Origin: Flavobacterium piscisymbiosum
Lineage (GTDB): Bacteria > Bacteroidota > Bacteroidia > Flavobacteriales > Flavobacteriaceae
Direction of reading: 5' to 3'
DNA: 64,000 nt
Assembly (NCBI RefSeq): GCF_020905295.1
Contig: NZ_JAJJMM010000001.1
Span: 1,178,001 to 1,242,000, forward strand
The notes beneath the pieces were generated by a model. That model had not been told where the DNA came from. It made no database searches and saw only the letters and a list, made by a program, of their open reading frames with translations. This document shows, in pieces, positions 1 to 64,000 of this stretch. Positions within the stretch are counted from its first letter, which is position 1. Each line of letters starts with the position of its first letter. A program made the position numbers and the translations under genes.

Positions 1-3000
1 CTTTTGCCAGGAACTGATCACGTTTTTCTACACTATTGTGAACTGCAATAATTAAATAATAACCACTATCAGAATTTTTAATGTTCTTGATAATCTGCAT
101 ATTCGACTGGTCTTCACCAAAATCAAAATCACTTGCGGTTAATGGTGTACTGCTTATTTTAGTTGTTTCTTTTATACGTTTTAGAGCGGCAACGTCCTGC
201 GCATATCTTCCCTGATCATTCTCGTAAGCTGCACGCTTGATTCTACGTTTTTTCTCAATTTCAGTTTCAGCTTTAATACGTTCTAAATTCGAAAGTAAAG
301 TTGCACTGTCTTCTTCCATTTTTAATTGTGCTGCTTTCAATTGGTTGATCTTATCCAGATACGCTTTGTTTAAAGCATCATTTTTATTCGGGAATTTTTT
401 AAGCCTTTCGTTGTATAAATTAGTCAGCTTAGCAATTTCATCTTTTTGGATTCTGTTCGCATCAGCAAGTTGTGCTTTTAAAGCCTCTAACTGACTGTTT
501 TCGGCCGCAACACTTTTGAAAGGTTTTGGTTCTTTATAAATTCCTTTTTCACTTAAATCATTCTCTTCTTTTAAGTCATTCAAATCTCTTTGTTTATTAG
601 CCACTGTTGTATTGAACTGAGACAATAAATCTTTTTGATTTTTAGTTGAATTTTCAATAGATTGTGTTAAATCATCTATCGCTTTTGCTGTATCATCTTT
701 TGGAGCTGAAGCTGCTTTTGCAAGTGCATCTGCGGCTAGTTTAGCCTGAAGTGCTTCTGCATCCGCTTTCGCTTTGGCATCAGCCAATAATTTTGCTTCA
801 CGTGCTTCTTCTGCTAATCTTAATTGTCTTGTTTCTTCTTCAGCCTGTAATTTTTCTGTAGCTTCTGCATCGGCTTTGGCTCTCTGGTCTGCCAATAACT
901 TAGCTTGTGCAGCTTGCATATCGGCTTTCGCTTTAGCATCCGCATCTAATTTTGCTTGTAATGCTTCTGCATCGGCTTTCGCTTTGGCGTCAGCAGCTAA
1001 TTTTGCTTGCAATGCCTGAGCATCTGCTTTAGCTTTAGCATCGGCAGCTAGTTTCGCTTGTAATGCTTCTGCATCAGCTTTCGCTTTAGCATCGGCAGCT
1101 AGTTTTGCTTGTAGTGCTTCTGCATCAGCTTTCGCTTTAGCATCGGCAGCTAGTTTCGCTTGTAATGCTTCTGCATCAGCTTTCGCTTTAGCATCGGCAG
1201 CAAGTTTTGCTTGTAATGCTTCTGCATCAGCTTTGGCTTTAGCGTCGGCAGCAAGTTTTGCTTGTAATGCTTCTGCATCGGCTTTTGCTTTAGCATCGGT
1301 AGCTAGTTTTGCCTGAAGTGCTTCTGCATCGGCTTTCGCTTTTGCATCGGCAGCTAGTTTTGCTTGTAGTGCTTCGGCATCAGCTTTTGCTTTAGCGTCG
1401 GCAGCAAGTTTTGCTTGTAATGCTTCGGCATCGGCTTTCGCTTTTGCATCAGCAGCTAATTTTGCCAAACGCGCCTCTTCTGCTTCTTGTAATTTCTTCG
1501 CTTCGGCATCCGCTTTCGCTTTAGCAGTTGCTTCTGCATCAGCTTTCACTCTGGCATCGGCAATTAATTTTGCTTGTAATGCTTCCATATCTGCTTTCGC
1601 TTTGGCATCCGCAGCTAATTTTGCCTGAAGTGCTTCTGCATCGGCTTTCGCTTTGGCGTCAGCAGCTAGTTTTGCTTGTAGTGCTTCTGCATCAGCTTTC
1701 GCTTTAGCATCCGCAGCAAGTTTTGCTTGTAATGCTTCTGCATCGGCTTTTGCTTTAGCATCTGCAACTAGTTTTGCTTGTAATGCTTCTGCATCGGCTT
1801 TCGCTTTGGCATCAGCAACTAGTTTAGCTTGTAATGCGTCTGCATCAGCTTTGGCTTTGGCATCGGCTTCTAATTTTATCTTCAATGCTTCTGCATCGGC
1901 TTTCGCTTTTGCATCGGCTTCTAATTTTGCTCTGGCAGCAGCTTCAGCATCAGCCTTCGCTTTTGCATCCGCAGCTATTCTTGCAGCTCTTGCTTCTGCA
2001 TCGGCTTTCGCTTTTGCATCGGCAGCTAATTTTTCTTTTAATGCAGCATCTTCAGCAGCTTTCGCTTTCGCATCGGCAGCTAGTTTTGCTTTGTTAGCAG
2101 CATCAATGCTCGCTTTTGTTTTTACAGCGGCGGCGGCAGCAGCTTTTGCTTCAGCAGCTAATCTTGCCTGATAAGCATCTGAATCGGCTTTTGCTTTCGC
2201 ATCGGCAGCTAAAATAGATTGCAAATCTGCCGCTTCAGCTTTTGCTTTGGCATCAGCTTTACGTTTTGCTTCGGCAGCATCGGCTTTTGCTTTAGCATCG
2301 GCAGCTAATTTTATTTTTAAAGCTTCAGCATCAGCCTTCGCTTTGTTATCTGCTTCTAATTTTGCTTTGGCAGCAGCTTCAGCATCGGCTTTAGCTTTGG
2401 TGTCGGCAGCCAGCTTAATTTTCAATGCTTCTGCATCAGCTTTCGCTTTATCAGCAGCTAATTCTGCTTGTGTTTTTTGTGGTGCAGCTGTAGTTTTTGC
2501 TTTTGCAGCGGCTGCGGCATCGGCTTTTGCTTTATCTGCAGCCAATTTAGTTCTCAATGCTTCAGCATCAGCTTTAGCTTTATCAGCTGCTAATTGTGCC
2601 TGAGTCTTTTGAGCAGTTGTTGCAGCAGGTTTATTTGCAATTGCTTGCGCTCTCGCAGCAGCAGCAGCATCTACTCTAGCTTTATTATCTGCAGCTAATT
2701 TTATTCTGCGTGCTTCAGCATCGGCTCTCGCTTTGTCTGCAGTCAATTGTGCTTGTGTTTTTTGTTGTGTAGCAACTGCTCTGTTTGTCGTTGCTGTTTG
2801 TGATCTAGTTGCATCAGCTTTTGCTTTTGCATCTGCAGCTAATTTTATTTTTAATGCTTCAGCATCCGCTTTAGCTTTATTATCGGCTTCTAATTTTGCT
2901 TTTGCAGCAGCTTCGGCATCGGCCTTCACTTTTTCGGCTGCAGCCAATCTTATTTTAAGTGCTTCTGCATCGGCTTTAGCCTTAGCTTCGGCAGCAAGTT

Positions 3001-4030
3001 TTGCTGTTTCGGCACCACTTACTCTTGTTACCGGAGTAGTAGTTTTTTTAGCCATTACTGCTTTTGGTTTCGAAGGATCTATTAAAGAACCTTCTTCATC
3101 ATCACCATAGTAATAGTTTTTATTTTTGAATTTATAAGCAATTGCAAATTCATGAGAACCTCCCAAATTGGTAAAATTCCCCATACCTCTCTCGTAATTG
3201 TATTCGATAGCGATACTTGGCGAAATATTAATACCCAAACCTGCTGATATTCCGTATAAAGTATTGTAACCAGCCTGTGCCCAAATTCCTTGCGGAATGG
3301 CAATCATGGCAAGTCCTGAAATTATTGTTTTATCTTGTTTGATTTCTGTTTTTACAAGTCCTGAGAATTTACTTCTGTCAAAAAATCCATAACTATCAAG
3401 ATAACCTGTGTACATAGCATGCAATTCGATCGCTCTTTCCGGATCATCTTTTACGATTCCTGAACCGAAATTGTAAAGTATAAGATTGTTTACAGAAACT
3501 CCAAAATCAAGAAATGCAGTACCGTAGTTGATACCAGGATTAACAGTAAGTAATGTGTTTGAAGGGTAATCTAAATTTAAAAGATTTGGATCATCAGATA
3601 TGATTTTTCCTTTGTTTAAACCACTTTGGTATACGCCAACGTTCATACCAAAAGTTAAGTTACTGTCTTGTTCTAAAACGATGTTATGAGCAAAGTTTCC
3701 TATTCCGCCAAAAACGGTCATTAAACCATAATTTTGCTGGAATAAGCCAAAAGCAAACGCTTCATTTTCTCTAAAACGTCCTGAATAATTGGCTAAATAA
3801 GTATTTGGTGCATCTTCAAATTGCACCCATTGCCTTTTATTATAAAAGCTTGCGTATGCATTTGTTTCGCGAACAAAACTAAATGTTGGGTTGATTAAAT
3901 ATCTATTAAACTTTAAAGAATTTCTGATAGGTAATGAAAACGAAACAACTCCATTCTCAGGTTTGTCCTGGGAATAGAGTGTATTTGAAAAACCGTAAAA
4001 TAAAGTGATGAATAGTAAAATTTTCTTCAT
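1..4030 (-). CDS. PorP/SprF-family T9SS outer-membrane protein with giant Ala/Lys repeat region (partial)
   Basis: Reads leftward from ATG at 4028-4030 and stays open to the window edge (at least 1343 codons), so the stop lies outside. The N-terminus is a signal peptide (MKKILLFITLFYGFSNTLYS) followed by about 300 residues typical of PorP/SprF barrels, including a WVQFEDAPNTYLANYSGRF segment and a GxxxSPSIAIEYNYERG-like strand near the end. Residues from about 337 to 1110 are roughly 45 copies of a 17-residue unit close to DAKAKADAEALQAKLAA, resembling the helical domain II of TolA. After about residue 1110 comes a charged coiled-coil stretch, then a segment (GYYLIIAVHNSVEKRDQF) that looks like the start of a SPOR-type or related domain. 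PorP/SprF proteins act in type IX secretion, often as partners of type B cargo; such a cargo is encoded one base upstream. The barrel assignment is fairly firm; the role of the repeat rod is inference. Confidence 0.85.
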   Translation of the reverse strand, partial: MKKILLFITLFYGFSNTLYSQDKPENGVVSFSLPIRNSLKFNRYLINPTFSFVRETNAYASFYNKRQWVQFEDAPNTYLANYSGRFRENEAFAFGLFQQNYGLMTVFGGIGNFAHNIVLEQDSNLTFGMNVGVYQSGLNKGKIISDDPNLLNLDYPSNTLLTVNPGINYGTAFLDFGVSVNNLILYNFGSGIVKDDPERAIELHAMYTGYLDSYGFFDRSKFSGLVKTEIKQDKTIISGLAMIAIPQGIWAQAGYNTLYGISAGLGINISPSIAIEYNYERGMGNFTNLGGSHEFAIAYKFKNKNYYYGDDEEGSLIDPSKPKAVMAKKTTTPVTRVSGAETAKLAAEAKAKADAEALKIRLAAAEKVKADAEAAAKAKLEADNKAKADAEALKIKLAADAKAKADATRSQTATTNRAVATQQKTQAQLTADKARADAEARRIKLAADNKARVDAAAAARAQAIANKPAATTAQKTQAQLAADKAKADAEALRTKLAADKAKADAAAAAKAKTTAAPQKTQAELAADKAKADAEALKIKLAADTKAKADAEAAAKAKLEADNKAKADAEALKIKLAADAKAKADAAEAKRKADAKAKAEAADLQSILAADAKAKADSDAYQARLAAEAKAAAAAAVKTKASIDAANKAKLAADAKAKAAEDAALKEKLAADAKAKADAEARAARIAADAKAKADAEAAARAKLEADAKAKADAEALKIKLEADAKAKADADALQAKLVADAKAKADAEALQAKLVADAKAKADAEALQAKLAADAKAKADAEALQAKLAADAKAKADAEALQAKLAADAKAKADMEALQAKLIADARVKADAEATAKAKADAEAKKLQEAEEARLAKLAADAKAKADAEALQAKLAADAKAKADAEALQAKLAADAKAKADAEALQAKLATDAKAKADAEALQAKLAADAKAKADAEALQAKLAADAKAKADAEALQAKLAADAKAKADAEALQAKLAADAKAKADAEALQAKLAADAKAKADAQALQAKLAADAKAKADAEALQAKLDADAKAKADMQAAQAKLLADQRAKADAEATEKLQAEEETRQLRLAEEAREAKLLADAKAKADAEALQAKLAADALAKAASAPKDDTAKAIDDLTQSIENSTKNQKDLLSQFNTTVANKQRDLNDLKEENDLSEKGIYKEPKPFKSVAAENSQLEALKAQLADANRIQKDEIAKLTNLYNERLKKFPNKNDALNKAYLDKINQLKAAQLKMEEDSATLLSNLERIKAETEIEKKRRIKRAAYENDQGRYAQDVAALKRIKETTKISSTPLTASDFDFGEDQSNMQIIKNIKNSDSGYYLIIAVHNSVEKRDQFLAK
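705..3020 (-). repeat. 51-bp in-frame tandem repeat array
   Basis: About 45 consecutive units of 51 bp (17 codons) sit inside the PorP/SprF-like gene. Units between about 950 and 1440 are nearly identical. Those from about 2000 to 3000 are more divergent and show length variants (for example GCTAAAGCGGATGCTGAAGC read leftward). Because the period is a multiple of three, gain or loss of units keeps the frame. The array is also a likely place for assembly collapse. Confidence 0.9.
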
Positions 4031-4031
4031 A

Positions 4032-5486
4032 TTATCTTATCACAGTTATTGATCCTTTTTTCTCACCTGCGTCGCCTTTAATGACATAGTAATAAACTGG
4101 ATTTACATTTTTAAAATCGATTGAAGTCTGAGGCCAATCTCCCTGGTAATTGCTAACATCAAGAACCATATCGCCATTCGAACTTATAATCATAACCTTG
4201 GTATTTGCATTCTTATATTCATCCGGGATATTCCAATATGGGCTCGCACCACTCAGACTAATTATGTTTGGAATAACTGAAGAAGGACCTGCTTTTCCTT
4301 TGGCTTTAAAAATAAATTCTTTAGAAGTCACACATCCTGAAGACTGCGAAATTCTAACTTTATAAATACCAATAGCGGCTACCACATAACTACCTGATGT
4401 AGCTCCCGAAATAATATTGTTGTTTAAGTACCACTCGTAAGTAGGACTTGTAGCATCTGTTGTAACACTAACGTTTAAAGTTTCACCTTCTTCAAGTTGA
4501 AACTCCTCGGCAACATCAATACTGGCATTAAAACTATTGCTTTTAAGATCTATTGATCCACTTGCAACACAACCACCAAAGTCAACTTCTACAGTATAAA
4601 TACCAGAATCTGTTGCTTTAATAGTACGGGTATTACCACCAAATGCAGCCCCGTCTTTTTTCCATGTATATTTATTACCACTTGTTGCTGTTAATACTGT
4701 CCCGTCAGCACTTGGACAAAAAGGATTTCCTAAACTTGAACTGATTGTAACTGCTGAACCACCACCTGCTGCTGTAACAGTTACACGATTTGAGTAAGAT
4801 TCAGAAGTACAGGTTCCGTAATTTGTTTCTACATAATAAATTCCCGGAGTAGTTACGGTATAACTTGGTCCTGAAGCACCGGCAACAAGAGTTGGAAGTG
4901 CAGTTGCACCATTATCTCTATACCAGTTATAGTTTAAAAAAGTATATTTTAACGGTGAATCGTTTATAGGATTAGTTGAATCAGGATCAATTGTCAGGAC
5001 ATAACTACCTCCTGTACAAAATGCCGCATTACCACTAAAATTATTTATGGTAAACTGCCTGTCATGTGCTCTGTAATAAATTGGAAAAGAAGTTTTTAAA
5101 CCAAAAGAAACAAACTTGCTGCTTGAAAAACCAGCCGCAGAAACTCTAAGGCTATATGTATCGGATCCCGGAAGATCAGTGGGAACAGAAAAAAGTATTT
5201 CTTTTTGGTTTACCGCAGGATCTAAAGCTGATATTGTGTTGGCAGTAATTGTAGATACAAAATTGTTGGTTGAAAGTTCAACAACAAAAACTGTCCCTGC
5301 AGGAAATCCAGCATAAGTAAATTTTGCACTATATTGGTTACCACCAGGTCCTGCACAGATTCTGTCAAAGTCTAAAACCTGTGGGTTTATCGATTTGACC
5401 TGCGCATAAGAACTTGATCCGGTAAAAATAATTATACCAAATAATAGAAAAACGTTAAAAAAAGATAAAGTAATTTTTCGAATCAT
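4032..5486 (-). CDS. Secreted Ig-like-repeat protein with type B T9SS C-terminal domain
   Basis: 484 residues with a signal peptide (cleavage near SSSYAQ) and several beta-sandwich, PKD/Ig-like modules with aromatic and paired-Cys patterns (YYVETNYGTCTSESYSN, YTVEVDFGGCVASGS). The last 85 residues match the gliding-motility-associated CHU_C/type B sorting domain: PYWNIPDEYKNANTKVMIIS, then DVSNYQGDWPQTSIDF, ending GSITVIR. The usual NGDGxND calcium-loop-like entry of this domain is replaced by ISLSGASPYW, so the family signature is altered. Its ATG overlaps the stop of the upstream small gene by 4 bp, and its stop is followed one base later by the PorP/SprF-like gene, so the three appear to be one operon. 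Type B cargo usually needs a cognate SprF-like protein, which fits this layout. The ligand or role at the surface is not known. Confidence 0.85.
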   Translation of the reverse strand: MIRKITLSFFNVFLLFGIIIFTGSSSYAQVKSINPQVLDFDRICAGPGGNQYSAKFTYAGFPAGTVFVVELSTNNFVSTITANTISALDPAVNQKEILFSVPTDLPGSDTYSLRVSAAGFSSSKFVSFGLKTSFPIYYRAHDRQFTINNFSGNAAFCTGGSYVLTIDPDSTNPINDSPLKYTFLNYNWYRDNGATALPTLVAGASGPSYTVTTPGIYYVETNYGTCTSESYSNRVTVTAAGGGSAVTISSSLGNPFCPSADGTVLTATSGNKYTWKKDGAAFGGNTRTIKATDSGIYTVEVDFGGCVASGSIDLKSNSFNASIDVAEEFQLEEGETLNVSVTTDATSPTYEWYLNNNIISGATSGSYVVAAIGIYKVRISQSSGCVTSKEFIFKAKGKAGPSSVIPNIISLSGASPYWNIPDEYKNANTKVMIISSNGDMVLDVSNYQGDWPQTSIDFKNVNPVYYYVIKGDAGEKKGSITVIR

Positions 5487-5899
5487 ATAGTGCGTTTTCT
5501 TGCCAAATCTATATTCTCAAAAAACAAGATATCGATAAATGTTTCCGAAAAATCATATCGGTAGTTCTCTATAATATCTTTTGCAAGAAGTGAATAAGAA
5601 GCTGCCAGTGATGAATTATCTTCACATTTAGAAGAAGTAGTCTGGTCATTCAAATCAGCTGCAATAGGAAGGCTATCCTTGGGGATGGATAGCCCTGCTA
5701 TAAACTGATTAGAATTATCTAATTTGCTGATATTTGTATAATCAGCCGTATCGTTTTTTTGGTTATTTGACGCAGTCATACATGGAGTATCAATAGAAAT
5801 TGTAGGTTTTTCTACTGAACTTTGTGCATATAGACTTAACGTAATAGGTGAAACCAAAAATATTATATTTAAAAAATATTTTTTTCTAGATTGAGCCAT
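5483..5899 (-). CDS. Small exported protein of unknown function, first gene of the PorP operon
   Basis: 138 residues. A basic start (MAQSRKKYF) is followed by a hydrophobic stretch ending LSLYAQ, a typical flavobacterial signal peptide. The mature part is polar, rich in Ser, Asn, Asp and Thr, with two Cys (DTPCMTAS and SSKCEDNS) and a C-terminal helix-like end (FSETFIDILFFENIDLARKR). I do not recognise a family. Its stop overlaps the start of the type B cargo gene by 4 bp, so translation is probably coupled and the product may be an accessory of that cargo or of the PorP-like protein. No T9SS sorting domain is seen, so a periplasmic location is likely. Confidence 0.6.
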   Translation of the reverse strand: MAQSRKKYFLNIIFLVSPITLSLYAQSSVEKPTISIDTPCMTASNNQKNDTADYTNISKLDNSNQFIAGLSIPKDSLPIAADLNDQTTSSKCEDNSSLAASYSLLAKDIIENYRYDFSETFIDILFFENIDLARKRTI

Positions 5900-6001
5900 T
5901 ATGTTGTGATCTTTATTTGGTCCTGTTTAAGACGAATACATAAATTGTGTCTGGGGACTTTATTAATAAAATTTACGCTTTGAAATAAAAATCTAAGTCT
6001 A

Positions 6002-7294
6002 TTATCTATTGCCGCTTGAAGCTGTAATTTTTCCTAATTGTAATCTGAAATCTGGTTTTTTAGGATTAGAAATATCAATGAAAGTTTCTTTGTTATCACT
6101 TTGAGAATAAACATTAAAGAACACACTGTTTCCGTACCAGCTCTCTAAATCTTCGTTGTTAGAATTGTATTCTGTAAAGATGTTTCCGTTACATAAGTTG
6201 AAATACATTTCCTCAAATTTGATTTTTTTAAGGTTAGCATCGTTGATTTCTGTTTTGCTGTCTAATAATACTGCAGGATTAAATCCAGAGATCACACTTC
6301 TTTTCATTTCAAGAGAAGCATTTTCAGCTACATAAACAGCTTCTTTTACTAAACCTGCCTGAATATCAGCTTTAATGTTTTCACTGTCGTTAAGCATTGT
6401 AATATTAGTTGCAACTACTAAAGTTTGTTTTTTAGTAAAATCTGTTTCACTTTTCTTTTCGTAAGATTTTACTTCCATGCAACGAGATCCGTCTTTTGTA
6501 CTAGAGAAGTAAGAAGATCTAATTGCCAATGAGTTATAGAAACGACATTGTACACCTTGAGTAAATTTAAAATCGTCGTTGATTGATTTATAAGAAACAA
6601 ATTTTGTAGCATTTATATCTCCGCCCAGAATACCAAATGAATCTCCTCCGGCGTAGCTTACCATAATGTTTTCAAGAACTGTTTTGCTACCAACACCAGC
6701 TAAAGTTAAACCGTTGAAAGTATCAACTCCTTTTACTTTTTTACCAGCAAATTCGATTCTCACAAATCTTAAAATTCCAGAGTTTGAAGCTGCATTATCT
6801 CCTCCATAAGTAGTAAGAGTTGGATCAAGATCTAAGTTGTAAGAACCTACGTTTCCGAATTTATTAATTGGAGCATCTCCAAGAACAACAACTCCACCCC
6901 AGTCACCAGCTTTTTTCTGGCTGCGGTTTGAAGTAAATACAATTGGATCTGTTTCTAAACCATCTGCAACAAGTTGTGCACCTTTTGTAACTACCAATGT
7001 TCCTTTTGTTTCGAAATCACCAATAATCAAAGTTCCTGGTTCTATCGTTAAAACAGCATTATTAGTTACATAAACATTGCCTTGCAAAACATAAATATTC
7101 CTCTTCAGCAATTTTGTATTAACAGAAATGTTTCCTGCTAAAATTTGATTTGCTTCTCCATATTCTACTTTGTGAGGCTTAAATTCGGTCCAGTTGTTCA
7201 ACCAATTGTTGTAGCCCATAATTCCTTTTTCTTGTTGAGCACTCATACTAGTAACTGTCAAAAGAACGCAGATCATTTGAGTAATTTTTTTCAT
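6002..7294 (-). CDS. Exported parallel-beta-helix-like protein
   Basis: 430 residues with signal peptide MKKITQMICVLLTVTSMSAQ. Residues from about 60 to 240 show the turn-rich pattern of a right-handed beta-helix: NVYVTNNAVLTIEPGTLIIG, KGTLVVTKGAQLVADG, DPIVFTSNR, GDWGGVVVLGDAPIN, LRFVRIEFAG. The GDWGG(V/L)V(V/I)LG motif recurs in Bacteroidota surface or secreted proteins of unknown function. The C-terminus (FRLQLGKITASSGNR) does not look like a T9SS sorting domain, so it may be periplasmic or surface-attached in another way. It is separated from the downstream operon by about 100 bp and from the upstream gene by about 200 bp, so it is probably its own transcription unit. Confidence 0.75.
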   Translation of the reverse strand: MKKITQMICVLLTVTSMSAQQEKGIMGYNNWLNNWTEFKPHKVEYGEANQILAGNISVNTKLLKRNIYVLQGNVYVTNNAVLTIEPGTLIIGDFETKGTLVVTKGAQLVADGLETDPIVFTSNRSQKKAGDWGGVVVLGDAPINKFGNVGSYNLDLDPTLTTYGGDNAASNSGILRFVRIEFAGKKVKGVDTFNGLTLAGVGSKTVLENIMVSYAGGDSFGILGGDINATKFVSYKSINDDFKFTQGVQCRFYNSLAIRSSYFSSTKDGSRCMEVKSYEKKSETDFTKKQTLVVATNITMLNDSENIKADIQAGLVKEAVYVAENASLEMKRSVISGFNPAVLLDSKTEINDANLKKIKFEEMYFNLCNGNIFTEYNSNNEDLESWYGNSVFFNVYSQSDNKETFIDISNPKKPDFRLQLGKITASSGNR

Positions 7295-7492
7295 GATAAG
7301 GGGGTATTACGGTTAATAATAAATTTGGGTATGCGTATGCGTAAATGATAAAAACTCATCCCGAGTTTTCTGATAGTAGTCAGAACACATCGAGAACGAG
7401 TTGTTTTTTTATTTCTTTTTTCAAAATGGCGTAAAAATTTAACTCATCTACGCAAACACTTCAAAAAAGGTTTTAAAAAATATTATATAATA

Positions 7493-7945
7493 TTACATTT
7501 CATTCAATTCGTTGAACTCATGTAAAGATTTCAATGTGCTTTCGTAAAATAAAATTGCAGCAATCAGGTTTCCTTTGTCTGAATACGGCATCATTTTTCT
7601 TTGAAACTCTACTGTTGTATCTAAAAACGTAGTTGTACCAACAGCCTGAGCATCTAATACTTTTTTGTGTTCGTTATCGTCCGGAATACCAAGATCCGCC
7701 ATTGTAACACCTGGTTTAGTAACCAAAGCAATGTAAGGGAGAGTTTTTACTAAAACTTTAATACGCTCAATGTACAATTCCAAAAGTTCTCCTTTTTGCA
7801 TACCGCTCAATTCTTTTTGATCATGGTATTTGCGAATAAGAGCTGTTGTACTAATTATACTTCTTGGAGCATTTTTTGCCTGAGCAGAAATAGCCCCGGT
7901 TGTCATTAAAAAAAGTGCACTAAATAAAATAATTTTCCCTTTCAT
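7493..7945 (-). CDS. Exported protein of unknown function
   Basis: 150 residues with signal peptide ending GAISAQ. The mature protein is predicted mostly helical (ELSGMQKGELLELYIERIKVLVKTLPYIAL and a C-terminal KGNLIAAILFYESTLKSLHEF), with no cysteines and no recognised family. The start fits a Bacteroidetes-type promoter 33 to 62 bp upstream. It is a small, soluble, probably periplasmic protein transcribed leftward, divergent from holB. Confidence 0.6.
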   Translation of the reverse strand: MKGKIILFSALFLMTTGAISAQAKNAPRSIISTTALIRKYHDQKELSGMQKGELLELYIERIKVLVKTLPYIALVTKPGVTMADLGIPDDNEHKKVLDAQAVGTTTFLDTTVEFQRKMMPYSDKGNLIAAILFYESTLKSLHEFNELNEM

Positions 7946-7977
7946 AGATTCTTATTATAATTGGTTGTTGATGAAAA

Positions 7978-8007
7978 CAAAAATATGTAAATTAACTTAA
8001 ATTGCAA
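7978..8007 (-). promoter_or_regulatory. Bacteroidetes-type promoter for the 7945 gene
   Basis: On the minus strand TTG (8007-8005), 19 bp, then TATTTTTG (7985-7978) fit the -33 TTG / -7 TAnnTTTG consensus, about 30 bp upstream of the ATG. Confidence 0.5.
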
Positions 8008-8346
8008 CTTTATTGATTTCTTTTTTCAAAAAAAAACCTTAAAAAAACCTTAAAAATCAGCCTTATGTCGAGAAAATGTGCGTTTTAACGGGCTTTTTGT
8101 TAAAATTGTTAAAACTAAAACCGTAAGATATTACATATAAAAAAATTAAAATCAACTAAAATAATAACCAAAAAAACCTTACGATTGCCGTTTTTTCGAA
8201 AAAACTATTAACAAAAAAGTGCTGATATCTACTCGATTTACCTTCGTTATTAACAAAAGTTGGTTAACAAACATCAAAAAATTAAGCGAAATAGTTTTAT
8301 TCTAACATAAATAAAAGGCAACTAAGAAAGTTTTGATCGAAAATTT
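8008..8346. other. AT-rich divergent spacer, no gene seen
   Basis: The spacer between two divergent transcription units has several AAAAACCTTA-like words (8035-8055 and 8173-8182) and poly-A runs but no ORF of note, tRNA or clear hairpin. Confidence 0.5.
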
Positions 8347-8374
8347 TTGACTATATCATTTTCTTCTATCTTTG
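8347..8374 (+). promoter_or_regulatory. Promoter of holB, almost leaderless
   Basis: TTG at 8347-8349, a 17-bp spacer and TATCTTTG at 8367-8374 match the Bacteroidetes sigma consensus exactly. The ATG at 8379 lies only 5 bp past the -7 box, so the transcript would begin at or within a few bases of the start codon. Confidence 0.7.
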
Positions 8375-8378
8375 CTTC

Positions 8379-9527
8379 ATGCAATTTTCTCAAATTTTAG
8401 GTCAAGATTACATCAAAAGTCACTTGATAAAAAGTGCATCTTCCGGACGAATTCCGCATGCACAATTATTCATTGGGCCAGAAGGAAGTGGCACACTATC
8501 AACGGCCATCGCTTACGCGCAATATATTTTATGCAGTAATACAGGAAACGAAAACTCAAACGGAAATGATTCCTGCAATTTGAAGTTTCAAAACATTTCG
8601 CATCCCGATTTGCATTTTATTTACCCAACAGTTACCACCGAAGACGTCAAAACCAAACCAAAAAGTTTAGACTTTATTCAGGATTGGCGCACTTTTATTC
8701 AGGAAATGCCTTATGGAGGTTTATTTGACTGGTATAAAATTCTGGGCGTTCAAAACAAACAAGGAGAAATTCGTGTTGAAGATGCTACAGAAGTTTTAAA
8801 ATCACTTTCGTTAAAATCTTACGAAGGAGGTTATAAAATCATGATTATCTGGATGGCCGATAAAATGAACATCGCCGCATCAAATAAACTTTTAAAATTA
8901 TTAGAAGAGCCTTCGGATAAAACAATTTTTATTCTGATTTCTGAAAACGAAGAAGATATTATTCAAACCATACGTTCCCGTTGTCAGGTAATTCACTTTA
9001 ACGGATTACCCGAGAAAGTTATTGCCGAGGCTTTAATTTCAAAAGAAAATATCGACGAAAAAACAGCTTTCAAAATTGCACATCAGGCACAAGGAAATTT
9101 TAGCAAAGCCTTGCATCTTTTAAAAGAAGATGACTCAGAATATCCTTTTGAGCAATGGTTCGTCAATTGGGTTCGTGCCGCTTTTAGAGCCAAAGGAAAT
9201 GCAGCTGCGATTCAGGATTTAATATCCTGGAGCGAAGAAATTGCAGCTCTTGGACGTGAAAGCCAAAAAAAATTCATTCAGTTTTGTATCGAAATGTTTC
9301 GTCAGGCATTATTGCTTAATTATGAAGCTCCAACTTTAGTTTATATTGAACCAAAAGTTGAAAAATTTAAATTAGAAAATTTTGCTCCTTTCGTAAACGG
9401 AAATAACATTCATGAAATTTTCAAAGAACTTTCAGATGCCATGTATCATATTGAAAGAAACGGAAATGCAAAAATAATTTTAACTGATTTATCTATAAAA
9501 CTGACTCGTTTAATTCATAAAAAATAG
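8379..9527 (+). CDS. holB: DNA polymerase III clamp-loader delta-prime subunit
   Basis: 382 residues. The opening FSQILGQDYIKSHLIKSASS and SGRIPHAQLFIGPEGSGTLS are the delta-prime/RFC-type AAA start. The P-loop is altered (GPEGSGTLS in place of GxxGxGKT), as expected for a delta-prime subunit that does not hydrolyse ATP. The central part has KLLKLLEEPSDKTIFILISE and the sensor IRSRCQVIHF (SRC motif), both strongly conserved. The C-terminus is a collar-like helical domain. It loads the beta clamp with delta and tau subunits during replication. The DoxX-like gene starts 6 bp downstream, so the two are probably cotranscribed. Confidence 0.9.
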   Translation: MQFSQILGQDYIKSHLIKSASSGRIPHAQLFIGPEGSGTLSTAIAYAQYILCSNTGNENSNGNDSCNLKFQNISHPDLHFIYPTVTTEDVKTKPKSLDFIQDWRTFIQEMPYGGLFDWYKILGVQNKQGEIRVEDATEVLKSLSLKSYEGGYKIMIIWMADKMNIAASNKLLKLLEEPSDKTIFILISENEEDIIQTIRSRCQVIHFNGLPEKVIAEALISKENIDEKTAFKIAHQAQGNFSKALHLLKEDDSEYPFEQWFVNWVRAAFRAKGNAAAIQDLISWSEEIAALGRESQKKFIQFCIEMFRQALLLNYEAPTLVYIEPKVEKFKLENFAPFVNGNNIHEIFKELSDAMYHIERNGNAKIILTDLSIKLTRLIHKK

Positions 9528-9533
9528 TTTCAA

Positions 9534-9920
9534 ATGTATAACAATGTTGCCTCCATTTTACTATTAGCCTTTTTAGCCTTAACCTTCTTACAATCAGGAT
9601 ACGAAAAAATATTTTATTGGAAAGATAATGTCGATTGGCTTAAAGGGCATTTTGCCAAAACACCATTAAAAAACCAAGTACCACTTGCACTTTTGCATCT
9701 TTTAATTCTTGAATTAATTTCCGGAATTTTATGCGTAGTTGGCGCCATACAATTACTAACAAACAGTGGCCGCGAATTTGGTTTTTACGGAGCCATATTT
9801 TCTTGTATTTGTTTGTTAATGATGCTTTTTGGGCAAAGATTAGCCAAAGATTACGACGGTGCGAGAACCATTGTAATCTATTTTATTCCGGCAGTAATGG
9901 CTGTTTACTGGTTGAATTAA
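9534..9920 (+). CDS. DoxX-like inner-membrane protein
   Basis: 128 residues with four hydrophobic segments (about 5-22, 46-70, 78-100, 108-126). The pattern LTFLQSGYEKIFYWKDNVDW followed by a short loop and LELISGILCVVGAIQLL is typical of the DoxX family of small four-helix membrane proteins. Its function is unclear; family members have been tied to redox or quinone-related chemistry. It follows holB by 6 bp and precedes a dispersed repeat hairpin, so it is likely the last gene of this unit. Confidence 0.7.
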   Translation: MYNNVASILLLAFLALTFLQSGYEKIFYWKDNVDWLKGHFAKTPLKNQVPLALLHLLILELISGILCVVGAIQLLTNSGREFGFYGAIFSCICLLMMLFGQRLAKDYDGARTIVIYFIPAVMAVYWLN

Positions 9921-9946
9921 ACTGACCCAAATTATCTAAAAAAAAA

Positions 9947-9998
9947 GCCACAGATTTCGCAGATTCACACAGATTTTTTAATCTTTTTAATCTGTGGC
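9947..9998. repeat. Palindromic intergenic repeat (CACAGATT family)
   Basis: The arms GCCACAGATT (9947-9956) and AATCTGTGGC (9989-9998) are perfect inverted repeats around CAGATT-rich sequence. Such CACAGATT words are common in flavobacterial spacers. It lies downstream of the DoxX-like gene and could end transcription. It also supplies a spurious GTG start at 9994 for the next gene. Confidence 0.65.
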
Positions 9999-10023
9999 AA
10001 AAAATAAATTTTACATTAAAAAA

Positions 10024-10533
10024 ATGAATCCAAAACACCCTTCAGAATCTCTAACTGTATTAACCGATTTAGTTTTACCGAGCGAAACAAATCCTTTAAA
10101 TAACCTTTTTGGAGGTGAATTATTGGCACGTATGGATCGCGCAGCAAGTATTGCCGCCCGCAGACATTCACGCCGAATTGTAGTGACAGCATCTGTAAAT
10201 CACGTTGCTTTCAACAGAGCTATTCCGCTTGGAGCCGTAGTTACAATAGAAGCAAAGGTTTCCAGATCTTTTAAAAGTTCTATGGAAGTTTTTATCGATG
10301 TTTGGGTAGAAGACCGTGAATCAGGAAGCAGAACCAAAGCCAACGAAGCCATTTATACTTTTGTAGCTGTTGATGATAGCGGAAGACCAGTTGAAGTTCC
10401 GCCAATTGCACCTGAAACCGAACTTGAAATACAACGTTTTGATGCTGCTTTACGTCGTAAACAATTGAGTTTACTATTGGCAGGAAAAATAAAACCTTCT
10501 GAAGCAACAGAATTAAAGGCTTTATTTTTATAG
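10024..10533 (+). CDS. Acyl-CoA thioesterase, hotdog fold
   Basis: 169 residues from ATG 10024. An in-frame GTG at 9994 lies in the repeat hairpin and is unlikely to be used. The pattern NPLNNLFGGELLARMDRAAS (hotdog helix with the catalytic-site N and GG), RIVVTASVNHVAFNRAIPLG and VVTIEAKVSRSFKSSMEVFI is that of the ACOT/YciA family, which hydrolyses acyl-CoA to free acid and CoA in the cytosol. Length is usual for single-hotdog members. The C-terminal 30 residues are a helical tail that may help oligomerisation. It stands as its own unit between a repeat and recA. Confidence 0.85.
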   Translation: MNPKHPSESLTVLTDLVLPSETNPLNNLFGGELLARMDRAASIAARRHSRRIVVTASVNHVAFNRAIPLGAVVTIEAKVSRSFKSSMEVFIDVWVEDRESGSRTKANEAIYTFVAVDDSGRPVEVPPIAPETELEIQRFDAALRRKQLSLLLAGKIKPSEATELKALFL

Positions 10534-10702
10534 TGAAAATTGTGACAATTTGGAACAATTTGAGAGAATCAAACTTCAAAAAAAAGAACTAATTTTACAA
10601 AATACAAGCCTGATACAAATCTAAATCAGTAAGTTATCATTTCTGGTTTGTTTTTGAGAATGAATTATAAAAATTTACATGAAAGAAAAAGAAAAAAAAG
10701 AG

Positions 10703-11710
10703 ATGAGTTCAGAGAAAGAAGCCAAATTAAAAGCGCTACAACTTACGCTTGACAAACTAGATAAAACGTACGGAAAAGGAACCGTAATGAAAATGGGCGA
10801 TAAAGCCATTATAGAAGTTGAAACTATTTCTTCAGGTTCTCTTGGTGTTGATTTAGCTCTTGGAGTAAACGGTTATCCTAGAGGAAGAATTATAGAAATT
10901 TACGGTCCGGAATCTTCTGGAAAAACTACTTTAACATTACACGCAATTGCTGAAGCTCAAAAAGCGGGCGGAATTGCTGCTTTTATAGATGCTGAACATG
11001 CTTTTGATAGAAACTATGCTGAAAAATTAGGCGTTGATATCGAAAACTTAATCATTTCTCAACCAGATAACGGGGAGCAAGCATTAGAAATTGCTGAAAA
11101 CTTAATTCGTTCAGGAGCAATTGATATTGTGGTAATTGACTCTGTTGCTGCATTGACTCCAAAAAGTGAAATCGAAGGTGAAATGGGAGATTCTAAAATG
11201 GGTCTTCATGCACGTTTGATGTCTCAGGCTTTGAGAAAATTAACAGGAACAATTAGCAAAACAAATTGTACTGTTTTCTTCATCAACCAGTTGAGAGAGA
11301 AAATTGGAGTTATGTTTGGTAATCCTGAAACTACAACGGGTGGTAACGCATTGAAATTCTACGCTTCAGTACGTATCGATATTCGTCGTTCTTCTCAAAT
11401 AAAAGATGGTGAGAATGTTATTGGTAACAGAACCAAAGTTAAAATCGTGAAAAACAAAGTGGCTCCGCCTTTTAAAACTGCCGAATTCGACATTATGTAC
11501 GGAGAAGGAGTTTCTAAAACCGGAGAAATTCTTGATTTAGCGGTTGAATTTGAAATCGTTAAAAAAGCAGGATCTTGGTTTAGCTACGGAGATACAAAAT
11601 TAGGACAAGGTCGTGATGCTGTAAAAGCCTTAATAAAAGATAATCCTGAATTAGCAGATGAATTAGAAGCTAAAATCAAAGCACATATCAAAGAATTAGC
11701 AAGCGCTTAA
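10703..11710 (+). CDS. recA: Recombinase RecA
   Basis: 335 residues from ATG 10703. An in-frame ATG at 10679 would add MKEKEKKE; I prefer 10703 because [20 protein letters not shown] is the usual Bacteroidota RecA start and the extra codons are a purine-rich tract that could serve as leader. Walker [10 protein letters not shown], Walker [15 protein letters not shown], loop L1 [20 protein letters not shown] and loop L2 around [16 protein letters not shown] are all intact. RecA forms the ATP-dependent filament on single-stranded DNA for homologous recombination and triggers LexA or phage repressor cleavage. No LexA-box-like operator was recognised upstream. A strong terminator follows. Confidence 0.97.
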
Positions 11711-11746
11711 TTTCTTTAAAATACTTAGTATTTAATACTTTGCATC

Positions 11747-11781
11747 AACCGACAGGCTTTTAAAACCTGTCGGTTTTTTTT
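11747..11781 (+). terminator. recA terminator
   Basis: ACCGACAGG (11748-11756) pairs with CCTGTCGGT (11766-11774) around a short AT loop and is followed by eight T. It starts 37 bp after the recA stop. Confidence 0.85.
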
Positions 11782-11857
11782 ATTTCAAAAAAAAAAGTAA
11801 AAACCACGCAACCATTTTAAGATACCTTCATCTAATAACAAGATATAAGCTTTTAAT

Positions 11858-11957
11858 TGGTATTAGGCCATAATACCCAATTCGAACTTTTTTCAGAATA
11901 AATTTGGTTGTTTGCTCGATAAAAATCCGTTAGTTTTAAATACTAGCGGGTTTTTTA
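11858..11957 (+). other. Possible small structured transcript ending in a terminator
   Basis: After the recA terminator there is a hairpin GGTATTA/TAATACC (11858-11876) and then a second terminator, CCGTTAGT/ACTAGCGG (11927-11949) plus a T-run. No ORF lies between. A second terminator with no gene in front suggests either a short RNA or insurance termination. No clear promoter was found, so this is weak. Confidence 0.25.
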
Positions 11958-12084
11958 TTAAAAATTTATTTCAGATTCTTTTATTTCTCACGCAACCTTT
12001 TTCATTCTTTAATCTCTATGTAATTGTGACGTTAACTTGAGTTTAAAGCAAACTCTTTATTATCAATCCTTAATATTTTTAACC

Positions 12085-12189
12085 ATGAAAGAGAAAATAG
12101 AAGTGTTGTACAGTAAAAACCGTAGAAAAACCAAATTGAAATTTAAAAAAGTATTGCGTTTTATTTCTGAAAAAATAATTCATCGATAG
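12085..12189 (+). CDS. Possible 34-residue basic peptide
   Basis: ATG 12085 to TAG 12189 encodes a very basic 34-residue peptide (MKEKIEVLYSKN, then RRKTKLKFKKVLRF, ending IIHR). It is followed 37 bp later by a terminator-like hairpin (12226-12258) and preceded by another at 11924-11957, so it sits in a self-contained slot. Composition is consistent with a nucleic-acid-binding or ribosome-associated micro-protein but no family is recognised. No good TAnnTTTG box was seen upstream. It could be a chance ORF in AT-rich DNA. Confidence 0.4.
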   Translation: MKEKIEVLYSKNRRKTKLKFKKVLRFISEKIIHR

Positions 12190-12225
12190 TCTTTTTGATA
12201 TAAAATGGGGATTTTAATTCAAAAG

Positions 12226-12258
12226 AAAACCCGGCAACTTTTGGTTGTCGGGTTTTTA
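12226..12258. terminator. Bidirectional terminator hairpin
   Basis: AAACCCGGCAAC (12227-12238) and GTTGTCGGGTTT (12244-12255) pair with one G.T mismatch around a TTTTG loop, with T-rich sequence on both strands. It can serve the small ORF on the left and plsC from the right. Confidence 0.75.
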
Positions 12259-12264
12259 TTTAAA

Positions 12265-12341
12265 TCTTTTCTCTTTTCTCTTTTCTCTTTACTCTTTATT
12301 CTTTATTCTTTATTCTTTACTCTTTACTCTTTACTCTTTTC
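12265..12341. repeat. Heptanucleotide microsatellite, 11 units
   Basis: Eleven consecutive 7-bp units of the form TCTTT(T/A)(C/T) run from 12265 to 12341. The plsC stop codon (12324-12326) lies inside the array, so indels of one unit (7 bp, not a multiple of 3) would change the C-terminus of that protein. Confidence 0.85.
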
Positions 12342-13079
12342 TTTCTTAAACTGAAGTAAACCTTTGTAAATCATCTGTCTCACTTCATCACGAAGCGTTT
12401 TTCGGTTTTCGCTTGTCAATCCTTTTGTTTCTACGAAAGGTAAAATTTTCACTCGCATTTTGCCAGGGCTTCCGCTTAAAAAAGTATAAGAGAATCGTTC
12501 TTTATTATCAGCAAAAACAATAGGAACAATCGGAATTTGATGTTCTATTGCCAAACGAAAAGCGCCATCTTTAAACTCATCCAGCAAAATAGATTCATCA
12601 TCCGGAACTCCGCCTTCGGGGAAAATACAAATACTTAGACCTTGGCTTAATCTGTCCTGAGCTCTTTTGAAAACTTCATTTTTACTTTTCGATGAATTTC
12701 TATCGACCAAAATACAAGTTCTTTTATAGAAAAAACCAAACAACGGAATCTTCGAAAGTTCTTTTTTTCCAACAAATACAAAAGGATTTCGAATCACAGC
12801 CAGCGTAAGCATAATATCTGTCATTGAAGTATGATTTGCTACGATCATATAGCTGGTATTTTTAATAAGTTTCTGTTCGCGTTCTACTTTATAATAAAAA
12901 CCCATCCCAAAAAGGATAAATTTAGCCCAAATGCGGGCCATTCTAAAGAAATAGGGATATCCGCTTTCAGATATAATAGAAATAAGCAAAAACGGCAGCA
13001 TAATCAATATCGGAATGGCCATTAAAATATAAAACCAAATGCGCCACAAAACCCAAAAAACAATTTTAATTCCTTTCAT
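12324..13079 (-). CDS. plsC: 1-acyl-sn-glycerol-3-phosphate acyltransferase
   Basis: 251 residues. Two hydrophobic segments occupy the first 50 residues, then the PlsC motifs appear in order: NHTSMTD (the HxxxxD catalytic pair), KKELSKIPLFG, and IFPEGGVPDDE (the EGG phosphate-binding motif). It transfers an acyl chain to lysophosphatidic acid at the inner membrane, making phosphatidic acid. The last residues (FKKEKSKE) are written by the heptanucleotide repeat, which looks like a later addition to the gene's end. It is a single leftward gene with its own promoter, between the recA and trpS regions. Confidence 0.88.
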   Translation of the reverse strand: MKGIKIVFWVLWRIWFYILMAIPILIMLPFLLISIISESGYPYFFRMARIWAKFILFGMGFYYKVEREQKLIKNTSYMIVANHTSMTDIMLTLAVIRNPFVFVGKKELSKIPLFGFFYKRTCILVDRNSSKSKNEVFKRAQDRLSQGLSICIFPEGGVPDDESILLDEFKDGAFRLAIEHQIPIVPIVFADNKERFSYTFLSGSPGKMRVKILPFVETKGLTSENRKTLRDEVRQMIYKGLLQFKKEKSKE

Positions 13080-13084
13080 AGTTT

Positions 13085-13116
13085 CAAATGTAATAAAACA
13101 GAAATGAATTTTGCAA
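13085..13116 (-). promoter_or_regulatory. Promoter of plsC
   Basis: On the minus strand TTG (13116-13114), 21 bp, TACATTTG (13092-13085) fit the Bacteroidetes promoter, ending 5 bp before the ATG at 13079. Confidence 0.5.
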
Positions 13117-13149
13117 AAAGAATTTCTGGCGTTGATAATTTCCTAATGT

Positions 13150-13224
13150 TTTTTTACCGCAAAGGGTACAAAGTTATTTCGCAAAGTTCTCAAAGTAAGA
13201 TTTATTGAAGTTTTTTAAGTTCTC
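13150..13224 (-). repeat. Left inverted copy of a 75-bp CTTTGCG-type dispersed repeat
   Basis: Read on the minus strand, this 75-bp stretch aligns along its whole length with 13766-13840 on the plus strand. The shared core is GAACTTTGCGAAA, then AACTTTG and TGCGGTAAAAA. Together they flank the GxxExxY gene as inverted repeats. Confidence 0.75.
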
Positions 13225-13376
13225 AAAGCTTTGTCTTTAAGTATCCATTTTTATAAAAAATTAAAACTCAAAAGTCTAAAAAATTTATATAATTGGTGAA
13301 AAAATTTTGTGCTATTTTCGGCCAAAGTTTGTATTAAAAAGAAGAAAATAATTATTAAATTTATCGTTTTTTAATT

Positions 13377-13754
13377 ATGACAGAAAATGAAATATCGAGC
13401 ATAATAATTGGACTTGCAATAGAAATTCATAAAAAACTTGGGCCAGGTTTACTAGAAAATGCTTATCAGGAATGCCTTCATTATAAGATTAAACAACGTG
13501 GACTTCTTGTAGAAAAAGAAAAAGCAATGCCATTAATTTTTGAAGAAGTAAAACTAGACTGCGGTTATCGTATTGATCTACTTGTTGAAAATAAATTGAT
13601 AATCGAAATTAAAAGCGTAGAATTACTCACCGTAAATCACTTAGCACAAACTCTAACCTACTTAAAACTTGGAAATTATAAACTAGGTTTACTTATAAAC
13701 TTTAACGAAACTCTACTAAAAAACGGAATTAGAAGAGTGGTCAATAATCTATAA
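13377..13754 (+). CDS. GxxExxY family protein with PD-(D/E)XK nuclease motif
   Basis: 125 residues, the full length for the family. The naming motif is visible as G24-LL-E27-NA-Y30 in KKLGPGLLENAYQECL. A PD-(D/E)XK-like core follows: D67 in CGYRIDLL and E77-I-K79 in KLIIEIKS. The end (LGLLINFNETLLKNGIRRVV) is also characteristic. No biochemical role is established for the family as far as I know; the fold suggests nucleic-acid cleavage. It is framed by 75-bp inverted repeats (13150-13224 and 13766-13840), the latter only 11 bp past the stop. That arrangement recalls mobile or REP-linked nuclease genes and is discussed in the findings. Confidence 0.88.
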   Translation: MTENEISSIIIGLAIEIHKKLGPGLLENAYQECLHYKIKQRGLLVEKEKAMPLIFEEVKLDCGYRIDLLVENKLIIEIKSVELLTVNHLAQTLTYLKLGNYKLGLLINFNETLLKNGIRRVVNNL

Positions 13755-13765
13755 AATAAAGCTCC

Positions 13766-13840
13766 GGGAACTTTAAAAAACTTACTAGAAAAACTTAGTG
13801 AACTTTGCGAAAAAACTTTGCGTTCTCTGCGGTAAAAATT
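13766..13840 (+). repeat. Right inverted copy of the 75-bp dispersed repeat
   Basis: Matches the reverse complement of 13150-13224 over about 75 bp with scattered mismatches. It begins 11 bp after the stop of the GxxExxY gene. Related cores recur at 13911-13947 and 52661-52706. Confidence 0.75.
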
Positions 13841-13910
13841 AAATGCTCTACCAAAAAACAGCAAAAGACTTTCTGTATTATGTAGTTAAAATATTTACAG
13901 CTAAAAAAAT

Positions 13911-13947
13911 TGCACACTTTGCAGTAAAAAAACGAACTTTGCGTTTA
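13911..13947 (+). repeat. Partial CTTTGCG-type repeat
   Basis: A degenerate copy (CACACTTTGCAGTAAAAAAA then GAACTTTGCGTTTAG) lies just upstream of trpS and shares the core of the flanking 75-bp repeats. It occupies the place where a trpS promoter is expected. Confidence 0.45.
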
Positions 13948-13966
13948 GTAATAAGAAAAAACTAGA

Positions 13967-14941
13967 ATGGCAAAAATACTTACTGGTGTTCAGAGTACTG
14001 GAACGCCACACTTAGGCAATTTATTGGGAGCAATTATTCCAGCAATCGAATTATCAAACGATCCTGCAAACGAATCTTTTTTGTTTATCGCTGATTTACA
14101 TTCGATTACACAAATCAAAGATGGCAAAACTTTGCGAGAAAACACTTTTAGTGTAGCTGCGGCATGGCTTGCTTTTGGATTAGATATTGATCGTGTTACA
14201 TTTTACAGACAATCTGATGTAACCCAAACCACTGAATTAACCTGGTATCTAAGTTGCTTTTTCCCATTTCAAAGACTGACTTTAGCGCATTCTTTCAAAG
14301 ACAAAGCAGATCGTTTAGACGATGTAAACGCTGGTTTGTTCTCTTATCCAATGTTGATGGCAGCTGATATTTTGCTTTATGATGCCGAATTTGTACCGGT
14401 TGGAAAAGACCAGCTGCAACACTTAGAAATCACTCGTGACGTTGCTTCCCGTTTTAATCACCAAATGGGCGAAACTTTTGTAATTCCGGAAGCTAAAATT
14501 CAGGAAGACAGCAAATTGATTCCGGGAACAAACGGCGGAAAAATGAGTAAATCTGCTAATAATATTATCAATATTTTCCTTGACGATAAAACATTGCGCA
14601 AGCAGGTTATGAGCATAGAAACAGATAGTACTCCGCTCGAAGATCCTAAAAATCCTGATACTTGTAATGCATTTGCAATTTATTCATTACTAGCAACTGA
14701 AGCTCAAATTGCCGAAATGAGAGCGAATTATTTAGGCGGAAATTACGGTTACGGTCACGCCAAACAAGCTTTGTTTGAATTGATTACAGAAAAATTTAAA
14801 ACCGAAAGAGAAAAATACAATTACTATATCAACAACCTTGACGAAGTTGATGCTTTACTGAAAAAAGGTGCTACGAAAGCTTCAATTATTGCTGATGGAG
14901 TTTTAGCAAAAGTGCGCGAAGTACTTGGTTTTAGTAAATAA
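13967..14941 (+). CDS. trpS: Tryptophanyl-tRNA synthetase
   Basis: 324 residues, normal for bacterial TrpRS. It starts AKILTGVQSTGTPHLGNLLG, where TPHLGN is the HIGH-type ATP-binding signature, and carries GGKMSKSANN (KMSKS loop) at about residue 193. FVPVGKDQLQHLEITRDVA is the conserved tryptophan-pocket and dimer segment. It charges tRNA-Trp with tryptophan in the cytosol. It is a single-gene unit with a terminator directly after the stop. Confidence 0.95.
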   Translation: MAKILTGVQSTGTPHLGNLLGAIIPAIELSNDPANESFLFIADLHSITQIKDGKTLRENTFSVAAAWLAFGLDIDRVTFYRQSDVTQTTELTWYLSCFFPFQRLTLAHSFKDKADRLDDVNAGLFSYPMLMAADILLYDAEFVPVGKDQLQHLEITRDVASRFNHQMGETFVIPEAKIQEDSKLIPGTNGGKMSKSANNIINIFLDDKTLRKQVMSIETDSTPLEDPKNPDTCNAFAIYSLLATEAQIAEMRANYLGGNYGYGHAKQALFELITEKFKTEREKYNYYINNLDEVDALLKKGATKASIIADGVLAKVREVLGFSK

Positions 14942-14949
14942 AATATTCG

Positions 14950-14982
14950 AACCCGATAGATTTAAAACTGTCGGGTTTTTTA
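14950..14982 (+). terminator. trpS terminator
   Basis: AACCCGATAG (14950-14959) pairs with CTGTCGGGTT (14968-14977), followed by a T-run, 8 bp after the stop. Confidence 0.8.
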
Positions 14983-15045
14983 TTTTAAAAACTCCTTTTC
15001 ATACCTTAGTATCAATTAAAATTATCGAAATCAATAAGTAGAATA

Positions 15046-15300
15046 TTGAGAAAATTATTTACAAAATATATGTTTCTTTTGCTAATATTCCTCTTTGCAT
15101 TGGGGTTTTTATTAGCTTATTTGTTTTCAGATGAACAATTTTACACAATAAACAAAACTGTTGGCTGGGCTTATAACTTTTCGAAAGAAATTTTATTAAC
15201 TGGGTTTATAACATGCTCCCAAATCTTCTTCATTATTGGATATTTTATAATTTATCTCCTAAAACGAATGACCAATTATTATATTTCTAGCTCACTTTGA
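15046..15300 (+). CDS. Small two-helix membrane protein, unknown
   Basis: 84 residues from TTG 15046 (or 76 from ATG 15070). There are two hydrophobic helices (MFLLLIFLFALGFLLAYLF and LLTGFITCSQIFFIIGYFII) joined by a polar loop (SDEQFYTINKTVGWAYNFSK). No family is recognised. It sits between the trpS terminator and dprA (convergent) with about 130 bp of AT-rich spacer after it. The composition is coherent for a real membrane protein, but the start is uncertain and the gene might be a remnant. Confidence 0.45.
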   Translation: MRKLFTKYMFLLLIFLFALGFLLAYLFSDEQFYTINKTVGWAYNFSKEILLTGFITCSQIFFIIGYFIIYLLKRMTNYYISSSL

Positions 15301-15436
15301 AATTATTTTATTGACACTCTACTCCATAACTTTTCAAAATTTTACAATTACAGCGGTTTTTTGTGTGCTTTCTTTAATACTTTTTTTTGCCAATATTATC
15401 AAGTCACATAAATAAAAAATATGGTTATTTGTAACC

Positions 15437-16537
15437 TCAAATCGCCTCAAACAATTTCCCGGGCAAAGGTCGAATTACGCCTTTAAGTTCCATATTCAGC
15501 AAAACTCCAGAAATTTTATAGATAGGAAAATCACATTGTAAGGCAATCATATCCAGTAATTCTTTACCGTTTTTAAGTAAAAAATCATAAACTTTTTGTT
15601 CATCCGGTTCGAGTTCAACAAACAATTGTTTCTGGACCGTTTTTCCTTTATTTTCAATATTCCAGTTCAAAATATAAACTAAATCAGCAGCGCTCGTTAA
15701 AACGTTTGCTTTTTGAGTTTTAATAAGATCGTTGCAACCCTGACTGTATTTGTCTGTAACGCGTCCGGGAACGGCAAAAACATCACGATTATAATCATTG
15801 GCAAGATTTGCAGTAATAAGTGAACCTCCCCTGTCTGCAGATTCTATAACAATTGTCGCTTCGGTCATACCGGCAACAATGCGATTTCTGCGTACAAAAT
15901 TCTCCTTATCAGGATTTGCTGTACTCCAAAACTCCGTAATAAATCCGCCATTTTGTTCCATTGCAGCAACGTATTTCTTGTGCGTTTTAGGATAAATCTG
16001 GTTTAAACCATGTGCCAAAACTCCAATAGTTTGCAAGTTATAATCCATTGCCAATTGGTGCGCCACAATATCAACGCCATACGCAAAGCCACTTACTATT
16101 ACAGGATCAAGCGGCGCCAAGTCTTCGATTAACTTCTTGCAAAATTCGGTTCCGTACGAAGTTATCTGCCGTGTTCCCACAATACTTATTATTTTCTTGT
16201 TCTTTAAATTAATATTTCCTGCAGAAAAAATTAAAACCGGAGAATCGAAACAATGTTTCAAACGGTCCGAATAATTTTCATCCTGAAAAAATGAGACATT
16301 GATATTGTTTGTATTAATAAATTCAAGTTCTTTATTTGCTTTTTCGAAAACAGATTTATCTTTTAAATTATTCAATAAAACAGATCCAACTCCATCAATA
16401 CCAGCAATTTGATTTAATTTAGATTTAAAAACTGATTCCGCATTTCCGCAATGTGTTAAGAGTTTTTTAGCCATAATATCTCCAACTCCATCCACTTTTA
16501 ATAAGGCTAATAAATAAAATAATTCCTGATCTGACAT
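15437..16537 (-). CDS. dprA: DNA-processing protein DprA
   Basis: 366 residues. An N-terminal helix-hairpin-helix region (LLALLKVDGVGDIMAKKLL, IAGIDGVGSVLL) is followed by the Rossmann-like DprA core: KKIISIVGTRQITSYGTEFC, IVSGFAYGVDIVAHQLA, GVLAHGLNQIYPKTH, VRRNRIVAGMTEATIVIESA, GGSLITANLANDYNRDVFAVPG. The C-terminal 60 residues are the winged-helix DprA_WH domain. DprA loads RecA on incoming single-stranded DNA during natural transformation, and it is nearly universal even in strains not known to be competent. It is convergent with the small membrane protein and divergent from the HU/SPOR gene. Confidence 0.93.
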   Translation of the reverse strand: MSDQELFYLLALLKVDGVGDIMAKKLLTHCGNAESVFKSKLNQIAGIDGVGSVLLNNLKDKSVFEKANKELEFINTNNINVSFFQDENYSDRLKHCFDSPVLIFSAGNINLKNKKIISIVGTRQITSYGTEFCKKLIEDLAPLDPVIVSGFAYGVDIVAHQLAMDYNLQTIGVLAHGLNQIYPKTHKKYVAAMEQNGGFITEFWSTANPDKENFVRRNRIVAGMTEATIVIESADRGGSLITANLANDYNRDVFAVPGRVTDKYSQGCNDLIKTQKANVLTSAADLVYILNWNIENKGKTVQKQLFVELEPDEQKVYDFLLKNGKELLDMIALQCDFPIYKISGVLLNMELKGVIRPLPGKLFEAI

Positions 16538-16740
16538 CTGCTAAAATATTATGTAAAATAGAATCTAAAATTCCAATAAATTAATACTGCAAATATGATT
16601 AAAATAAAGTAATTTCTTAATAAAAATAACATTTTACATCATGTTCAATTTTAAAAAACTAATAACATCAACATTAAAATACTGAAAATTAATTGTATAT
16701 AAAAATATCAGAATTGTTAATAAAAATTGTGAATAAAATT

Positions 16741-16769
16741 TTGATAACTATATTCGTTGCATAACTTTG
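16741..16769 (+). promoter_or_regulatory. Promoter of the HU/SPOR gene, decides its start
   Basis: TTG at 16741-16743, an 18-bp spacer and TAACTTTG at 16762-16769 fit the consensus well. The box overlaps an upstream in-frame TTG (16757), so translation must begin at ATG 16775, 5 bp past the box. Confidence 0.7.
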
Positions 16770-16774
16770 CTACT

Positions 16775-17740
16775 ATGAAAATCGAAACTTACATAGGACA
16801 GTTATTGTATCGTTATCAGTGTGTAACGGTTCCAGGGTTTGGAGCTTTTTTAACCGAAATTCAATCGGCTCAGCTGAATGAAAGCACAAATTCATTTTTT
16901 CCACCCAAAAAAATGATCTCTTTCAATAGCCATCTAAAAAATAATGACGGACTATTAGCAAATCATATCGCTAACTCAGAAAAAACATCTTATGGGTTTG
17001 CTGTAAGTGCTATTGCTTTTGAAGTGGTAAACTGGAAAAAAACATTAGAAGAAAATGGGGTTATTAGCCTGAAAAACATAGGTGAAATTCGTTTAAATGC
17101 AGAGAAAAATATAATTTTTACACCAAACGATCAAACCAATTATTTGGCGACTTCTTTCGGATTAAGTCCGTTTGTTTCTCCACTTGTAAAAAAGGAAAAC
17201 TTCGAGAAAAAAATCAAGGAGATCGAAGAAAGAGAACCTATTGCTTTATATGAAAATGATGAGGAAAGATCTTCTAATTCATTCTTAAAATATGCAGCCA
17301 TTTTTGTTTTGGGATTAGGTATTACAGGAAGTATTGGATATCCTTTGTACCAAAATCAAATAGCAAACAAAACACTTATTGTAGAGAGCGCTGTTCAGAA
17401 AAAGGTACAAAACAAAATACAAGAAGCTACGTTTTTTATTCAGAGTCCATTGCCGGCTGTAACACTTTCTGTTGATTCTGCAAAAGTAGAAGTTGCTGCA
17501 GAAAAAATGATGTCATATCACATTATGGCAGGTGCGTACAGAAGCGAGCAAAATGCAAAAAAAGCTTACAACCAATTGATAAAAGACGGTTTTAAGGCCC
17601 GAATGCTAGGCGAAAACAAACATGGTTTATTCCCTGTTTTATACGGAAGTTACGCTACAATGGCCGAAGCCGAAAAAGCACAAAAAGAAATACAAAAAGG
17701 TGAAAATCCAGATGCCTGGATTCTTGTCGAAACACTATAA
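16775..17740 (+). CDS. HU-like (CCDC81-type) and SPOR domain membrane protein
   Basis: 321 residues from ATG 16775. Residues 1-140 carry two HU-fold modules of the Bacteroidota CCDC81-like type (KIETYIGQLLYRYQCVTVPG, then FNSHLKNNDGLLANHIA and NGVISLKNIGEIRLNAEKN). One transmembrane helix lies near residue 180 (FLKYAAIFVLGLGITGSIGY). The C-terminal 75 residues are a SPOR domain (YHIMAGAYRSEQNAKKAYNQ, then FPVLYGSYATMAEAEKAQ), which binds denuded peptidoglycan at division sites. The topology places the HU part in the cytoplasm and SPOR in the periplasm, so it may tie the nucleoid to the septum. That role is inference. Confidence 0.85.
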   Translation: MKIETYIGQLLYRYQCVTVPGFGAFLTEIQSAQLNESTNSFFPPKKMISFNSHLKNNDGLLANHIANSEKTSYGFAVSAIAFEVVNWKKTLEENGVISLKNIGEIRLNAEKNIIFTPNDQTNYLATSFGLSPFVSPLVKKENFEKKIKEIEEREPIALYENDEERSSNSFLKYAAIFVLGLGITGSIGYPLYQNQIANKTLIVESAVQKKVQNKIQEATFFIQSPLPAVTLSVDSAKVEVAAEKMMSYHIMAGAYRSEQNAKKAYNQLIKDGFKARMLGENKHGLFPVLYGSYATMAEAEKAQKEIQKGENPDAWILVETL

Positions 17741-17745
17741 AAAAA

Positions 17746-17776
17746 AAATCCTATCCGCCGCGATAGGATTTTTTTA
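17746..17776 (+). terminator. Terminator of the HU/SPOR gene
   Basis: ATCCTATC (17748-17755) and GATAGGAT (17762-17769) with loop CGCCGC, then seven T. It belongs to a set of three similar AATCCTA-type hairpins here (also 18320 and 19208). Confidence 0.8.
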
Positions 17777-17868
17777 TGTCTTATTTTATCTTAAAAAAAA
17801 CCTTACCTGGCCTCGCTTCATAAGCGACAATTCTATTTTTGTTCTTAACTTATAAAGAACAAAATACA

Positions 17869-18312
17869 ATGAAAAACACATTAAAACTACTTATCGCATT
17901 TTTATTTATTCTGAATTCCAATTCATTCTTTGCCCAGAAAATAATCACAACTGAAAAGTCTCAGGAAATTGCACAGAAAAAATTAGATAAAGAAGCACAG
18001 ACATCAACAGAAGAATATCGTAAAAAACTGGACAGCGATCAATCACAATTAAAAAAGGAACAGAAGAAGTTAGAAAAACATCAAAAAGACCTTAAAAACG
18101 CTGAAAAGGATCTTGAATCGACCAACAAAAAAATTGAAAAGTTAGAGAATAACAAACAAAAATTAGAGTCAAAAATAAACTCAAGTTCAGTTTCTGCAGA
18201 AGATCTTCAAAAACAACAAATAAAGTTGAAAGAGCATGATCTTGATATTCAAAAACTTAAATTAAAAAAAATAGAACAGCAGAAAAAACTTGAAAAAGTG
18301 AAAGCTGAATAA
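17869..18312 (+). CDS. Exported coiled-coil protein
   Basis: 147 residues from ATG 17869, chosen because it starts a proper signal peptide (MKNTLKLLIAFLFILNSNSF then FAQ). The upstream in-frame ATG at 17839 overlaps a TATTTTTG promoter box (17834-17841). The mature protein is almost wholly charged heptads (KKLDSDQSQLKKEQKKLEKH, DLESTNKKIEKLENNKQKLE), a long coiled coil rich in Lys and Glu. No enzymatic domain is seen. It is likely a periplasmic structural or spacer protein. It forms a single-gene unit closed by a terminator. Confidence 0.65.
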   Translation: MKNTLKLLIAFLFILNSNSFFAQKIITTEKSQEIAQKKLDKEAQTSTEEYRKKLDSDQSQLKKEQKKLEKHQKDLKNAEKDLESTNKKIEKLENNKQKLESKINSSSVSAEDLQKQQIKLKEHDLDIQKLKLKKIEQQKKLEKVKAE

Positions 18313-18319
18313 TAAAATA

Positions 18320-18350
18320 AAATCCTACTCGGCGCGAGTAGGATTTTTTG
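18320..18350. terminator. Bidirectional terminator
   Basis: ATCCTACTC (18322-18330) pairs with GAGTAGGAT (18336-18344), with A-run and T-run on either side. It lies between two convergent genes and serves both. Confidence 0.8.
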
Positions 18351-18351
18351 T

Positions 18352-19110
18352 TTAACGTGAAACAATTTTAGCATCCTGAGAAAGAGTAACTTTAGTGCCC
18401 TTATAAATTCGCAATCTCGCCGGAGGCGAATTTTTTTCGCCCAAAACGATGATTGCACATTCGTAAATAAAACCGTCTTTTTTGAATTCATACTGATGAT
18501 TTCCTCCAATTCCTTCTACAACCAATTCGCCGCCATTAATCACCAAGTCAGGCTTCTGCGTCATTTCTTTTTTGATTGACCACGAAGCATAGCGATAATT
18601 ATTATTTCCTAAATTATCAATTCTGATCTTGAATTCAGATGTCTCCAGAATACAAATTGGAGTCTGAAAGAAAGCAATACTAGGATCGAGCGACTTTTTT
18701 TGAGAAGCAATAAGTTTATTTCTAAATTCGGTTTCAGCTTTTGATTGATAATTTACTGCTGTTAAACGTCCGTCAATATCAAGCCAGATGCTGTCGTGAT
18801 TTAGCATTATGCCACGTAAACCCATATCATTCCAGCCTTTTGTTGGAGTAGATTTTATGATTTCATTTCTTAAAGTTGCATCAAATATTTCAGCATATCG
18901 CTTTACAAAATCTGATTTATTTGCAACATCAGGTAATGGATAATCCCGCTTGAGCGGATAAACTACCCAATCGCCAAGAGCTTCTTTGTTGTCACTTTTT
19001 ACATTATCAATGAACTTTTTGACAAATTTCTGATACTCCATTTTCGATTCCTGACCAACAGCAAAACTGCTGCAAAAAATCAATGCTATTAAAAACACCT
19101 TTCTATTCAT
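18352..19110 (-). CDS. Exported protein, paralog of the upstream gene
   Basis: 252 residues with signal peptide MNRKVFLIALIFCSSFAVGQ. It is clearly homologous along its length to the neighbour at 19243-20001: shared YQKFVK-FIDNVK-D-KEA near the start, FVKRYAEIFDA, RGIMLN, YQSK, RIDxLGNxNYRYASWSIK, and a common end (LxQDAKIVxR). I do not recognise a named family. The repeated RYASWSIK and GGELV/TNGKW segments suggest a beta-rich C-terminal half, perhaps a binding domain. It is the distal member of a tandem duplication but has its own promoter-like sequence and shares a terminator with the convergent coiled-coil gene. Confidence 0.65.
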   Translation of the reverse strand: MNRKVFLIALIFCSSFAVGQESKMEYQKFVKKFIDNVKSDNKEALGDWVVYPLKRDYPLPDVANKSDFVKRYAEIFDATLRNEIIKSTPTKGWNDMGLRGIMLNHDSIWLDIDGRLTAVNYQSKAETEFRNKLIASQKKSLDPSIAFFQTPICILETSEFKIRIDNLGNNNYRYASWSIKKEMTQKPDLVINGGELVVEGIGGNHQYEFKKDGFIYECAIIVLGEKNSPPARLRIYKGTKVTLSQDAKIVSR

Positions 19111-19152
19111 ATTAAAACATTTTTAATTTGTTATTAATCTGACAATTACAAT

Positions 19153-19185
19153 CAAATATAAATAATTTATAATCGCTTTGAACAA
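19153..19185 (-). promoter_or_regulatory. Possible promoter of the 19110 gene
   Basis: On the minus strand TTG (19185-19183), 22 bp, TATATTTG (19160-19153). The spacing is at the long end. It lies about 43 bp upstream of the ATG. Confidence 0.4.
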
Positions 19186-19207
19186 ACTCAAAATACATAC
19201 CAAACAA

Positions 19208-19241
19208 AAAATCCTATTCGACGTAACGAATAGGATTTTTG
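19208..19241 (-). terminator. Terminator of the 20001 gene
   Basis: ATCCTATTCG (19211-19220) and CGAATAGGAT (19227-19236) form a 10-bp stem. Read leftward it is followed by a T-run. It is the third hairpin of the AATCCTA type in 1.5 kb. Confidence 0.75.
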
Positions 19242-19242
19242 T

Positions 19243-20001
19243 TTAACGTGGAACAATTTTAGCGTCCTGATTGAGAATTTCTTTCCCATTTTGATAAATG
19301 GTTAAATTCGCTGGTGCTGAATCTTTTGTACCCAAAACAGTAATATAACACTGATAAAGAAAATTTCCTTTTTTGAAATCGTAATGATTATTTCCTCCAG
19401 TTCCGTCCCGAAACCATTTCCCGTTGGTGATAATTAAATCTGGTTTTTCGCTCATGGATTGCTTTATTGACCACGAAGCATATCTGTAATTATCATTTCC
19501 CAAATCATCAATTCGGACTCTGAATTTAGATGTTTCTAAAATTACTTCCGGCGCTTTAAACTTTGCAATCGATGGGTGAAGTTTGTTTTTTTCAGAAGCT
19601 ATCAACTTATTTTTGAGATCATTTTCAACTTTGGACTGATAACTAATAGAAAAAACTTTCCCATCAGTATCCATCCACATAGTTCCCTGATTTAGCATTA
19701 TGCCTCTCCAACCCACTTCTGACCAGTCTTTTGCAGGATCCGATTTAGAAATTTCGGCTTTCAGTTTAGCATCAAAAATTTCAGCATATCGCTTTACAAA
19801 CTCTGCTTTATTCTTGATACTTGGAATTGGATTTTCTCTTCTTAAAGGATATTTAATCGCCGTAGCTACAGCCTCTTTTCTGTCGTTTTTTACATTATCA
19901 ATAAAACTTTTAACGAACTTTTGATATTGCGGTTTCAGGTCCTGCCCTGAGACATTTTGAATGGAAATGCCTATGAATAAGATATATAATAGTTTTTTCA
20001 T
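19243..20001 (-). CDS. Exported protein, first of a tandem paralog pair
   Basis: 252 residues from the ATG at 20001, chosen because it opens a signal peptide (MKKLLYILFIGISIQNVSGQ). An ATG at 20040 would put 13 non-signal residues in front. It shares the whole architecture of the 18352-19110 product, including YQKFVKSFIDNVKNDRKEAV and RIDDLGNDNYRYASWSIKQS, and an identical length, so the pair arose by tandem duplication and then diverged. No catalytic motif is evident. Both are probably periplasmic. The name and role are unknown. Confidence 0.65.
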   Translation of the reverse strand: MKKLLYILFIGISIQNVSGQDLKPQYQKFVKSFIDNVKNDRKEAVATAIKYPLRRENPIPSIKNKAEFVKRYAEIFDAKLKAEISKSDPAKDWSEVGWRGIMLNQGTMWMDTDGKVFSISYQSKVENDLKNKLIASEKNKLHPSIAKFKAPEVILETSKFRVRIDDLGNDNYRYASWSIKQSMSEKPDLIITNGKWFRDGTGGNNHYDFKKGNFLYQCYITVLGTKDSAPANLTIYQNGKEILNQDAKIVPR

Positions 20002-20040
20002 GTTTTCTATTTTACATAATGTTTTTATAATTGATTCCAA

Positions 20041-20314
20041 ATTCCAAACACTAAGTTACAAAATTTAAAATCTATCCCGAGAATTCGGCCAATGTCATTA
20101 ATTTTAAGGGGAAATCTATAAAATTATATAACCTTTTAATCAAGAAAGTAATTTGAAAAATCCGTTTTCATCAGCGTTTTCGCTTTAGCGAATCAGTAAA
20201 ATCAGTGTCTGATTTTGACGCAGATGAAACAGATTTACTTTGCAAAAACAGATAAAAACAGATTTGATTGCAATAATTTTATTTTCTAAAACTTAACTTA
20301 ATACGAGACTAAAA
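20041..20314. other. Spacer with degenerate ACAGATT-type repeat
   Basis: Between about 20160 and 20265 runs sequence rich in AAACAGATT, CAGATGAAACAGATT and a small palindrome (AAATCAGTGTCTGATTTT). It resembles the dispersed CACAGATT family seen at 9947. No gene is seen. Confidence 0.45.
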
Positions 20315-22594
20315 TCAATTGATACTGGCTTTGAACATTTTAAGTTCATCCCACGTAAATTCATCTCCATGTTTTTCCTTCAACGGACTCAATGATTCCT
20401 CCTGATAAAATTCAAAAGCTTCACGCAAAGCCAGGATTTTATCGTATGGCAAAACATCTGAGATCTCTACTTTTTTAGCCTGAATCAATTTAACCAAATG
20501 CATTTCAACAGTTTGCACAGTTAACTTGCGAATTCGGGCAATATCTTCTATCGAATTTTTTTCCAGCCATAAATCATGCGTTTCTTCGATGGTCGTTTTC
20601 TTGTCGGCCTTTGGTACGCTTTTGTCCAATTTACGAGCTGTATAACGCACTACAGGTTCTTCAGATTTAAAAATATCAGTATTCGACATATTAAAATCCT
20701 CGCGAATCTTTGCAACCTTATCTAATTTGTAGTTTTTAATCGCTGTAGACGACAATTTCTCTTTACAGATGGTTTCGCCTGCCACAACAATTTCTATTAG
20801 CAATTTGGCCTTCATTAAGCGCAAAACAGCTTTGGTTTGCAAATCATCCAAAAAAGCCAGCTCTTCATAAAACTCTTTTACTTTTTTAAACTTCTGGATT
20901 TCGGCCATTTTATTCAAAAGATCGGTCACCAGTTTGTCCATTGGTTTAAAAAAATAATCATAGGCCGCCACTACCCTTTCCTGCACAAAAATTAGATCAA
21001 CGGTTTCTTTATTAAAAATTTTATTGAGTTGATGTACAAATTTCTGCGAAGGATCTATCAGCGAATCGATAGTTTCCAAACGCTTGTGAGCCCAAACAGA
21101 ATGTTTTGATTTTTCTGATGCAACAGCATTTTCGTTATAACTAAAACGGTGATTGCGCCATTCCTGAGCCAAATCGGCCCAATTGAAACTGTTAATCAAA
21201 TAGTTATGAATAAAATTCTTTGTTTCAAAATGCAATGAATTTTTTAAAACTTCTTCTGTCGCTTTGTTCAAAGCGTAATCCATCACATCCTGATCATTCG
21301 AAATACCATTCATTTGTAGCGGAGAAAGCAAAATAAGCCCGTTTAAGGACGTTAAACGCGACAAGGCAACGTATGCCTGTCCTGGCAAAAAAACTTGCGA
21401 TACGTCGAGCGCAGCTTTCTCAAAAGTTAAGCCCTGGCTTTTGTGTACTGTAATTGCCCACGCCAATTTAAGCGGATAATGGGCAAATGTGCCCAGAACT
21501 TCTTCTTCAACTTCTTTGGTAAGATCGTTTACTTTGTATCGAATATTTTTCCACTCGTACTTCTCCACTTCAATGGTCTTATCTTCTTCTGGAAAATGTA
21601 TGAAGATTTCTTCTGGCGAAAGTGATTTAACAACGCCCATTTTTCCGTTGAAGTAACGTTTCTCAAAAGACAAATCGTTCTTGACAAACATGACCTGAGC
21701 GCCCACTTTTAGTTTTAAATTTTCTTCAACCGGAAAAATTTTCTCCGGAAAATCGCCCACAATAAAGGGCTGATAAGCGAATTCATTTCCGGCTAAATCG
21801 CCAATTGCCTGTTCGTTAATCGAATCGGCCTTAGCATTATGCGTGGTAAGTGTAATATATCCCGGATTATTTTTTAAGTCGAAATCCGGCTTAACATATT
21901 CGTTTAAAACCTGAATATCCTGAGGCGTAATCTGATTGTTTCTAAGATTGTTCAAAACCGAAATAAAAGTATCATCAGACTGACGATAAATCTTTGATAA
22001 TTCGATATATAGCGGTGGAAACTGCTGAATTACATGCGAATGGAAAAAGAATTTTCCTTTGTAATAATTGCGTAAAGTTCTCCATTCTTCGTCCCTGATT
22101 ACTGGCGGAAGTTGCAATAAATCGCCAATAAAAAGCACCTGAACTCCACCAAAAGGACGCGAAATTTTACGAACAGTCTGCATCATAAAATCGATAGCAT
22201 CCAGTAAATCAGCGCGAAGCATACTGACTTCATCAATAATCAAAAGTTCCATGTTTTTGATCACATTACGCTTAACATTATTCATTTTAAAATGTCGGCG
22301 CAAGGTCTCTTTATTCTCAAATTTGACCGTTTCAGTAAACTGAGAAGCGTCTTCATAGGACGGAATAAAAGCCGAAAATGGCAACTGAAACATAGAGTGA
22401 ATCGTAACTCCGCCGGCATTCAGTGCCGCAATTCCCGTTGGTGCTACCACTACAGTATTTTTGTGCGTTGTGGCAATGATTTCGCGCAAAAGCGTTGTTT
22501 TTCCTGTTCCTGCTTTACCAGTCAGGAAGATCGATTTTTGCGTTTGATTGATGAATTGTAAGGTGTAAGCAGCTGCTTCTGTAACGTTTTGCAT
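20315..22594 (-). CDS. PIF1-like superfamily 1B DNA helicase with C-terminal HTH
   Basis: 759 residues. Walker A FLTGKAGTGKTTLLREI is at about residue 23, motif Ia VVVAPTGIAALNAGGVTIHS follows, Walker B is LLIIDEVSMLRADLLDAID, and VLFIGDLLQLPPV is motif III. Late motifs include TVHKSQGLTFEKAALDVS and GQAYVALSRLTSLNGL. This is the PIF1/RecD-like 5'-to-3' helicase family. The last 170 residues contain a helix-turn-helix (HDLWLEKNSIEDIARIRKLT) as in many bacterial RecD2/PIF1 and RecQ-like helicases of this phylum. A likely role is resolving G-quadruplex, D-loop or stalled-fork structures. It is a single leftward gene. Confidence 0.88.
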   Translation of the reverse strand: MQNVTEAAAYTLQFINQTQKSIFLTGKAGTGKTTLLREIIATTHKNTVVVAPTGIAALNAGGVTIHSMFQLPFSAFIPSYEDASQFTETVKFENKETLRRHFKMNNVKRNVIKNMELLIIDEVSMLRADLLDAIDFMMQTVRKISRPFGGVQVLFIGDLLQLPPVIRDEEWRTLRNYYKGKFFFHSHVIQQFPPLYIELSKIYRQSDDTFISVLNNLRNNQITPQDIQVLNEYVKPDFDLKNNPGYITLTTHNAKADSINEQAIGDLAGNEFAYQPFIVGDFPEKIFPVEENLKLKVGAQVMFVKNDLSFEKRYFNGKMGVVKSLSPEEIFIHFPEEDKTIEVEKYEWKNIRYKVNDLTKEVEEEVLGTFAHYPLKLAWAITVHKSQGLTFEKAALDVSQVFLPGQAYVALSRLTSLNGLILLSPLQMNGISNDQDVMDYALNKATEEVLKNSLHFETKNFIHNYLINSFNWADLAQEWRNHRFSYNENAVASEKSKHSVWAHKRLETIDSLIDPSQKFVHQLNKIFNKETVDLIFVQERVVAAYDYFFKPMDKLVTDLLNKMAEIQKFKKVKEFYEELAFLDDLQTKAVLRLMKAKLLIEIVVAGETICKEKLSSTAIKNYKLDKVAKIREDFNMSNTDIFKSEEPVVRYTARKLDKSVPKADKKTTIEETHDLWLEKNSIEDIARIRKLTVQTVEMHLVKLIQAKKVEISDVLPYDKILALREAFEFYQEESLSPLKEKHGDEFTWDELKMFKASIN

Positions 22595-22637
22595 TGGGCG
22601 TGTATTGAAAAACTAAAAGTATCGCATTTTTATAAAA

Positions 22638-22676
22638 GAAAAAACCTAAATCTTGACAGATTTAGGTTTTTAAATT
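22638..22676 (-). terminator. Terminator of the OmpH-like gene
   Basis: AAAACCTAAATC (22641-22652) and GATTTAGGTTTT (22659-22670) are a perfect 12-bp stem with loop TTGACA, with T-rich sequence on the minus strand, between the OmpH-like gene and the helicase gene. Confidence 0.8.
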
Positions 22677-22694
22677 TAGTTAGTTAGTTTGGTA

Positions 22695-23276
22695 TTATTT
22701 TTTAGCAGCTTCTCCTTCTTTTACTGCCGGTTTTTCTTCTGATTTTGGGCTTGATTTATATTTATCATTCAGAGCTTTAATGATATCTTTTGTAATATCA
22801 TATTTCTCTTCAGCGTATAAAATCGAAGCAGCATCACCAGTACCGTAGATATAAGAATAACCGTTTTTCTTACCGTAATCTTTGATGAATTTTTTCACTC
22901 CACTTACTAGAGAATCCATTTCAACACCACTTTCTTGTTGTAATTGTTGAGACAAAGCTTGTTGAGCATAACCTAATTGTTGCTCTCTTTTTTGCAATTC
23001 AGCACCTCTTTGTTGAGCCCAAGCCTGACCGTTTGCCTGTGCCTGACTTTGAAAATTAGCAGCGTCTTGTTTAAAACGTGTAATCTCGGCTTGTAGTTGT
23101 CTTCCTTTTTCTTCAGCTTGCCCTTTGTATTTTGCTTCAAGGTCTTTTGCTTCAGTGTACTCTTTCATTAAAATTGAAGTATCTACGTAAGCTGTTTTTA
23201 CTTCCTTTACTTCTGCAGTTTTAGTACATGAAACGGCGAAAATTGAAAGTGCGATAATTACTAATGCTTTTTTCAT
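22695..23276 (-). CDS. OmpH/Skp-family periplasmic chaperone, predicted lipoprotein
   Basis: 193 residues from ATG 23276. An upstream in-frame ATG at 23342 overlaps the promoter. The signal peptide ends in a lipobox (LSIFAVSC), so Cys18 is probably lipidated. The rest follows the OmpH pattern: a strand KTAYVDTSILMKEYTEAK, a long coiled-coil hairpin rich in Gln, Ala and Lys, then a return strand and helix (VSGVKKFIKDYGKKNGYSYI, then ILYAEEKYDITKDIIKALND). Skp-like proteins hold outer-membrane proteins in the periplasm. The lipid anchor is unlike E. coli Skp but common for Bacteroidota paralogs. Confidence 0.82.
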   Translation of the reverse strand: MKKALVIIALSIFAVSCTKTAEVKEVKTAYVDTSILMKEYTEAKDLEAKYKGQAEEKGRQLQAEITRFKQDAANFQSQAQANGQAWAQQRGAELQKREQQLGYAQQALSQQLQQESGVEMDSLVSGVKKFIKDYGKKNGYSYIYGTGDAASILYAEEKYDITKDIIKALNDKYKSSPKSEEKPAVKEGEAAKK

Positions 23277-23310
23277 TTTTTGAATTTCTAATTTTTTAAT
23301 GTATTGAAGA

Positions 23311-23339
23311 CAAAAATATAAAAAAATAAATAGCATCAA
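23311..23339 (-). promoter_or_regulatory. Promoter of the OmpH-like gene
   Basis: On the minus strand TTG (23339-23337), 18 bp, TATTTTTG (23318-23311), 34 bp ahead of the ATG at 23276. It rules out the longer start at 23342. Confidence 0.65.
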
Positions 23340-23367
23340 CATAAAGTTTAAAAAATGCTAGAATTTT

Positions 23368-23542
23368 ATGATATTGTTTTTATTTATGGAAAGAAAAATG
23401 TCAATAATTCTACCCTATCAAAAGTGGCTTTCATAGCTTTTATTAGAAACATGATCTCAATAAAGACATAATTACTCCTCATTTGAACTAAAAAACCGCC
23501 AGAAACACGCTTATTTTACGTTTTAGTCCTTTTTTTAAGCCT
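23368..23542. repeat. Direct repeat copy 1, about 175 bp
   Basis: Shares with 23806-23979 the words ATTGTTTTTATTTATGGA, then CTATCAAAAGTGGCTTTCAT, AGCTTTTATTAGAAA and GATCTCAA-AAAGACATAATTA, and the end CGCCAGAAA-CGCTTA. No ORF is present. Part of a 617-bp gene-free spacer. Confidence 0.75.
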
Positions 23543-23805
23543 AAAAGAATCTTGTTTGCCTATTTTTTCAAATTGATGTTTTTTAAAATTCATAACGGCA
23601 GAAAAATGTTAAAAAAATCATTTTGTCTTTTGAAATTTTAAAAATACAAATTGGATTAACAACATTTTTAAAAACTCCATTTCCAAAAAAAATTAAAATA
23701 CATTTTCGAAAAAATTAAAATTAATAACAATTTTCATCTTCATCATTTCAAAATTTAAAATCAGAAAAATTCAGCCTTAAAATTTCAAAAAACGCACGTT
23801 TTTTA

Positions 23806-23979
23806 TGGTATTGTTTTTATTTATGGAAGCTTCCTAAAGCATAAAAAACCACTATCAAAAGTGGCTTTCATAGCTTTTATTAGAAAGATGATCTCAAAAA
23901 AGACATAATTAGTCCTCACTCACACAAAGAAAACGCCAGAAATGCGCTTAAATTGCGTTTTACTTATTTTTTAAGACAT
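23806..23979. repeat. Direct repeat copy 2, overlapping the methyltransferase 3' end
   Basis: The second copy, 438 bp from the first. Here CCACT and AGTGG (about 23850-23865) form a small hairpin that copy 1 lacks. Its right end covers the last six or so codons of the methyltransferase gene (stop at 23960). Confidence 0.75.
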
Positions 23980-24808
23980 AAATGTGCGATGAATACTCTT
24001 TTGTACTCCCCGCTTTCAAATTTGATTTTAAACCAACAAAAAAAGCACTGATGTAATTCATTTTTCCGGTTTTGTATTTTTCAGATAATAAACTCACATA
24101 AAAAGAATCAAATTTCATCGGAAGTACTTTTTCTAATTTCATGTCTACTTTTTCAAAAAGTGACTGAATCGCTTTTTTGGAGAAATGCCAAAAGTGAATT
24201 GGCACATCATAAGCTGCCCAAAAAGTTTTATAATGTTGCGCGTCGTAAGATTTAAAATTTGGAACCGCAACAATTAATGTTCCAGTTGGTTTTAATAAAC
24301 GCTTCAATTCCTGAATTTGGAATTCTAAATTAGGAACGTGTTCTAAAACGTGCCACATTGTAATTACGTCAAATGAATTATTTTGAAGTGCTCCAATTTC
24401 GTTCACGAAAGAAATCCCTTTTTGTATCGCAATATTTTTTGCTCTTTCGCTTGGCTCTACTCCAACAGTTTCCCAACCATCATTTTTTGCTGTCAACAAA
24501 AAATCTCCGGTTCCTGCACCAATATCTAAAATTCTTCCTTTTTGAGATTGTTCGCCATTGATTAAATTCAATTTATTTTTTAAAGCGATATTTTTCACAA
24601 AGTGATATGCTTTTTCAAATAGCGAACGTTTGTTATCCGTGTGCGAAATATAATCTTCACTTTCATAATATTTTCCAAGATTATCTGAATCTGGTTGTGG
24701 AGATGTTATTAGCATATCTAAAGTTTCATCATGATACAATTCGAAAATTTCTTTAGATACAGAATGGTCTTTTACAGTAAGAAAATGTTTTTTGTTTAAA
24801 ACGTCCAT
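23960..24808 (-). CDS. Class I SAM-dependent methyltransferase
   Basis: 282 residues. Motif I RILDIGAGTGDFLLTAKNDG is near residue 90, followed by the acidic ribose-binding VGVEPSERAK and motif IV FDVITMWHVLEHVPNLEFQI. The C-terminal half (PNFKSYDAQHYKTFWAAYDV, then IHFWHFSKKAIQSLFEKV) is the usual Methyltransf_23 cap of surface-sugar or lipid-modifying enzymes. The substrate cannot be read from the sequence. It stands alone on the minus strand with a 3' end shared with a direct repeat. Confidence 0.82.
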   Translation of the reverse strand: MDVLNKKHFLTVKDHSVSKEIFELYHDETLDMLITSPQPDSDNLGKYYESEDYISHTDNKRSLFEKAYHFVKNIALKNKLNLINGEQSQKGRILDIGAGTGDFLLTAKNDGWETVGVEPSERAKNIAIQKGISFVNEIGALQNNSFDVITMWHVLEHVPNLEFQIQELKRLLKPTGTLIVAVPNFKSYDAQHYKTFWAAYDVPIHFWHFSKKAIQSLFEKVDMKLEKVLPMKFDSFYVSLLSEKYKTGKMNYISAFFVGLKSNLKAGSTKEYSSHIYVLKNK

Positions 24809-24846
24809 TTTTTAAATTATAGGTATTTGGTTGAATTACATAGCAA

Positions 24847-24880
24847 ACCCTAAAAGCTGAATTTCGGCTTTTAGGGTTTT
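24847..24880. terminator. Terminator-like hairpin
   Basis: CCCTAAAAGC (24848-24857) and GCTTTTAGGG (24867-24876) form a stem between two leftward genes. The T-run is on the plus side, so as a terminator for the GNAT gene on the minus strand it is weak. Confidence 0.5.
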
Positions 24881-24897
24881 ATTTTTATATTATTTTA

Positions 24898-25362
24898 TTA
24901 GCGTTTCCAATTTATTTTTACGCCTGACATTTTTTCGTTTTCAATTCTAATCTCTTTACAAATCGTAAAACCGTTCTTGATATAAAACGGCATTGGAGAT
25001 TTGTACAATGTTGCATTTTGTTTTACTTCATTTTCATGATCAATAACCCAACCATTCAAACTTGAATTATTCTTTTTTATTTCATTCATCAAAAGCGAAC
25101 CGTTTCCTTTGCCATGTATTTCACTATTTAAAATTATAGCAAACCAATTTTCGTCTTCCCTTAAAAAAGTAAAAGTCCAACCATTAATTTTATCTGAATC
25201 ATCAAATAACAAATAATGTTTGGTTTCTGAAAGTCCGTTCAAATATAATTCGAAATCATCGATCGTTTTTAAATTCAATTTTGCCGGATATTCATTATTC
25301 CAAAGTTGCATTAAGGAATCTTTTTGTTCCAAAGACAAAACTTGCGTTTCAATAATTTTCAT
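24898..25362 (-). CDS. GNAT-type N-acetyltransferase-like protein
   Basis: 154 residues. The core is NGWTFTFLREDENWFAIILN followed by SEIHGKGNGSLLMNEIKKNN, a recognisable GNAT motif A (Q/RxxGxG/A replaced by HGKGNG), and a late PFYIKNGFTICKEIR strand-helix. It probably transfers an acyl group from acyl-CoA to a small molecule or protein N-terminus. Substrate unknown. A single leftward gene preceded by a dispersed inverted-repeat element. Confidence 0.72.
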   Translation of the reverse strand: MKIIETQVLSLEQKDSLMQLWNNEYPAKLNLKTIDDFELYLNGLSETKHYLLFDDSDKINGWTFTFLREDENWFAIILNSEIHGKGNGSLLMNEIKKNNSSLNGWVIDHENEVKQNATLYKSPMPFYIKNGFTICKEIRIENEKMSGVKINWKR

Positions 25363-25388
25363 AGAATGAACTTTAAAATTTGGTTATT

Positions 25389-25492
25389 TTGTCATTCTGA
25401 GGAACGAAGAATCTCCGCAAGTAATTCCGTAATCAAAAGAATAAACTTTGTCGATCTTGCAACGGAGATTCCTCGTTCATCGGAATGACAAA
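25389..25492. repeat. Inverted-repeat element of the GTCATTCTGAGGAACGAAG type
   Basis: About 104 bp. The left arm begins TTGTCATTCTGAGGAACGAA and contains GAATCTCCGCAAG; the right arm ends with the reverse complement (CTTGCAACGGAGATTC, then TCATCGGAATGACAA). This palindromic word is widespread in Bacteroidota spacers and behaves like a miniature repeat with no coding capacity. Confidence 0.8.
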
Positions 25493-25544
25493 CTATATCA
25501 TTTCTTTATATAAACAAACCAATATAGCTTTCTATTTAAAATTC

Positions 25545-25630
25545 GTTTCACGTGGAACAATTCTAATCTTCAATTTCAGATTATTTCAAAACCGAAAAAC
25601 ATATAAATCAGAAATAGTTTCACGTGGAAC
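25545..25630. other. Two parS-like palindromes downstream of mnmG
   Basis: GTTTCACGTGGAAC occurs at 25545-25558 and 25617-25630, matching the ParB-binding consensus TGTTNCACGTGNAACA at all but the outermost position. They lie in the spacer between mnmG and the GNAT gene. Confidence 0.65.
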
Positions 25631-25701
25631 AATTGAACAAATAATCTTAGCAAACATCATCCAGCATTCACTGAAAACTGTTTACTGAGACTGAATACTT
25701 C

Positions 25702-27573
25702 TTACCTTCCCATATAAATCAACAAAACCGAAATATCACTTGGTGATACTCCGCTTATTCTTGAAGCTTGAGAAATGGTTACAGGACGAATCTTGCTCAA
25801 TTTCTGTTTTGCTTCAATCGACATTGATTTAATTTTATTGTAATCGAAATTCTCCGGAATTTTCACTTCTTCTAAACGAGTTAGTTTATCAGCGTTGTTT
25901 CTTTCCTTTTCGATATAACCAGAATATTTAACCTGGATTTCGGCTTGTTCCAAAATTTCCTGATCAACATCATTTGCTTCAATATATTCCTTTACTTTCT
26001 CGAACTTCATCATATCCTCTAAATCGATTTGCGGACGAGAGAAAACTTTAAACATTTTATCACCTTGTGTTATTGGAGCTGTTTCTTTTGATTCTAAAAT
26101 CGGATTTGTCTCCGCAACTGAAACACTTGTCTCTTTAAAGAAAGCAACCATCTTTTCAGATTCGTTTAATTTCTTTTCCATTCTGCGCAAACGAGCTTCA
26201 GAAGCCAAACCAATTTCGTGCGACATTGGTGTTAATCTGAAATCGGCATTATCTTGACGCAACAATGTTCTATACTCTGCTCTTGATGTAAACATACGAT
26301 ATGGCTCTTCCGTTCCTTTCGTAATCAAGTCATCAATCAGAACTCCGATATAAGCTTCGTCACGTTTTAAAATCAATGGCGCTTTTTCATGCACTTTTAA
26401 ATGCGCATTTATTCCAGCCATCAATCCTTGCGAAGCTGCTTCTTCATATCCTGTTGTTCCGTTTATTTGTCCGGCAAAATATAAACCTTCAACCAACTTA
26501 GTTTCCAAAGTATGTTTCAATTGTGTTGGCGGGAAATAATCATACTCGATAGCATAACCCGGACGGAAGAATTTCACATTCTCAAATCCAACAACAGAAC
26601 GCAATGCTTTAAATTGAATATCTTCTGGTAACGAAGTTGAAAATCCGTTTACATAAACCTCACAAGTATTCCAGCCTTCCGGCTCCACAAATAATTGGTG
26701 ACGCTCTTTATCAGCAAAACGATTTATCTTATCTTCTATCGAAGGGCAATATCTTGGACCAAGACTTTTGATTCTTCCGTTGAACATTGGCGAACGATCA
26801 AAACCTTCTCTCAAAATATCATGAACATCCAGCGACGTGTATGTCATGTGACAAGATCTTTGATGCGTTAGCGGAACGGTTAAATCCGAATAAGAAAACT
26901 TATCCGGTTTTGCATCTCCCTTTTCTTCGTTCATTTTCGAATAATCCAAAGAACGTCCATCAACTCTTGGTGGCGTTCCTGTTTTCATTCTTCCTGACTC
27001 AAATCCAACTTTTACCAAATCTTCGGTAATTCCGGTTGCAGCACTTTCTCCTGCTCTTCCTCCTCCAAATTGTTTTTCACCAATATGAATCAAACCATTC
27101 AGAAAAGTTCCGTTTGTCAACACAACCGACTTAGAACGAATTTCAACTCCCAACGAAGTTTTGATTCCTTTTATTTTTCCATCCTCGATAATCAAACCTT
27201 TTACCATCTCTTGGTAGAAATCCAAATTTGGAGTTCCCTCCAACATCATCCTCCACTCTTCGGCAAAACGCATTCGATCACTTTGAACCCTCGGCGACCA
27301 CATTGCAGGCCCTTTCGATTTGTTCAACATCTTGAATTGAATTGCCGTGCGATCGGAAACAATTCCTGAGTATCCACCAAGCGCATCAATTTCACGCACA
27401 ATTTGTCCTTTTGCAATTCCTCCCATCGCTGGGTTGCAAGACATCTGTGCAATGTTCTGCAAACTCATTGTAACCAATAAAGTTTTGGAGCCTAAATTTG
27501 CGGCCGCTGCCGCGGCTTCAGATCCGGCATGACCTGCACCAACTACAATAACATCGTATTCTTCTAAAAACAT
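25702..27573 (-). CDS. mnmG: tRNA uridine-5-carboxymethylaminomethyl modification enzyme MnmG (GidA)
   Basis: 623 residues, normal for GidA. The FAD-binding start YDVIVVGAGHAGSEAAAAAA is intact, followed by SCNPAMGGIAKGQIVREIDA and the family signatures GPRYCPSIEDKINRFADKER and GLYFAGQINGTTGYEEAASQ. The C-terminal helical domain binds MnmE. MnmG with MnmE makes cmnm5U34 in tRNAs using FAD, NADH, a methylene-tetrahydrofolate and glycine. mnmG is often close to the replication origin, consistent with the parS-like sites on both sides of it here. About 550 bp of parS-rich spacer separate it from ybeY upstream. Confidence 0.97.
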   Translation of the reverse strand: MFLEEYDVIVVGAGHAGSEAAAAAANLGSKTLLVTMSLQNIAQMSCNPAMGGIAKGQIVREIDALGGYSGIVSDRTAIQFKMLNKSKGPAMWSPRVQSDRMRFAEEWRMMLEGTPNLDFYQEMVKGLIIEDGKIKGIKTSLGVEIRSKSVVLTNGTFLNGLIHIGEKQFGGGRAGESAATGITEDLVKVGFESGRMKTGTPPRVDGRSLDYSKMNEEKGDAKPDKFSYSDLTVPLTHQRSCHMTYTSLDVHDILREGFDRSPMFNGRIKSLGPRYCPSIEDKINRFADKERHQLFVEPEGWNTCEVYVNGFSTSLPEDIQFKALRSVVGFENVKFFRPGYAIEYDYFPPTQLKHTLETKLVEGLYFAGQINGTTGYEEAASQGLMAGINAHLKVHEKAPLILKRDEAYIGVLIDDLITKGTEEPYRMFTSRAEYRTLLRQDNADFRLTPMSHEIGLASEARLRRMEKKLNESEKMVAFFKETSVSVAETNPILESKETAPITQGDKMFKVFSRPQIDLEDMMKFEKVKEYIEANDVDQEILEQAEIQVKYSGYIEKERNNADKLTRLEEVKIPENFDYNKIKSMSIEAKQKLSKIRPVTISQASRISGVSPSDISVLLIYMGR

Positions 27574-27638
27574 TTTGTTTTATTATTCTCTGGAAACCGT
27601 TTAAGGCAGTTCTCAGAATTAACTTCTTCACTCCTTTT

Positions 27639-28146
27639 GTTCCACGTGGAACGGCGCTAACGCACAAAATTTAAATCTTTCAGATTCAAATCACAACTAA
27701 AAAATCTCAAATTCTGATCTCACACGTAATAACATGTTCCACGTGGAACTTTGCACTTCGCGAAATAAGAATCAAAATTTCAAACACTCATCTAAAAAAC
27801 AATATCTGTTCCACGTGGAACAGATTAAAAAAATACATTCGACCCAAAAATTTCAAACAAAATTCAAAACTAAAAAATCGATTTATCATGTTCCACGTGA
27901 AACACTTTTGTGTCTTTTTCTAAAATTTTTTTTCACGTGGAACTTTTTAAAAAGACAAAACTCGAAACGTTCAACGTGAAACATCTTAATTAAAACTCTT
28001 GAAATTTCAAATAAAGGATTCAAATATTAAACTGTTCCACGTGAAACAACTTATTTGTTTTTACCTAAAAACTTATTTATGTTTCACGTGGAACAAGAAT
28101 TAATATAAAATTAAATAGATGATTGATTACTGTTCCACGTGAAACA
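27639..28146. other. Cluster of nine parS-like palindromes
   Basis: Nine sites in 510 bp: 27639-27652, 27736-27749, 27807-27822, 27889-27904, 27930-27943, 27969-27982, 28033-28048, 28080-28095 and 28131-28146. Those at 27889, 28033 and 28131 read TGTTCCACGTGAAACA, the canonical ParB site; 27807 is the symmetric TGTTCCACGTGGAACA. The spacer has no other gene. The rightmost site encodes the C-terminal residues MFHVEQ of YbeY. The cluster is probably a centromere-like segregation locus; the parA and parB genes are not in the window. Confidence 0.8.
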
Positions 28147-28546
28147 TCGCAATTTTCTCATCTTCTTTAGAACGCATAAGTTCTGCGTCAGCATCACTTT
28201 TATCTTTATACCCACAGTAATGTAATATACCGTGAGCAAGAACACGTTTCAATTCTTCTTCAAAAGAAACATTAAAATCCTTTGCGTTGTCTTCTACTCT
28301 TTCAACAGAAACAAAAATATCTCCGTTTAGTTCATTACCAACTGTGTAATCAAAACTGATAATATCTGTTAGTGTATCGTGATTTAGATATTCTACATTT
28401 ATCTTATGAAGATATTCATCATCACAAAAAATGTAATTTATCTCTCCTTCGTTTTTACTTTCAGAAACGATTACAGCACTTAACCAATCTGCAAAGGCTT
28501 GTTCGTTATCTAAAGTAAATTCGGTTTCGTAATTAAAATTGATCAT
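28127..28546 (-). CDS. ybeY: rRNA maturation endoribonuclease YbeY
   Basis: 139 residues. The UPF0054 signature RVLAHGILHYCGYKDKSDAD gives two zinc-binding His (HGILH), but the third ligand His of the usual HGxLHxxGYDH is missing: the motif continues GYKDK-SD, with Asp likely in place. Family members from this phylum may use the same variant. The central part has EINYIFCDDEYLHKINVEYL and DIFVSVERVEDNAK, as expected. It trims the 3' end of 16S rRNA and aids ribosome quality control. It overlaps the upstream DUF4175 gene by 4 bp. The last codons (MFHVEQ) are written by a parS-like site. Confidence 0.88.
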   Translation of the reverse strand: MINFNYETEFTLDNEQAFADWLSAVIVSESKNEGEINYIFCDDEYLHKINVEYLNHDTLTDIISFDYTVGNELNGDIFVSVERVEDNAKDFNVSFEEELKRVLAHGILHYCGYKDKSDADAELMRSKEDEKIAMFHVEQ

Positions 28547-31500
28547 TTTGTATTAAAATATTCTTGAACCTTTTGATTAAAATTCGAGCGCAAAGGTAGT
28601 GATTGTCTGTTTAATATCTCTACACTGTTTAAATAATCCAATAGTGAACTTGGTAATGCATTTGTTCTATTAGAAAATTCAGTCTTATTAGTTTCAGATT
28701 GGCGCTTTGTATCTTGTCCTTGTTGTTGAACTGCATTGTTTAATTTTAATAATTCTTGTTGAATATTAAGTATACGTTGCAAGTTCTCATTTTTAAAACC
28801 TTTATTTAAAAGTTGCTTTTCTGAAGCTTTCATTTGATCAATTACAGATTTACCCTGAGAATCTAAACCTTGTTTTGCTAATTCTTTTTGTAATGCTTCA
28901 CGAAGTTTTACTTGCTCTTTATATATTTCCATGATTGCTTCAGCATCTCCTTCTCCATCATTTCCGTCTTTACCTTCATTACCTTTTCCTCCACTTTTAT
29001 TTCCCTGACCATCCTTACCTTCTCCATTTTTGCCTTGACCATCTTTACCTTGTCCCTGCTTTCCTTCTCCGGATTTTCCTTGTTGACCTTCTCCCGGTTT
29101 GTCCCCAGGTTTGTTACCAGGCTTATCTCCAGGTTTCATTCCAGCTTTCATCTTATCAGCCAAGCCTTTTTGTTTTTGAATAATATCTGGCAATTGCATT
29201 CCTTGTCCGTCACCTGGTTTTGGTTTTCCAGCTCCCGGTTTCGACATAGACATCTGCATATTATTTAATAAATCACTTAAAAAATCAGCTAATTTATTCG
29301 CAGAAGAAACTGCATATTGTTGGTGCGAAACTCCTTTTGGAACCTGAACATCACTTAAAGTTTCAATAGCTTTATCTATATTGTATTGTACATTTCCAAT
29401 TTCTTTCGTTACATCTTCAGCTACTTTTGGATTACGTAATGACAATGCAAACAAACTATCATCGACATGTTTGAACTGTTGTTTCAAGTTTTGCTGTACT
29501 TTAATGTTCTTTGTAAAAGCCGAAGAACCTAATTTCATAGATTTAAATTGTTTCATAACATCTTCCTGAGACAATGAATAAGCAAGAAGATTATCCAAAA
29601 CCTGACGAAGCATTGCAACATCTTCTTCAAGTTGTTCTTGTTCTCCGCCCTCCATACTTGAATCCATCTGCTCGGCCATACTCTTCATTTTCTTGGCTGC
29701 ACTTTTTTGTTTTGGCTTAGCCGAAGAAGAATTCTTTTTACTCAATTCTTCAGAAGCTTTCTTCAAATCATCCTTCACATCTTTCTCTTTTGAAGCATCA
29801 GCAGGAATATCCAAAGGCGCTTTTAATGTTTTATTTTCTTCTTTCAGATCTTTTAAACCTTCCTGAATTTTATCAAAAGCTTTATTAATATCGTCTTGCT
29901 TCTCTTGTGTGTTTTCTTTTTCTTTATTCGAAAGTTGCTCTTGTTGGTCTGCAAGTTTTTTTAATTTATCTGCAACTTGTTCTGCTTTTTTAGAAACATA
30001 AAAACGTTTGGTTAGTTCAACCAATTGCTCCAGATTACGAGATTGGTTCTTGCTGATTTGTTTGAATTTTTCCATCTTATCAAACAAATCTTCACTGTTT
30101 AATTTGTCATTTAAGTTCTTCAATTCATCCATCAACTTTTGATTCTTTTCTAAATCTTTCTCTGCATTTTCTAAACGCTTTTGCAAATCATCAGCCGTTT
30201 TATCTTTCTTTTCAGATTGAAATTTATCCAGATTCTTGTTCATTTTCTCTGCAAACTGTTTCATCATTTCGTCTTGTTGTTTCTGACGTTTGATAAAATC
30301 ATTTACTTTTTGCTGATCTTTAAACTCTAAATTATCTTTCTCTTTTCCTGCTTTCTGAATCTTATCCATTTCAGAAAATTGCTTGGTTTGATTCTTTAAA
30401 GAATTTTCTAAACTATTGATATTTTCATTTTGTTGTTGTAATTCCATATCGTGAACTTCGTCTGTAGTCGAAACACGATCAGAAAAAACAGAAGACTTTG
30501 TACTCTTGAAACCATGCGGTGCATCGTTATCAAAAACCTCAAAATAGTATTCGTAAGATACTCCTTCCTGCACGGCAAGATTACTTGGAAAGTTAAAAAC
30601 AAACTGATCAAATACTCCAGACTTAACAGGTATTGTTCCACGCTTGGCAGTGTTTGGTTTGTTACGTTCGTAATACACAACCTGAAGTTTATACAATCCG
30701 TAGTCATCACCTAACCTACCCAAAACATAATTTTTATCCAGCTTTAAACTGTCCGGTGCAGGACTAACTGTGATCGTTGGATGCTGATCTTTGATCACCG
30801 ATAGCTGATAATCGAGTTTTTCGTAGTTTTTGACCTTATTATTTGATGTAAGAATTTGATATTCTGTATTTTGACTGATATTTTTAGCCAATTTAAACTC
30901 ATTTTCGGCTTTATTGAACTTGAAAGTCGCATTATCATCTTTCCAAACAATTTCCTGAGTCGATTGCGTGTTCATTTTCCAGGTTACCAAAGTTCCTTCT
31001 GGTACAATTGCATTACCTGTTCCCTGAATTGTTTCCGATTTTTTCTTTAGATAAGATGGAAAATTCAGTACCATTTCGAAGTTGGCAATTGATGGAACCG
31101 TGATTACTTTCAACTCATATTCCTCTGAAGAAACTGAATTTCCTTCAAAAGAAAATTCAACATTAGATACCGGTTTCTCAATCTTGAATTCAAACTTTCC
31201 GGGTTGAGACGATTCCATAAAATAACTTTCGTTTCCAATATGAATCATTACATTTTCCGGAACTACTTTTCCAACAGATTCCATCTTGATCACGAAATCT
31301 TTGTTTTGCTCAGTCTGCAAATTCTTATTTAGCACCACAAATTTGAATGGAGCCGGAGGTAAAAATGTAGCATTAAAATGCACTACTCTATTTAAACTTT
31401 GAGAAATTATATTGCTATTTCCAGAAATATAAAACACCGCAAAAAGCAAAATTGGGATAATTGCTAATGGCAAATATTTTTTATTTGTTTTAAAATTGAT

Positions 31501-31938
31501 AGCGTTCCCAAACGGAATTGGCTGCAATGAATTTGCTTTTTGTTCTATCGAAGCCAACATCAACTCTGAACTTTCTGTCGAATTCTCAGACGCTGACAAT
31601 TGTAAAAAGTTAGTCAGCTTATCACTTACTTCTGTAAAATGATTTCCAATAATCGTTGAAGCCTGATTATAATCGATTCCTTTTTGAAGTTTGAACAACT
31701 TAAAAATTGGGAACAAAATAAAACGAAACAATAGAAAAACTTCTACTCCTATAAATACCCAGAATAATAATGTTCTTCCTAATGGTTTTAACCAAAGAAA
31801 ATACTCGATAAAAAGCGTAAACAGAAAGTACAATAATCCAAATCCAATAAAAAGAAGTGCTCCTCTTATCAATTCATTGGTATAATATTTCTTTATAAAA
31901 GCTTCTAACTTTTGGTATATAGCAGATGTTGTTTTCAA
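28543..31938 (-). CDS. DUF4175-type large membrane protein with coiled coils and Gly/Lys-rich tail
   Basis: 1131 residues. Two transmembrane helices lie at about 22-45 and 53-75, and a third near 155 (YLPLAIIPILLFAVFYISGN). The periplasmic part begins with Ig-like beta domains (ATFLPPAPFKFVVL, VSYEYYFEVFDNDAPHGFKS). Long charged coiled coils from about 500 to 900 follow. A low-complexity stretch near 950-1030 is built of KPGDKPGE and GKDGQGKN units. The last 100 residues are helical (MKASEKQLLNKGFKNENLQR). It is often annotated as ATPase in this phylum but no Walker motif is visible. The gene overlaps ybeY by 4 bp, so they are cotranscribed. Function unknown. Confidence 0.8.
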   Translation of the reverse strand: MKTTSAIYQKLEAFIKKYYTNELIRGALLFIGFGLLYFLFTLFIEYFLWLKPLGRTLLFWVFIGVEVFLLFRFILFPIFKLFKLQKGIDYNQASTIIGNHFTEVSDKLTNFLQLSASENSTESSELMLASIEQKANSLQPIPFGNAINFKTNKKYLPLAIIPILLFAVFYISGNSNIISQSLNRVVHFNATFLPPAPFKFVVLNKNLQTEQNKDFVIKMESVGKVVPENVMIHIGNESYFMESSQPGKFEFKIEKPVSNVEFSFEGNSVSSEEYELKVITVPSIANFEMVLNFPSYLKKKSETIQGTGNAIVPEGTLVTWKMNTQSTQEIVWKDDNATFKFNKAENEFKLAKNISQNTEYQILTSNNKVKNYEKLDYQLSVIKDQHPTITVSPAPDSLKLDKNYVLGRLGDDYGLYKLQVVYYERNKPNTAKRGTIPVKSGVFDQFVFNFPSNLAVQEGVSYEYYFEVFDNDAPHGFKSTKSSVFSDRVSTTDEVHDMELQQQNENINSLENSLKNQTKQFSEMDKIQKAGKEKDNLEFKDQQKVNDFIKRQKQQDEMMKQFAEKMNKNLDKFQSEKKDKTADDLQKRLENAEKDLEKNQKLMDELKNLNDKLNSEDLFDKMEKFKQISKNQSRNLEQLVELTKRFYVSKKAEQVADKLKKLADQQEQLSNKEKENTQEKQDDINKAFDKIQEGLKDLKEENKTLKAPLDIPADASKEKDVKDDLKKASEELSKKNSSSAKPKQKSAAKKMKSMAEQMDSSMEGGEQEQLEEDVAMLRQVLDNLLAYSLSQEDVMKQFKSMKLGSSAFTKNIKVQQNLKQQFKHVDDSLFALSLRNPKVAEDVTKEIGNVQYNIDKAIETLSDVQVPKGVSHQQYAVSSANKLADFLSDLLNNMQMSMSKPGAGKPKPGDGQGMQLPDIIQKQKGLADKMKAGMKPGDKPGNKPGDKPGEGQQGKSGEGKQGQGKDGQGKNGEGKDGQGNKSGGKGNEGKDGNDGEGDAEAIMEIYKEQVKLREALQKELAKQGLDSQGKSVIDQMKASEKQLLNKGFKNENLQRILNIQQELLKLNNAVQQQGQDTKRQSETNKTEFSNRTNALPSSLLDYLNSVEILNRQSLPLRSNFNQKVQEYFNTK

Positions 31939-31995
31939 AGTGAATCTGTTTTATTTATAACCCATAAAAGTAGTAATTTTAATAATACCATTTAA

Positions 31996-32026
31996 GATTC
32001 TAAGTTACTAAGGCACTAAGGTTCTA
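31996..32026. repeat. CTAAG-type intergenic repeat
   Basis: TCTAAGTTACTAAGGCACTA, then AGGTTCTAAG, a fragment of the ACTAAGGNNCTAAG family common in flavobacterial spacers. Confidence 0.5.
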
Positions 32027-32054
32027 AGATTGAAAAAACTGAAATCAATAATCT

Positions 32055-32099
32055 AAATTCCAAATTCCAACTTCACCACTATCTTGGAATTTGGAATTT
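32055..32099. repeat. Perfect 16-bp inverted repeat
   Basis: AAATTCCAAATTCCAA (32055-32070) and its exact complement TTGGAATTTGGAATTT (32084-32099) enclose 13 bp. It is another short palindromic spacer repeat, upstream of the gltX promoter. Confidence 0.7.
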
Positions 32100-32127
32100 A
32101 AAAAAAACTGGAATTTATCTAAAGTTG

Positions 32128-32135
32128 TATCTTTG
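32128..32135 (+). promoter_or_regulatory. Probable -7 box of gltX
   Basis: TATCTTTG at 32128-32135, 17 bp before the ATG at 32153. The -33 position has CTGG rather than TTG, so it is an incomplete match. Confidence 0.45.
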
Positions 32136-32152
32136 CATCAAAATTTAAACAA

Positions 32153-33658
32153 ATGTCAAAGCAAGTTCGTGTGCGTTTTGCACCAAGTCCAACAGGACCT
32201 TTACATATTGGCGGCGTTCGTACTGCCCTATTTAATTATTTATTTGCCAAAAAAAACAATGGTGTTTTTTATTTAAGAATTGAAGATACAGATCAAACCC
32301 GTTTTGTTCCCGGTGCCGAAGCTTATATTATGGAAGCACTGGAATGGTTAGGAATTTCTCCTGAAGAAACTGTTGGGAAAAATGAAAAATTTGGTCCGTA
32401 CAGACAAAGTGATCGTAAAGATTTATACCAAACTTATGCTGATCAACTGATCAATTCAGGTTGGGCATATTATGCTTTTGATACTCCGGAAGCTCTTGAT
32501 ACTTTAAGAAAAGAACAAGAAGCTGAAGGAAAAACATTTATTTACAATCATACGATCCGTGAAAAGCTGGATACATCTTTAGTAATTTCTGCAGATGAAG
32601 TTGCTAAAAGAATTGCAAATGGAGAACATTATGTAATCCGTTTTAAAACTCCGGTTGATGAAACTTTACACTTAAAAGATATTATTCGTGGTGATGTAAA
32701 ATTTGAAACGAGTTTACTTGATGACAAAGTATTGTTTAAAAGTGACGGAATGCCAACGTACCATTTAGCGAATATTGTTGATGACCATTCGATGGAAACT
32801 TCACATGTAATTCGTGGTGAAGAATGGTTGCCATCGATGCCGCTTCACGTTTTATTGTACAGAGCTTTTGGTTGGGATGCTCCGGAATTTGCACATTTAC
32901 CTTTGATTTTGAAACCGGTTGGAAACGGAAAATTATCAAAAAGAGATGGTGATAAATTAGGATTTCCTGTGTTCCCATTAGAATGGAAAACCGAAGAAGG
33001 TATTTCATCAGGTTACAGAGAGAAAGGATTTTTCCCGGAAGCAGTTATAAATTTCCTTGCCTTATTAGGTTGGAATGATGGAACTGATAAAGAATTATTT
33101 TCATTAGAAGAATTGGTTGAGTCTTTCGACTTGAACAGAGTTCATAAATCTGGGGCTAAATTTGATCCGGAGAAAAACAAATGGTTCAATCATCAATATC
33201 TAATCAAACAAAATAATGAAGACTTAGCGAAAAGCTTCACTCCTATTTTGGTAGAAAAAGGCGTTGATGTTTCTAAATATGACGTTACAAGAATTGTTTC
33301 TTTGATTAAAGAAAGAGCACATTTTGTTTCTGAATTTTGGGATTTGACTGATTTCTTTTTCCAGGCGCCAACATCGTATGATGAAAAAGCAAGTAAAAAC
33401 TGGAATTCAGCAACACCGGCTTTAATGCAGGAATTGATTTCGACTCTTGAATATATTGATGGATTTGATTCGGCAAACATCGAAGCAATTGTAAAAGACT
33501 GGTTGACTAAAAACGAAATTGGAATGGGTAAAGTAATGCAGCCTTTCCGTCTAAGTTTGGTTGGAGCTCTTAAAGGCCCTCACCTATTTGACATTGTTGA
33601 AATCATCGGAAAAGAAGAAACTATTGCGAGAATTCAGAAAGCAATTGCAACTTTATAA
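32153..33658 (+). CDS. gltX: Glutamyl-tRNA synthetase
   Basis: 501 residues. It begins QVRVRFAPSPTGPLHIGGVR (HIGH motif) and FAKKNNGVFYLRIEDTDQTR, and carries KLSKRDGD (KMSKS loop) at about residue 260. The GEEWLPSMPLHVLLYRAFGW segment is the usual acceptor-binding block. The C-terminal 140 residues are the alpha-helical anticodon-binding domain. It charges tRNA-Glu with glutamate. A separate glnS is present in the window, so this organism probably does not depend on mischarging for Gln-tRNA. It stands alone, followed by a repeat and a terminator. Confidence 0.96.
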   Translation: MSKQVRVRFAPSPTGPLHIGGVRTALFNYLFAKKNNGVFYLRIEDTDQTRFVPGAEAYIMEALEWLGISPEETVGKNEKFGPYRQSDRKDLYQTYADQLINSGWAYYAFDTPEALDTLRKEQEAEGKTFIYNHTIREKLDTSLVISADEVAKRIANGEHYVIRFKTPVDETLHLKDIIRGDVKFETSLLDDKVLFKSDGMPTYHLANIVDDHSMETSHVIRGEEWLPSMPLHVLLYRAFGWDAPEFAHLPLILKPVGNGKLSKRDGDKLGFPVFPLEWKTEEGISSGYREKGFFPEAVINFLALLGWNDGTDKELFSLEELVESFDLNRVHKSGAKFDPEKNKWFNHQYLIKQNNEDLAKSFTPILVEKGVDVSKYDVTRIVSLIKERAHFVSEFWDLTDFFFQAPTSYDEKASKNWNSATPALMQELISTLEYIDGFDSANIEAIVKDWLTKNEIGMGKVMQPFRLSLVGALKGPHLFDIVEIIGKEETIARIQKAIATL

Positions 33659-33662
33659 TTTT

Positions 33663-33728
33663 TTTTACCATTAAGAAATTAAGAAAAATTAAGTCAGGCT
33701 TTATGAACTTAATATCTTAATGGTAAAA
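33663..33728. repeat. ACCATTAAG-type palindromic repeat
   Basis: TTTTACCATTAAG (33663-33675) and CTTAATGGTAAAA (33716-33728) are perfect inverted arms; the interior has AAGAAATTAAGAAAAATTAA. It is a dispersed flavobacterial spacer word. Confidence 0.6.
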
Positions 33729-33737
33729 TAATCTAAG

Positions 33738-33777
33738 CGCTAAGAACATTATTAAAATGTACTTAGCGTTTTTTTTA
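33738..33777 (+). terminator. gltX terminator
   Basis: CGCTAAGAACATT (33738-33750) and AATGTACTTAGCG (33756-33768) form a long stem (one A.A mismatch), followed by eight T. Confidence 0.8.
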
Positions 33778-33847
33778 CGCTAAAAAAAATTGAATTTGGC
33801 AGATTATTCGTAATTTACCAGATCATAAAAACTAAATCAATATCATC

Positions 33848-34834
33848 ATGAATCCAGCACTTATTATCTTTTTAGTCCTTGCTTTCTTTATTTTCATGTC
33901 TTCTTTTTTTACCGTAAAGCAACAATCTTCTGTTGTAATCGAAAGATTTGGTAAATTTTTAAGCGTGAGAAATTCGGGTTTACAACTTAAAATTCCAATA
34001 GTCGACAGAATTGCAGGACGTGTAAATCTTAAAATTCAACAGTTAGATGTTATCATCGAAACCAAAACCAAAGACAACGTTTTTATCAAAATGAAAGTTT
34101 CGGTTCAGTTTAAAGTTATTCAGGAAAAAGTATATGATGCTTTTTATAAACTTGAATATCCACACGATCAAATTACCGCTTATGTATTTGATGTCGTTCG
34201 TGCCGAAGTTCCAAAACTAAAACTGGATGATGTTTTTGAAAGAAAAGATGATATCGCCATTGCAGTAAAAAGAGAATTGAATGAAGCCATGACTACTTAC
34301 GGATATGATATTATCAATACTTTGGTAACAGATATTGATCCGGACATTCAGGTTAAGAATGCCATGAACAGAATTAATGCTGCCGACAGAGAGAAAACCG
34401 CTGCTGAATTTGAAGCTGAAAGTTCAAGAATCAGAATCGTTGCAAAAGCAAAAGCTGAAGCAGAAAGTAAACGTTTACAAGGTCAAGGTATTGCAGATCA
34501 GCGTCGTGAAATTGCAAGAGGTCTTGTAGAAAGTGTTGAAGTTTTGAACAGCGTTGGTATCAATTCTCAGGAAGCTTCTGCCCTAATTGTTGTAACTCAA
34601 CATTATGATACTTTGCAAGCAATTGGTGCTGATGCCAATTCGAACTTAATCTTGTTGCCAAACTCACCACAAGCCGGAAGTGATATGCTAAACAATATGG
34701 TTGCATCATTCTCAGCATCAAATCAGGTTGGTGAAATGATGAAGAAAAACAACAAGAAAATAGAGAAGAAACCAAAACCAATTCAACCTCAATCTGGTTA
34801 TGAAGATGATATCTTACCAGAAACAGAACAATAA
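33848..34834 (+). CDS. SPFH/Band 7 (stomatin-like, QmcA-type) membrane protein
   Basis: 328 residues. One N-terminal transmembrane helix (ALIIFLVLAFFIFMSSFF) precedes the Band 7 domain: TVKQQSSVVIERFGKFLSVR, then VSVQFKVIQEKVYDAFYKLE and HDQITAYVFDVVRAEVPKLK. The C-terminal part has the AAEFEAESSRIRIVAKAKAE coiled coil, which drives oligomer formation. Related proteins form ring-like microdomains in the inner membrane that modulate FtsH or lipid organisation. It is a single-gene unit that shares its terminator with a convergent DUF6327 gene. Confidence 0.9.
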   Translation: MNPALIIFLVLAFFIFMSSFFTVKQQSSVVIERFGKFLSVRNSGLQLKIPIVDRIAGRVNLKIQQLDVIIETKTKDNVFIKMKVSVQFKVIQEKVYDAFYKLEYPHDQITAYVFDVVRAEVPKLKLDDVFERKDDIAIAVKRELNEAMTTYGYDIINTLVTDIDPDIQVKNAMNRINAADREKTAAEFEAESSRIRIVAKAKAEAESKRLQGQGIADQRREIARGLVESVEVLNSVGINSQEASALIVVTQHYDTLQAIGADANSNLILLPNSPQAGSDMLNNMVASFSASNQVGEMMKKNNKKIEKKPKPIQPQSGYEDDILPETEQ

Positions 34835-34842
34835 CATAAAAC

Positions 34843-34871
34843 AAAAAAGAGGCTTAATTGCCTCTTTTTTT
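34843..34871. terminator. Bidirectional terminator
   Basis: AAAAAAGAGGC and GCCTCTTTTTT pair around TTAATT and lie between the SPFH and DUF6327 stops, with A- and T-runs on both sides. Confidence 0.8.
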
Positions 34872-35108
34872 ATTGATAAACCAATTGATAATATAGGGTA
34901 AAATTGATTGCAAAATCTGTGGGTATGATCTGGTGAAATATTCTTTGTAAGAAGAAAAAACTCCGCCAACTATACTTTGTGGTGTAATAGATTCCTTTGT
35001 TCTTTGAAAACTTAAAACCAATTTCTGGTAATTAATCTCTTTCTCCAGTTTCAAAATTTCAAGATCTCTTTCGATTTCTGCGTATGATGAGTATTTTTTA
35101 TTTTCCAT
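34854..35108 (-). CDS. DUF6327-like small protein
   Basis: 84 residues, starting MENKKYSSYAEIERDLEILK, then LEKEINYQKLVLSFQRTKES and a hydrophobic C-terminal end (YPQILQSILPYIINWFINKK). It resembles the flavobacterial DUF6327 family of small proteins. It starts 2 bp downstream of the holin-like gene stop, so it is the last gene of a three-gene leftward operon (YtxH-like, holin-like, this one). Function unknown; a link to envelope stress is only inference from the neighbours. Confidence 0.65.
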   Translation of the reverse strand: MENKKYSSYAEIERDLEILKLEKEINYQKLVLSFQRTKESITPQSIVGGVFSSYKEYFTRSYPQILQSILPYIINWFINKKRGN

Positions 35109-35110
35109 AA

Positions 35111-35461
35111 TTAGTCATTAAAAAAGATTTCTGAAAATTTCTCTAATATCGGACCTTCAACAACTTTATCTTTCAGGAAGAAAAGTAAAATTGTAAAGAT
35201 TAAATAGATCCCTCCTACTGCCAAGAAACCAAGTGCGTTACTTTCGAACAAATCTCCAAAAGCATATGCTGCAGCAAAAGATCCAAAAATCATTACCATA
35301 CTAAAACACAATAAAATCAAAGTAAACTTTAAAATTAAAGTTGTTGATTTCATGGCTACTTTAAAACCCCAAAGTTTATAATAAGCTAAATGACTTTCCA
35401 TATAAACTTTAGCCTGATCCTGAATATTCTCGGTGTTTTCTTTTAATTCTTCAAATGCCAT
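35111..35461 (-). CDS. Phage-holin-family (Phage_holin_3_6-like) membrane protein
   Basis: 116 residues from ATG 35461 (MAFEELKENTENIQDQAKVY). An upstream in-frame ATG at 35500 is less likely. An amphipathic start is followed by two transmembrane helices (LILKFTLILLCFSMVMIFGS and ALGFLAVGGIYLIFTILLFF). The pattern matches the PF07332-type 'putative actinobacterial holin-X' proteins found in chromosomal operons with YtxH proteins; these are not phage holins in function. The neighbours (YtxH upstream, DUF6327 2 bp downstream) are the usual set. Confidence 0.75.
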   Translation of the reverse strand: MAFEELKENTENIQDQAKVYMESHLAYYKLWGFKVAMKSTTLILKFTLILLCFSMVMIFGSFAAAYAFGDLFESNALGFLAVGGIYLIFTILLFFLKDKVVEGPILEKFSEIFFND

Positions 35462-35587
35462 AATTGTAATTTTAATTAAAAAAAGAAGCACAAAACTCAT
35501 GACTTAATAACTGCACTCGATTATTCTAAAATTAAAATAACCAAAACAATCATCAAAATCACATTGAGCTTTGTGCTTCCTGGATTA

Positions 35588-35914
35588 TTATTTTTGAAGC
35601 TTAGCGTTTTGCGCTTTTAAGTCAGCTAATTTAGATTCCAAAAAACCAATTACCTCTTCAGTTTTATAACTCATATTCGAAAGTAACTCTCCATAAGTTC
35701 CGTCTAAATTTTCTTTTGCTTTTGTAAATTTTTCACGTAGCACTTCAGAACTTGCCGAAAGTGAATCTTGCAAATTATGTTTTGCATCATCTAAACCTTC
35801 TTTAAGTTTAGCACGGGTTTTTGATCCTTTATCCGGAGCAAATAAAATTCCGATTGCTGCTCCTACCGCAGCACCAGCTAAAATTGCTGCAACTGTATTT
35901 ACGTTTTTTGACAT
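35588..35914 (-). CDS. YtxH-domain protein
   Basis: 108 residues. The start MSKNVNTVAAILAGAAVGAA then IGILFAPDKGSKTRAKLKEG is the YtxH signature, a Gly/Ala-rich transmembrane helix followed by a LFAPxxGxxTR motif. The rest is an amphipathic helix with repeated charged residues (ASSEVLREKFTKAKENLDGT). YtxH proteins are small envelope proteins often induced by general stress. It is the first gene of the leftward trio, with 126 bp before the holin-like gene. Confidence 0.82.
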   Translation of the reverse strand: MSKNVNTVAAILAGAAVGAAIGILFAPDKGSKTRAKLKEGLDDAKHNLQDSLSASSEVLREKFTKAKENLDGTYGELLSNMSYKTEEVIGFLESKLADLKAQNAKLQK

Positions 35915-36005
35915 AATATTAAAATTTAAATGAATAATAAAGGTACTCTTTTTTTGAGTTATAAAATATTGGTTAATTGTAATTTAATAAAAATTAACAC
36001 TAAAT

Positions 36006-36485
36006 TTAATACACATAAGCTACAGCTTCATACTTACCATCTGCCTTTTCAACAATACTCACAAACGGATATCCGTTTGAAGCAGATTGTGTCTTGATTC
36101 TCATAGCAGTCTGGTTTTTATTTGCAATTGGCGGTTCTCCTTTTGTCTTTGTCGAGACTCCTGAAAAATTAGCCACTTGTTTTAAACCTATTGTCTTGTC
36201 CTGAGATAAAACCGTTACGAATTTATAATCTGATTTTGAATCTACTATTACTTTATCAGAAACTTTCTGAGTTTGATTAGATTGTTTATTGGTAATTTTT
36301 GAAACTGCATATTTGCTAATTTTATGTTCTTCGGCACTTCCGTTCAGGGAATAATAAACCAAATCATTTTCGGCTTTTATAAAATTAACATCCAGTTCTT
36401 CACCATTGTGTTTTGTAATTTGGTGTGTTTGAGAAATTGCAATATTTGCAAATAAAATCGATAGCGTAAAAAATAGAATTTTCAT
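36006..36485 (-). CDS. Exported protein of unknown function
   Basis: 159 residues. Signal peptide MKILFFTLSILFANIAISQT is followed by THQITKHNGEELDVNFIKAE and NDLVYYSLNGSAEEHKISKY, a pattern seen in small flavobacterial exported proteins that begin with an I-x-K-x-[ND]-G-x-x-[IL] strand set. The C-terminal half is polar and Ser/Lys-rich, ending YEAVAYVY. No catalytic residues stand out. Upstream lies the 1.2-kb non-coding tract. Confidence 0.6.
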   Translation of the reverse strand: MKILFFTLSILFANIAISQTHQITKHNGEELDVNFIKAENDLVYYSLNGSAEEHKISKYAVSKITNKQSNQTQKVSDKVIVDSKSDYKFVTVLSQDKTIGLKQVANFSGVSTKTKGEPPIANKNQTAMRIKTQSASNGYPFVSIVEKADGKYEAVAYVY

Positions 36486-36796
36486 AATATTAAAATTTAA
36501 GGATTAAAATTGTTTCTGTCAAAACGAAAGACAAAATTTAAAATAAGCCGTTAAAATTAATTTCATGAAATTTTCAAATTATGAACTACCCTCTGAAAAA
36601 TACTTTTACGCTAGAAGTATTATCAAAATACAATCACAATTACAATCGACCATAAAACCAATCTTTAGAATTCAGATTTAGAATTAACCCTAAAACCAAA
36701 AATTATGCATTTTTAAATTTTAGAAAAATTCAGATTCGATTCTTAAGTGATATTAAAAATTTTACACTTTAGATTTGACCTTTGGATAAAAATACC

Positions 36797-36958
36797 AACT
36801 TTATAAACAATTGTATGTTAACAACCCGTTAAACTAAGAAAATAGAGCTCAAAAACTTAAATAAAGCTTAAAAAACGACAATAATTCAAAAGATGATTAA
36901 TGACATGGAAGAAATTAAAAAATAGCTTAAAATCAATTTATGAAGGCTGTTTTTAATT
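36797..36958. repeat. Direct repeat copy A
   Basis: About 160 bp, offset exactly 660 bp from copy C. It carries ATGTTAACAACCCG and AGATGATTAATGACATGG. Confidence 0.7.
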
Positions 36959-37179
36959 AGATACATCTATTAAAAATAGATTTTATATAGTTTTAATGAA
37001 TAATAATTAAAAAACATTAATAAATCAAATACAATCAATTTTAACGATTCTATAAAAACAGAATAATTTTAAAAATTGCTCGATGAAAATAAAATTTGAA
37101 ATTGATAACAGAATAATCATGACATTGATCTTGACCAACAATTTTAGATTAAAAAGCCGTAAAATAGCAGAAATGAAAT

Positions 37180-37290
37180 CGAAAATTAAAATAAGGATCA
37201 CTGTTAAATGATTTTTTACAAGATGATTAATGAGCTAAAAGAATTAAAAAACTAGCTTAAAATTAATTTATGAAAGCCATTTTTAATCAT
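37180..37290. repeat. Direct repeat copy B (right half only)
   Basis: Aligns with the right two-thirds of copies A and C (AAAATTAAAATAAG, then AGATGATTAATGAGCT and AGCTTAAAATTAATTTATGA). The left part is not recognisable. Confidence 0.6.
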
Positions 37291-37456
37291 TAAAAACTAT
37301 ATAAATTTCAAAAACAATAACTATAATATATTATAGTAAAAAACTTAAAAAATACAAATTATTATAATAAAAATTGATTTTATAAATCTAGTAGAAGAAA
37401 ATTAACAAATAAAATTTTAAAAGATATGAGATGGGACTAAATTATAATCAATCTAC

Positions 37457-37618
37457 AACTTTATAAACAATTAGATGTTAACAACCCGAAAAACTAGGTA
37501 AAACTAGCTCTAAAATTAAAATAAGAGCTTATATTTAATCATTTTTCAAAAGATGATTAATGAGGTGGAAGAATTAAATAATTCGCTTAAAATCAATTTA
37601 TGGAAGCTGTTTTTAATC
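37457..37618. repeat. Direct repeat copy C
   Basis: The best-preserved copy. Its small ORF is the longest (23 codons, ending LWKLFLIY). It ends 48 bp before the glnS terminator hairpin. Confidence 0.7.
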
Positions 37619-37665
37619 TACTAAAACTATTATTTATCAATTTTAAATAGAAAATCTAAATAATA

Positions 37666-37693
37666 AAAAAAGCGCTTATAAAAAGCGCTTTTC
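37666..37693 (-). terminator. glnS terminator
   Basis: On the minus strand AAAAGCGCTT, loop TTTAT, AAGCGCTTTTTTTATT. A strong stem and T-run, just beyond the glnS stop. Confidence 0.8.
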
Positions 37694-37710
37694 AATAGAT
37701 TATAATGATA

Positions 37711-39828
37711 TTATATCTTCACCATTTCCTTAAGAATTTCAATTTCTCTCTCGGATGCATTTTTTGGAGGATTTGAAAAAGATTTCAAAATTTCGTCTTG
37801 AAACTGATTTCTTAAACTTGAATCTTCAATATCTCTTAAATTCAAAAGTGCTTTAGATCGAACATAAGTTGACTCACTTCTTAAAGACATTGTATATAAT
37901 TTTTTAATATCATCTTCTTCAAAATCCTTAGATTTCAAAATTGAATATTTCAAAATAAACTGAGCAAACAACAATGAACCTTTATTATTGTTGATGTTTT
38001 TCTTTAATGAATTTTGCAATAAAGAGAAACTTGAAACATTTTTGATGCTCTCCCCTATTGCGCTTTCGATTGCAATACGTTCTGGTTTAGTCTCAACTTT
38101 AAAATATTTGTTTATATCTTTTAAAGAATTATTGATGCTGTTTTCTTCTTTTTTACCTTTTTCTTCCCAGGCATCTTTCAATCCAACAGTCTTGTTAAAT
38201 ACTAATTTTGAAGCAGTTGAATCTTTATCAACAGTAAAATAACCCAAACGTTGAAACTGAAATTTATCTTCATTTTGAGCTGTTGATAAACTTGGTTCAA
38301 CAAATCCTGTGATAATTTCCAATGATTTTGGATTCACAAAATCTAAGAAGTTTTTGTCTTTATAACTGTCCGGAGCTTCATCTGTAAACAAACGATCGTA
38401 CATACGAACTTCTGCTTCAACGGCATGCGAAATAGAAACCCAATGTAAAGTTCCGGATACTTTTCTTTGGCTTGCTTCTGTCCCACTTCCGCTCAAAGAA
38501 TCAGTATCATAAGTTACATGAATCTCTGTAATATTGCCTTCTGAATCTTTTATAACACTTTCACCTTTAATGATATAAGCGTTTTTAAGACGTACTTCTT
38601 TTCCTAAAGTCAAACGGAAAAACTTCGCGGGAGCTTCTTCAAGAAAGTCTTCTCTTTCGATGTATAATTCACGAGAAAAAGGTACTTTTCTAAAACCTGC
38701 ATTCTCATCTTCCTGATTATTTTCGGCTTCAAGCCACTCCTCTTTTCCTTCAGGATAATTTGTAATCACCAATTTTACAGGATCTAAAACAGCCATTACA
38801 CGAGGTGCAATTTTGTTTAAATCTTCACGAATACAAAACTCTAAAACCGATACATTGATCAAATTATCACGTTTTGCAATTCCGGTTGTATTGGCAAAAT
38901 TACGTAAGGAAGCAGCCGTATAACCACGTCTTCTTAATCCTGAAATAGTAGACATTCTTGGATCATCCCAACCGTTAACATGCTTTTCCTTAACAAGTTG
39001 CTGTAATTTTCTTTTACTAACAACGGTATGTGATAAGTTACGTCTTGCAAATTCTCTTTGCTTTGGACGAATTTGATTTTCATCAATAATCTGGTCTAAA
39101 AACCAATCGTATAATTCGCGGTGAGGCAAAAATTCGAGTGTACAAAATGAGTGTGAAATACCTTCTAAATAATCACTTTGTCCGTGTGCCCAATCGTACA
39201 TTGGATATATTTTCCAGGCATCTCCGGTTCTGTGATGATCTTTATGTAAAATCCTGTACATGATAGGATCACGCATCAGCATATTAGTAGATTTCATGTC
39301 TATTTTTGCACGAAGAATATGAGTTCCAGCCTCAAATTCACCATTTTTCATTCTTTCGAATAAACCTAAATTTTCTTCAACAGAACGATTTCTGTACGGA
39401 CTATCTGTTCCAATTGTAGACGGAGTTCCTTTTTGAATCGCCATATCTTCAGAAGACTGACTATCAACATATGCTTTATCTTTTTTAATTAATAAAACAG
39501 CCCAATCATATAATTGTTGAAAATAATCTGAAGCATAACGTTCTTCTGCCCAGGTATATCCTAGCCATTCAACATCTTTTTTAATGGCGTCAACAAACTC
39601 TTGTTCTTCTTTCTCTGGATTAGTATCATCAAAACGTAAATTTACAGGAGATTGATAATCAATTCCTAAACCAAAATTTAATGCAATAGAACTTGCATGA
39701 CCAATATGTAAATAACCATTTGGTTCTGGTGGAAAACGAAAATGAAGTTTACTTTGCGAAAGACCTGATTTAAGATCTTCTTCTATGATTTGTTCAATAA
39801 AATTGAGTGATTTCTCTTCTGATGCCAT
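37711..39828 (-). CDS. glnS: Glutaminyl-tRNA synthetase with C-terminal helical extension
   Basis: 705 residues, about 150 longer than the E. coli enzyme (554). The catalytic core is intact: FRFPPEPNGYLHIGHASSIA (HIGH), NLRFDDTNPEKEEQEFVDAI, GMxDPRMSTISGLRRRGYTA and VVSKRKLQQLV (KMSKS variant). The beta-barrel anticodon domain follows up to about residue 560 (FQRLGYFTVDKDSTASKLVF). The tail from about 565 to 705 is helical with a HEAT-like look (LRSESTYVRSKALLNLRDIE). It does not look like the YqeY domain fused to GlnRS in some bacteria. It charges tRNA-Gln. Confidence 0.94.
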   Translation of the reverse strand: MASEEKSLNFIEQIIEEDLKSGLSQSKLHFRFPPEPNGYLHIGHASSIALNFGLGIDYQSPVNLRFDDTNPEKEEQEFVDAIKKDVEWLGYTWAEERYASDYFQQLYDWAVLLIKKDKAYVDSQSSEDMAIQKGTPSTIGTDSPYRNRSVEENLGLFERMKNGEFEAGTHILRAKIDMKSTNMLMRDPIMYRILHKDHHRTGDAWKIYPMYDWAHGQSDYLEGISHSFCTLEFLPHRELYDWFLDQIIDENQIRPKQREFARRNLSHTVVSKRKLQQLVKEKHVNGWDDPRMSTISGLRRRGYTAASLRNFANTTGIAKRDNLINVSVLEFCIREDLNKIAPRVMAVLDPVKLVITNYPEGKEEWLEAENNQEDENAGFRKVPFSRELYIEREDFLEEAPAKFFRLTLGKEVRLKNAYIIKGESVIKDSEGNITEIHVTYDTDSLSGSGTEASQRKVSGTLHWVSISHAVEAEVRMYDRLFTDEAPDSYKDKNFLDFVNPKSLEIITGFVEPSLSTAQNEDKFQFQRLGYFTVDKDSTASKLVFNKTVGLKDAWEEKGKKEENSINNSLKDINKYFKVETKPERIAIESAIGESIKNVSSFSLLQNSLKKNINNNKGSLLFAQFILKYSILKSKDFEEDDIKKLYTMSLRSESTYVRSKALLNLRDIEDSSLRNQFQDEILKSFSNPPKNASEREIEILKEMVKI

Positions 39829-39847
39829 TATTTTATAGTAATTTTAG

Positions 39848-39855
39848 CAAAGATA
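39848..39855 (-). promoter_or_regulatory. Probable -7 box of glnS
   Basis: TATCTTTG on the minus strand, 20 bp before the ATG (39828). No clear TTG at -33; the upstream sequence is a dispersed repeat. Confidence 0.45.
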
Positions 39856-39862
39856 AAAAAAA

Positions 39863-39926
39863 GGTTTCAGGTTTCAGGTTTAAAGTTATTTAAGTGGCGG
39901 AAAACCTGAAACTTTAAACTTGAAAC
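39863..39926. repeat. GGTTTCAGGTTTAAAG-type palindromic repeat
   Basis: GTTTCAGGTTTAAAGTT (39871-39887) is the inverted match of AACTTTAAACTTGAAAC (39910-39926) apart from two bases. It sits between glnS and folB, close to both start regions. Confidence 0.6.
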
Positions 39927-39935
39927 AACAAGAAA

Positions 39936-40295
39936 ATGGGAGTTATAAAATTAAAAAACATCCGTACTTTTTCGTACCACGGATGCATGATTGAAGAAGG
40001 AAAAATTGGATCTGACTACACTGTCGATCTAAAAATTAAAACTAATTTACAGAAATCAGCCGACACAGATCATCTTGCCGACACTGTTGATTATGTACAT
40101 TTGAACAAAATTGTTACCGAAGAAATGGCCATTCGTTCGCATTTATTAGAGCATGTAGCCAAAAGAATCAATATTCGAGTACTTGCTGAAATAGAAACTG
40201 CAAAAAAAACTACAGTTTGGGTTTCTAAAATAAATCCCCCTATTGGTGGTGATGTTGAATCAGTTACTATAAAAATGACGGAAATTAGAAAGTAA
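39936..40295 (+). CDS. folB: Dihydroneopterin aldolase
   Basis: 119 residues, the usual length. MGVIKLKNIRTFSYHGCMIE EEG-type start contains the F-x-Y/HG-x-x-x-E-E signature (YHGCMIEEGKIG), with Glu near residue 22 in the pterin site. YTVDLKIKTNLQKSADTDHL then ADTVDYVHLNKIVTEEMAIR and the late PPIGGDVESVTIKMTEIRK are typical. It converts dihydroneopterin to hydroxymethyl-dihydropterin in folate synthesis. It is encoded divergently from glnS across a short repeat, and tRNA-Cys follows it by 94 bp. Confidence 0.92.
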   Translation: MGVIKLKNIRTFSYHGCMIEEGKIGSDYTVDLKIKTNLQKSADTDHLADTVDYVHLNKIVTEEMAIRSHLLEHVAKRINIRVLAEIETAKKTTVWVSKINPPIGGDVESVTIKMTEIRK

Positions 40296-40343
40296 TTCTT
40301 TCAAGAAAAAAAGTAATTTTTTAAAATACTTCATTTTAAACTT

Positions 40344-40372
40344 TTGAAATTTAAAGATTTTAGTTACTTTTG
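40344..40372 (+). promoter_or_regulatory. Promoter of tRNA-Cys
   Basis: TTG at 40344-40346, an 18-bp spacer, and TACTTTTG at 40365-40372 fit the consensus exactly, 17 bp before the mature tRNA 5' end. Confidence 0.7.
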
Positions 40373-40389
40373 CCATCCGTTCAACTACG

Positions 40390-40460
40390 GCGTCGTGGCC
40401 GAGCGGCTAGGCTGGGCTCTGCAAAAGCTCCTACTCCGGTTCGAATCCGGACGATGCCTC
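40390..40460 (+). tRNA. tRNA-Cys (anticodon GCA)
   Basis: 71 nt. The acceptor 5' GGCGTCG (40390-40396) pairs with CGATGCC (40453-40459), with one G.T pair. The D-stem is GCC/GGC; the anticodon loop CTGCAAA holds GCA at 40422-40424; the T-arm is TCCGG-TTCGAAT-CCGGA. The discriminator is T40460 and no CCA is encoded. Its 3' end from the T-loop on is repeated four more times downstream. Confidence 0.95.
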
Positions 40461-40856
40461 TAAAACCTTCAAAGCAATTTGAAGGTTTTTTTATGTTTAA
40501 TTTTTAGAAAAAATTAGATAAAGATTTACGTTCGAATCCGGACGATGCCTCTAAAACCTTCAAAGCAATTTGAAGGTTTTTTTATGTTTAATTTTTAGAA
40601 AAAATTAGATAAAGATTTATGTTCGAATCCGGACGATACCTCAAAACCTTCAAAGCAATTTGAAGGTTTTTTTTATGTTTAATTTTTAGCAAAAATTAGA
40701 TAAAGATTTACGTTCGAATCCAGACTATACCTCAAAACCTTCAAAGCAATTTGAAGTTTTTTTTATGCTTAATTTTTAGAAAAAAATAGATAAAGATTTA
40801 CGTTCGAATCCAGACGATGACTCTAAAACCTCTAAATTACTTTAGAGTTTTTTTTT
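40440..40856 (+). repeat. Tandem array of the tRNA-Cys 3' end plus terminator, period 90-91 bp
   Basis: Units start at 40440, 40530, 40621, 40712 and 40802. Each begins GTTCGAATCC and has the acceptor 3' end, a short hairpin terminator and an AT-rich tail (AAATTAGATAAAGATTTAC). Unit 1 is the real tRNA; unit 2 is almost identical. Units 3 to 5 drift (GATACC, then CCAGACTATACC, then CCAGACGATGAC), and from unit 4 the T-stem is broken (CCGG to CCAG). Unit 5 has a new hairpin (ACCTCTAAA/TTTAGAG). Confidence 0.9.
40463..40493 (+). terminator. tRNA-Cys terminator
   Basis: ACCTTCAAA (40466-40474) and TTTGAAGGT (40479-40487), loop GCAA, then seven T. The same hairpin recurs at about 40556, 40647 and 40738 as part of the tandem array. 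Confidence 0.85.
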
Positions 40857-40914
40857 ATGCTTAACTTTTAAATAAAAGTATTCCGTATTTTTATTAGATT
40901 TACAATAAAAATTT

Positions 40915-41451
40915 ATGAGAAAATTATTATTTATACTTTTGATTTCAAGTTTTGCATCTGCGCAAAATTTTGCTAAAGATACCTTGCTAAGTGCAAACCA
41001 ACCTGCAAGTATTTTAAAAATAGGGAAAACAAAAATTTATATTGTTCAAAATAAGGATAAACAAACACCCTATGTACTACAAAAAGATGGTAGTTTTATT
41101 TCTAAAGGTGTTCCTTATGTTACAATTGCTATTGATAAAAAATACTCAGGAGATACTAATGAACTAATAAAATACCTTTTTTTAGATGAGAAAGATGTAA
41201 AGGGACAAATTCATAAGGAAATTATTGAATCTGGAGAAACAAATATTTTTATAAGCACCATTAAGCTTACAACAGAAAAGAGATTAGGACTAAATGTTAC
41301 ATATCCGCTTTCTGATCGTTTTATAAATATGAATCTATGGGTTAATTATCTTGACGACAAAGACGCAGATGAAAAATATGAAGCTATTACAGACATTATT
41401 AAAAATGGATTTATAGTTTTAGAAAACTATTATCAAAATCGAAAAATATAA
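40915..41451 (+). CDS. Exported protein of unknown function
   Basis: 178 residues. Signal peptide MRKLLFILLISSFASAQN is followed by a globular region with alternating strands and helices (PYVLQKDGSFISKGVPYVTI, GDTNELIKYLFLDEKDVKGQ, LGLNVTYPLSDRFINMNLWV) ending in a helix (FIVLENYYQNRKI). No named family is recognised. It lies immediately after the tRNA-Cys repeat array and ends at a bidirectional terminator shared with the LysE gene. Confidence 0.6.
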   Translation: MRKLLFILLISSFASAQNFAKDTLLSANQPASILKIGKTKIYIVQNKDKQTPYVLQKDGSFISKGVPYVTIAIDKKYSGDTNELIKYLFLDEKDVKGQIHKEIIESGETNIFISTIKLTTEKRLGLNVTYPLSDRFINMNLWVNYLDDKDADEKYEAITDIIKNGFIVLENYYQNRKI

Positions 41452-41461
41452 AAAACATAAA

Positions 41462-41488
41462 AAAACCTCTGAAATTCAGAGGTTTAAT
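41462..41488. terminator. Bidirectional terminator
   Basis: AAACCTCTGAA and TTCAGAGGTTT form a tight stem between convergent genes, with A- and T-rich flanks. Confidence 0.75.
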
Positions 41489-41512
41489 TTTATATTTTTG
41501 AGTTATTAACAA

Positions 41513-42190
41513 CTACTTATCAATCTTCTCAAAAGCATTTCGAACCATTTCTTTTTCTTTTGGAAACCAACCCTGAGTTATTAACACCAATCCGAAAACC
41601 ATTAAAACAATACTAATAGCTTTTTTAATTTTTAGAATATTGGTTGGAGTCATTTTTGATTTTAATTGCTTGGCTAATAATATTTTAAGACAATCAACTG
41701 CCAAATAAGTGATAATTACCGAAGTAAAAAAAGTAAACATTCGTGAGTTTTGCATTTCTAATTTTGGTCCTACAGAAATGATTACTGCCAACCAGAAACC
41801 TAATACACCAATGTTGATAACGTTGAGTAAAAAGCCTTTTACAAACAAACTACCGTAGTTTCTTTTGATGATATCACGATCGATTTCTTCATCATCAATT
41901 TTTTCTTCATTTTTTAATCTTATGAAAGAGATTATGCCGTAAGCCAGCATAATGATTCCGCCAAAAATAAAGAGTGCCGGTTTATCTTTTAAACTCTGAA
42001 TCAATCTGTAACTTCCTAAGTACGCAATTCCTATAAAAAAAATATCACCTAATACTACACCAAGATCAAAAACTATAGCAGCTCTAAATCCTTTTGTAAT
42101 ACTGGTTTCCAGTAGTATAAAAAATACTGGACCTACCATAAAACTTAAAAAAAGTCCCCATGGCAGTCCAGCCAAAATATCATTTATCAT
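41513..42190 (-). CDS. LysE/RhtB-family amino-acid exporter
   Basis: 225 residues with six hydrophobic helices. The start DILAGLPWGLFLSFMVGPVF then FILLETSITKGFRAAIVFDL is the LysE family signature (GxxxGPxxxxLxxxSLxxGxRAG), and LGVVLGDIFFIGIAYLG follows. It is predicted to export amino acids or analogues across the inner membrane. A charged loop KNEEKIDDEEIDRDIIKRNY interrupts the middle. It begins 14 bp after the GIN-domain gene stop, so it is the last gene of an rnr-GIN-lysE leftward operon. Confidence 0.87.
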   Translation of the reverse strand: MINDILAGLPWGLFLSFMVGPVFFILLETSITKGFRAAIVFDLGVVLGDIFFIGIAYLGSYRLIQSLKDKPALFIFGGIIMLAYGIISFIRLKNEEKIDDEEIDRDIIKRNYGSLFVKGFLLNVINIGVLGFWLAVIISVGPKLEMQNSRMFTFFTSVIITYLAVDCLKILLAKQLKSKMTPTNILKIKKAISIVLMVFGLVLITQGWFPKEKEMVRNAFEKIDK

Positions 42191-42204
42191 TCAAATACGA
42201 TTTC

Positions 42205-42873
42205 TTATTTTACTTCTTCTATTTTACCTCCAAAAACCGTTTTTTGATTAATTTGTTTCGGTTTTCCATAAATGTAAATAGAGCCTCCTGCGCTTACTTT
42301 TGCGTCGACAAGGGTTGATGCATTAACATCTGCTTTTCCGCCCGCAGAAACGCTTACTTTAGTCTGAGACGTGGCTAATTTACTTCCAAGGAAATATCCC
42401 CCAGCTCCTAAGCTTGCATCAAGGTTGGCTGCTTTACCAGTTGCGGTGATTTCTCCTCCGGAAACTGAACTTACTTTAAGTTTATCAACATCCAAATCTA
42501 CATTAATTTTAGCGCCTTCTTGTGCACTTACTTTAAACGAAGTCGCTTTTATTGTTCCGTCACTTGTTACAGCTGCACCTTCATTAGCATCAATCAATTC
42601 TATATGTTTATAATACAGCGTTACCTGAAGATCATTTCCTGATAAAAGCTTTGGAAAAGGCATTCTTAATTTTAATATTCCGTTTTTGTTTACAGCTTCC
42701 AATTCTGCTTCTCTCGTTCCTTTTATAACAACTTTATTTTCAGATGACTGAACTAATTTTACACTTAATTTATCGTAAACTTTTACAGTATCGAATTCAC
42801 CTAATTCTTTGGTAACCTGACCAAAAGACATTTGAACAAATAAAATTGCCGCTCCTATAATTAACTTTTTCAT
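42205..42873 (-). CDS. Exported DUF2807 (head GIN domain) protein
   Basis: 222 residues with signal peptide MKKLIIGAAILFVQMSFGQ. The mature protein is a repetitive beta-helix: GEFDTVKVYDKLSVKLVQSS, LKLRMPFPKLLSGNDLQVTL, HIELIDANEGAAVTSDGTIK, KVSSVSGGEITATGKAANLD. This is the DUF2807 'head GIN' family with its repeated short strands. These proteins are thought to be periplasmic or surface adhesin-like; the exact role is unknown. It sits 24 bp after rnr and 14 bp before the LysE gene, so the three are cotranscribed. Confidence 0.85.
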   Translation of the reverse strand: MKKLIIGAAILFVQMSFGQVTKELGEFDTVKVYDKLSVKLVQSSENKVVIKGTREAELEAVNKNGILKLRMPFPKLLSGNDLQVTLYYKHIELIDANEGAAVTSDGTIKATSFKVSAQEGAKINVDLDVDKLKVSSVSGGEITATGKAANLDASLGAGGYFLGSKLATSQTKVSVSAGGKADVNASTLVDAKVSAGGSIYIYGKPKQINQKTVFGGKIEEVK

Positions 42874-42897
42874 ACTTTTATTTTTTTAATTAAACCT

Positions 42898-45078
42898 CTA
42901 TTCTGCTCTTCTTAAAAAATGAAAATCCAGTTGTTTTTTAACCAGATCGGCATTTTTAACTTTTACATATATTTCATCTCCAAGTTGTAAAATACTATTT
43001 GAAGTTGCTCCTACCAAAGCATATTGCTTTTCATCGAAAGTATAATAATCATCTTTTATTTCTCTGATTCTTACCATTCCTTCGCATTTGTTAGACACAA
43101 TTTCAACATAAATTCCCCATTCAGTAACACCGGAAATAACTCCAAGAAATTCTTCGTCCTGGTGATCCTGCATGTATTTAACCTGCATGTATTTGATACT
43201 ATCACGTTCAGCATTTGTTGCTAAACTTTCCATATTCGAACAATGTAAACATTTCGTTTCGTAAACTTCTTCGTCTACAGATGCTCCATTATCCAGATAA
43301 TATTGCAGCAAACGATGTACCATAACGTCAGGATAACGACGAATTGGCGAAGTAAAATGGCTATAATAATCAAAAGCTAAACCATAGTGACCAATATTTT
43401 CTGTCGAATATTTGGCTTTACTCATACTTCTAATCGCAAGAGTATCAATCAAGTTTTGTTCTTTTTTACCGTTTACTTCTTCCATCAATGCATTCAAAGA
43501 CTTCGAAATATCTCCTTTGTTACGGAAATCTATTTTATAACCAAATTTAGCAATTACGGTTTGCATCGCAATAAGCTTGTCTTCATTTGGTTCATCGTGA
43601 ATCCTGTAAATAAATGTTTTCTTTTGTTTACCAATGTATTCAGCTACTTTTCTATTGGCCAAAAGCATGAATTCTTCAATCAGATGATTGGCATCTTTTG
43701 AAACTTTAAAATAAACTCCTTCAGGTTCTCCTTGCTCATCTAGGTTGAATTTTACTTCGACTTTATCAAAAGAAATAGCACCATTTTGCATTCTTTTCTT
43801 TCTTAAAATCTTAGCTAATTCATCTAATTTTAAAGTAGCTTCGGTAATTTCATCAGAAACAACATAAGATTCTCCAGTGATCGAAATATCAACAGGAATT
43901 GTATTGTCTTTTGTTTCAATGATATATTGTGCTTCTTCGTAAGCAAAACGCTGATCTGAATAAATTACTGTTCTTCCAAACCATTGGTTGATAACTTGTG
44001 CAGTTGGAGAAACTTCAAATATTGCTGAAAATGTATATTTCTCTTCATTCGGTCTCAAAGAACACGCAAAATTAGATAAAACTTCAGGAAGCATTGGCAC
44101 TACTCTATCTACCAAATAAACCGATGTTGCTCTTTGATAAGCTTCATCATCCAGGATTGTTCCTTCTTCAAGATAATATGAAACATCAGCAATGTGAATA
44201 CCAATTTCGAAATTTCCGTTTTCTAACTTTTTGAAAGACAAGGCATCATCAAAATCTTTTGCATCTTTCGGGTCAATCGTAAACGTAAGCGTATCACGCA
44301 TATCACGACGTTTTGCAATTTCAGATTCCTGAATGGATGTGTCAATTTTTTGTGCATAAACCTCTACTTCTACCGGAAAATCTGATGGTAAACCATATTC
44401 AGCCAAAATAGCGTGAATCTCAGTATTGTGTTCTCCCGGTTTTCCTAAAACTCTAATCACAGATCCAAACGGACTATCGGCTCTTTTTGGCCAGTCTTCA
44501 ATCGTAACCAAAACAACATCACCGTTTTCTGCTTCTCCAATTTTATCTTTTGGAATAAAAATATCGGTATACATTTTTGGGTTTGCAGTAGATACAAAGG
44601 CAAAATTGGCCTGAATATCAATAACTCCAACAAACTCTGTTTTATTTCTTTCTACAACTTCAATTACTTCACCTTCAGGTCTTTTACCTTTTCTTCGGTT
44701 ATAAACATAAACTTTTACTTTGTCTTTGTCTAAAGCACGATTCAAATTATTTGTTGGGATAAAAACATCTTCACTAAAATCAGGACAAACAAAATAAGCA
44801 GTTTTTCTACTGGTCATGTCTATAGTTCCTTCGTAATAATCCTGACTCTCTGCTTTTACTAAATATTTACCAGGTTCAGATTCTATAATTTTTTTTGAAG
44901 CGGCCAGAATTTTTAAATCTTTTATAATCTGGTTTCTGCTTTTTGTATCATCAAGTTCGAGCTTTGCTCCTATCTGTTTGTAATTAAATGCTTTATTAGG
45001 ACTTTGCGATAAAATTTTTATTATTTTACTAGAGAAATCTTTCTCATTTTTTATCGGCTTTCTAATTTTCTTACTCAT
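42898..45078 (-). CDS. rnr: Ribonuclease R
   Basis: 726 residues. The order is an N-terminal winged helix (NKAFNYKQIGAKLELDDTKS), cold-shock domains (YYEGTIDMTSRKTAYFVCPD, TDIFIPKDKIGEAENGDVVL), the RNB catalytic domain with DTLTFTIDPKDAKDFDDALS (the Asp cluster that binds Mg), YLVDRVVPMLPEVLSNFACS and YGLAFDYYSHFTSPIRRYPD, and a C-terminal S1 domain. It degrades structured RNA 3' to 5'. It is the first gene of a leftward operon, and the last large gene to the left of the candidate origin. Confidence 0.95.
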   Translation of the reverse strand: MSKKIRKPIKNEKDFSSKIIKILSQSPNKAFNYKQIGAKLELDDTKSRNQIIKDLKILAASKKIIESEPGKYLVKAESQDYYEGTIDMTSRKTAYFVCPDFSEDVFIPTNNLNRALDKDKVKVYVYNRRKGKRPEGEVIEVVERNKTEFVGVIDIQANFAFVSTANPKMYTDIFIPKDKIGEAENGDVVLVTIEDWPKRADSPFGSVIRVLGKPGEHNTEIHAILAEYGLPSDFPVEVEVYAQKIDTSIQESEIAKRRDMRDTLTFTIDPKDAKDFDDALSFKKLENGNFEIGIHIADVSYYLEEGTILDDEAYQRATSVYLVDRVVPMLPEVLSNFACSLRPNEEKYTFSAIFEVSPTAQVINQWFGRTVIYSDQRFAYEEAQYIIETKDNTIPVDISITGESYVVSDEITEATLKLDELAKILRKKRMQNGAISFDKVEVKFNLDEQGEPEGVYFKVSKDANHLIEEFMLLANRKVAEYIGKQKKTFIYRIHDEPNEDKLIAMQTVIAKFGYKIDFRNKGDISKSLNALMEEVNGKKEQNLIDTLAIRSMSKAKYSTENIGHYGLAFDYYSHFTSPIRRYPDVMVHRLLQYYLDNGASVDEEVYETKCLHCSNMESLATNAERDSIKYMQVKYMQDHQDEEFLGVISGVTEWGIYVEIVSNKCEGMVRIREIKDDYYTFDEKQYALVGATSNSILQLGDEIYVKVKNADLVKKQLDFHFLRRAE

Positions 45079-45277
45079 ATATCTTTTCTTAAAAAGTTAA
45101 AATTACAAATAAGATATCAGATTATAGATTTTAACAAATAAATTATTAAAAATATAACTTTCAAAGGGAGATCTTATATTGATTTTTAAAGGTCATTTGT
45201 AACTCGTATATTCAAAATTATGGCGAACGACAAATTTTTAGTAATGCTCATTTCGTATATTTACAAAAAGACCCTTT

Positions 45278-45511
45278 ATGGAAAGCTTTAAAACCATTGC
45301 CATATTCAATTATCAGCACGAAACAATCGTTCTAAAGCACTTATTAGAGCAAGAACAGATTCCGTATTACTTTGAGAACGAAATGACCTTATCTGTCGTC
45401 CCAATGTACACCACAGCGTTGGGCGGAATCAAACTGAAAGTTCATCCCAACGATTTCGACGAAGTTCAGCAAATTCTTGACAATCTTAATAACCCACTTA
45501 AAATTGTTTAA
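45278..45511 (+). CDS. DUF2007-family protein
   Basis: 77 residues: ESFKTIAIFNYQHETIVLKH then LLEQEQIPYYFENEMTLSVV and a late GGIKLKVHPNDFDEVQQILD. This is the DUF2007 (putative signal-transducing) fold: a ferredoxin-like alpha/beta domain that may be a small regulator or PII-like binding protein. There is no experimental role known. It stands alone between rnr (divergent, 200 bp) and the candidate origin spacer. Confidence 0.85.
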   Translation: MESFKTIAIFNYQHETIVLKHLLEQEQIPYYFENEMTLSVVPMYTTALGGIKLKVHPNDFDEVQQILDNLNNPLKIV

Positions 45512-46141
45512 ACTCATCTAATTTTTCAATTTCAGATTTTTTTTTCTTTCAAAATTTTCAAAGTTGTCAACATATATTAAATACAACAAAAAGAAAAATT
45601 TAAATTAAATTAATTTTTGTTTGTTATTATAGCTTGTTAATATGTGCTATAAATTTATTTTTAAAAGCATTGAAATGAAGTTTCTCTTAGTTATCTTGAG
45701 TTATCAACATACTTATATTTTGTTAAAGGATTCATTTATAAGACTTTTTGTATTTTAATTAACAACGGTTGACAACCTAAAATAGATTCATTTTGTAGAT
45801 AAGTTCACATGTTGATATTTGTTGAAAATGGCATTTTTGATATTGATAACTTTTCTAAAAATTCATCAAACTTTATTAGGTTATTTCATTGCAGTTTTGG
45901 ATTAGGTTTTTTTTCGACACAACCAAAAAAAACTTCTAATTTTCTATCCGAACTTATTAACAAATAATGTTAATTTAAAGTTATCTGAATATCAATGAAT
46001 TAGGTTTTGCTATTAACATTATAAAAAATTAACAAAATACATGAATATTATTTATTGATTATGAGATACTTACATAGTTGTTAATAATGTTGATAAGTGT
46101 TAAGTTTCTGATATTATGTAAGTTCTTATTGAGTTTGTTTT
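45512..46141. other. Candidate chromosomal replication origin (gene-free, AT-rich)
   Basis: A 630-bp spacer with no ORF. It has TTATCAACA-like boxes differing by one or two bases from the DnaA consensus TTATCCACA: TTGTCAACA 45564-45572, TTATCAACA 45701-45709, ATATCAACA on the minus strand at 45810-45818 and TTATCAACA on the minus strand at 46088-46096, plus further GTTATC and TTGATAA words. Several TTAACAAAT-type runs could be an unwinding element. Most large genes to the left run leftward and those to the right run rightward. The parS cluster is 18 kb away. dnaA and dnaN are not here, so this is inference. Confidence 0.4.
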
Positions 46142-46744
46142 TTATTCGATTCTATTTAAATTTTGAGGAATTTCATTTTGCTTATACTCTCCTAGTTTTC
46201 GGTAAAATTTTCCATTAGGTTTTAGAATAATGTAATTTCCACAATCAAAGTGATATTTAAAAAGAGTCTTTCTTATTAAATCATTTTTATCCTGGTAAAC
46301 CTGTTTGTCTTTATATTTATAATCTTTCTGGGTGATAAAAAACTGATTTATAGTATTATTTTTGTCTAAGAATTTTTTATAGGTTTTATCATTAACATAA
46401 TAGTCAATACAGCTTCCGTTTGGTTCCGGATTATCTTTGTAAAAAAAATTAATGATTATAGTTTTTGAAGTATCAATTTTTTTAGCCGTTAGTTTTTCCA
46501 GTTCGGTTTGAATTTTTACTTTTTCAGATGGCGATAAAACACCAAAATCATCTTTTCTTAAAAATCTTCCTATATAAGCAGTATCAACCTGATAAGTAAT
46601 TATTTCTAATTTTTTATCCTTTAATTTATTATTGAATTGGTCTTGCGTGATTGATTGATCATTTTCATCAAATAGAAACTGCGGTTTAGAATTCTCTTGT
46701 GAAAAACAATTTAAACTAAATAAAATAAAGATGATATATTTCAT
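46142..46744 (-). CDS. Exported protein of unknown function
   Basis: 200 residues with a short signal peptide (MKYIIFILFSLNCFSQE). The mature part has SKPQFLFDENDQSITQDQFN, a segment DTSKTIIINFFYKDNPEPNG with a single later CIDYYV, and a C-terminal GNYIILKPNGKFYRKLGEYK strand hairpin. No family is recognised. It is encoded leftward, facing into the candidate origin spacer. Confidence 0.55.
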   Translation of the reverse strand: MKYIIFILFSLNCFSQENSKPQFLFDENDQSITQDQFNNKLKDKKLEIITYQVDTAYIGRFLRKDDFGVLSPSEKVKIQTELEKLTAKKIDTSKTIIINFFYKDNPEPNGSCIDYYVNDKTYKKFLDKNNTINQFFITQKDYKYKDKQVYQDKNDLIRKTLFKYHFDCGNYIILKPNGKFYRKLGEYKQNEIPQNLNRIE

Positions 46745-46922
46745 TTTTAATATTTTTAAAATAGGGTTATACTTATTATATGTTTTTGAAAATCAAAATA
46801 TTATATTTTTTAAAAATAGTAAAAAAAGATTTAGACATTCTAAATTATTTTACTTTCATTACTTTTAATTTTAAGTAAAAAATAAACAAATCTATAGTAA
46901 AGTATATATCATATACTTTAAG

Positions 46923-46930
46923 TAAATTTG
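46923..46930 (+). promoter_or_regulatory. Probable -7 box of rpiB
   Basis: TAAATTTG at 46923-46930, 26 bp before the ATG 46957. No clean TTG at the expected distance. Confidence 0.4.
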
Positions 46931-46956
46931 CAAAACACAACTTAATAGTATTTAAA

Positions 46957-47388
46957 ATGAAAATTTCGATAGGAAACGACCACGCAGGACCAGATTATAA
47001 AAAAGCAATCGTTGCAATGCTTAAAGCAAAAAGATATGAAGTAACCAATTATGGTACAGATTCTGAAGATTCTGTTGATTATCCTGATTTTGGACATCCG
47101 GTTGCCAATGATGTATCTGAAGGTAAAGCTGATTTTGGAATCGTGATCTGCGGAAGCGGAAACGGAATTGCAATGACTGTTAATAAACATCCTAAAGTAA
47201 GAGCTGGCTTGTGCTGGACTAAAGAAATTGCTTATTTAACGCGTTTGCATAATGATGCTAATATTGTGAGTATTCCGGCACGTTTTACATCTATCCCTCA
47301 AGCGGTAGAAATTGTTGAAACGTTCCTGACAACTGCTTTTGAGGGTGGAAGACACCAAAACAGAGTGAACAAAATTGCTTGTCAATAA
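46957..47388 (+). CDS. rpiB: Ribose-5-phosphate isomerase B
   Basis: 143 residues. It starts KISIGNDHAGPDYKKAIVAM (the family DHAG motif) and includes SVDYPDFGHPVANDVSEGKA, FGIVICGSGNGIAMTVNKHP (with the catalytic Cys and the GSGxG phosphate loop) and VRAGLCWTKEIAYLTRLHND. The late HNDANIVSIPARF is conserved. It interconverts ribose 5-phosphate and ribulose 5-phosphate. It is the first rightward gene after the candidate origin and ends at a terminator. Confidence 0.95.
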   Translation: MKISIGNDHAGPDYKKAIVAMLKAKRYEVTNYGTDSEDSVDYPDFGHPVANDVSEGKADFGIVICGSGNGIAMTVNKHPKVRAGLCWTKEIAYLTRLHNDANIVSIPARFTSIPQAVEIVETFLTTAFEGGRHQNRVNKIACQ

Positions 47389-47432
47389 AAAGTCAAAAAA
47401 ATTGGGTGCTTCGCACTAATATAAATATCAAG

Positions 47433-47468
47433 CCGGGCGGATTTTTAAAATTCCCCCGGTTTTTTTTA
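47433..47468 (+). terminator. rpiB terminator
   Basis: CCGGGCGGATTTT pairs with AAAATTCCCCCGG (one mismatch), followed by eight T. Confidence 0.75.
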
Positions 47469-47516
47469 TTCAAATAACTTACATTCAGATAATTATAAGG
47501 TTATTAACATTGTTGA

Positions 47517-47825
47517 TTATTTATAATTAGTCAAAAATAAAGCAATATTAAAAACATCTACATTATAAACAAACAAAAGAACAGCAATCAAGATCTGAAT
47601 AAAAACAATTGCCGAAAATTTTAAAATAAAAGAAGCTTTACTGGTTTTATGTCTAAAGATGATCATTGCTAATAACAAACCTACAGAACCTCCAAAAGCT
47701 GCAAGTGCAAAAAGTGAATTTTCGGGAATTCTTCTTTTATGATTGATTACTAAATACTTATCATAACCGGCAAAGATAAAGGCAATACTATTTATAAGTA
47801 GAAAATAAAATGCTAGAATATTCAT
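47517..47825 (-). CDS. DUF1294-family membrane protein
   Basis: 102 residues with hydrophobic helices MNILAFYFLLINSIAFIFAG, ENSLFALAAFGGSVGLLLAM and ILKFSAIVFIQILIAVLLFV. YDKYLVINHKRRIPENSLFA and GGSVGLLLAMIIFRHKTSKA match the DUF1294 signature (DK..A..RxPE..L..l.llGG..Ga..am..fRHKT.K). Its function is unknown. It is a single leftward gene between rpiB and the DUF3857 pair. Confidence 0.87.
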   Translation of the reverse strand: MNILAFYFLLINSIAFIFAGYDKYLVINHKRRIPENSLFALAAFGGSVGLLLAMIIFRHKTSKASFILKFSAIVFIQILIAVLLFVYNVDVFNIALFLTNYK

Positions 47826-47902
47826 TGGTTTAAAAAATAAAGAGCAAAGATATTATTTTAAGAAGCTAATGCAGTAAATCTGGTTATTTTCGCAAATAAG
47901 TT

Positions 47903-47910
47903 TATTTTTG
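47903..47910 (+). promoter_or_regulatory. Probable promoter of the DUF3857 operon
   Basis: TATTTTTG at 47903-47910 with CTGG at about the -33 position (47880-47883, 19-bp spacer), 38 bp before the ATG 47949. Confidence 0.45.
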
Positions 47911-47948
47911 TTAAAATTTAACTCCCCAAATATTATATCAAAAACCTA

Positions 47949-49817
47949 ATGAAAAGAATATTTTATCTGGCATTTTTCGCGTGTCATTTTTTGTGCGCGC
48001 AAGAAAAATCAAAAGTACTTTATCGTAATGAAATTGTTTATTTATCGAATAAAAGCAAATTAGAAATTGAATCTTTTATCGAAGAACAAAGAGAAATTGC
48101 CAAAAGTAAAAATGTAAATGAATACTCGATAAACATTCCGTACGATAATTTTAGTGAAATTTCGAACATAAAAGGTGCTGCAATAAATGCAAAAACCAAC
48201 AAGAAAAGTAAACTTTCGCAGTATGACATTAGTACAAATGAGTTGAAACAAAGGGATATTTTTTATAGCGATAATAAATACAAACACTTTGATTTTAATA
48301 ATGTTGAAGATAAATCGAAGGTTGAATTCTCGTATAAAGTAAAGCAAAACGAACCACGATTATTATCTTTTTTTGCTTTTCAGCACGAACTACAAACTGT
48401 TGCTTCACAATTTCAGATAAAATCAGATCCATCTATCGAAATTGGTTATAAACTTTTTGGAGATCATCAGGATAAAATTGTTTTCGAAAAAACGAAAGAA
48501 GAAAACCTCGATGTTTATACCTGGAAAGTTACAGATATGCCCTCTTTTGAAGAGGAAAACAGGGCACCAAATTTTACTTATTTCCTGCCTCATATTGTTT
48601 ATTACATCAAAAGTTATACTAAGGATAACAAGAAAGAAGCGCTTTTTCCGGATGTTGAGCATTTGTACAAATGGTATTATTCGTTGGTAAAAGATATTAA
48701 CAAATTAGACCAAACGGCTCTTAAAACTAAAACTTCAGAATTAATAAAAGACAAAACAAATCCTAAAGACAAGGCAAAAGCAATTTACAATTGGGTTCAG
48801 GAAAACATTCATTATGTAGCTTTTGAGTACGAAATGGGAGGTTTTATTCCGCGTGATGCGGCATCAGTTTTTGATAAAAAATACGGGGATTGCAAAGACA
48901 TTTCGAACTTACTAAATGAAATGTTTAAAACTGCCGGATTAGAGTCAAACCTAGTCTGGATTGGTACAAGAGATAAGCCGTATAGTTTTGTAGATGTTCC
49001 AACGCCTTTGGTAAGCAATCACATGATCGCGTCTGTAAAAATCGATAAACAGCGCTATTTTGTTGACGGGACCGATTCTTTTTGTCCGTTTACATTTCCT
49101 TCTGCAATGATTCAGGGCAAAGAAGGACTTATAGGAATATCTGAAACTGAATTTGTTATTGAAAAAGTTCCTGTAATAGATAAAAAAGAGAACCATCTAA
49201 AAGTTGATATGAAGTTGAAAATCAATGATGATGGAGTTCAGGGCGCAGCAAAATTATTACTTTCCGGTTATGAGAAAAGTGATTTTTTAAATGTTTTAGC
49301 TTCTAATAAACAAAAGCAGGACGAAATCTTAAAAAGTGGTCTGACCCGATACAATCAAAAACTCGAAATAGAAAACACCGAAGTTAAAAAGAATGAGTAT
49401 GACAACAAAGATGCAGAGCTTTTGTACAATTTTAAACTGGAATCCTGGACGAAGAAAATAGGGGATAAGATGATTGTAAAACCTATTTTATTAGCTCCTT
49501 TTAAAGGGTATATTATTGACACTAAAGAAAGAAAACTTTCTATAGAAAACGACAATTTGTTTACAAATGACTTTACTTATGTCTATGAAATTCCCGAAAA
49601 TTATCAGCTTGACTTTATTCCGGAGAACAGTAAGAAAGAAAATGAAGTTTTAAGTTATGATATATCGTATAAAAAAGATAAAAAAAACCTGATCGTATCT
49701 CAAAAAATTGCACTTAAAAAATTAGTTATCGAAACCAAAGATTTTGACAACTGGAATGCATTAGTAAACGAATTAAACAACCAATACAACCAATCCATCA
49801 TATTAATAAAAAAATAA
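47949..49817 (+). CDS. DUF3857 and transglutaminase-core exported protein
   Basis: 622 residues with signal peptide MKRIFYLAFFACHFLCAQ. Residues 30-270 form the DUF3857 beta-sandwich (KVEFSYKVKQNEPRLLSFFA, APNFTYFLPHIVYYIKSYTK). From about 280 comes the transglutaminase-like core (AKAIYNWVQENIHYVAFEYE, GGFIPRDAASVFDKKYGDCK) with the nucleophile Cys315 in YGDCKD, a His in VSNHMIASV and Asp in YFVDGTD. This triad suggests an active enzyme, perhaps a protease or ligase in the periplasm. The stop overlaps the next start by 1 bp (TAATG), so the two are translationally coupled. Confidence 0.85.
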   Translation: MKRIFYLAFFACHFLCAQEKSKVLYRNEIVYLSNKSKLEIESFIEEQREIAKSKNVNEYSINIPYDNFSEISNIKGAAINAKTNKKSKLSQYDISTNELKQRDIFYSDNKYKHFDFNNVEDKSKVEFSYKVKQNEPRLLSFFAFQHELQTVASQFQIKSDPSIEIGYKLFGDHQDKIVFEKTKEENLDVYTWKVTDMPSFEEENRAPNFTYFLPHIVYYIKSYTKDNKKEALFPDVEHLYKWYYSLVKDINKLDQTALKTKTSELIKDKTNPKDKAKAIYNWVQENIHYVAFEYEMGGFIPRDAASVFDKKYGDCKDISNLLNEMFKTAGLESNLVWIGTRDKPYSFVDVPTPLVSNHMIASVKIDKQRYFVDGTDSFCPFTFPSAMIQGKEGLIGISETEFVIEKVPVIDKKENHLKVDMKLKINDDGVQGAAKLLLSGYEKSDFLNVLASNKQKQDEILKSGLTRYNQKLEIENTEVKKNEYDNKDAELLYNFKLESWTKKIGDKMIVKPILLAPFKGYIIDTKERKLSIENDNLFTNDFTYVYEIPENYQLDFIPENSKKENEVLSYDISYKKDKKNLIVSQKIALKKLVIETKDFDNWNALVNELNNQYNQSIILIKK

Positions 49818-51736
49818 TGAAAAAAACATTACTAATCCTACTATTCACTTTTTTAATAAAAGCACACGCACAAGAAATTAAAAGTTACTCCTGGGATGCA
49901 GTTCCGGCATTTCAGGCCATTCCAGAAGAATATAAAAAAGAACCCGCTGTAATTTTATTTGATAAAAGATGGGTTCATACCAGAATTAATCCCAATTTGT
50001 ATGGTTTTGCAAAATTTAAAATGGAACATTTTGCAGTAAAAATAAATGAGTCTTCAGAAATCAGCAAATACAATAAAGTTACTGCAGATGATAATACAAC
50101 GATTCGTGATACAAAAGATTTTCACGCCAGGGTTATTAAACCTAACGGCGATGTTAGGGTTTTATCTGAAAGTCAGATTGTAAATTCGGATTTAAAAAAT
50201 GTAAAATCGATTGTTTTTGAAGGAGTTGAAAAAGGCGATATTCTGGAGTATTATTTTATTGTAAAAGAGAATCCAACATCAAACGGAATCGAAATTTATC
50301 AAAAAGATGCGCCGGTATTGCATGCTGAGTTCACACTTACAGAATCTGGATCGGCTATGTCGAGAGTATATACTTCGGGTGAATTTCATTATAATAAAGT
50401 AAAAGGCAAGACATTTTTTACTGCAGATAATATCCAGCCGCTTGTAAACGAAAAAAGCTCAAAGAAATTTAGAAATCTGGTTAAGGTATTGTATTTAATT
50501 ACCGGATCTCCTGCCGAAATGAGTAATAAAAAATGGGAAACGTATTTTAAAAATTACATTAGAAACAAACCTTATGCTTTTTCGAATGGCGATGTTAAAA
50601 AGCTTGTTCAGAAATTGGATATAAAAGATAAATCTAACGATGAAAAATTAACCATTCTGGACGAATACATCAGAACCCATTTTGAACCTTATGCCGAAGG
50701 AGAAACAATTAATACTAAAATTAAGATAACAGAAGGAAATTCGAAATTAGCGAGTAGGGATTTTATTTTTCTGTATAAATATGCTTTTGATATTCTTAAA
50801 ATTCCATACGAAATCATTGCTACCGAAGATCGTTTTATAGGAGATCTTGACGATGAGATTGTAACGTTTTATGAGTTTACAGATATTAATTTCTATTTTA
50901 GGGATTTAAATAAATTTATCTCACCAAATGTGGTCTATCTTGCTTACGGAAATCCAAGCTATGATTATCAGGACACAAAGGCAAAAGGATATAATGTACA
51001 AAAGAAACAGGAAAGTTATGTTTATGCTCCGGTAGTTTCATCAGATTTTACTAAAATAGCAACGGAATCAGTTGTAACTTTGAGCCCTGATTTATCAAAA
51101 GTAACGATAGATAAAAAAATGTCAAGTACCGGTTATACAGGTCAAATGCTGCGTTATTCGTATAATGATTTGTCTAATAACGAAGAAAAAAAGGAGCTTA
51201 CAGATTTTGTAAAAGATGTGTTACTTGATGAAGTTGATGTAAAGGTTTTAGAACAAAAAGCCGAAAATTTAGAGTTTAAAAATAATTATACAAATACGCC
51301 GTTTATTATTAATTCAAAACTGGAATCGGTAGAATCATTTACTGAAAAAGCCGGAAATTTACTTTTAGTGAATCTGGGAAAGATCATCGGAAAACAGGCT
51401 AATCTTTATCAGGAAAATACCAGAAAAACAGATATTGATTTAAAATACACAAAAGAATACCATCATAGTATTGTCTTTAACATCCCGAAAGGATATCAGG
51501 TAGATCATTACAATGATTTAGTGATAGACAAAGAAATGAAATTTGATGAAAGCAAAAACTGTTCGTTTAAATCGACTGTAAAAGTAGATGGAAATCAGGT
51601 TATCATCACAATTGATGAAAAATACAAAGCAATAAATTATCCAAAAGAGATTTATCAGGAATATAGAAAAGTATATAATGCATCTGCAGATTTTAGCAAA
51701 GCAAGCATTGTGTTAAAGCCAATTAAGAAGAAATAA
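49817..51736 (+). CDS. DUF3857-family exported protein with degenerate transglutaminase core
   Basis: 639 residues with signal peptide MKKTLLILLFTFLIKAHAQ. It has the DUF3857 N-domain (KWxxxHTRINPNLYGFAKF-type start, GVEKGDILEYYFIVKENPTS) and the same fold as its neighbour. The nucleophile motif is missing: where the first protein has YGDCKD this one has LASRDFIFLYKYAF. So it is likely a non-catalytic partner. It is expressed with the first gene through the 1-bp overlap. Confidence 0.82.
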   Translation: MKKTLLILLFTFLIKAHAQEIKSYSWDAVPAFQAIPEEYKKEPAVILFDKRWVHTRINPNLYGFAKFKMEHFAVKINESSEISKYNKVTADDNTTIRDTKDFHARVIKPNGDVRVLSESQIVNSDLKNVKSIVFEGVEKGDILEYYFIVKENPTSNGIEIYQKDAPVLHAEFTLTESGSAMSRVYTSGEFHYNKVKGKTFFTADNIQPLVNEKSSKKFRNLVKVLYLITGSPAEMSNKKWETYFKNYIRNKPYAFSNGDVKKLVQKLDIKDKSNDEKLTILDEYIRTHFEPYAEGETINTKIKITEGNSKLASRDFIFLYKYAFDILKIPYEIIATEDRFIGDLDDEIVTFYEFTDINFYFRDLNKFISPNVVYLAYGNPSYDYQDTKAKGYNVQKKQESYVYAPVVSSDFTKIATESVVTLSPDLSKVTIDKKMSSTGYTGQMLRYSYNDLSNNEEKKELTDFVKDVLLDEVDVKVLEQKAENLEFKNNYTNTPFIINSKLESVESFTEKAGNLLLVNLGKIIGKQANLYQENTRKTDIDLKYTKEYHHSIVFNIPKGYQVDHYNDLVIDKEMKFDESKNCSFKSTVKVDGNQVIITIDEKYKAINYPKEIYQEYRKVYNASADFSKASIVLKPIKKK

Positions 51737-51771
51737 AAATACAATTAATAAATACTCTAACAGATATCGAA

Positions 51772-52590
51772 ATGAGTCCAATACAATTATTTGAGCAAAA
51801 AAAAGTAAGAAGTCACTATGATGCTGAAAAAGAAATTTGGTATTTCTCGGTAATTGATGTGATTGAGATTTTAACAAATAGTCTTAATCCAAGAGATTAT
51901 TGGTATAAAATGAAAATTAGAGTTAAAACTGATGATGGATTTGAACTGTCGACAGTTTGTCGACAGTTCAAAATGCTTGCTGATGATGGAAAAAACAGAT
52001 TGACTGACACTGCGGATACTGAAACTTTGTTACGTTTAATTCAATCTATTCCATCTCCCAAAGCAGAACCTTTTAAACAATGGCTAGCTAAAGTTGGTTA
52101 TGAAAGAATCCAAGAATTGGGAGATCCTTCTCAAAGTTTAGATCGCGCTCGTGAAAATTGGCAAAACTTAGGTCGAAGCGAAAAATGGATTCAGCAGCGA
52201 ATGACAGGCCAGGAAACTCGTAATAAACTGACTGATTATTGGAAAGAATCCGGAGTAGAAAAAAAGGACGAATTTGCAATGCTTACCAATATTATTCATC
52301 AGGAATGGACGGGATTATCTGTAAAAAAGCATAAAGAAGTAAAGGGATTAAAATCTCAAAACTTAAGAGATCATATGTCTGAAGCGGAACTAATTTTTAC
52401 TGCTTTAGCCGAACTTTCGACCCGACAAATTGCCGAAAGTGATGAAGCAAAAGGTCTGTTAGAAAATGCAAAAGCAAGTAAAAAAGGTGGAGCAATTGCA
52501 AAAAATGCCCGAATAGCTCTGGAAGATAAAACGGGAAAAAGTGTTGTAACTGGAGAAAATTTTTTACCTCCAACAAAAAAACAAACTTGA
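51772..52590 (+). CDS. BRO N-terminal protein with DinD-like C-terminal half
   Basis: 272 residues. The N-terminal 110 residues are a BRO-N-type domain (QKKVRSHYDAEKEIWYFSVI, DVIEILTNSLNPRDYWYKMK, TETLLRLIQSIPSPKAEPFK) as in phage antirepressors and DinD. The C-terminal part resembles the DinD-like tail (KGLKSQNLRDHMSEAELIFT, ALAELSTRQIAESDEAKGLL). DinD binds RecA filaments in E. coli. Here there is no phage context; it follows the DUF3857 pair by 36 bp. The codon use looks similar to its neighbours. It may be a domesticated phage-derived regulator. Confidence 0.78.
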   Translation: MSPIQLFEQKKVRSHYDAEKEIWYFSVIDVIEILTNSLNPRDYWYKMKIRVKTDDGFELSTVCRQFKMLADDGKNRLTDTADTETLLRLIQSIPSPKAEPFKQWLAKVGYERIQELGDPSQSLDRARENWQNLGRSEKWIQQRMTGQETRNKLTDYWKESGVEKKDEFAMLTNIIHQEWTGLSVKKHKEVKGLKSQNLRDHMSEAELIFTALAELSTRQIAESDEAKGLLENAKASKKGGAIAKNARIALEDKTGKSVVTGENFLPPTKKQT

Positions 52591-52660
52591 GTAAAATAGA
52601 ATTAAAACGATTCCCGGATTTGTATTAATTTTGATATTTTTAAAACAATAAAATAAAAAA

Positions 52661-52706
52661 CCATTGCGAACTTTGCGAAACATTTTGCAGCCTTTGCGGT
52701 TAAAAT
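52661..52706 (+). repeat. CTTTGCG-type dispersed repeat
   Basis: CCATTGCGAACTTTGCGAAA, then CATTTTGCAGCCTTTGCGGT, the same family as the copies that flank the GxxExxY gene at 13150-13840. It lies directly before tex. Confidence 0.65.
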
Positions 52707-52714
52707 AAATAAGA

Positions 52715-54838
52715 ATGACTAATATTCAATTCATTGCCAAGACTGTTCAAACAGCAGCAATTAACATTCAAAACACGGTAAAATTATTAGAGGAAGATTG
52801 TACGATTCCGTTTATTTCGCGTTACCGAAAAGATACAACCGGAAATCTTGATGAAGTTCAAATTGAGCAAATTGCAAAACTTCAGAAAGATTATGAAGCA
52901 ATTGTAAAACGTAAAGAAGCGGTTTTAAAATCGATCGAAGAACAAAAAGCGCTTACGCCTGAATTGAAACAAAAAATTGAGCAAAGTTTTGACTTACAAG
53001 AAATTGAAGATTTTTACCTTCCGTACAAAAAGAAGAAAAAAACAAAAGCCGATGTTGCCCGCGAGTTTGGCCTTGAACCATTGGCAAAAATAATCATGTC
53101 TGAAAATGATGTTGATATCGATTTTATTTCGACGCAATATCTGAATGAAAATGTAATTAATGAAGAAGCTGCGATGCAAGGCGCCAGAGATATTGTTGCC
53201 GAATGGATCAACGAGAATATTTATGTTCGTAAGCAATTGCGAAGATTATTTAATAGAAAAGCAACGATTGGAACCAAAGTCGTAAAAAAGAAAGCTGAAG
53301 AAGAAGGAGCGCAAAAATTCAGTCAGTATTTTGATTGGGAAGAACCTTTGACAAAAGCACCTTCGCACAGATTATTGGCCATGCTTCGTGCAGAAAATGA
53401 AGGTTTTGTCAAGATGAAAGTAGATGTTGATATCGACGAAGCTTATGATATTATTGATGAAATTGTCATTAAAAAACAAAATAGTACAACAGCTCATTTG
53501 CAATTGGCGATAGAAGATAGTTACAAAAGATTGTTGAATCCGGCAATTGGAAACGAAACTTTGCAAGAAGCAAAAGCCAAGGCTGATGCCAATTCTATTC
53601 AGGTTTTTGCCAACAATTTAGGACAACTTTTATTGGCGCCGCCTTTGGGCGAAAAACGTATTCTGGCAATCGATCCAGGATTCAGGAGCGGTTGTAAAGT
53701 AGTTTGTCTGGATGAAAAAGGCGATTTATTGTATAACGAAACGATTTATCCGCACGCACCTCAAAATGAGGAAACAATGGCGATCAAGAAAATCCGTTCG
53801 ATGGTAAATGCGTATCAAATTGATGCGATTTCTATAGGAAACGGAACGGCTTCGAGAGAAACCGAATTTTTCATCAAAAAAATTGCGTTCGACAAACCGT
53901 TGCAGGTTTTTATTGTTTCTGAGGCTGGAGCTTCGGTATATTCGGCATCAAAAATTGCAAGAGAAGAATTCCCTAATTATGATGTTACCGTTCGTGGATC
54001 GGTTTCTATTGGCAGACGACTTTCAGATCCTTTGGCCGAATTGGTAAAAATCGACCCGAAAGCCATTGGCGTAGGCCAATATCAACACGATGTTGACCAA
54101 ACCAAGCTAAAAGAAGAATTAGATAACACTGTAATTCGTTGCGTGAACTCGGTTGGAATCAATATCAACACGGCGAGTAAACATTTACTAAGTTATGTAA
54201 GTGGAATAGGAGAGAAGCTTGCTGAAAACATTGTACAATATCGTTCAGAAAATGGTCCGTTTGAGGATAGAAAACAGCTGAAAAAAGTGCCTCGCTTAGG
54301 CGAGAAAGCGTATCAGCAAGGTGCAGCTTTTATTAGAATTTCGAATGCTAAAAATCCATTGGATAATTCGGCAGTGCATCCTGAAGCTTATCCTGTCGTG
54401 GAGAAAATGGCAAAAGATTTAAAACTTTCTGTAAACGACTTAATTGCCAACAAAGAGAAAACAGCCCTTATTAAAGCCGAAAACTATATTACGCCTGAAG
54501 TAGGTTTACTTACACTGAAAGACATCATAAAAGAGCTTGAAAAACCCGGATTAGACCCAAGAAAGTCAGCTAAGGTTTTTGAATTTGATGCAAACGTAAA
54601 ATCAATCAAAGATTTGAAAACCGGAATGATTTTACCGGGAATTGTGAATAACATTACCAATTTCGGTTGTTTTGTCGACATCGGAATCAAAGAAAGCGGA
54701 TTGGTTCATATTTCGCAATTGAAAGCAGGATTTGTAAGCGATGTAAATGAAGTGGTAAAATTGCATCAGCATGTTGATGTAAAGGTTACAGAAGTTGATG
54801 AAGATAGAAAGAGAATTCAGTTGACGATGGTATTGTAG
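52715..54838 (+). CDS. tex: Tex-family transcription accessory protein
   Basis: 707 residues. The order is the Tex N-terminal helical domain (CTIPFISRYRKDTTGNLDEV), the RNase H-like YqgF domain (ILAIDPGFRSGCKVVCLDEK), the helix-hairpin-helix (SVGININTASKHLLSYVSGI) and a C-terminal S1 RNA-binding domain (GMILPGIVNNITNFGCFVDI, then LVHISQL). It binds nucleic acid and transcription complexes and affects expression and stress resistance. It is preceded by a dispersed repeat and has no operon partner. Confidence 0.93.
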   Translation: MTNIQFIAKTVQTAAINIQNTVKLLEEDCTIPFISRYRKDTTGNLDEVQIEQIAKLQKDYEAIVKRKEAVLKSIEEQKALTPELKQKIEQSFDLQEIEDFYLPYKKKKKTKADVAREFGLEPLAKIIMSENDVDIDFISTQYLNENVINEEAAMQGARDIVAEWINENIYVRKQLRRLFNRKATIGTKVVKKKAEEEGAQKFSQYFDWEEPLTKAPSHRLLAMLRAENEGFVKMKVDVDIDEAYDIIDEIVIKKQNSTTAHLQLAIEDSYKRLLNPAIGNETLQEAKAKADANSIQVFANNLGQLLLAPPLGEKRILAIDPGFRSGCKVVCLDEKGDLLYNETIYPHAPQNEETMAIKKIRSMVNAYQIDAISIGNGTASRETEFFIKKIAFDKPLQVFIVSEAGASVYSASKIAREEFPNYDVTVRGSVSIGRRLSDPLAELVKIDPKAIGVGQYQHDVDQTKLKEELDNTVIRCVNSVGININTASKHLLSYVSGIGEKLAENIVQYRSENGPFEDRKQLKKVPRLGEKAYQQGAAFIRISNAKNPLDNSAVHPEAYPVVEKMAKDLKLSVNDLIANKEKTALIKAENYITPEVGLLTLKDIIKELEKPGLDPRKSAKVFEFDANVKSIKDLKTGMILPGIVNNITNFGCFVDIGIKESGLVHISQLKAGFVSDVNEVVKLHQHVDVKVTEVDEDRKRIQLTMVL

Positions 54839-54859
54839 AATAAAATCTTCGTATTTTTG
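54833..54859 (+). promoter_or_regulatory. Promoter of the Septu-like operon
   Basis: TTG at 54833-54835 (inside the tex stop region), a 16-bp spacer and TATTTTTG at 54852-54859. It suggests a dedicated promoter for the ATPase-HNH pair. An in-frame TTG at 54867 is too near to be the likely start. Confidence 0.5.
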
Positions 54860-54878
54860 TTAATAATTGAAACTTGAA

Positions 54879-56207
54879 ATGGAAAATAAAAAAGATATTG
54901 TAGATAATAAGGATCATTCTTATTTCTATTCTTTAGAATTAGAAGGGGTTAATTGTTTTAAAGACAAGCAAACATTAGACTTATCTGATGGGAAAGGCAA
55001 TTATTCTCCTTGGACAATTATTTTGGGAGATAATGGTACTGGGAAAACAACCTTATTAAAAGTTTTAGATAGAATGCAACCAGATTCTGCGGCAGTAGAT
55101 CTCAAAAAGCTAAAAATAGATTCTCAAGGTAAAATATTTTTACCTCAATATTTTATTAGTGGGATTGAAGGTACTTTTAAAAATATGTTAAGTGAATTGA
55201 AAGAAAAAAGCATTTCAGTTTTATTAAAATTAATAAACAATGGTGAATTTAGAAAAGTTGAGGTTAGTTCAAATATTGATAACTTAGATTCTTTATATGA
55301 TGAACGTTTCAGTAATTCTTTTCTAATTTCATATGGTGCATCAAGAAGAATGAGTAAATCAACCAGCTTAAAAACAAGCGTTAGTTCTAAATTTACATCT
55401 CTATTTGATGATAAGATAGAATTGATTAATGCAGAAGAATGGTTATTACAGAAGGAAACTTTATCAGACTTAGCCGAGCCACATTCGAAAATTAAATTTA
55501 AAAGAGATTTAGAATTGGTAAAAAATTTACTAAAAGATGTTTTACCAGACGTAAGTAATATTGGAATTAAGCCGGTAAATGAAAAAAATCCAAACCTCTT
55601 AATAGAAGTTCAAACTTCTTATGGATTAGTTAATTTACGAGATTTAAGTTTTGGATATCAAACCTTAACCGCATTAATTGTTGATATTGCTGCAAATATG
55701 ATGGATAAATATTTAAATTCTGAAAATCCATTGGCAGAACCCGTCATCATTTTAATTGATGAAATCGATTTACATTTACACCCAAAATGGCAAAGAACCG
55801 TAGTTGATAAGTTATCATACCATTTTCCACAAGCTCAATTTATAGTTACTGCACATAGTCCTTTAATTGTTCAGTCAGCACAAGATAAAGACGCTAATAT
55901 CGTTGTTTGTAGAAAAGAAGGGGATAGAGTAATTATTGATAATGATCCTGAAAGTGTAAAAGGATGGAGAATAGATCAAATTTTAACCTCTGATTTATTT
56001 GAAGTAAGTAGTTCAAAATCAATTGATTTTGAAGAAATAAGAAATGAGAAAACAAGTATCCTTTTAAAGAATGAATTATCTGATTCTGATAAGAAAAGAT
56101 TAAATTTTTTAAATCAAAAACTTAATGATACTCCTGTTTTTTCGTCTAAAGAAGCTATCGATGCAGAAGAATTGATTAAAAAAGCAGCTGAACTATTAAA
56201 AAAATAG
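54879..56207 (+). CDS. ptuA: AAA ATPase of a Septu-like (PtuA-type) defence module
   Basis: 442 residues from ATG 54879. The start SLELEGVNCFKDKQTLDLSD then ILGDNGTGKTTLLKVLDRMQ carries Walker A (GDNGTGKTT). The signature region is VNLRDLSFGYQTLTALIVDI and Walker B is PVIILIDEIDLHLHPKWQRT followed by QAQFIVTAHSPLIVQ (H-loop). It is an SMC/ABC-type ATPase without a TOPRIM domain. The next gene is an HNH nuclease, 8 bp downstream, the arrangement of the Septu anti-phage system (PtuA-PtuB), which also appears with some retrons; no reverse transcriptase is seen here. The Septu label rests on gene order and motifs. Confidence 0.82.
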   Translation: MENKKDIVDNKDHSYFYSLELEGVNCFKDKQTLDLSDGKGNYSPWTIILGDNGTGKTTLLKVLDRMQPDSAAVDLKKLKIDSQGKIFLPQYFISGIEGTFKNMLSELKEKSISVLLKLINNGEFRKVEVSSNIDNLDSLYDERFSNSFLISYGASRRMSKSTSLKTSVSSKFTSLFDDKIELINAEEWLLQKETLSDLAEPHSKIKFKRDLELVKNLLKDVLPDVSNIGIKPVNEKNPNLLIEVQTSYGLVNLRDLSFGYQTLTALIVDIAANMMDKYLNSENPLAEPVIILIDEIDLHLHPKWQRTVVDKLSYHFPQAQFIVTAHSPLIVQSAQDKDANIVVCRKEGDRVIIDNDPESVKGWRIDQILTSDLFEVSSSKSIDFEEIRNEKTSILLKNELSDSDKKRLNFLNQKLNDTPVFSSKEAIDAEELIKKAAELLKK

Positions 56208-56215
56208 TTTCTATT

Positions 56216-57046
56216 ATGATAAAGATAGTTAAGGATGAAGCTCCTGAAAAATTAATCAAAAATGGTTCGGCACAAACTAAAATTGATTTAGAAGAATATT
56301 CGAATAATAAAACAAAATATAATTCTGGCGAATCAAAATTTGAAGCTTTTAGTACAATATATAATTCTGATATAGTACGAGATACTTTAGAAAGTATTCA
56401 AAAAAACAAATGTTGTTACTGTGAGACCAAAAGTACTAGAAGTAATAGTGATGTAGAGCATTTTAGACCCAAAGCCGCATATTCATCCAGTTTTAAAGGA
56501 AACAGTTTATATCCTGGATATTTTTGGTTAGCTTATGATTGGGATAATGTATTTTTAGCTTGTCAAGTTTGTAATCAGATTTTTAAAAATGATTTTTTTC
56601 CTATTGAAACAGAATCAACAAGAGCACAGTTTAATAATTTTGAAATAGAGAATGAGGTTTCATTATTTGTTCATCCTTCGCATGATGAACCGGAAGATGA
56701 AATAGAATATAGAGAAAGTATACCATTTGGAAAAACGAAAAAAGGTAAAATTACTATTGCTTACCTTGGTTTTGGTTCACTTGAACATGGAAAAGAATTT
56801 GGTCTAGAATATTCTAAAAAGCATAAAATTAGAATTAATAGACTTTTTGAAGAAAGAGAAATCTTTTATCAAGAAAAGGCAAAGATTTATAGAACAATAA
56901 AACTGTTAGAAACAAAAGAATTAGATTCTGAAGGATTGCAAGTTTTAAATGGACTTAAGCATATTATTGATAATGCACAAAATTTAGATTCAGAATGGTC
57001 ATCTATGATAAAATGTGCAGTTAAAAATGAATTTAAAGAATATTAA
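56216..57046 (+). CDS. ptuB: HNH endonuclease, PtuB-type
   Basis: 276 residues. The HNH signature is complete: KNKCCYCETKSTRSNSDVEH with FRPK (CxYC, then EHFRPK) and FLACQVCNQIFKNDFFPI (CxxCN, K, FP), i.e. two zinc-binding Cys pairs and the catalytic His. These are the features of the HNH family paired with PtuA ATPases. It would cut nucleic acid when the ATPase senses infection. It starts 8 bp after ptuA; the pair is closed by a strong terminator. The C-terminal half is a helical domain of unknown role. Confidence 0.85.
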   Translation: MIKIVKDEAPEKLIKNGSAQTKIDLEEYSNNKTKYNSGESKFEAFSTIYNSDIVRDTLESIQKNKCCYCETKSTRSNSDVEHFRPKAAYSSSFKGNSLYPGYFWLAYDWDNVFLACQVCNQIFKNDFFPIETESTRAQFNNFEIENEVSLFVHPSHDEPEDEIEYRESIPFGKTKKGKITIAYLGFGSLEHGKEFGLEYSKKHKIRINRLFEEREIFYQEKAKIYRTIKLLETKELDSEGLQVLNGLKHIIDNAQNLDSEWSSMIKCAVKNEFKEY

Positions 57047-57103
57047 AATTATCAGAACATGTTACATTTAATGATAGTTTAAAAATTGCAAATCAAAAAA
57101 AAC

Positions 57104-57141
57104 AAAAACTCCCAAATTACAATCGTAATTTGGGAGTTTTT
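57104..57141. terminator. Bidirectional terminator after ptuB
   Basis: AAAACTCCCAAATTAC (57105-57120) and GTAATTTGGGAGTTTT (57125-57140) are a perfect 16-bp stem, loop AATC, with A- and T-runs. It closes the ptuAB operon and the convergent GH8 gene. Confidence 0.9.
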
Positions 57142-57153
57142 AGTTTTTATAAA

Positions 57154-58551
57154 TTATTTCAAAATCACTTTTTTAGTAATACTTTTAAAATCATCATTCG
57201 AAATCTTTATCAAATAAACTCCAGACGATTGATTTGCTAAATTAATCTCGGTATTTTCCGCAGTTGTTTTTTGTTGATGAATAACAATCCCGGAAGGAGA
57301 AATTACTGAAATAGTAGATTGCTGAGGTGCATTCACAGTAAATCGATTAGCACTTGGGTTTGGGAAAAGCGTAACAGTAGATTTTTCAATATCAAAATCA
57401 CCAGTAGATAAAGTGGTAGTTGGCGGAAAATAAAAATTACCTGTTAATAAAAAAGAATATAATGTTTTTAAGGTATGATTGAAATAACTGCCAGGTTCAC
57501 TGAGATTTTTTAAGTCGGCGTAAGAAGTATCAAGATGCATTTGGTTATCGCCTCCCATGGCCGCACAGGCAAATGCACCCACAAATGTTCCGTTGTGCCA
57601 TTGACCTATTGCAGTTCCGTTTTGGTTATAACCATCTTTAATGTTAGAAGATCCGCCTAGATTTACGCGAACAAAATCTGAGGATTTTTTTGTGTAAGCT
57701 TTCGCATCGACATTTCCAAACCATAAATAGTCAACGGCGATTCTCCAGGGCGTTCTTGCAGCATCGTAAGTATATGTTTTTCCTCCATTATTATAACCAC
57801 CGGCTTGAGAAGAATAAGCGCCAGAAGCTTCGCACCAGTCAGAAACTAATCCGCCAACGGCATTGTTTTGTATTAAATTGTTGTTGATAATAGTGTACGA
57901 TTTTGCTGCAACCTGATTCCAAAAAGTTACATCATTCGTAAAAGTTCCAAAAACTCTGTAATAAGCAGGAGAGAAGTAAGACGGATTTGTAATTTGGCTT
58001 CCGCCGAATTGATCTCCGGGTTTTAAAACAAAAGTATTGGCTTCGATTTCATAATTTTTAATGGCAGAAATTAAAGCAGTCGCATCACTTTTATAATTAA
58101 TATTTCCAGTGCTTCCCCATTGATAATCGGCAACGATAAGCGCTAAGGCAGCATCAAGTTCAGCATCGGTTGCTCCGTTTTGTCCAATAGTACCAGAACA
58201 GCCGTTTATTTTCCAGTTCATTACTTTGTTGCCGTTTACATTGTCTTTGTAATACAGCCAGAGTCCATCAAATAATGTTTTATCGGCCATATAAACGCTT
58301 AGGAGCATTCCGTAACCAATTCCTTCAGAAACAGTTTCCCAGGAATTGTCGAATTTTACACGGTATCTTTCATTCGAGCAGGCTTCAACAAAATTGGCCT
58401 TCCAGATATCGTAGTTGTTTTTAGCATCCTGACTGTTTTTATTCGTTGGCATTAAACCATTTGCAAATACAACATTGGCAGGAAACGGCTGCTTTTGTGC
58501 GTAACTTTTGAGACACAAAAAAGCAACAGTAATCAGAAGTAGGTTTTTCAT
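57154..58551 (-). CDS. GH8-family glycoside hydrolase with type A T9SS sorting domain
   Basis: 465 residues with signal peptide MKNLLLITVAFLCLKSYAQ. The GH8 core shows NSWETVSEGIGYGMLLSVYM with the catalytic Glu, GQNGATDAELDAALALIVAD with the Asp, and later YDAARTPWRIAVDYLWFGN, as in endoglucanases and related beta-1,4-glycanases. The C-terminal 75 residues (TLFPNPSANRFTVNAPQQST, SGVYLIKISNDDFKSITKKV, ending ILK) are a type A T9SS sorting domain, so it is secreted or attached to the surface. The substrate might be cellulose, xylan, chitosan or a matrix polymer; none is certain. Confidence 0.9.
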   Translation of the reverse strand: MKNLLLITVAFLCLKSYAQKQPFPANVVFANGLMPTNKNSQDAKNNYDIWKANFVEACSNERYRVKFDNSWETVSEGIGYGMLLSVYMADKTLFDGLWLYYKDNVNGNKVMNWKINGCSGTIGQNGATDAELDAALALIVADYQWGSTGNINYKSDATALISAIKNYEIEANTFVLKPGDQFGGSQITNPSYFSPAYYRVFGTFTNDVTFWNQVAAKSYTIINNNLIQNNAVGGLVSDWCEASGAYSSQAGGYNNGGKTYTYDAARTPWRIAVDYLWFGNVDAKAYTKKSSDFVRVNLGGSSNIKDGYNQNGTAIGQWHNGTFVGAFACAAMGGDNQMHLDTSYADLKNLSEPGSYFNHTLKTLYSFLLTGNFYFPPTTTLSTGDFDIEKSTVTLFPNPSANRFTVNAPQQSTISVISPSGIVIHQQKTTAENTEINLANQSSGVYLIKISNDDFKSITKKVILK

Positions 58552-58601
58552 AATTATTGTTATTTGATTTAGGGACTCTAAAAGTAAGTTTTTTTAGATA
58601 A

Positions 58602-58640
58602 AAATAAAAACCCCAAACTACAATTGTAATTTGGGGTTTA
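58602..58640 (-). terminator. tatA terminator
   Basis: AAACCCCAAACTAC (58608-58621) and GTAATTTGGGGTTT (58626-58639), 13 of 14 pairs with one mismatch, T-rich on the minus side. It resembles the hairpin at 57104. Confidence 0.8.
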
Positions 58641-58658
58641 TAATAAGTATTTAAATTC

Positions 58659-58847
58659 TTATTTAATTTCTTCCTCTTCTTTTTTAACAGAAGGTGCAGG
58701 AGGGGTTTGATCGTCTTTAGCAGCGTTTTTAAATTCCTTAATTCCGCTTCCTAAACCTTTCATTAATTCCGGTATTTTTTTACCTCCAAAAAGTAATATC
58801 ACGATACCTACTATTACGAGGATTTCTGTAAGACCTAATCTTCCCAT
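58659..58847 (-). CDS. tatA: Sec-independent protein translocase TatA
   Basis: 62 residues. [20 protein letters not shown] is the single N-terminal helix, followed by [20 protein letters not shown], the amphipathic helix with the conserved FGxxKLPE-like (here FGGKKIPE) turn. The tail is acidic and Pro/Lys-rich. TatA forms the channel of the twin-arginine translocon. tatC is not in the window. A single leftward gene with its own promoter. Confidence 0.95.
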
Positions 58848-58894
58848 GGTTTGTATATTTAATGCCGTAGCAAATTGTTGTTCTAATTGTTTCG

Positions 58895-58923
58895 CAAATG
58901 TATATAGAATATACGAAGAACAA
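58895..58923 (-). promoter_or_regulatory. Promoter of tatA
   Basis: On the minus strand TTG (58923-58921), 18 bp, TACATTTG (58902-58895), 47 bp before the ATG. Confidence 0.6.
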
Positions 58924-59058
58924 CAGGATTTGGTTTAAAATATTTGTTTATTGTAGCGTTAAATATTTTATAAAATCCTGAAATAACTGTATTCGTTCCT
59001 TTTTGTCGGGCATCAACAAGGCGATTAATTATTATATTTGCTCGTATAAACAACCATA

Positions 59059-59559
59059 ATGACTAAGAAAAAATTCAATTTCAGAAAAAATTTATTCATC
59101 AAAAACCGATTGGTGATTTTGAATGAGGACAATTTCGAAGAAATTTTTTCATTCAAACTAACTTTAATGAATGTTTTCGTAACGTTCATGTTAGGAGGAA
59201 TTTTTTTAATTTTAATTACTACTTTTATCATTGCTTTTACTCCTTTGCGCGAACTAATTCCCGGATATTCTTCGACAGAATTAAAAAAGAATGCAACTGA
59301 ACTGGCTATTAAATCAGATTCGTTAGAAACCGCTTTAAAGAAAAATGAAGCCTATATAAAAGGGATTCAGAAAGTACTAACGGGCGAATTAGAATATGCA
59401 AAATTCAGTAAAGATTCTATTTTAGCTGATGCTGATGAGCCTTCGCAAGTAAATATGAAAGCCTCTGAAGAAGAAATTAAATTAAGAGAAGAAGTGGCAA
59501 AGATGGAGAAGGAGCCGGGCGAAAAAACTCGAAGTAAAAACAAAAGTGACAAGAAATAA
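59059..59559 (+). CDS. Single-helix membrane protein with periplasmic coiled coil
   Basis: 166 residues. A basic cytoplasmic start (MTKKKFNFRKNLFIKNRLVI) is followed by one transmembrane helix at about 33-60 (TLMNVFVTFMLGGIFLILIT) and an FTPLRELIPGY(S/T) motif. The rest is a periplasmic coiled coil ending in a Lys/Glu-rich tail. This start is the same as in some flavobacterial M23 peptidases (FTPLRE.IPGY), but the peptidase domain itself is missing here, so it may be a short paralog or a truncation. A TATATTTG box is at 59033-59040. The GH3 gene starts 11 bp after it. Confidence 0.65.
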   Translation: MTKKKFNFRKNLFIKNRLVILNEDNFEEIFSFKLTLMNVFVTFMLGGIFLILITTFIIAFTPLRELIPGYSSTELKKNATELAIKSDSLETALKKNEAYIKGIQKVLTGELEYAKFSKDSILADADEPSQVNMKASEEEIKLREEVAKMEKEPGEKTRSKNKSDKK

Positions 59560-59570
59560 TACCATAAAAA

Positions 59571-61055
59571 ATGTCTATTAAATCAGTAGCAGCAAAATTA
59601 TTTGCCACCAAAATATACTATAAAACACAGGCTTGGGCCAATAAACCGGTCGAAACTCAACAAGCGGTATTTAAGAATTTAATAAATAGTGCCAAGGAAA
59701 CCCAGTTTGGTACAGATCATCATTTTGATAAAATAAAAACGGTTCATGATTTCAGGAAGCGTGTCCCGATTCGTGACTACGAAGATTTAAAATCCTATAT
59801 CGACAAAGTTCGAATGGGCGAAAAAAATATTCTCTGGAAAGGAAAACCGCTCTATTTTGCTAAAACCTCAGGAACAACCTCAGGGGCAAAATATATTCCG
59901 CTGACCAAAGAATCAATGCCATATCATATTGAAGCTTCAAGAAATGCAATTCTTCATTATATATATGAAACCGGAAATGCTGATTTTGTTGATGGAAAAA
60001 TGATTTTCCTGCAGGGAAGTCCAATTTTAATTGAAAAATACGGAATCAAATTTGGAAGATTATCCGGAATCGGAGCGCATTTTGTACCCAAATATCTTCA
60101 AAAAAACAGAATGCCTTCGTGGGAAACCAATTGTATCGAAGATTGGGATACCAAAGTAAATGCCATTGTAGAGGAAACAATCGAGCAGGATATGACCATA
60201 ATTTCGGGAATTCCGTCCTGGGTTCAAATGTATTTTGAACGTTTACAGGAAAAAAGCGGAGGGAAGAAAATTGGAGATTTGTTTAAAAACTTCAATCTAT
60301 TCATTTACGGAGGAGTCAATTATGAACCATATCGCGCCAAGTTCGAAAAAATGATTGGCCGAAAAGTAGATAGTATTGAGTTGTTTCCAGCTTCAGAAGG
60401 TTTTTTTGCCTATCAGGATTCTCAAAAATCAAAAGGAATGCTATTGTTGCTGAATTCAGGAATTTTCTATGAATTTATAAAAGCAGATGAATTCTTTACA
60501 GAAAATCCAAAAAGCTACACCATTGGCGAAGTAGAAATGGGTGTAAATTATGCTTTGATTGTTTCTACAAATGCGGGACTTTGGCGTTATAATATTGGCG
60601 ATACAGTTCAGTTTACTTCGTTGTTTCCGCACAGAGTTATCGTTTCCGGCCGAATCAAGCATTATATTTCTGCTTTTGGAGAACACGTTATTGCCAACGA
60701 AGTCGAAAGCGCCATGAAAGAAGCCACAGCAGGAACCAAAATTGTAATTAACGAATTTACCGTTGCGCCACAAATAAACCCTTCAAGCGGATTACCATAT
60801 CACGAATGGCTGATAGAATTCGAAAATGAGCCTGAAAATATAGAAGCTTTCGCCGAAACAATAGACGATTCGATGCGAAAACAAAACATTTATTACGACG
60901 ATTTAATCACCGGAAATGTTTTAAGGAAAGTGGTGGTAACCAAAGTTTCGAAAAACGGTTTTCAGGATTATATGAAATCACAAGGAAAATTAGGCGGACA
61001 GAATAAAATTCCGAGATTGTCGAATGACAGAAAGATTGCAGATAATTTGAAGTAG
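59571..61055 (+). CDS. GH3 auxin-responsive-promoter family protein (acyl-adenylate type)
   Basis: 494 residues. Family motifs in order: YFAKTSGTTSGAKYIPLTKE (ATP-binding SGTTxG motif), FNLFIYGGVNYEPYRAKFEK, ELFPASEGFFAYQDS and IVSGRIKHYISAFGEHVIAN. Plant GH3 enzymes link amino acids to jasmonate or auxin through adenylates; bacterial members are numerous in Bacteroidota but their substrates are mostly unknown. Enzyme class is fairly sure, substrate not. It follows the coiled-coil gene by 11 bp and precedes a small EF-Tu-domain-like gene by 11 bp, so the three may be an operon. Confidence 0.87.
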   Translation: MSIKSVAAKLFATKIYYKTQAWANKPVETQQAVFKNLINSAKETQFGTDHHFDKIKTVHDFRKRVPIRDYEDLKSYIDKVRMGEKNILWKGKPLYFAKTSGTTSGAKYIPLTKESMPYHIEASRNAILHYIYETGNADFVDGKMIFLQGSPILIEKYGIKFGRLSGIGAHFVPKYLQKNRMPSWETNCIEDWDTKVNAIVEETIEQDMTIISGIPSWVQMYFERLQEKSGGKKIGDLFKNFNLFIYGGVNYEPYRAKFEKMIGRKVDSIELFPASEGFFAYQDSQKSKGMLLLLNSGIFYEFIKADEFFTENPKSYTIGEVEMGVNYALIVSTNAGLWRYNIGDTVQFTSLFPHRVIVSGRIKHYISAFGEHVIANEVESAMKEATAGTKIVINEFTVAPQINPSSGLPYHEWLIEFENEPENIEAFAETIDDSMRKQNIYYDDLITGNVLRKVVVTKVSKNGFQDYMKSQGKLGGQNKIPRLSNDRKIADNLK

Positions 61056-61066
61056 GAAAGAACAAA

Positions 61067-61456
61067 ATGGATCAACATACCTCATATGAACAAACTAAAA
61101 ATCGAGAATGCGATTTTATAGTTCAATATCGTTTTTTTTCTGAAGAAGAAGGAGGAAGAAAAACAGGAAATCCTGTGCAAGGTTATCGTTCCGACTTTAT
61201 GTATTCAGGTGATGAAAATTTAAAACAATTATGGATGATTTGGCCTGAGTTTTTAGATAATGAAAACAATGTCATTTTAGATAAATCTATACGTGTTTCG
61301 ACTTCAGGTAAGGCAAAAATGTGGATATTAAATGAAACATTATTTGAATTACATAAAGATAGAGTTAAAATGGGATTAAAAGGTTTTTTTATGGAGGGAC
61401 CCCATAAAGTGGCGGAATGTGAGGTAATTCAAATTGTTAATCTTAGTTTAAAATAA
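61067..61456 (+). CDS. Small protein resembling an EF-Tu C-terminal beta-barrel domain
   Basis: 129 residues. The pattern YRFFSEEEGGRKTGNPVQGY then RSDFMYSG resembles the EF-Tu domain III strand pair (L-x-x-E-E-G-G-R-x-x-P-F-x-x-x-Y-x-P-Q-F-Y) and the GFFMEGPHKVAECEVIQI end resembles the closing FAIREGGRTVGAGxVxxI. No GTPase domain is present. Such free-standing domains exist in many bacteria without a known role. It follows the GH3 gene by 11 bp. Confidence 0.6.
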   Translation: MDQHTSYEQTKNRECDFIVQYRFFSEEEGGRKTGNPVQGYRSDFMYSGDENLKQLWMIWPEFLDNENNVILDKSIRVSTSGKAKMWILNETLFELHKDRVKMGLKGFFMEGPHKVAECEVIQIVNLSLK

Positions 61457-61577
61457 ATGTTATTAAATAATGACATGAGCAGATTTCAGTTGAATTAACA
61501 TTTTTAATTCCTAATTTCGTTTAATAAATACAAATATTACATCTTCTCAAACAGAAGATTTTTTAAAATAAAATAGC

Positions 61578-63257
61578 ATGAAAGAAACCAAACATATATC
61601 AAGATCAAGAGCGCAGGAATCATCTGCCGCAATCGAAAAAATGTACATTACAATGCGCCACTTATTCAACCGTGGGTTTTATAAACCTATGGGGGTTTCG
61701 GGCGATAGTTTACGCGAATCATTACTGGCATTACGTCCGGAAATTTACGGAAATATAGGCGAAGAAAAAGTAGAACTTAACGGACTTTTGTACGTTATAG
61801 AACGTTTGCCAATAGGAATCGAACAATGTAGATTCATCAATTTAACTTCAGACGAAGGATATTCTAAATCGCATTTTCAGGCCATTGTTCCTCCAAAAAG
61901 GCGACGTAATTGTTACAGAATCGACGAAGAACAAATGAATGTTGAAATCACTCGCGGGAGATCAGATATTTATGATATCCTGACGCATTTGACTTTTATT
62001 TTTATTGAATCTCATAAAATCAAAAACAGGGTTTTATTAGACGATGGAGGCGAAGTTTCGCGCGATTGGTTAAAATTAGAGCAAGCCGTTTTACAAACCA
62101 AAAAGCTTTCTCAAATAGAAAAAGAAAAAGCAATTTCGCATGTTGCCAATATTTTAGCAAGAACTTTCGAAGAAGTTTTGGATATCTATGACGCTTTTGG
62201 ATCAGAAAATGCTCCGGATCGTTTCCTGCATGTTATTTATTGGTTAGGAAAATTAGCAATCGAAGAAGTGATCGATAATAATAAACGTACCATAACTTTT
62301 AGTCCTGTATTAAGAGAACGTTTAGGACACCATATTCACGGTGAAATCTGGGCAACCAACATTAAGGAAGTGCTTAAGGCAAACAATCTTTTAAAGCGTC
62401 CAATTCATGTAATAAGTGCAAACATGCACAGTGTGATGAATTCTATTTTTGTAACTCCGTTGTTGAAAACAAAATTCAAGGACAAGTCTGATTTTTATAT
62501 TTATGAAGAATTAAGTAAATCAGGTGCAAAAGAAACCAGAAGTATTGTCGAAGAATTAGCCTTAAAAAATGGTATGATTTCACTGCCTGATAGTTCAGGA
62601 ACGAATATCGACGTTCAAATTTTTGATACTGCCAAAATTGACTGGGCAAAAACTGCATTTCCAAAAACAGTTGTTGACCAAGCGGCTCCGGTTATTATTG
62701 TAATGGATTATGCTTTTGGAGAACAAGCTTACGAAACGATCGACGAACTTTTAAAACCATATAAAAAAGAAACTTTACTAAATGTAAGATCAGTTTCGAT
62801 AATGGGTAAAGCCGGAATTCTGGAAGGCGGAAAAGGCGATATCATGATTCCTACAGCGCATATAAACGAAGGAACGGCGGATAATTATTTCTTCGAAAAT
62901 GAATTAACTGGCGCAATGTTCGAAGGAAACGACATTGCTGTTTTTGAAGGTGCAATGGTTACCGTTTTAGGAACATCATTACAAAATAGAGATTTACTGA
63001 AATTCTTTCACGAATCGACCTGGGGAGTAATTGGTCTTGAAATGGAAGGATCTTACTATCAGAAAGCCATTCAATCGGCATCAAAAATTAGAAAAAGTGT
63101 TCCGCACGATATCAAAGTTCGTTATGCCTATTATGCCTCAGATAATCCTCTTGAAACCGGAAGTACATTAGCTTCAGGCGGATTAGGAACAACAGGTGTA
63201 AAACCAACATATTTGATTACTATTAAAATTCTGGAACAAATTTTCAACGTAAAATAA
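61578..63257 (+). CDS. DUF6909-like protein with nucleoside-phosphorylase-like C-terminus
   Basis: 559 residues. I recognise the phylum-specific DUF6909 family by ESSAAIEKMYITMRHLFNRG, FYKPMGVSGDSLRESLLALR and the long helical middle (EKAISHVANILARTFEEVLD). The C-terminal 190 residues look like a nucleoside phosphorylase-type domain: VIIVMDYAFGEQAYETIDEL, VRSVSIMGKAGILEGGKGDI, and GVIGLEMEGSYYQKAIQSAS, where G(L/V)EMEGxx is the family's substrate motif. The substrate is unknown; a nucleotide-related function is inference. It is a single rightward gene, 8 bp before the Wzz-like gene. Confidence 0.75.
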   Translation: MKETKHISRSRAQESSAAIEKMYITMRHLFNRGFYKPMGVSGDSLRESLLALRPEIYGNIGEEKVELNGLLYVIERLPIGIEQCRFINLTSDEGYSKSHFQAIVPPKRRRNCYRIDEEQMNVEITRGRSDIYDILTHLTFIFIESHKIKNRVLLDDGGEVSRDWLKLEQAVLQTKKLSQIEKEKAISHVANILARTFEEVLDIYDAFGSENAPDRFLHVIYWLGKLAIEEVIDNNKRTITFSPVLRERLGHHIHGEIWATNIKEVLKANNLLKRPIHVISANMHSVMNSIFVTPLLKTKFKDKSDFYIYEELSKSGAKETRSIVEELALKNGMISLPDSSGTNIDVQIFDTAKIDWAKTAFPKTVVDQAAPVIIVMDYAFGEQAYETIDELLKPYKKETLLNVRSVSIMGKAGILEGGKGDIMIPTAHINEGTADNYFFENELTGAMFEGNDIAVFEGAMVTVLGTSLQNRDLLKFFHESTWGVIGLEMEGSYYQKAIQSASKIRKSVPHDIKVRYAYYASDNPLETGSTLASGGLGTTGVKPTYLITIKILEQIFNVK

Positions 63258-63265
63258 AAGGATAA

Positions 63266-64000
63266 ATGAGTACAAAAGTACCCCAAAACAATGAAGATCA
63301 AGAAATTGATTTAGTCGTGATTTCTAAAAAAATAAGTAATTTTTTCAACGGAATTAATACTTCTATTTTTAGAGCAATTCAGTTTTTTATTCGAAACTGG
63401 ATCATTGTTTTGATCTTAATTTTGGCGGGATTTGGTTTGGGGTGGTTTTTAGATAAGACTCAAAAAACATATGACAATCAGATAATTGTTCAACCTAATT
63501 TTGGAAGTGTTGATTATTTGTATGCTAAGGTCGATTTAATTCAATCTAAGATACTAACGAATGATACAGCATTTTTTAAATCAATTGGTATTTCACAAAA
63601 ACCGACACTAAGCAAGATTTCGATTGAACCCATAGTAGATGTATTTAAGTTTGTTAATAACAACGAGCAAAATCTCGAAGTATTAAAGTTAATAACCAAT
63701 AATGGCGATTTAAAATCTGTTATTAAGGAGACAACTACAAGTAAAAATTATCCATTTTATGTTATTAATTTTTCAACAAAAAGCCTATCAAAAGACGGAA
63801 TTTATGCAAATGCATTATTGAATTATATCAATTCAAGTAAATATTATATAGATATTCAAAAAGTTTCGGTATTAAACATCAAAGAAAAAATAAAAAAGAA
63901 TGAAGAGATTATTTCGCAGATAGACGCTGTTTTAAACAAAGTTCCAGTTTCGGGTAGTTCAAGCCATGATAAATTGGTTTATTACAATGAAAACACACAA
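63266..64000 (+). CDS. Wzz-like polysaccharide chain-length protein (partial)
   Basis: Open from ATG 63266 to the right edge (245 codons). After a polar N-terminus comes one helix (NWIIVLILILAGFGLGWFLD), followed by a long periplasmic region with coiled-coil helices (NIKEKIKKNEEIISQIDAVL). This is the layout of polysaccharide co-polymerases (Wzz family), whose C-terminal second helix would lie beyond the window. It starts 8 bp after the DUF6909-like gene, so it may be cotranscribed, and suggests that an exopolysaccharide or O-antigen cluster continues to the right. Confidence 0.55.
   Translation, partial: MSTKVPQNNEDQEIDLVVISKKISNFFNGINTSIFRAIQFFIRNWIIVLILILAGFGLGWFLDKTQKTYDNQIIVQPNFGSVDYLYAKVDLIQSKILTNDTAFFKSIGISQKPTLSKISIEPIVDVFKFVNNNEQNLEVLKLITNNGDLKSVIKETTTSKNYPFYVINFSTKSLSKDGIYANALLNYINSSKYYIDIQKVSVLNIKEKIKKNEEIISQIDAVLNKVPVSGSSSHDKLVYYNENTQ

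Follow-up and report, generated by a model that had tools for sequence, protein, structure and literature searches.

A hairpin repeat accompanies tandem copies of a tRNA-Cys end in Flavobacterium and copies of other gene ends in related bacteria

Why should a tRNA gene be trailed by a series of partial copies of itself? One locus of Flavobacterium piscisymbiosum raises this question. We analysed a 64,000-nucleotide stretch of its genome (hereafter the window; positions are counted from its first letter), in which a functional tRNA-Cys (GCA) gene lies on the forward strand (40389..40459; Rfam RF00005, 50.6 bits; 40389-40460 according to ARAGORN). The last 20 nt of the tRNA body recur in four extra copies 3' of the gene, at steps of 90-91 bp. 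Copies of GTTCGAATCC start at 40439, within the tRNA itself, and at 40530, 40621, 40712 and 40802, and Tandem Repeats Finder returns a single array (40439-40831, period 91, 4.3 copies, 94% matches, score 686). A preliminary description of this DNA had reported such a serial repeat of the tRNA-Cys 3' end and its terminator, which our results confirm, although the first copy starts one base earlier than the 40440 given there. With up to two mismatches, GTTCGAATCCRGACGATG has five matches in the 6.49-Mb genome, all of them in the tRNA-Cys array, and the reversed pattern has none; the array is thus far beyond chance.

The array consists of five units, all on the forward strand. Unit 1 (40439..40529, 91 bp) begins with the tRNA 3' end, from 40439 on, and continues with a terminator, a tail and a linker. 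Over the first 20 nt, unit 2 (40530..40620, 91 bp) matches the tRNA without mismatch, unit 3 (40621..40711, 91 bp) has one mismatch, unit 4 (40712..40801, 90 bp) has three and unit 5 (40802..40856), the last, has two. All four extra copies begin at the last base of the 5' strand of the T-stem and therefore none can form a T-arm; the preliminary description had this stem lost by copy 4, but it is missing from every extra copy. A terminator hairpin is present in five of the five units, on the forward strand, and is visible in many tRNA-Cys units of relatives. It was detected as an inverted repeat in units 1 to 3 (40462..40489, 40553..40580 and 40643..40670) and is weakened in unit 4 (40734..40761; from the sequence and an inverted-repeat search). 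In unit 5 (40825..40856, read off the sequence) it differs from the others, being CCTCTAAATTACTTTAGAGG instead of CCTTCAAAGCAATTTGAAGG, a replacement that the preliminary description had already noticed.

Between terminator and next copy the preliminary description saw a plain AT tail. This stretch carries instead a conserved linker that it missed, a 25-bp AT-rich hairpin ending in TAAAG and pointing away from the gene. The exact sequence AATTTTTANNAAAAATTANNTAAAG occurs at 40499..40523, 40590..40614 and 40681..40705, and a variant, AATTTTTAGAAAAAAATAGATAAAG, at 40771..40795, all on the forward strand; unit 5 has no linker behind it. The hairpin of the first linker is predicted with DNA parameters (-3.6 kcal/mol, z -2.35). 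Each unit thus reads, in order, tRNA 3' part, terminator, T-rich tail, hairpin AATTTTTARRAAAAATTA, NNTAAAG and usually 4-6 nt before the next copy; this gap from TAAAN to the copy measures 4-6 nt in 283 of the 299 matches listed, in which arrays fetched twice are counted twice.

The neighbours of the array are folB, which encodes dihydroneopterin aldolase (39936..40295, forward strand; Pfam PF02152), a 178-aa frame without Pfam match, a LysE-type transporter and an RNase R-like gene. Rfam at gathering threshold gave the tRNA as the sole match between 39000 and 42000, RF00391 (RtT) being absent. As had been stated before, there is no cargo between the copies, since no frame in the list of open reading frames fits into their 90-bp spacing, and no integrase nearby: the closest PF00589 matches in this genome lie ~395 kb (below the cut-off) and ~465 kb away. 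Two other tandem repeats were seen in the window, a 51-bp repeat at 920-3002 (22.7 copies in 920-2091, with more arrays to 3002) that may encode a repeat protein and, at 12265-12339, the heptamer TCTTTAC in 10.7 copies with 95% matches.

To follow the locus through Flavobacterium, we used folB as anchor, which is present in 190 of 199 genomes of the genus, and took 110 loci, that of our own genome included; tRNA-Cys is within reach in 99 of them and missing from 11. The FolB encoded in the window is 98% identical to that of F. piscis. Unit number in these 99 loci ranges from one to six (one unit in 37, two in 25, three in 20, four in 7, five in 7 and six in 3), so that the array is dynamic, as the preliminary description had considered it might be. 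At least two units are found in 62 of the 99 loci under a rule of up to 8 mismatches in 20, with 12 of the 62 second units having 6-8 mismatches, some of which may be chance or another copy type, and in 50 under a stricter rule (up to 5 in 20). Among 80 named Flavobacterium records (up to 7 mismatches), 61 have at least two units, one has seven, and the 19 with a single unit include one (L193) truncated by a contig end. Short-read assemblies may collapse identical units, which would lower some of these counts. An assembly artefact was considered and ruled out, as arrays occur in single-contig genomes (four units in G042, six in G010). Arrays of this type recur throughout the genus and in further genera of the family, so that the one in the window is neither an accident of its strain nor confined to this assembly. 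When 79 named species (18 single) are placed on a tree built from the DNA upstream of the tRNA, the single- versus multi-unit state changes 17 times against a shuffled mean of 16.2, so the state carries no phylogenetic signal and unit number turns over fast. The existence of single-unit species suggests that the array can be dispensed with, at least for short times.

The copies also have a history within each array. The second copy is less decayed than the last in 32 pooled arrays, more decayed in 14 and tied in 15 (p = 0.011, resting on 61 arrays of at least three units), and the stricter unit rule gives 27, 10 and 16 (53 arrays; p = 0.008); the decay with distance noted earlier is therefore real but slight. 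Copies follow the tRNA of their own genome: in 11 genomes of the genus with an uncommon tRNA type, 19 copies are nearer to that type, none is nearer to the common one and 3 are ties. Terminators fall into several stem classes, and the class of unit 1 differs from that of unit 2 in 64 of 104 pooled arrays. As dispersed repeats the terminators were rejected on the evidence of the 64-kb window, in which a search for classes B, C and D gave no match and class A occurs in the array alone.

Such dynamics are what replication slippage with unequal crossing-over would produce. A chance partial duplication of tRNA-Cys in an ancestor of the family would since have been expanded, contracted and homogenised with the gene, and the linker would be old flank. 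Fast change of unit number, copies that follow their own tRNA type and the mixing of terminator classes all agree with this, as do whole-unit neighbours that are identical in some genomes (L008, L045).

Within the genus, the exact linker is found in 129 of 398 genomes, and the reversed-pattern control in 0 of 398. A fuzzy linker pattern is present within unit 1 in 57 of the 62 multi-unit genomes versus 6 of the 37 single-unit ones, and at least three of those six (L151, L155 and L158) hold an anticodon-type copy that the T-loop rule leaves uncounted. By eye, the last unit is often without the right half of the linker. Another dispersed repeat often starts there: in several of the loci L011-L036, a longer inverted repeat (TTGTCATTTCGACGAAGGAGAAATC...) downstream of the last unit was seen by eye to begin about midway through the linker palindrome of that unit.

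The linker is alike where its surroundings are not. Across 30 chosen loci (L378 being left out of 31), linkers compared from clade to clade or from genus to genus have a similarity of 0.79-0.81 (shuffled 0.54-0.55), a value inflated by the use of a fuzzy linker pattern in picking and locating the loci, versus 0.41-0.57 for the flanks of the same loci (shuffled 0.40-0.47); the terminator region is intermediate. Regions upstream of the tRNA show little or no conservation between clades. An alignment of 73 linkers, from which 5 of 78 stretches were left out as misplaced or as no linker, has nine invariant columns. Its hairpin columns are 95.5% paired, with five double changes at two pairs, which is above shuffles but few, and of four linker examples that were folded three did better than most shuffles and one no better. 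Within arrays, linker versus T-arm divergence shows no significant difference, standing at 53 versus 35 in diverged comparisons (p = 0.07) and at 60 versus 48 in all 111 comparisons (p = 0.29). A duplicated tRNA promoter was tried as the source of the linker and rejected, the 80 bp upstream at 35 loci giving no consistent match by eye.

Beyond Flavobacterium, we searched 249 genomes of the family at the DNA level and read 28 high-scoring, 40 lower-scoring and 13 later loci. The same linker lies behind tRNA-Cys in other genera, where the flanking DNA is no longer alike. Copies begin there with the anticodon (G417, G480 and G441, with periods of 109, 137-138 and 116-118 bp), with the variable loop (in G368) or close to the T-loop (in G354). 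By reading, many lower-scoring loci are without it, and L294 (G211) alone among the 40 has it. With presence scored by eye on a GlnRS tree of 30 chosen genomes, the linker is found in 7 of the 8 Flavobacterium genomes, in 12 of the 17 that form a separate group (decayed in 2 more and missing in 3) and in none of the 5 in a third group. Allowing up to two mismatches, it occurs in 44 of 397 family genomes and the reversed pattern in 18 by our count, most genomes being without a match; the family genomes with the exact linker have it beside tRNA-Cys in 8 of 8 cases. In 246 genomes from other families of the order, no match with up to one mismatch was found. At a further locus (L422; G927:C1:439700-442700) a transposase-like insertion of ~1.8 kb with the ends GGAGGGTACTG and CAGTACCCTCC interrupts one of the tRNA-Cys units (by eye).

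The linker is not confined to tRNA-Cys. Behind tRNA-Ser in G197 stand five units of 71-72 bp, each with the T-loop start of that tRNA or a near copy of it, and none with a terminator-like hairpin by eye. In G727 the linker lies at the 5' end of tRNA-Leu(TAA) and is followed by a copy of that end; altogether, it accompanies the 5' end of tRNA-Leu(CAA) in five genomes and of tRNA-Leu(TAA) in three. We scored 76 linkers in 40 loci, hand-picked rather than random from the matches listed and favouring places away from tRNA-Cys or unchecked: 59 are beside tRNA-Cys, 7 beside tRNA-Leu(CAA), 2 beside tRNA-Leu(TAA) and 8 without a complete tRNA. Four of these eight lie in one locus (L427), in a stretch that begins inside tRNA-Cys, and another locus (L420) has the linker at a contig start, ahead of a T-loop-like copy; L441, L451 and L454, described below, hold the other three. 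The polarity is uniform, a complete tRNA being 5' of the linker strand for 68 of the 76 linkers and 3' for none. One linker (L441) adjoins what we take to be, possibly, a 5S-like rRNA 3' end; Rfam gave no 5S match there and it was not counted as a target.

A protein-coding gene is a target as well. In L451 the linker stands at the start of ribB (PF00926, 261 bits), between direct copies of 92 bp whose first 64 are identical, with a local score of 164 versus a maximum of 48 in 100 shuffles; in L454 there was no duplication above shuffles (score 41 versus 67). Linkers at tRNA-Leu lie on the other strand from the tRNA, of which the first 10-15 nt are copied. Copies there end where the tRNA ends, and copy-to-linker spacers differ between units of one array, with copy and linker staying alike; since the spacers mismatch, ribB is the single case of a clean target duplication. 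The targets are not all independent in sequence, because most tRNA-Cys copies of the genus and the tRNA-Ser copies have the T-loop start GTTCGAATCC in common and two Leu copies share CCATCCG-GC. By eye, the anticodon-type Cys, the Leu and the ribB copies share no core with those of the GTTCGAATCC type. The position of the linker opposite the tRNA strand at Leu indicates that it acts as DNA. An RNA element was accordingly rejected, Rfam having given the tRNA alone and the linker being antisense to the tRNA at Leu.

One general form covers these observations: X - spacer - linker - (a gap of usually 4-6 nt) - X', with X standing for a gene end, mostly of a tRNA, and X' for its direct copy. This layout, its polarity, its presence at tRNA-Cys, at tRNA-Ser, at two tRNA-Leu genes and at ribB, and the rapid change of unit number are observed, and the linker is the feature that raises the array above local slippage. 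Slippage accounts for the dynamics at tRNA-Cys but leaves the occurrence at other genes unexplained: tRNA-Ser, tRNA-Leu 5' ends and ribB have this linker beside them too, it is alike between genera whose flanks are not, and behind this one linker the copy start varies by lineage (anticodon, variable loop, T-loop). As a full account of the array, we consider slippage unlikely.

With modest confidence, we favour instead the reading that the array in the window is one case of a hairpin repeat which, on arriving or being duplicated, copies the end of its neighbouring gene. As one linker accompanies several different gene ends, the copies most likely come from the target and not from the element, which favours either insertion or a duplication provoked at the TAAAG end, followed by recombination between units. 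The linker would act in cis within a tiny non-coding element. When it inserts, or when a duplication is triggered at the TAAAG end, the neighbouring gene end would be copied; the gene would stay intact, with the linker and one extra copy outside it. Repeated events, or unequal recombination between units, would then build arrays of the form (X-linker)n-X, exchange terminators from unit to unit and remove copies once more. Having no evident function, the copies would decay. The agent may be a nuclease or transposase that recognises the hairpin in trans. More tentatively, and as a possibility that we hold with some doubt, there may be a new class of genetic element, a non-coding hairpin of ~35 bp that spreads by inserting beside genes, above all stable-RNA genes, and duplicates the end of its neighbour as it does so, so that the host gene would stay unbroken and each arrival would create a fresh landing pad; arrays of the type seen in the window would then be records of repeated arrivals at one tRNA.

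A second alternative starts from islands of accreted attachment sites. CIMEs and similar accreted att islands at tRNA 3' ends have direct repeats of the tRNA end, accrete in tandem and keep one orientation, as here. Minimal elements between att sites could have been placed at tRNA ends by a tyrosine recombinase acting in trans. The tRNA targets, the direct repeats, the tandem accretion and the constant orientation would all follow, the copies nearer the tRNA are the less decayed ones, and GTTCGAATCC, in most tRNA-Cys copies of the genus and in the tRNA-Ser copies, is a possible core. A single attP/attB core is nevertheless a misfit to copies that begin at the anticodon, at tRNA-Leu 5' ends or at ribB. 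Moreover, the units are gene-less and ~65-140 bp long, the copied sequence varies by locus and the linker is constant, and no integrase lies within ~395 kb in the genome analysed. Searches with array and linker found no match in viral contigs (exact patterns) or in phage and plasmid records (blastn). Remnants of attachment sites of one integrase, which the preliminary description had offered as an explanation, are thus unsupported as a general cause, and we regard accreted att cassettes as quite improbable.

It had also been proposed that the array protects the tRNA as a deliberate stack of terminators or decoys. A host-selected structure of this kind, be it a back-up terminator stack or a set of decoys drawing nucleases or insertions off the tRNA, would explain why many copies show terminator hairpins and why a palindrome (TCCCGA...TCGGGA or a variant of it) stands within the T-loop or close to it in the copies of several genomes. 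Unconstrained copies would, however, also be expected to gain palindrome insertions, and 18 of 79 named species manage with a single unit, scattered like shuffled labels. The tRNA-Ser units without a terminator-like hairpin by eye and the tRNA-Leu units upstream of their gene make the stack unlikely as a general cause, and we judge host selection as a whole to be very unlikely.

The palindrome occurs more widely than the array. It or a variant is found at 173 places in the genome (reversed pattern, 1), none of them in the window, and partial tRNA copies of several species and genera have it instead of the anticodon arm, or else within the T-loop or close by. Loci with the palindrome in our genome include a tRNA-Pro (L083; C1:244361) and a tRNA-Arg cluster (L074; C1:5697251), and further palindrome-bearing copies were seen in L052, L144, L145, L151, L155, L158, L159, L294, L364, L365, L382 and L383. 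The same genome has tandem cassettes behind tRNA-Ala(GGC) (L114; C1:723100-725000) and tRNA-Val(TAC) (L094; ~C1:4526156), each composed of a terminator, a small GIY-YIG nuclease frame and a partial tRNA copy with anticodon arm and/or T-loop swapped for palindromes; in the Ala cassette the nuclease frame matches PF01541 and stops inside the tRNA copy. Beyond the tRNA-Cys array of G458, and not between its copies, lies a 116-aa frame with a weak GIY-YIG match (L380:75-425). That our arrays are gene-less derivatives of such nuclease cassettes is most improbable: the cassettes share the layout and tRNA copies with loops replaced by palindromes, tRNA-Cys copies of other species have the same palindrome type, and the G458 frame (23.6 bits, cut-off 22.6) stands just past a tRNA-Cys array, but no linker was seen in the two cassettes read, and phmmer with the nuclease of the Ala cassette matched L114 and L094 alone among loci up to L434.

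How, then, does the favoured reading, a hairpin repeat that comes with copies of its neighbour, compare with known systems? The nearest precedent is the repeats of E. coli tyrT/tyrV (RtT RNA, Rfam RF00391), which are likewise tandem repeats 3' of a tRNA containing its 3' end. The tyrT/tyrV region has four RtT matches, and behind tyrV the last 20 nt of tRNA-Tyr (up to one mismatch) recur at 159, 337 and 515 nt, a period of 178 bp. The window array is RtT-like in its tandem units of tRNA tail, but has no match to RF00391. RtT further differs in its 178-bp unit, its single kind of tRNA and a copy that is the CCA end, whereas here copies start at the T-loop or the anticodon loop, varying by lineage. 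MITEs and REP-type repeats are short, non-coding, palindromic and found at several places, as is the linker repeat. Unlike them, it has no terminal inverted repeats that we recognised, it comes with a duplication of the adjacent gene end (~10 to 92 bp) and most of its copies examined adjoin tRNA genes; a target duplication of the MITE type is clean at ribB (L451, with the 92-bp direct copies), and 10-15 nt match at tRNA-Leu. In CRISPR adaptation and casposon insertion, some tens of base pairs are inserted, the target is duplicated and a less decayed copy lies at one end; here, in what is an analogy, the insert is constant and the target variable. The nick sites of HUH enzymes have a layout that is resembled by the hairpin and its junction at a short, nearly fixed distance. 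A literature search covering titles and the openings of abstracts, with older subscription papers on tyrT outside it, gave no description of this repeat.

Even under slippage, a 25-bp hairpin that is alike between genera, chiefly where copies of gene ends follow it, would need explaining. If the favoured reading is true, a constant insert with a variable, sometimes long target copy would be unlike any of the mobile-element mechanisms compared here and would point to a nuclease or transposase. It would bear on arrays of tRNA tails such as that of E. coli tyrT, and would offer a natural record from which duplications at tRNA genes could be counted. The family would then harbour a very small repeat able to add itself alongside tRNA genes while leaving those genes unbroken.
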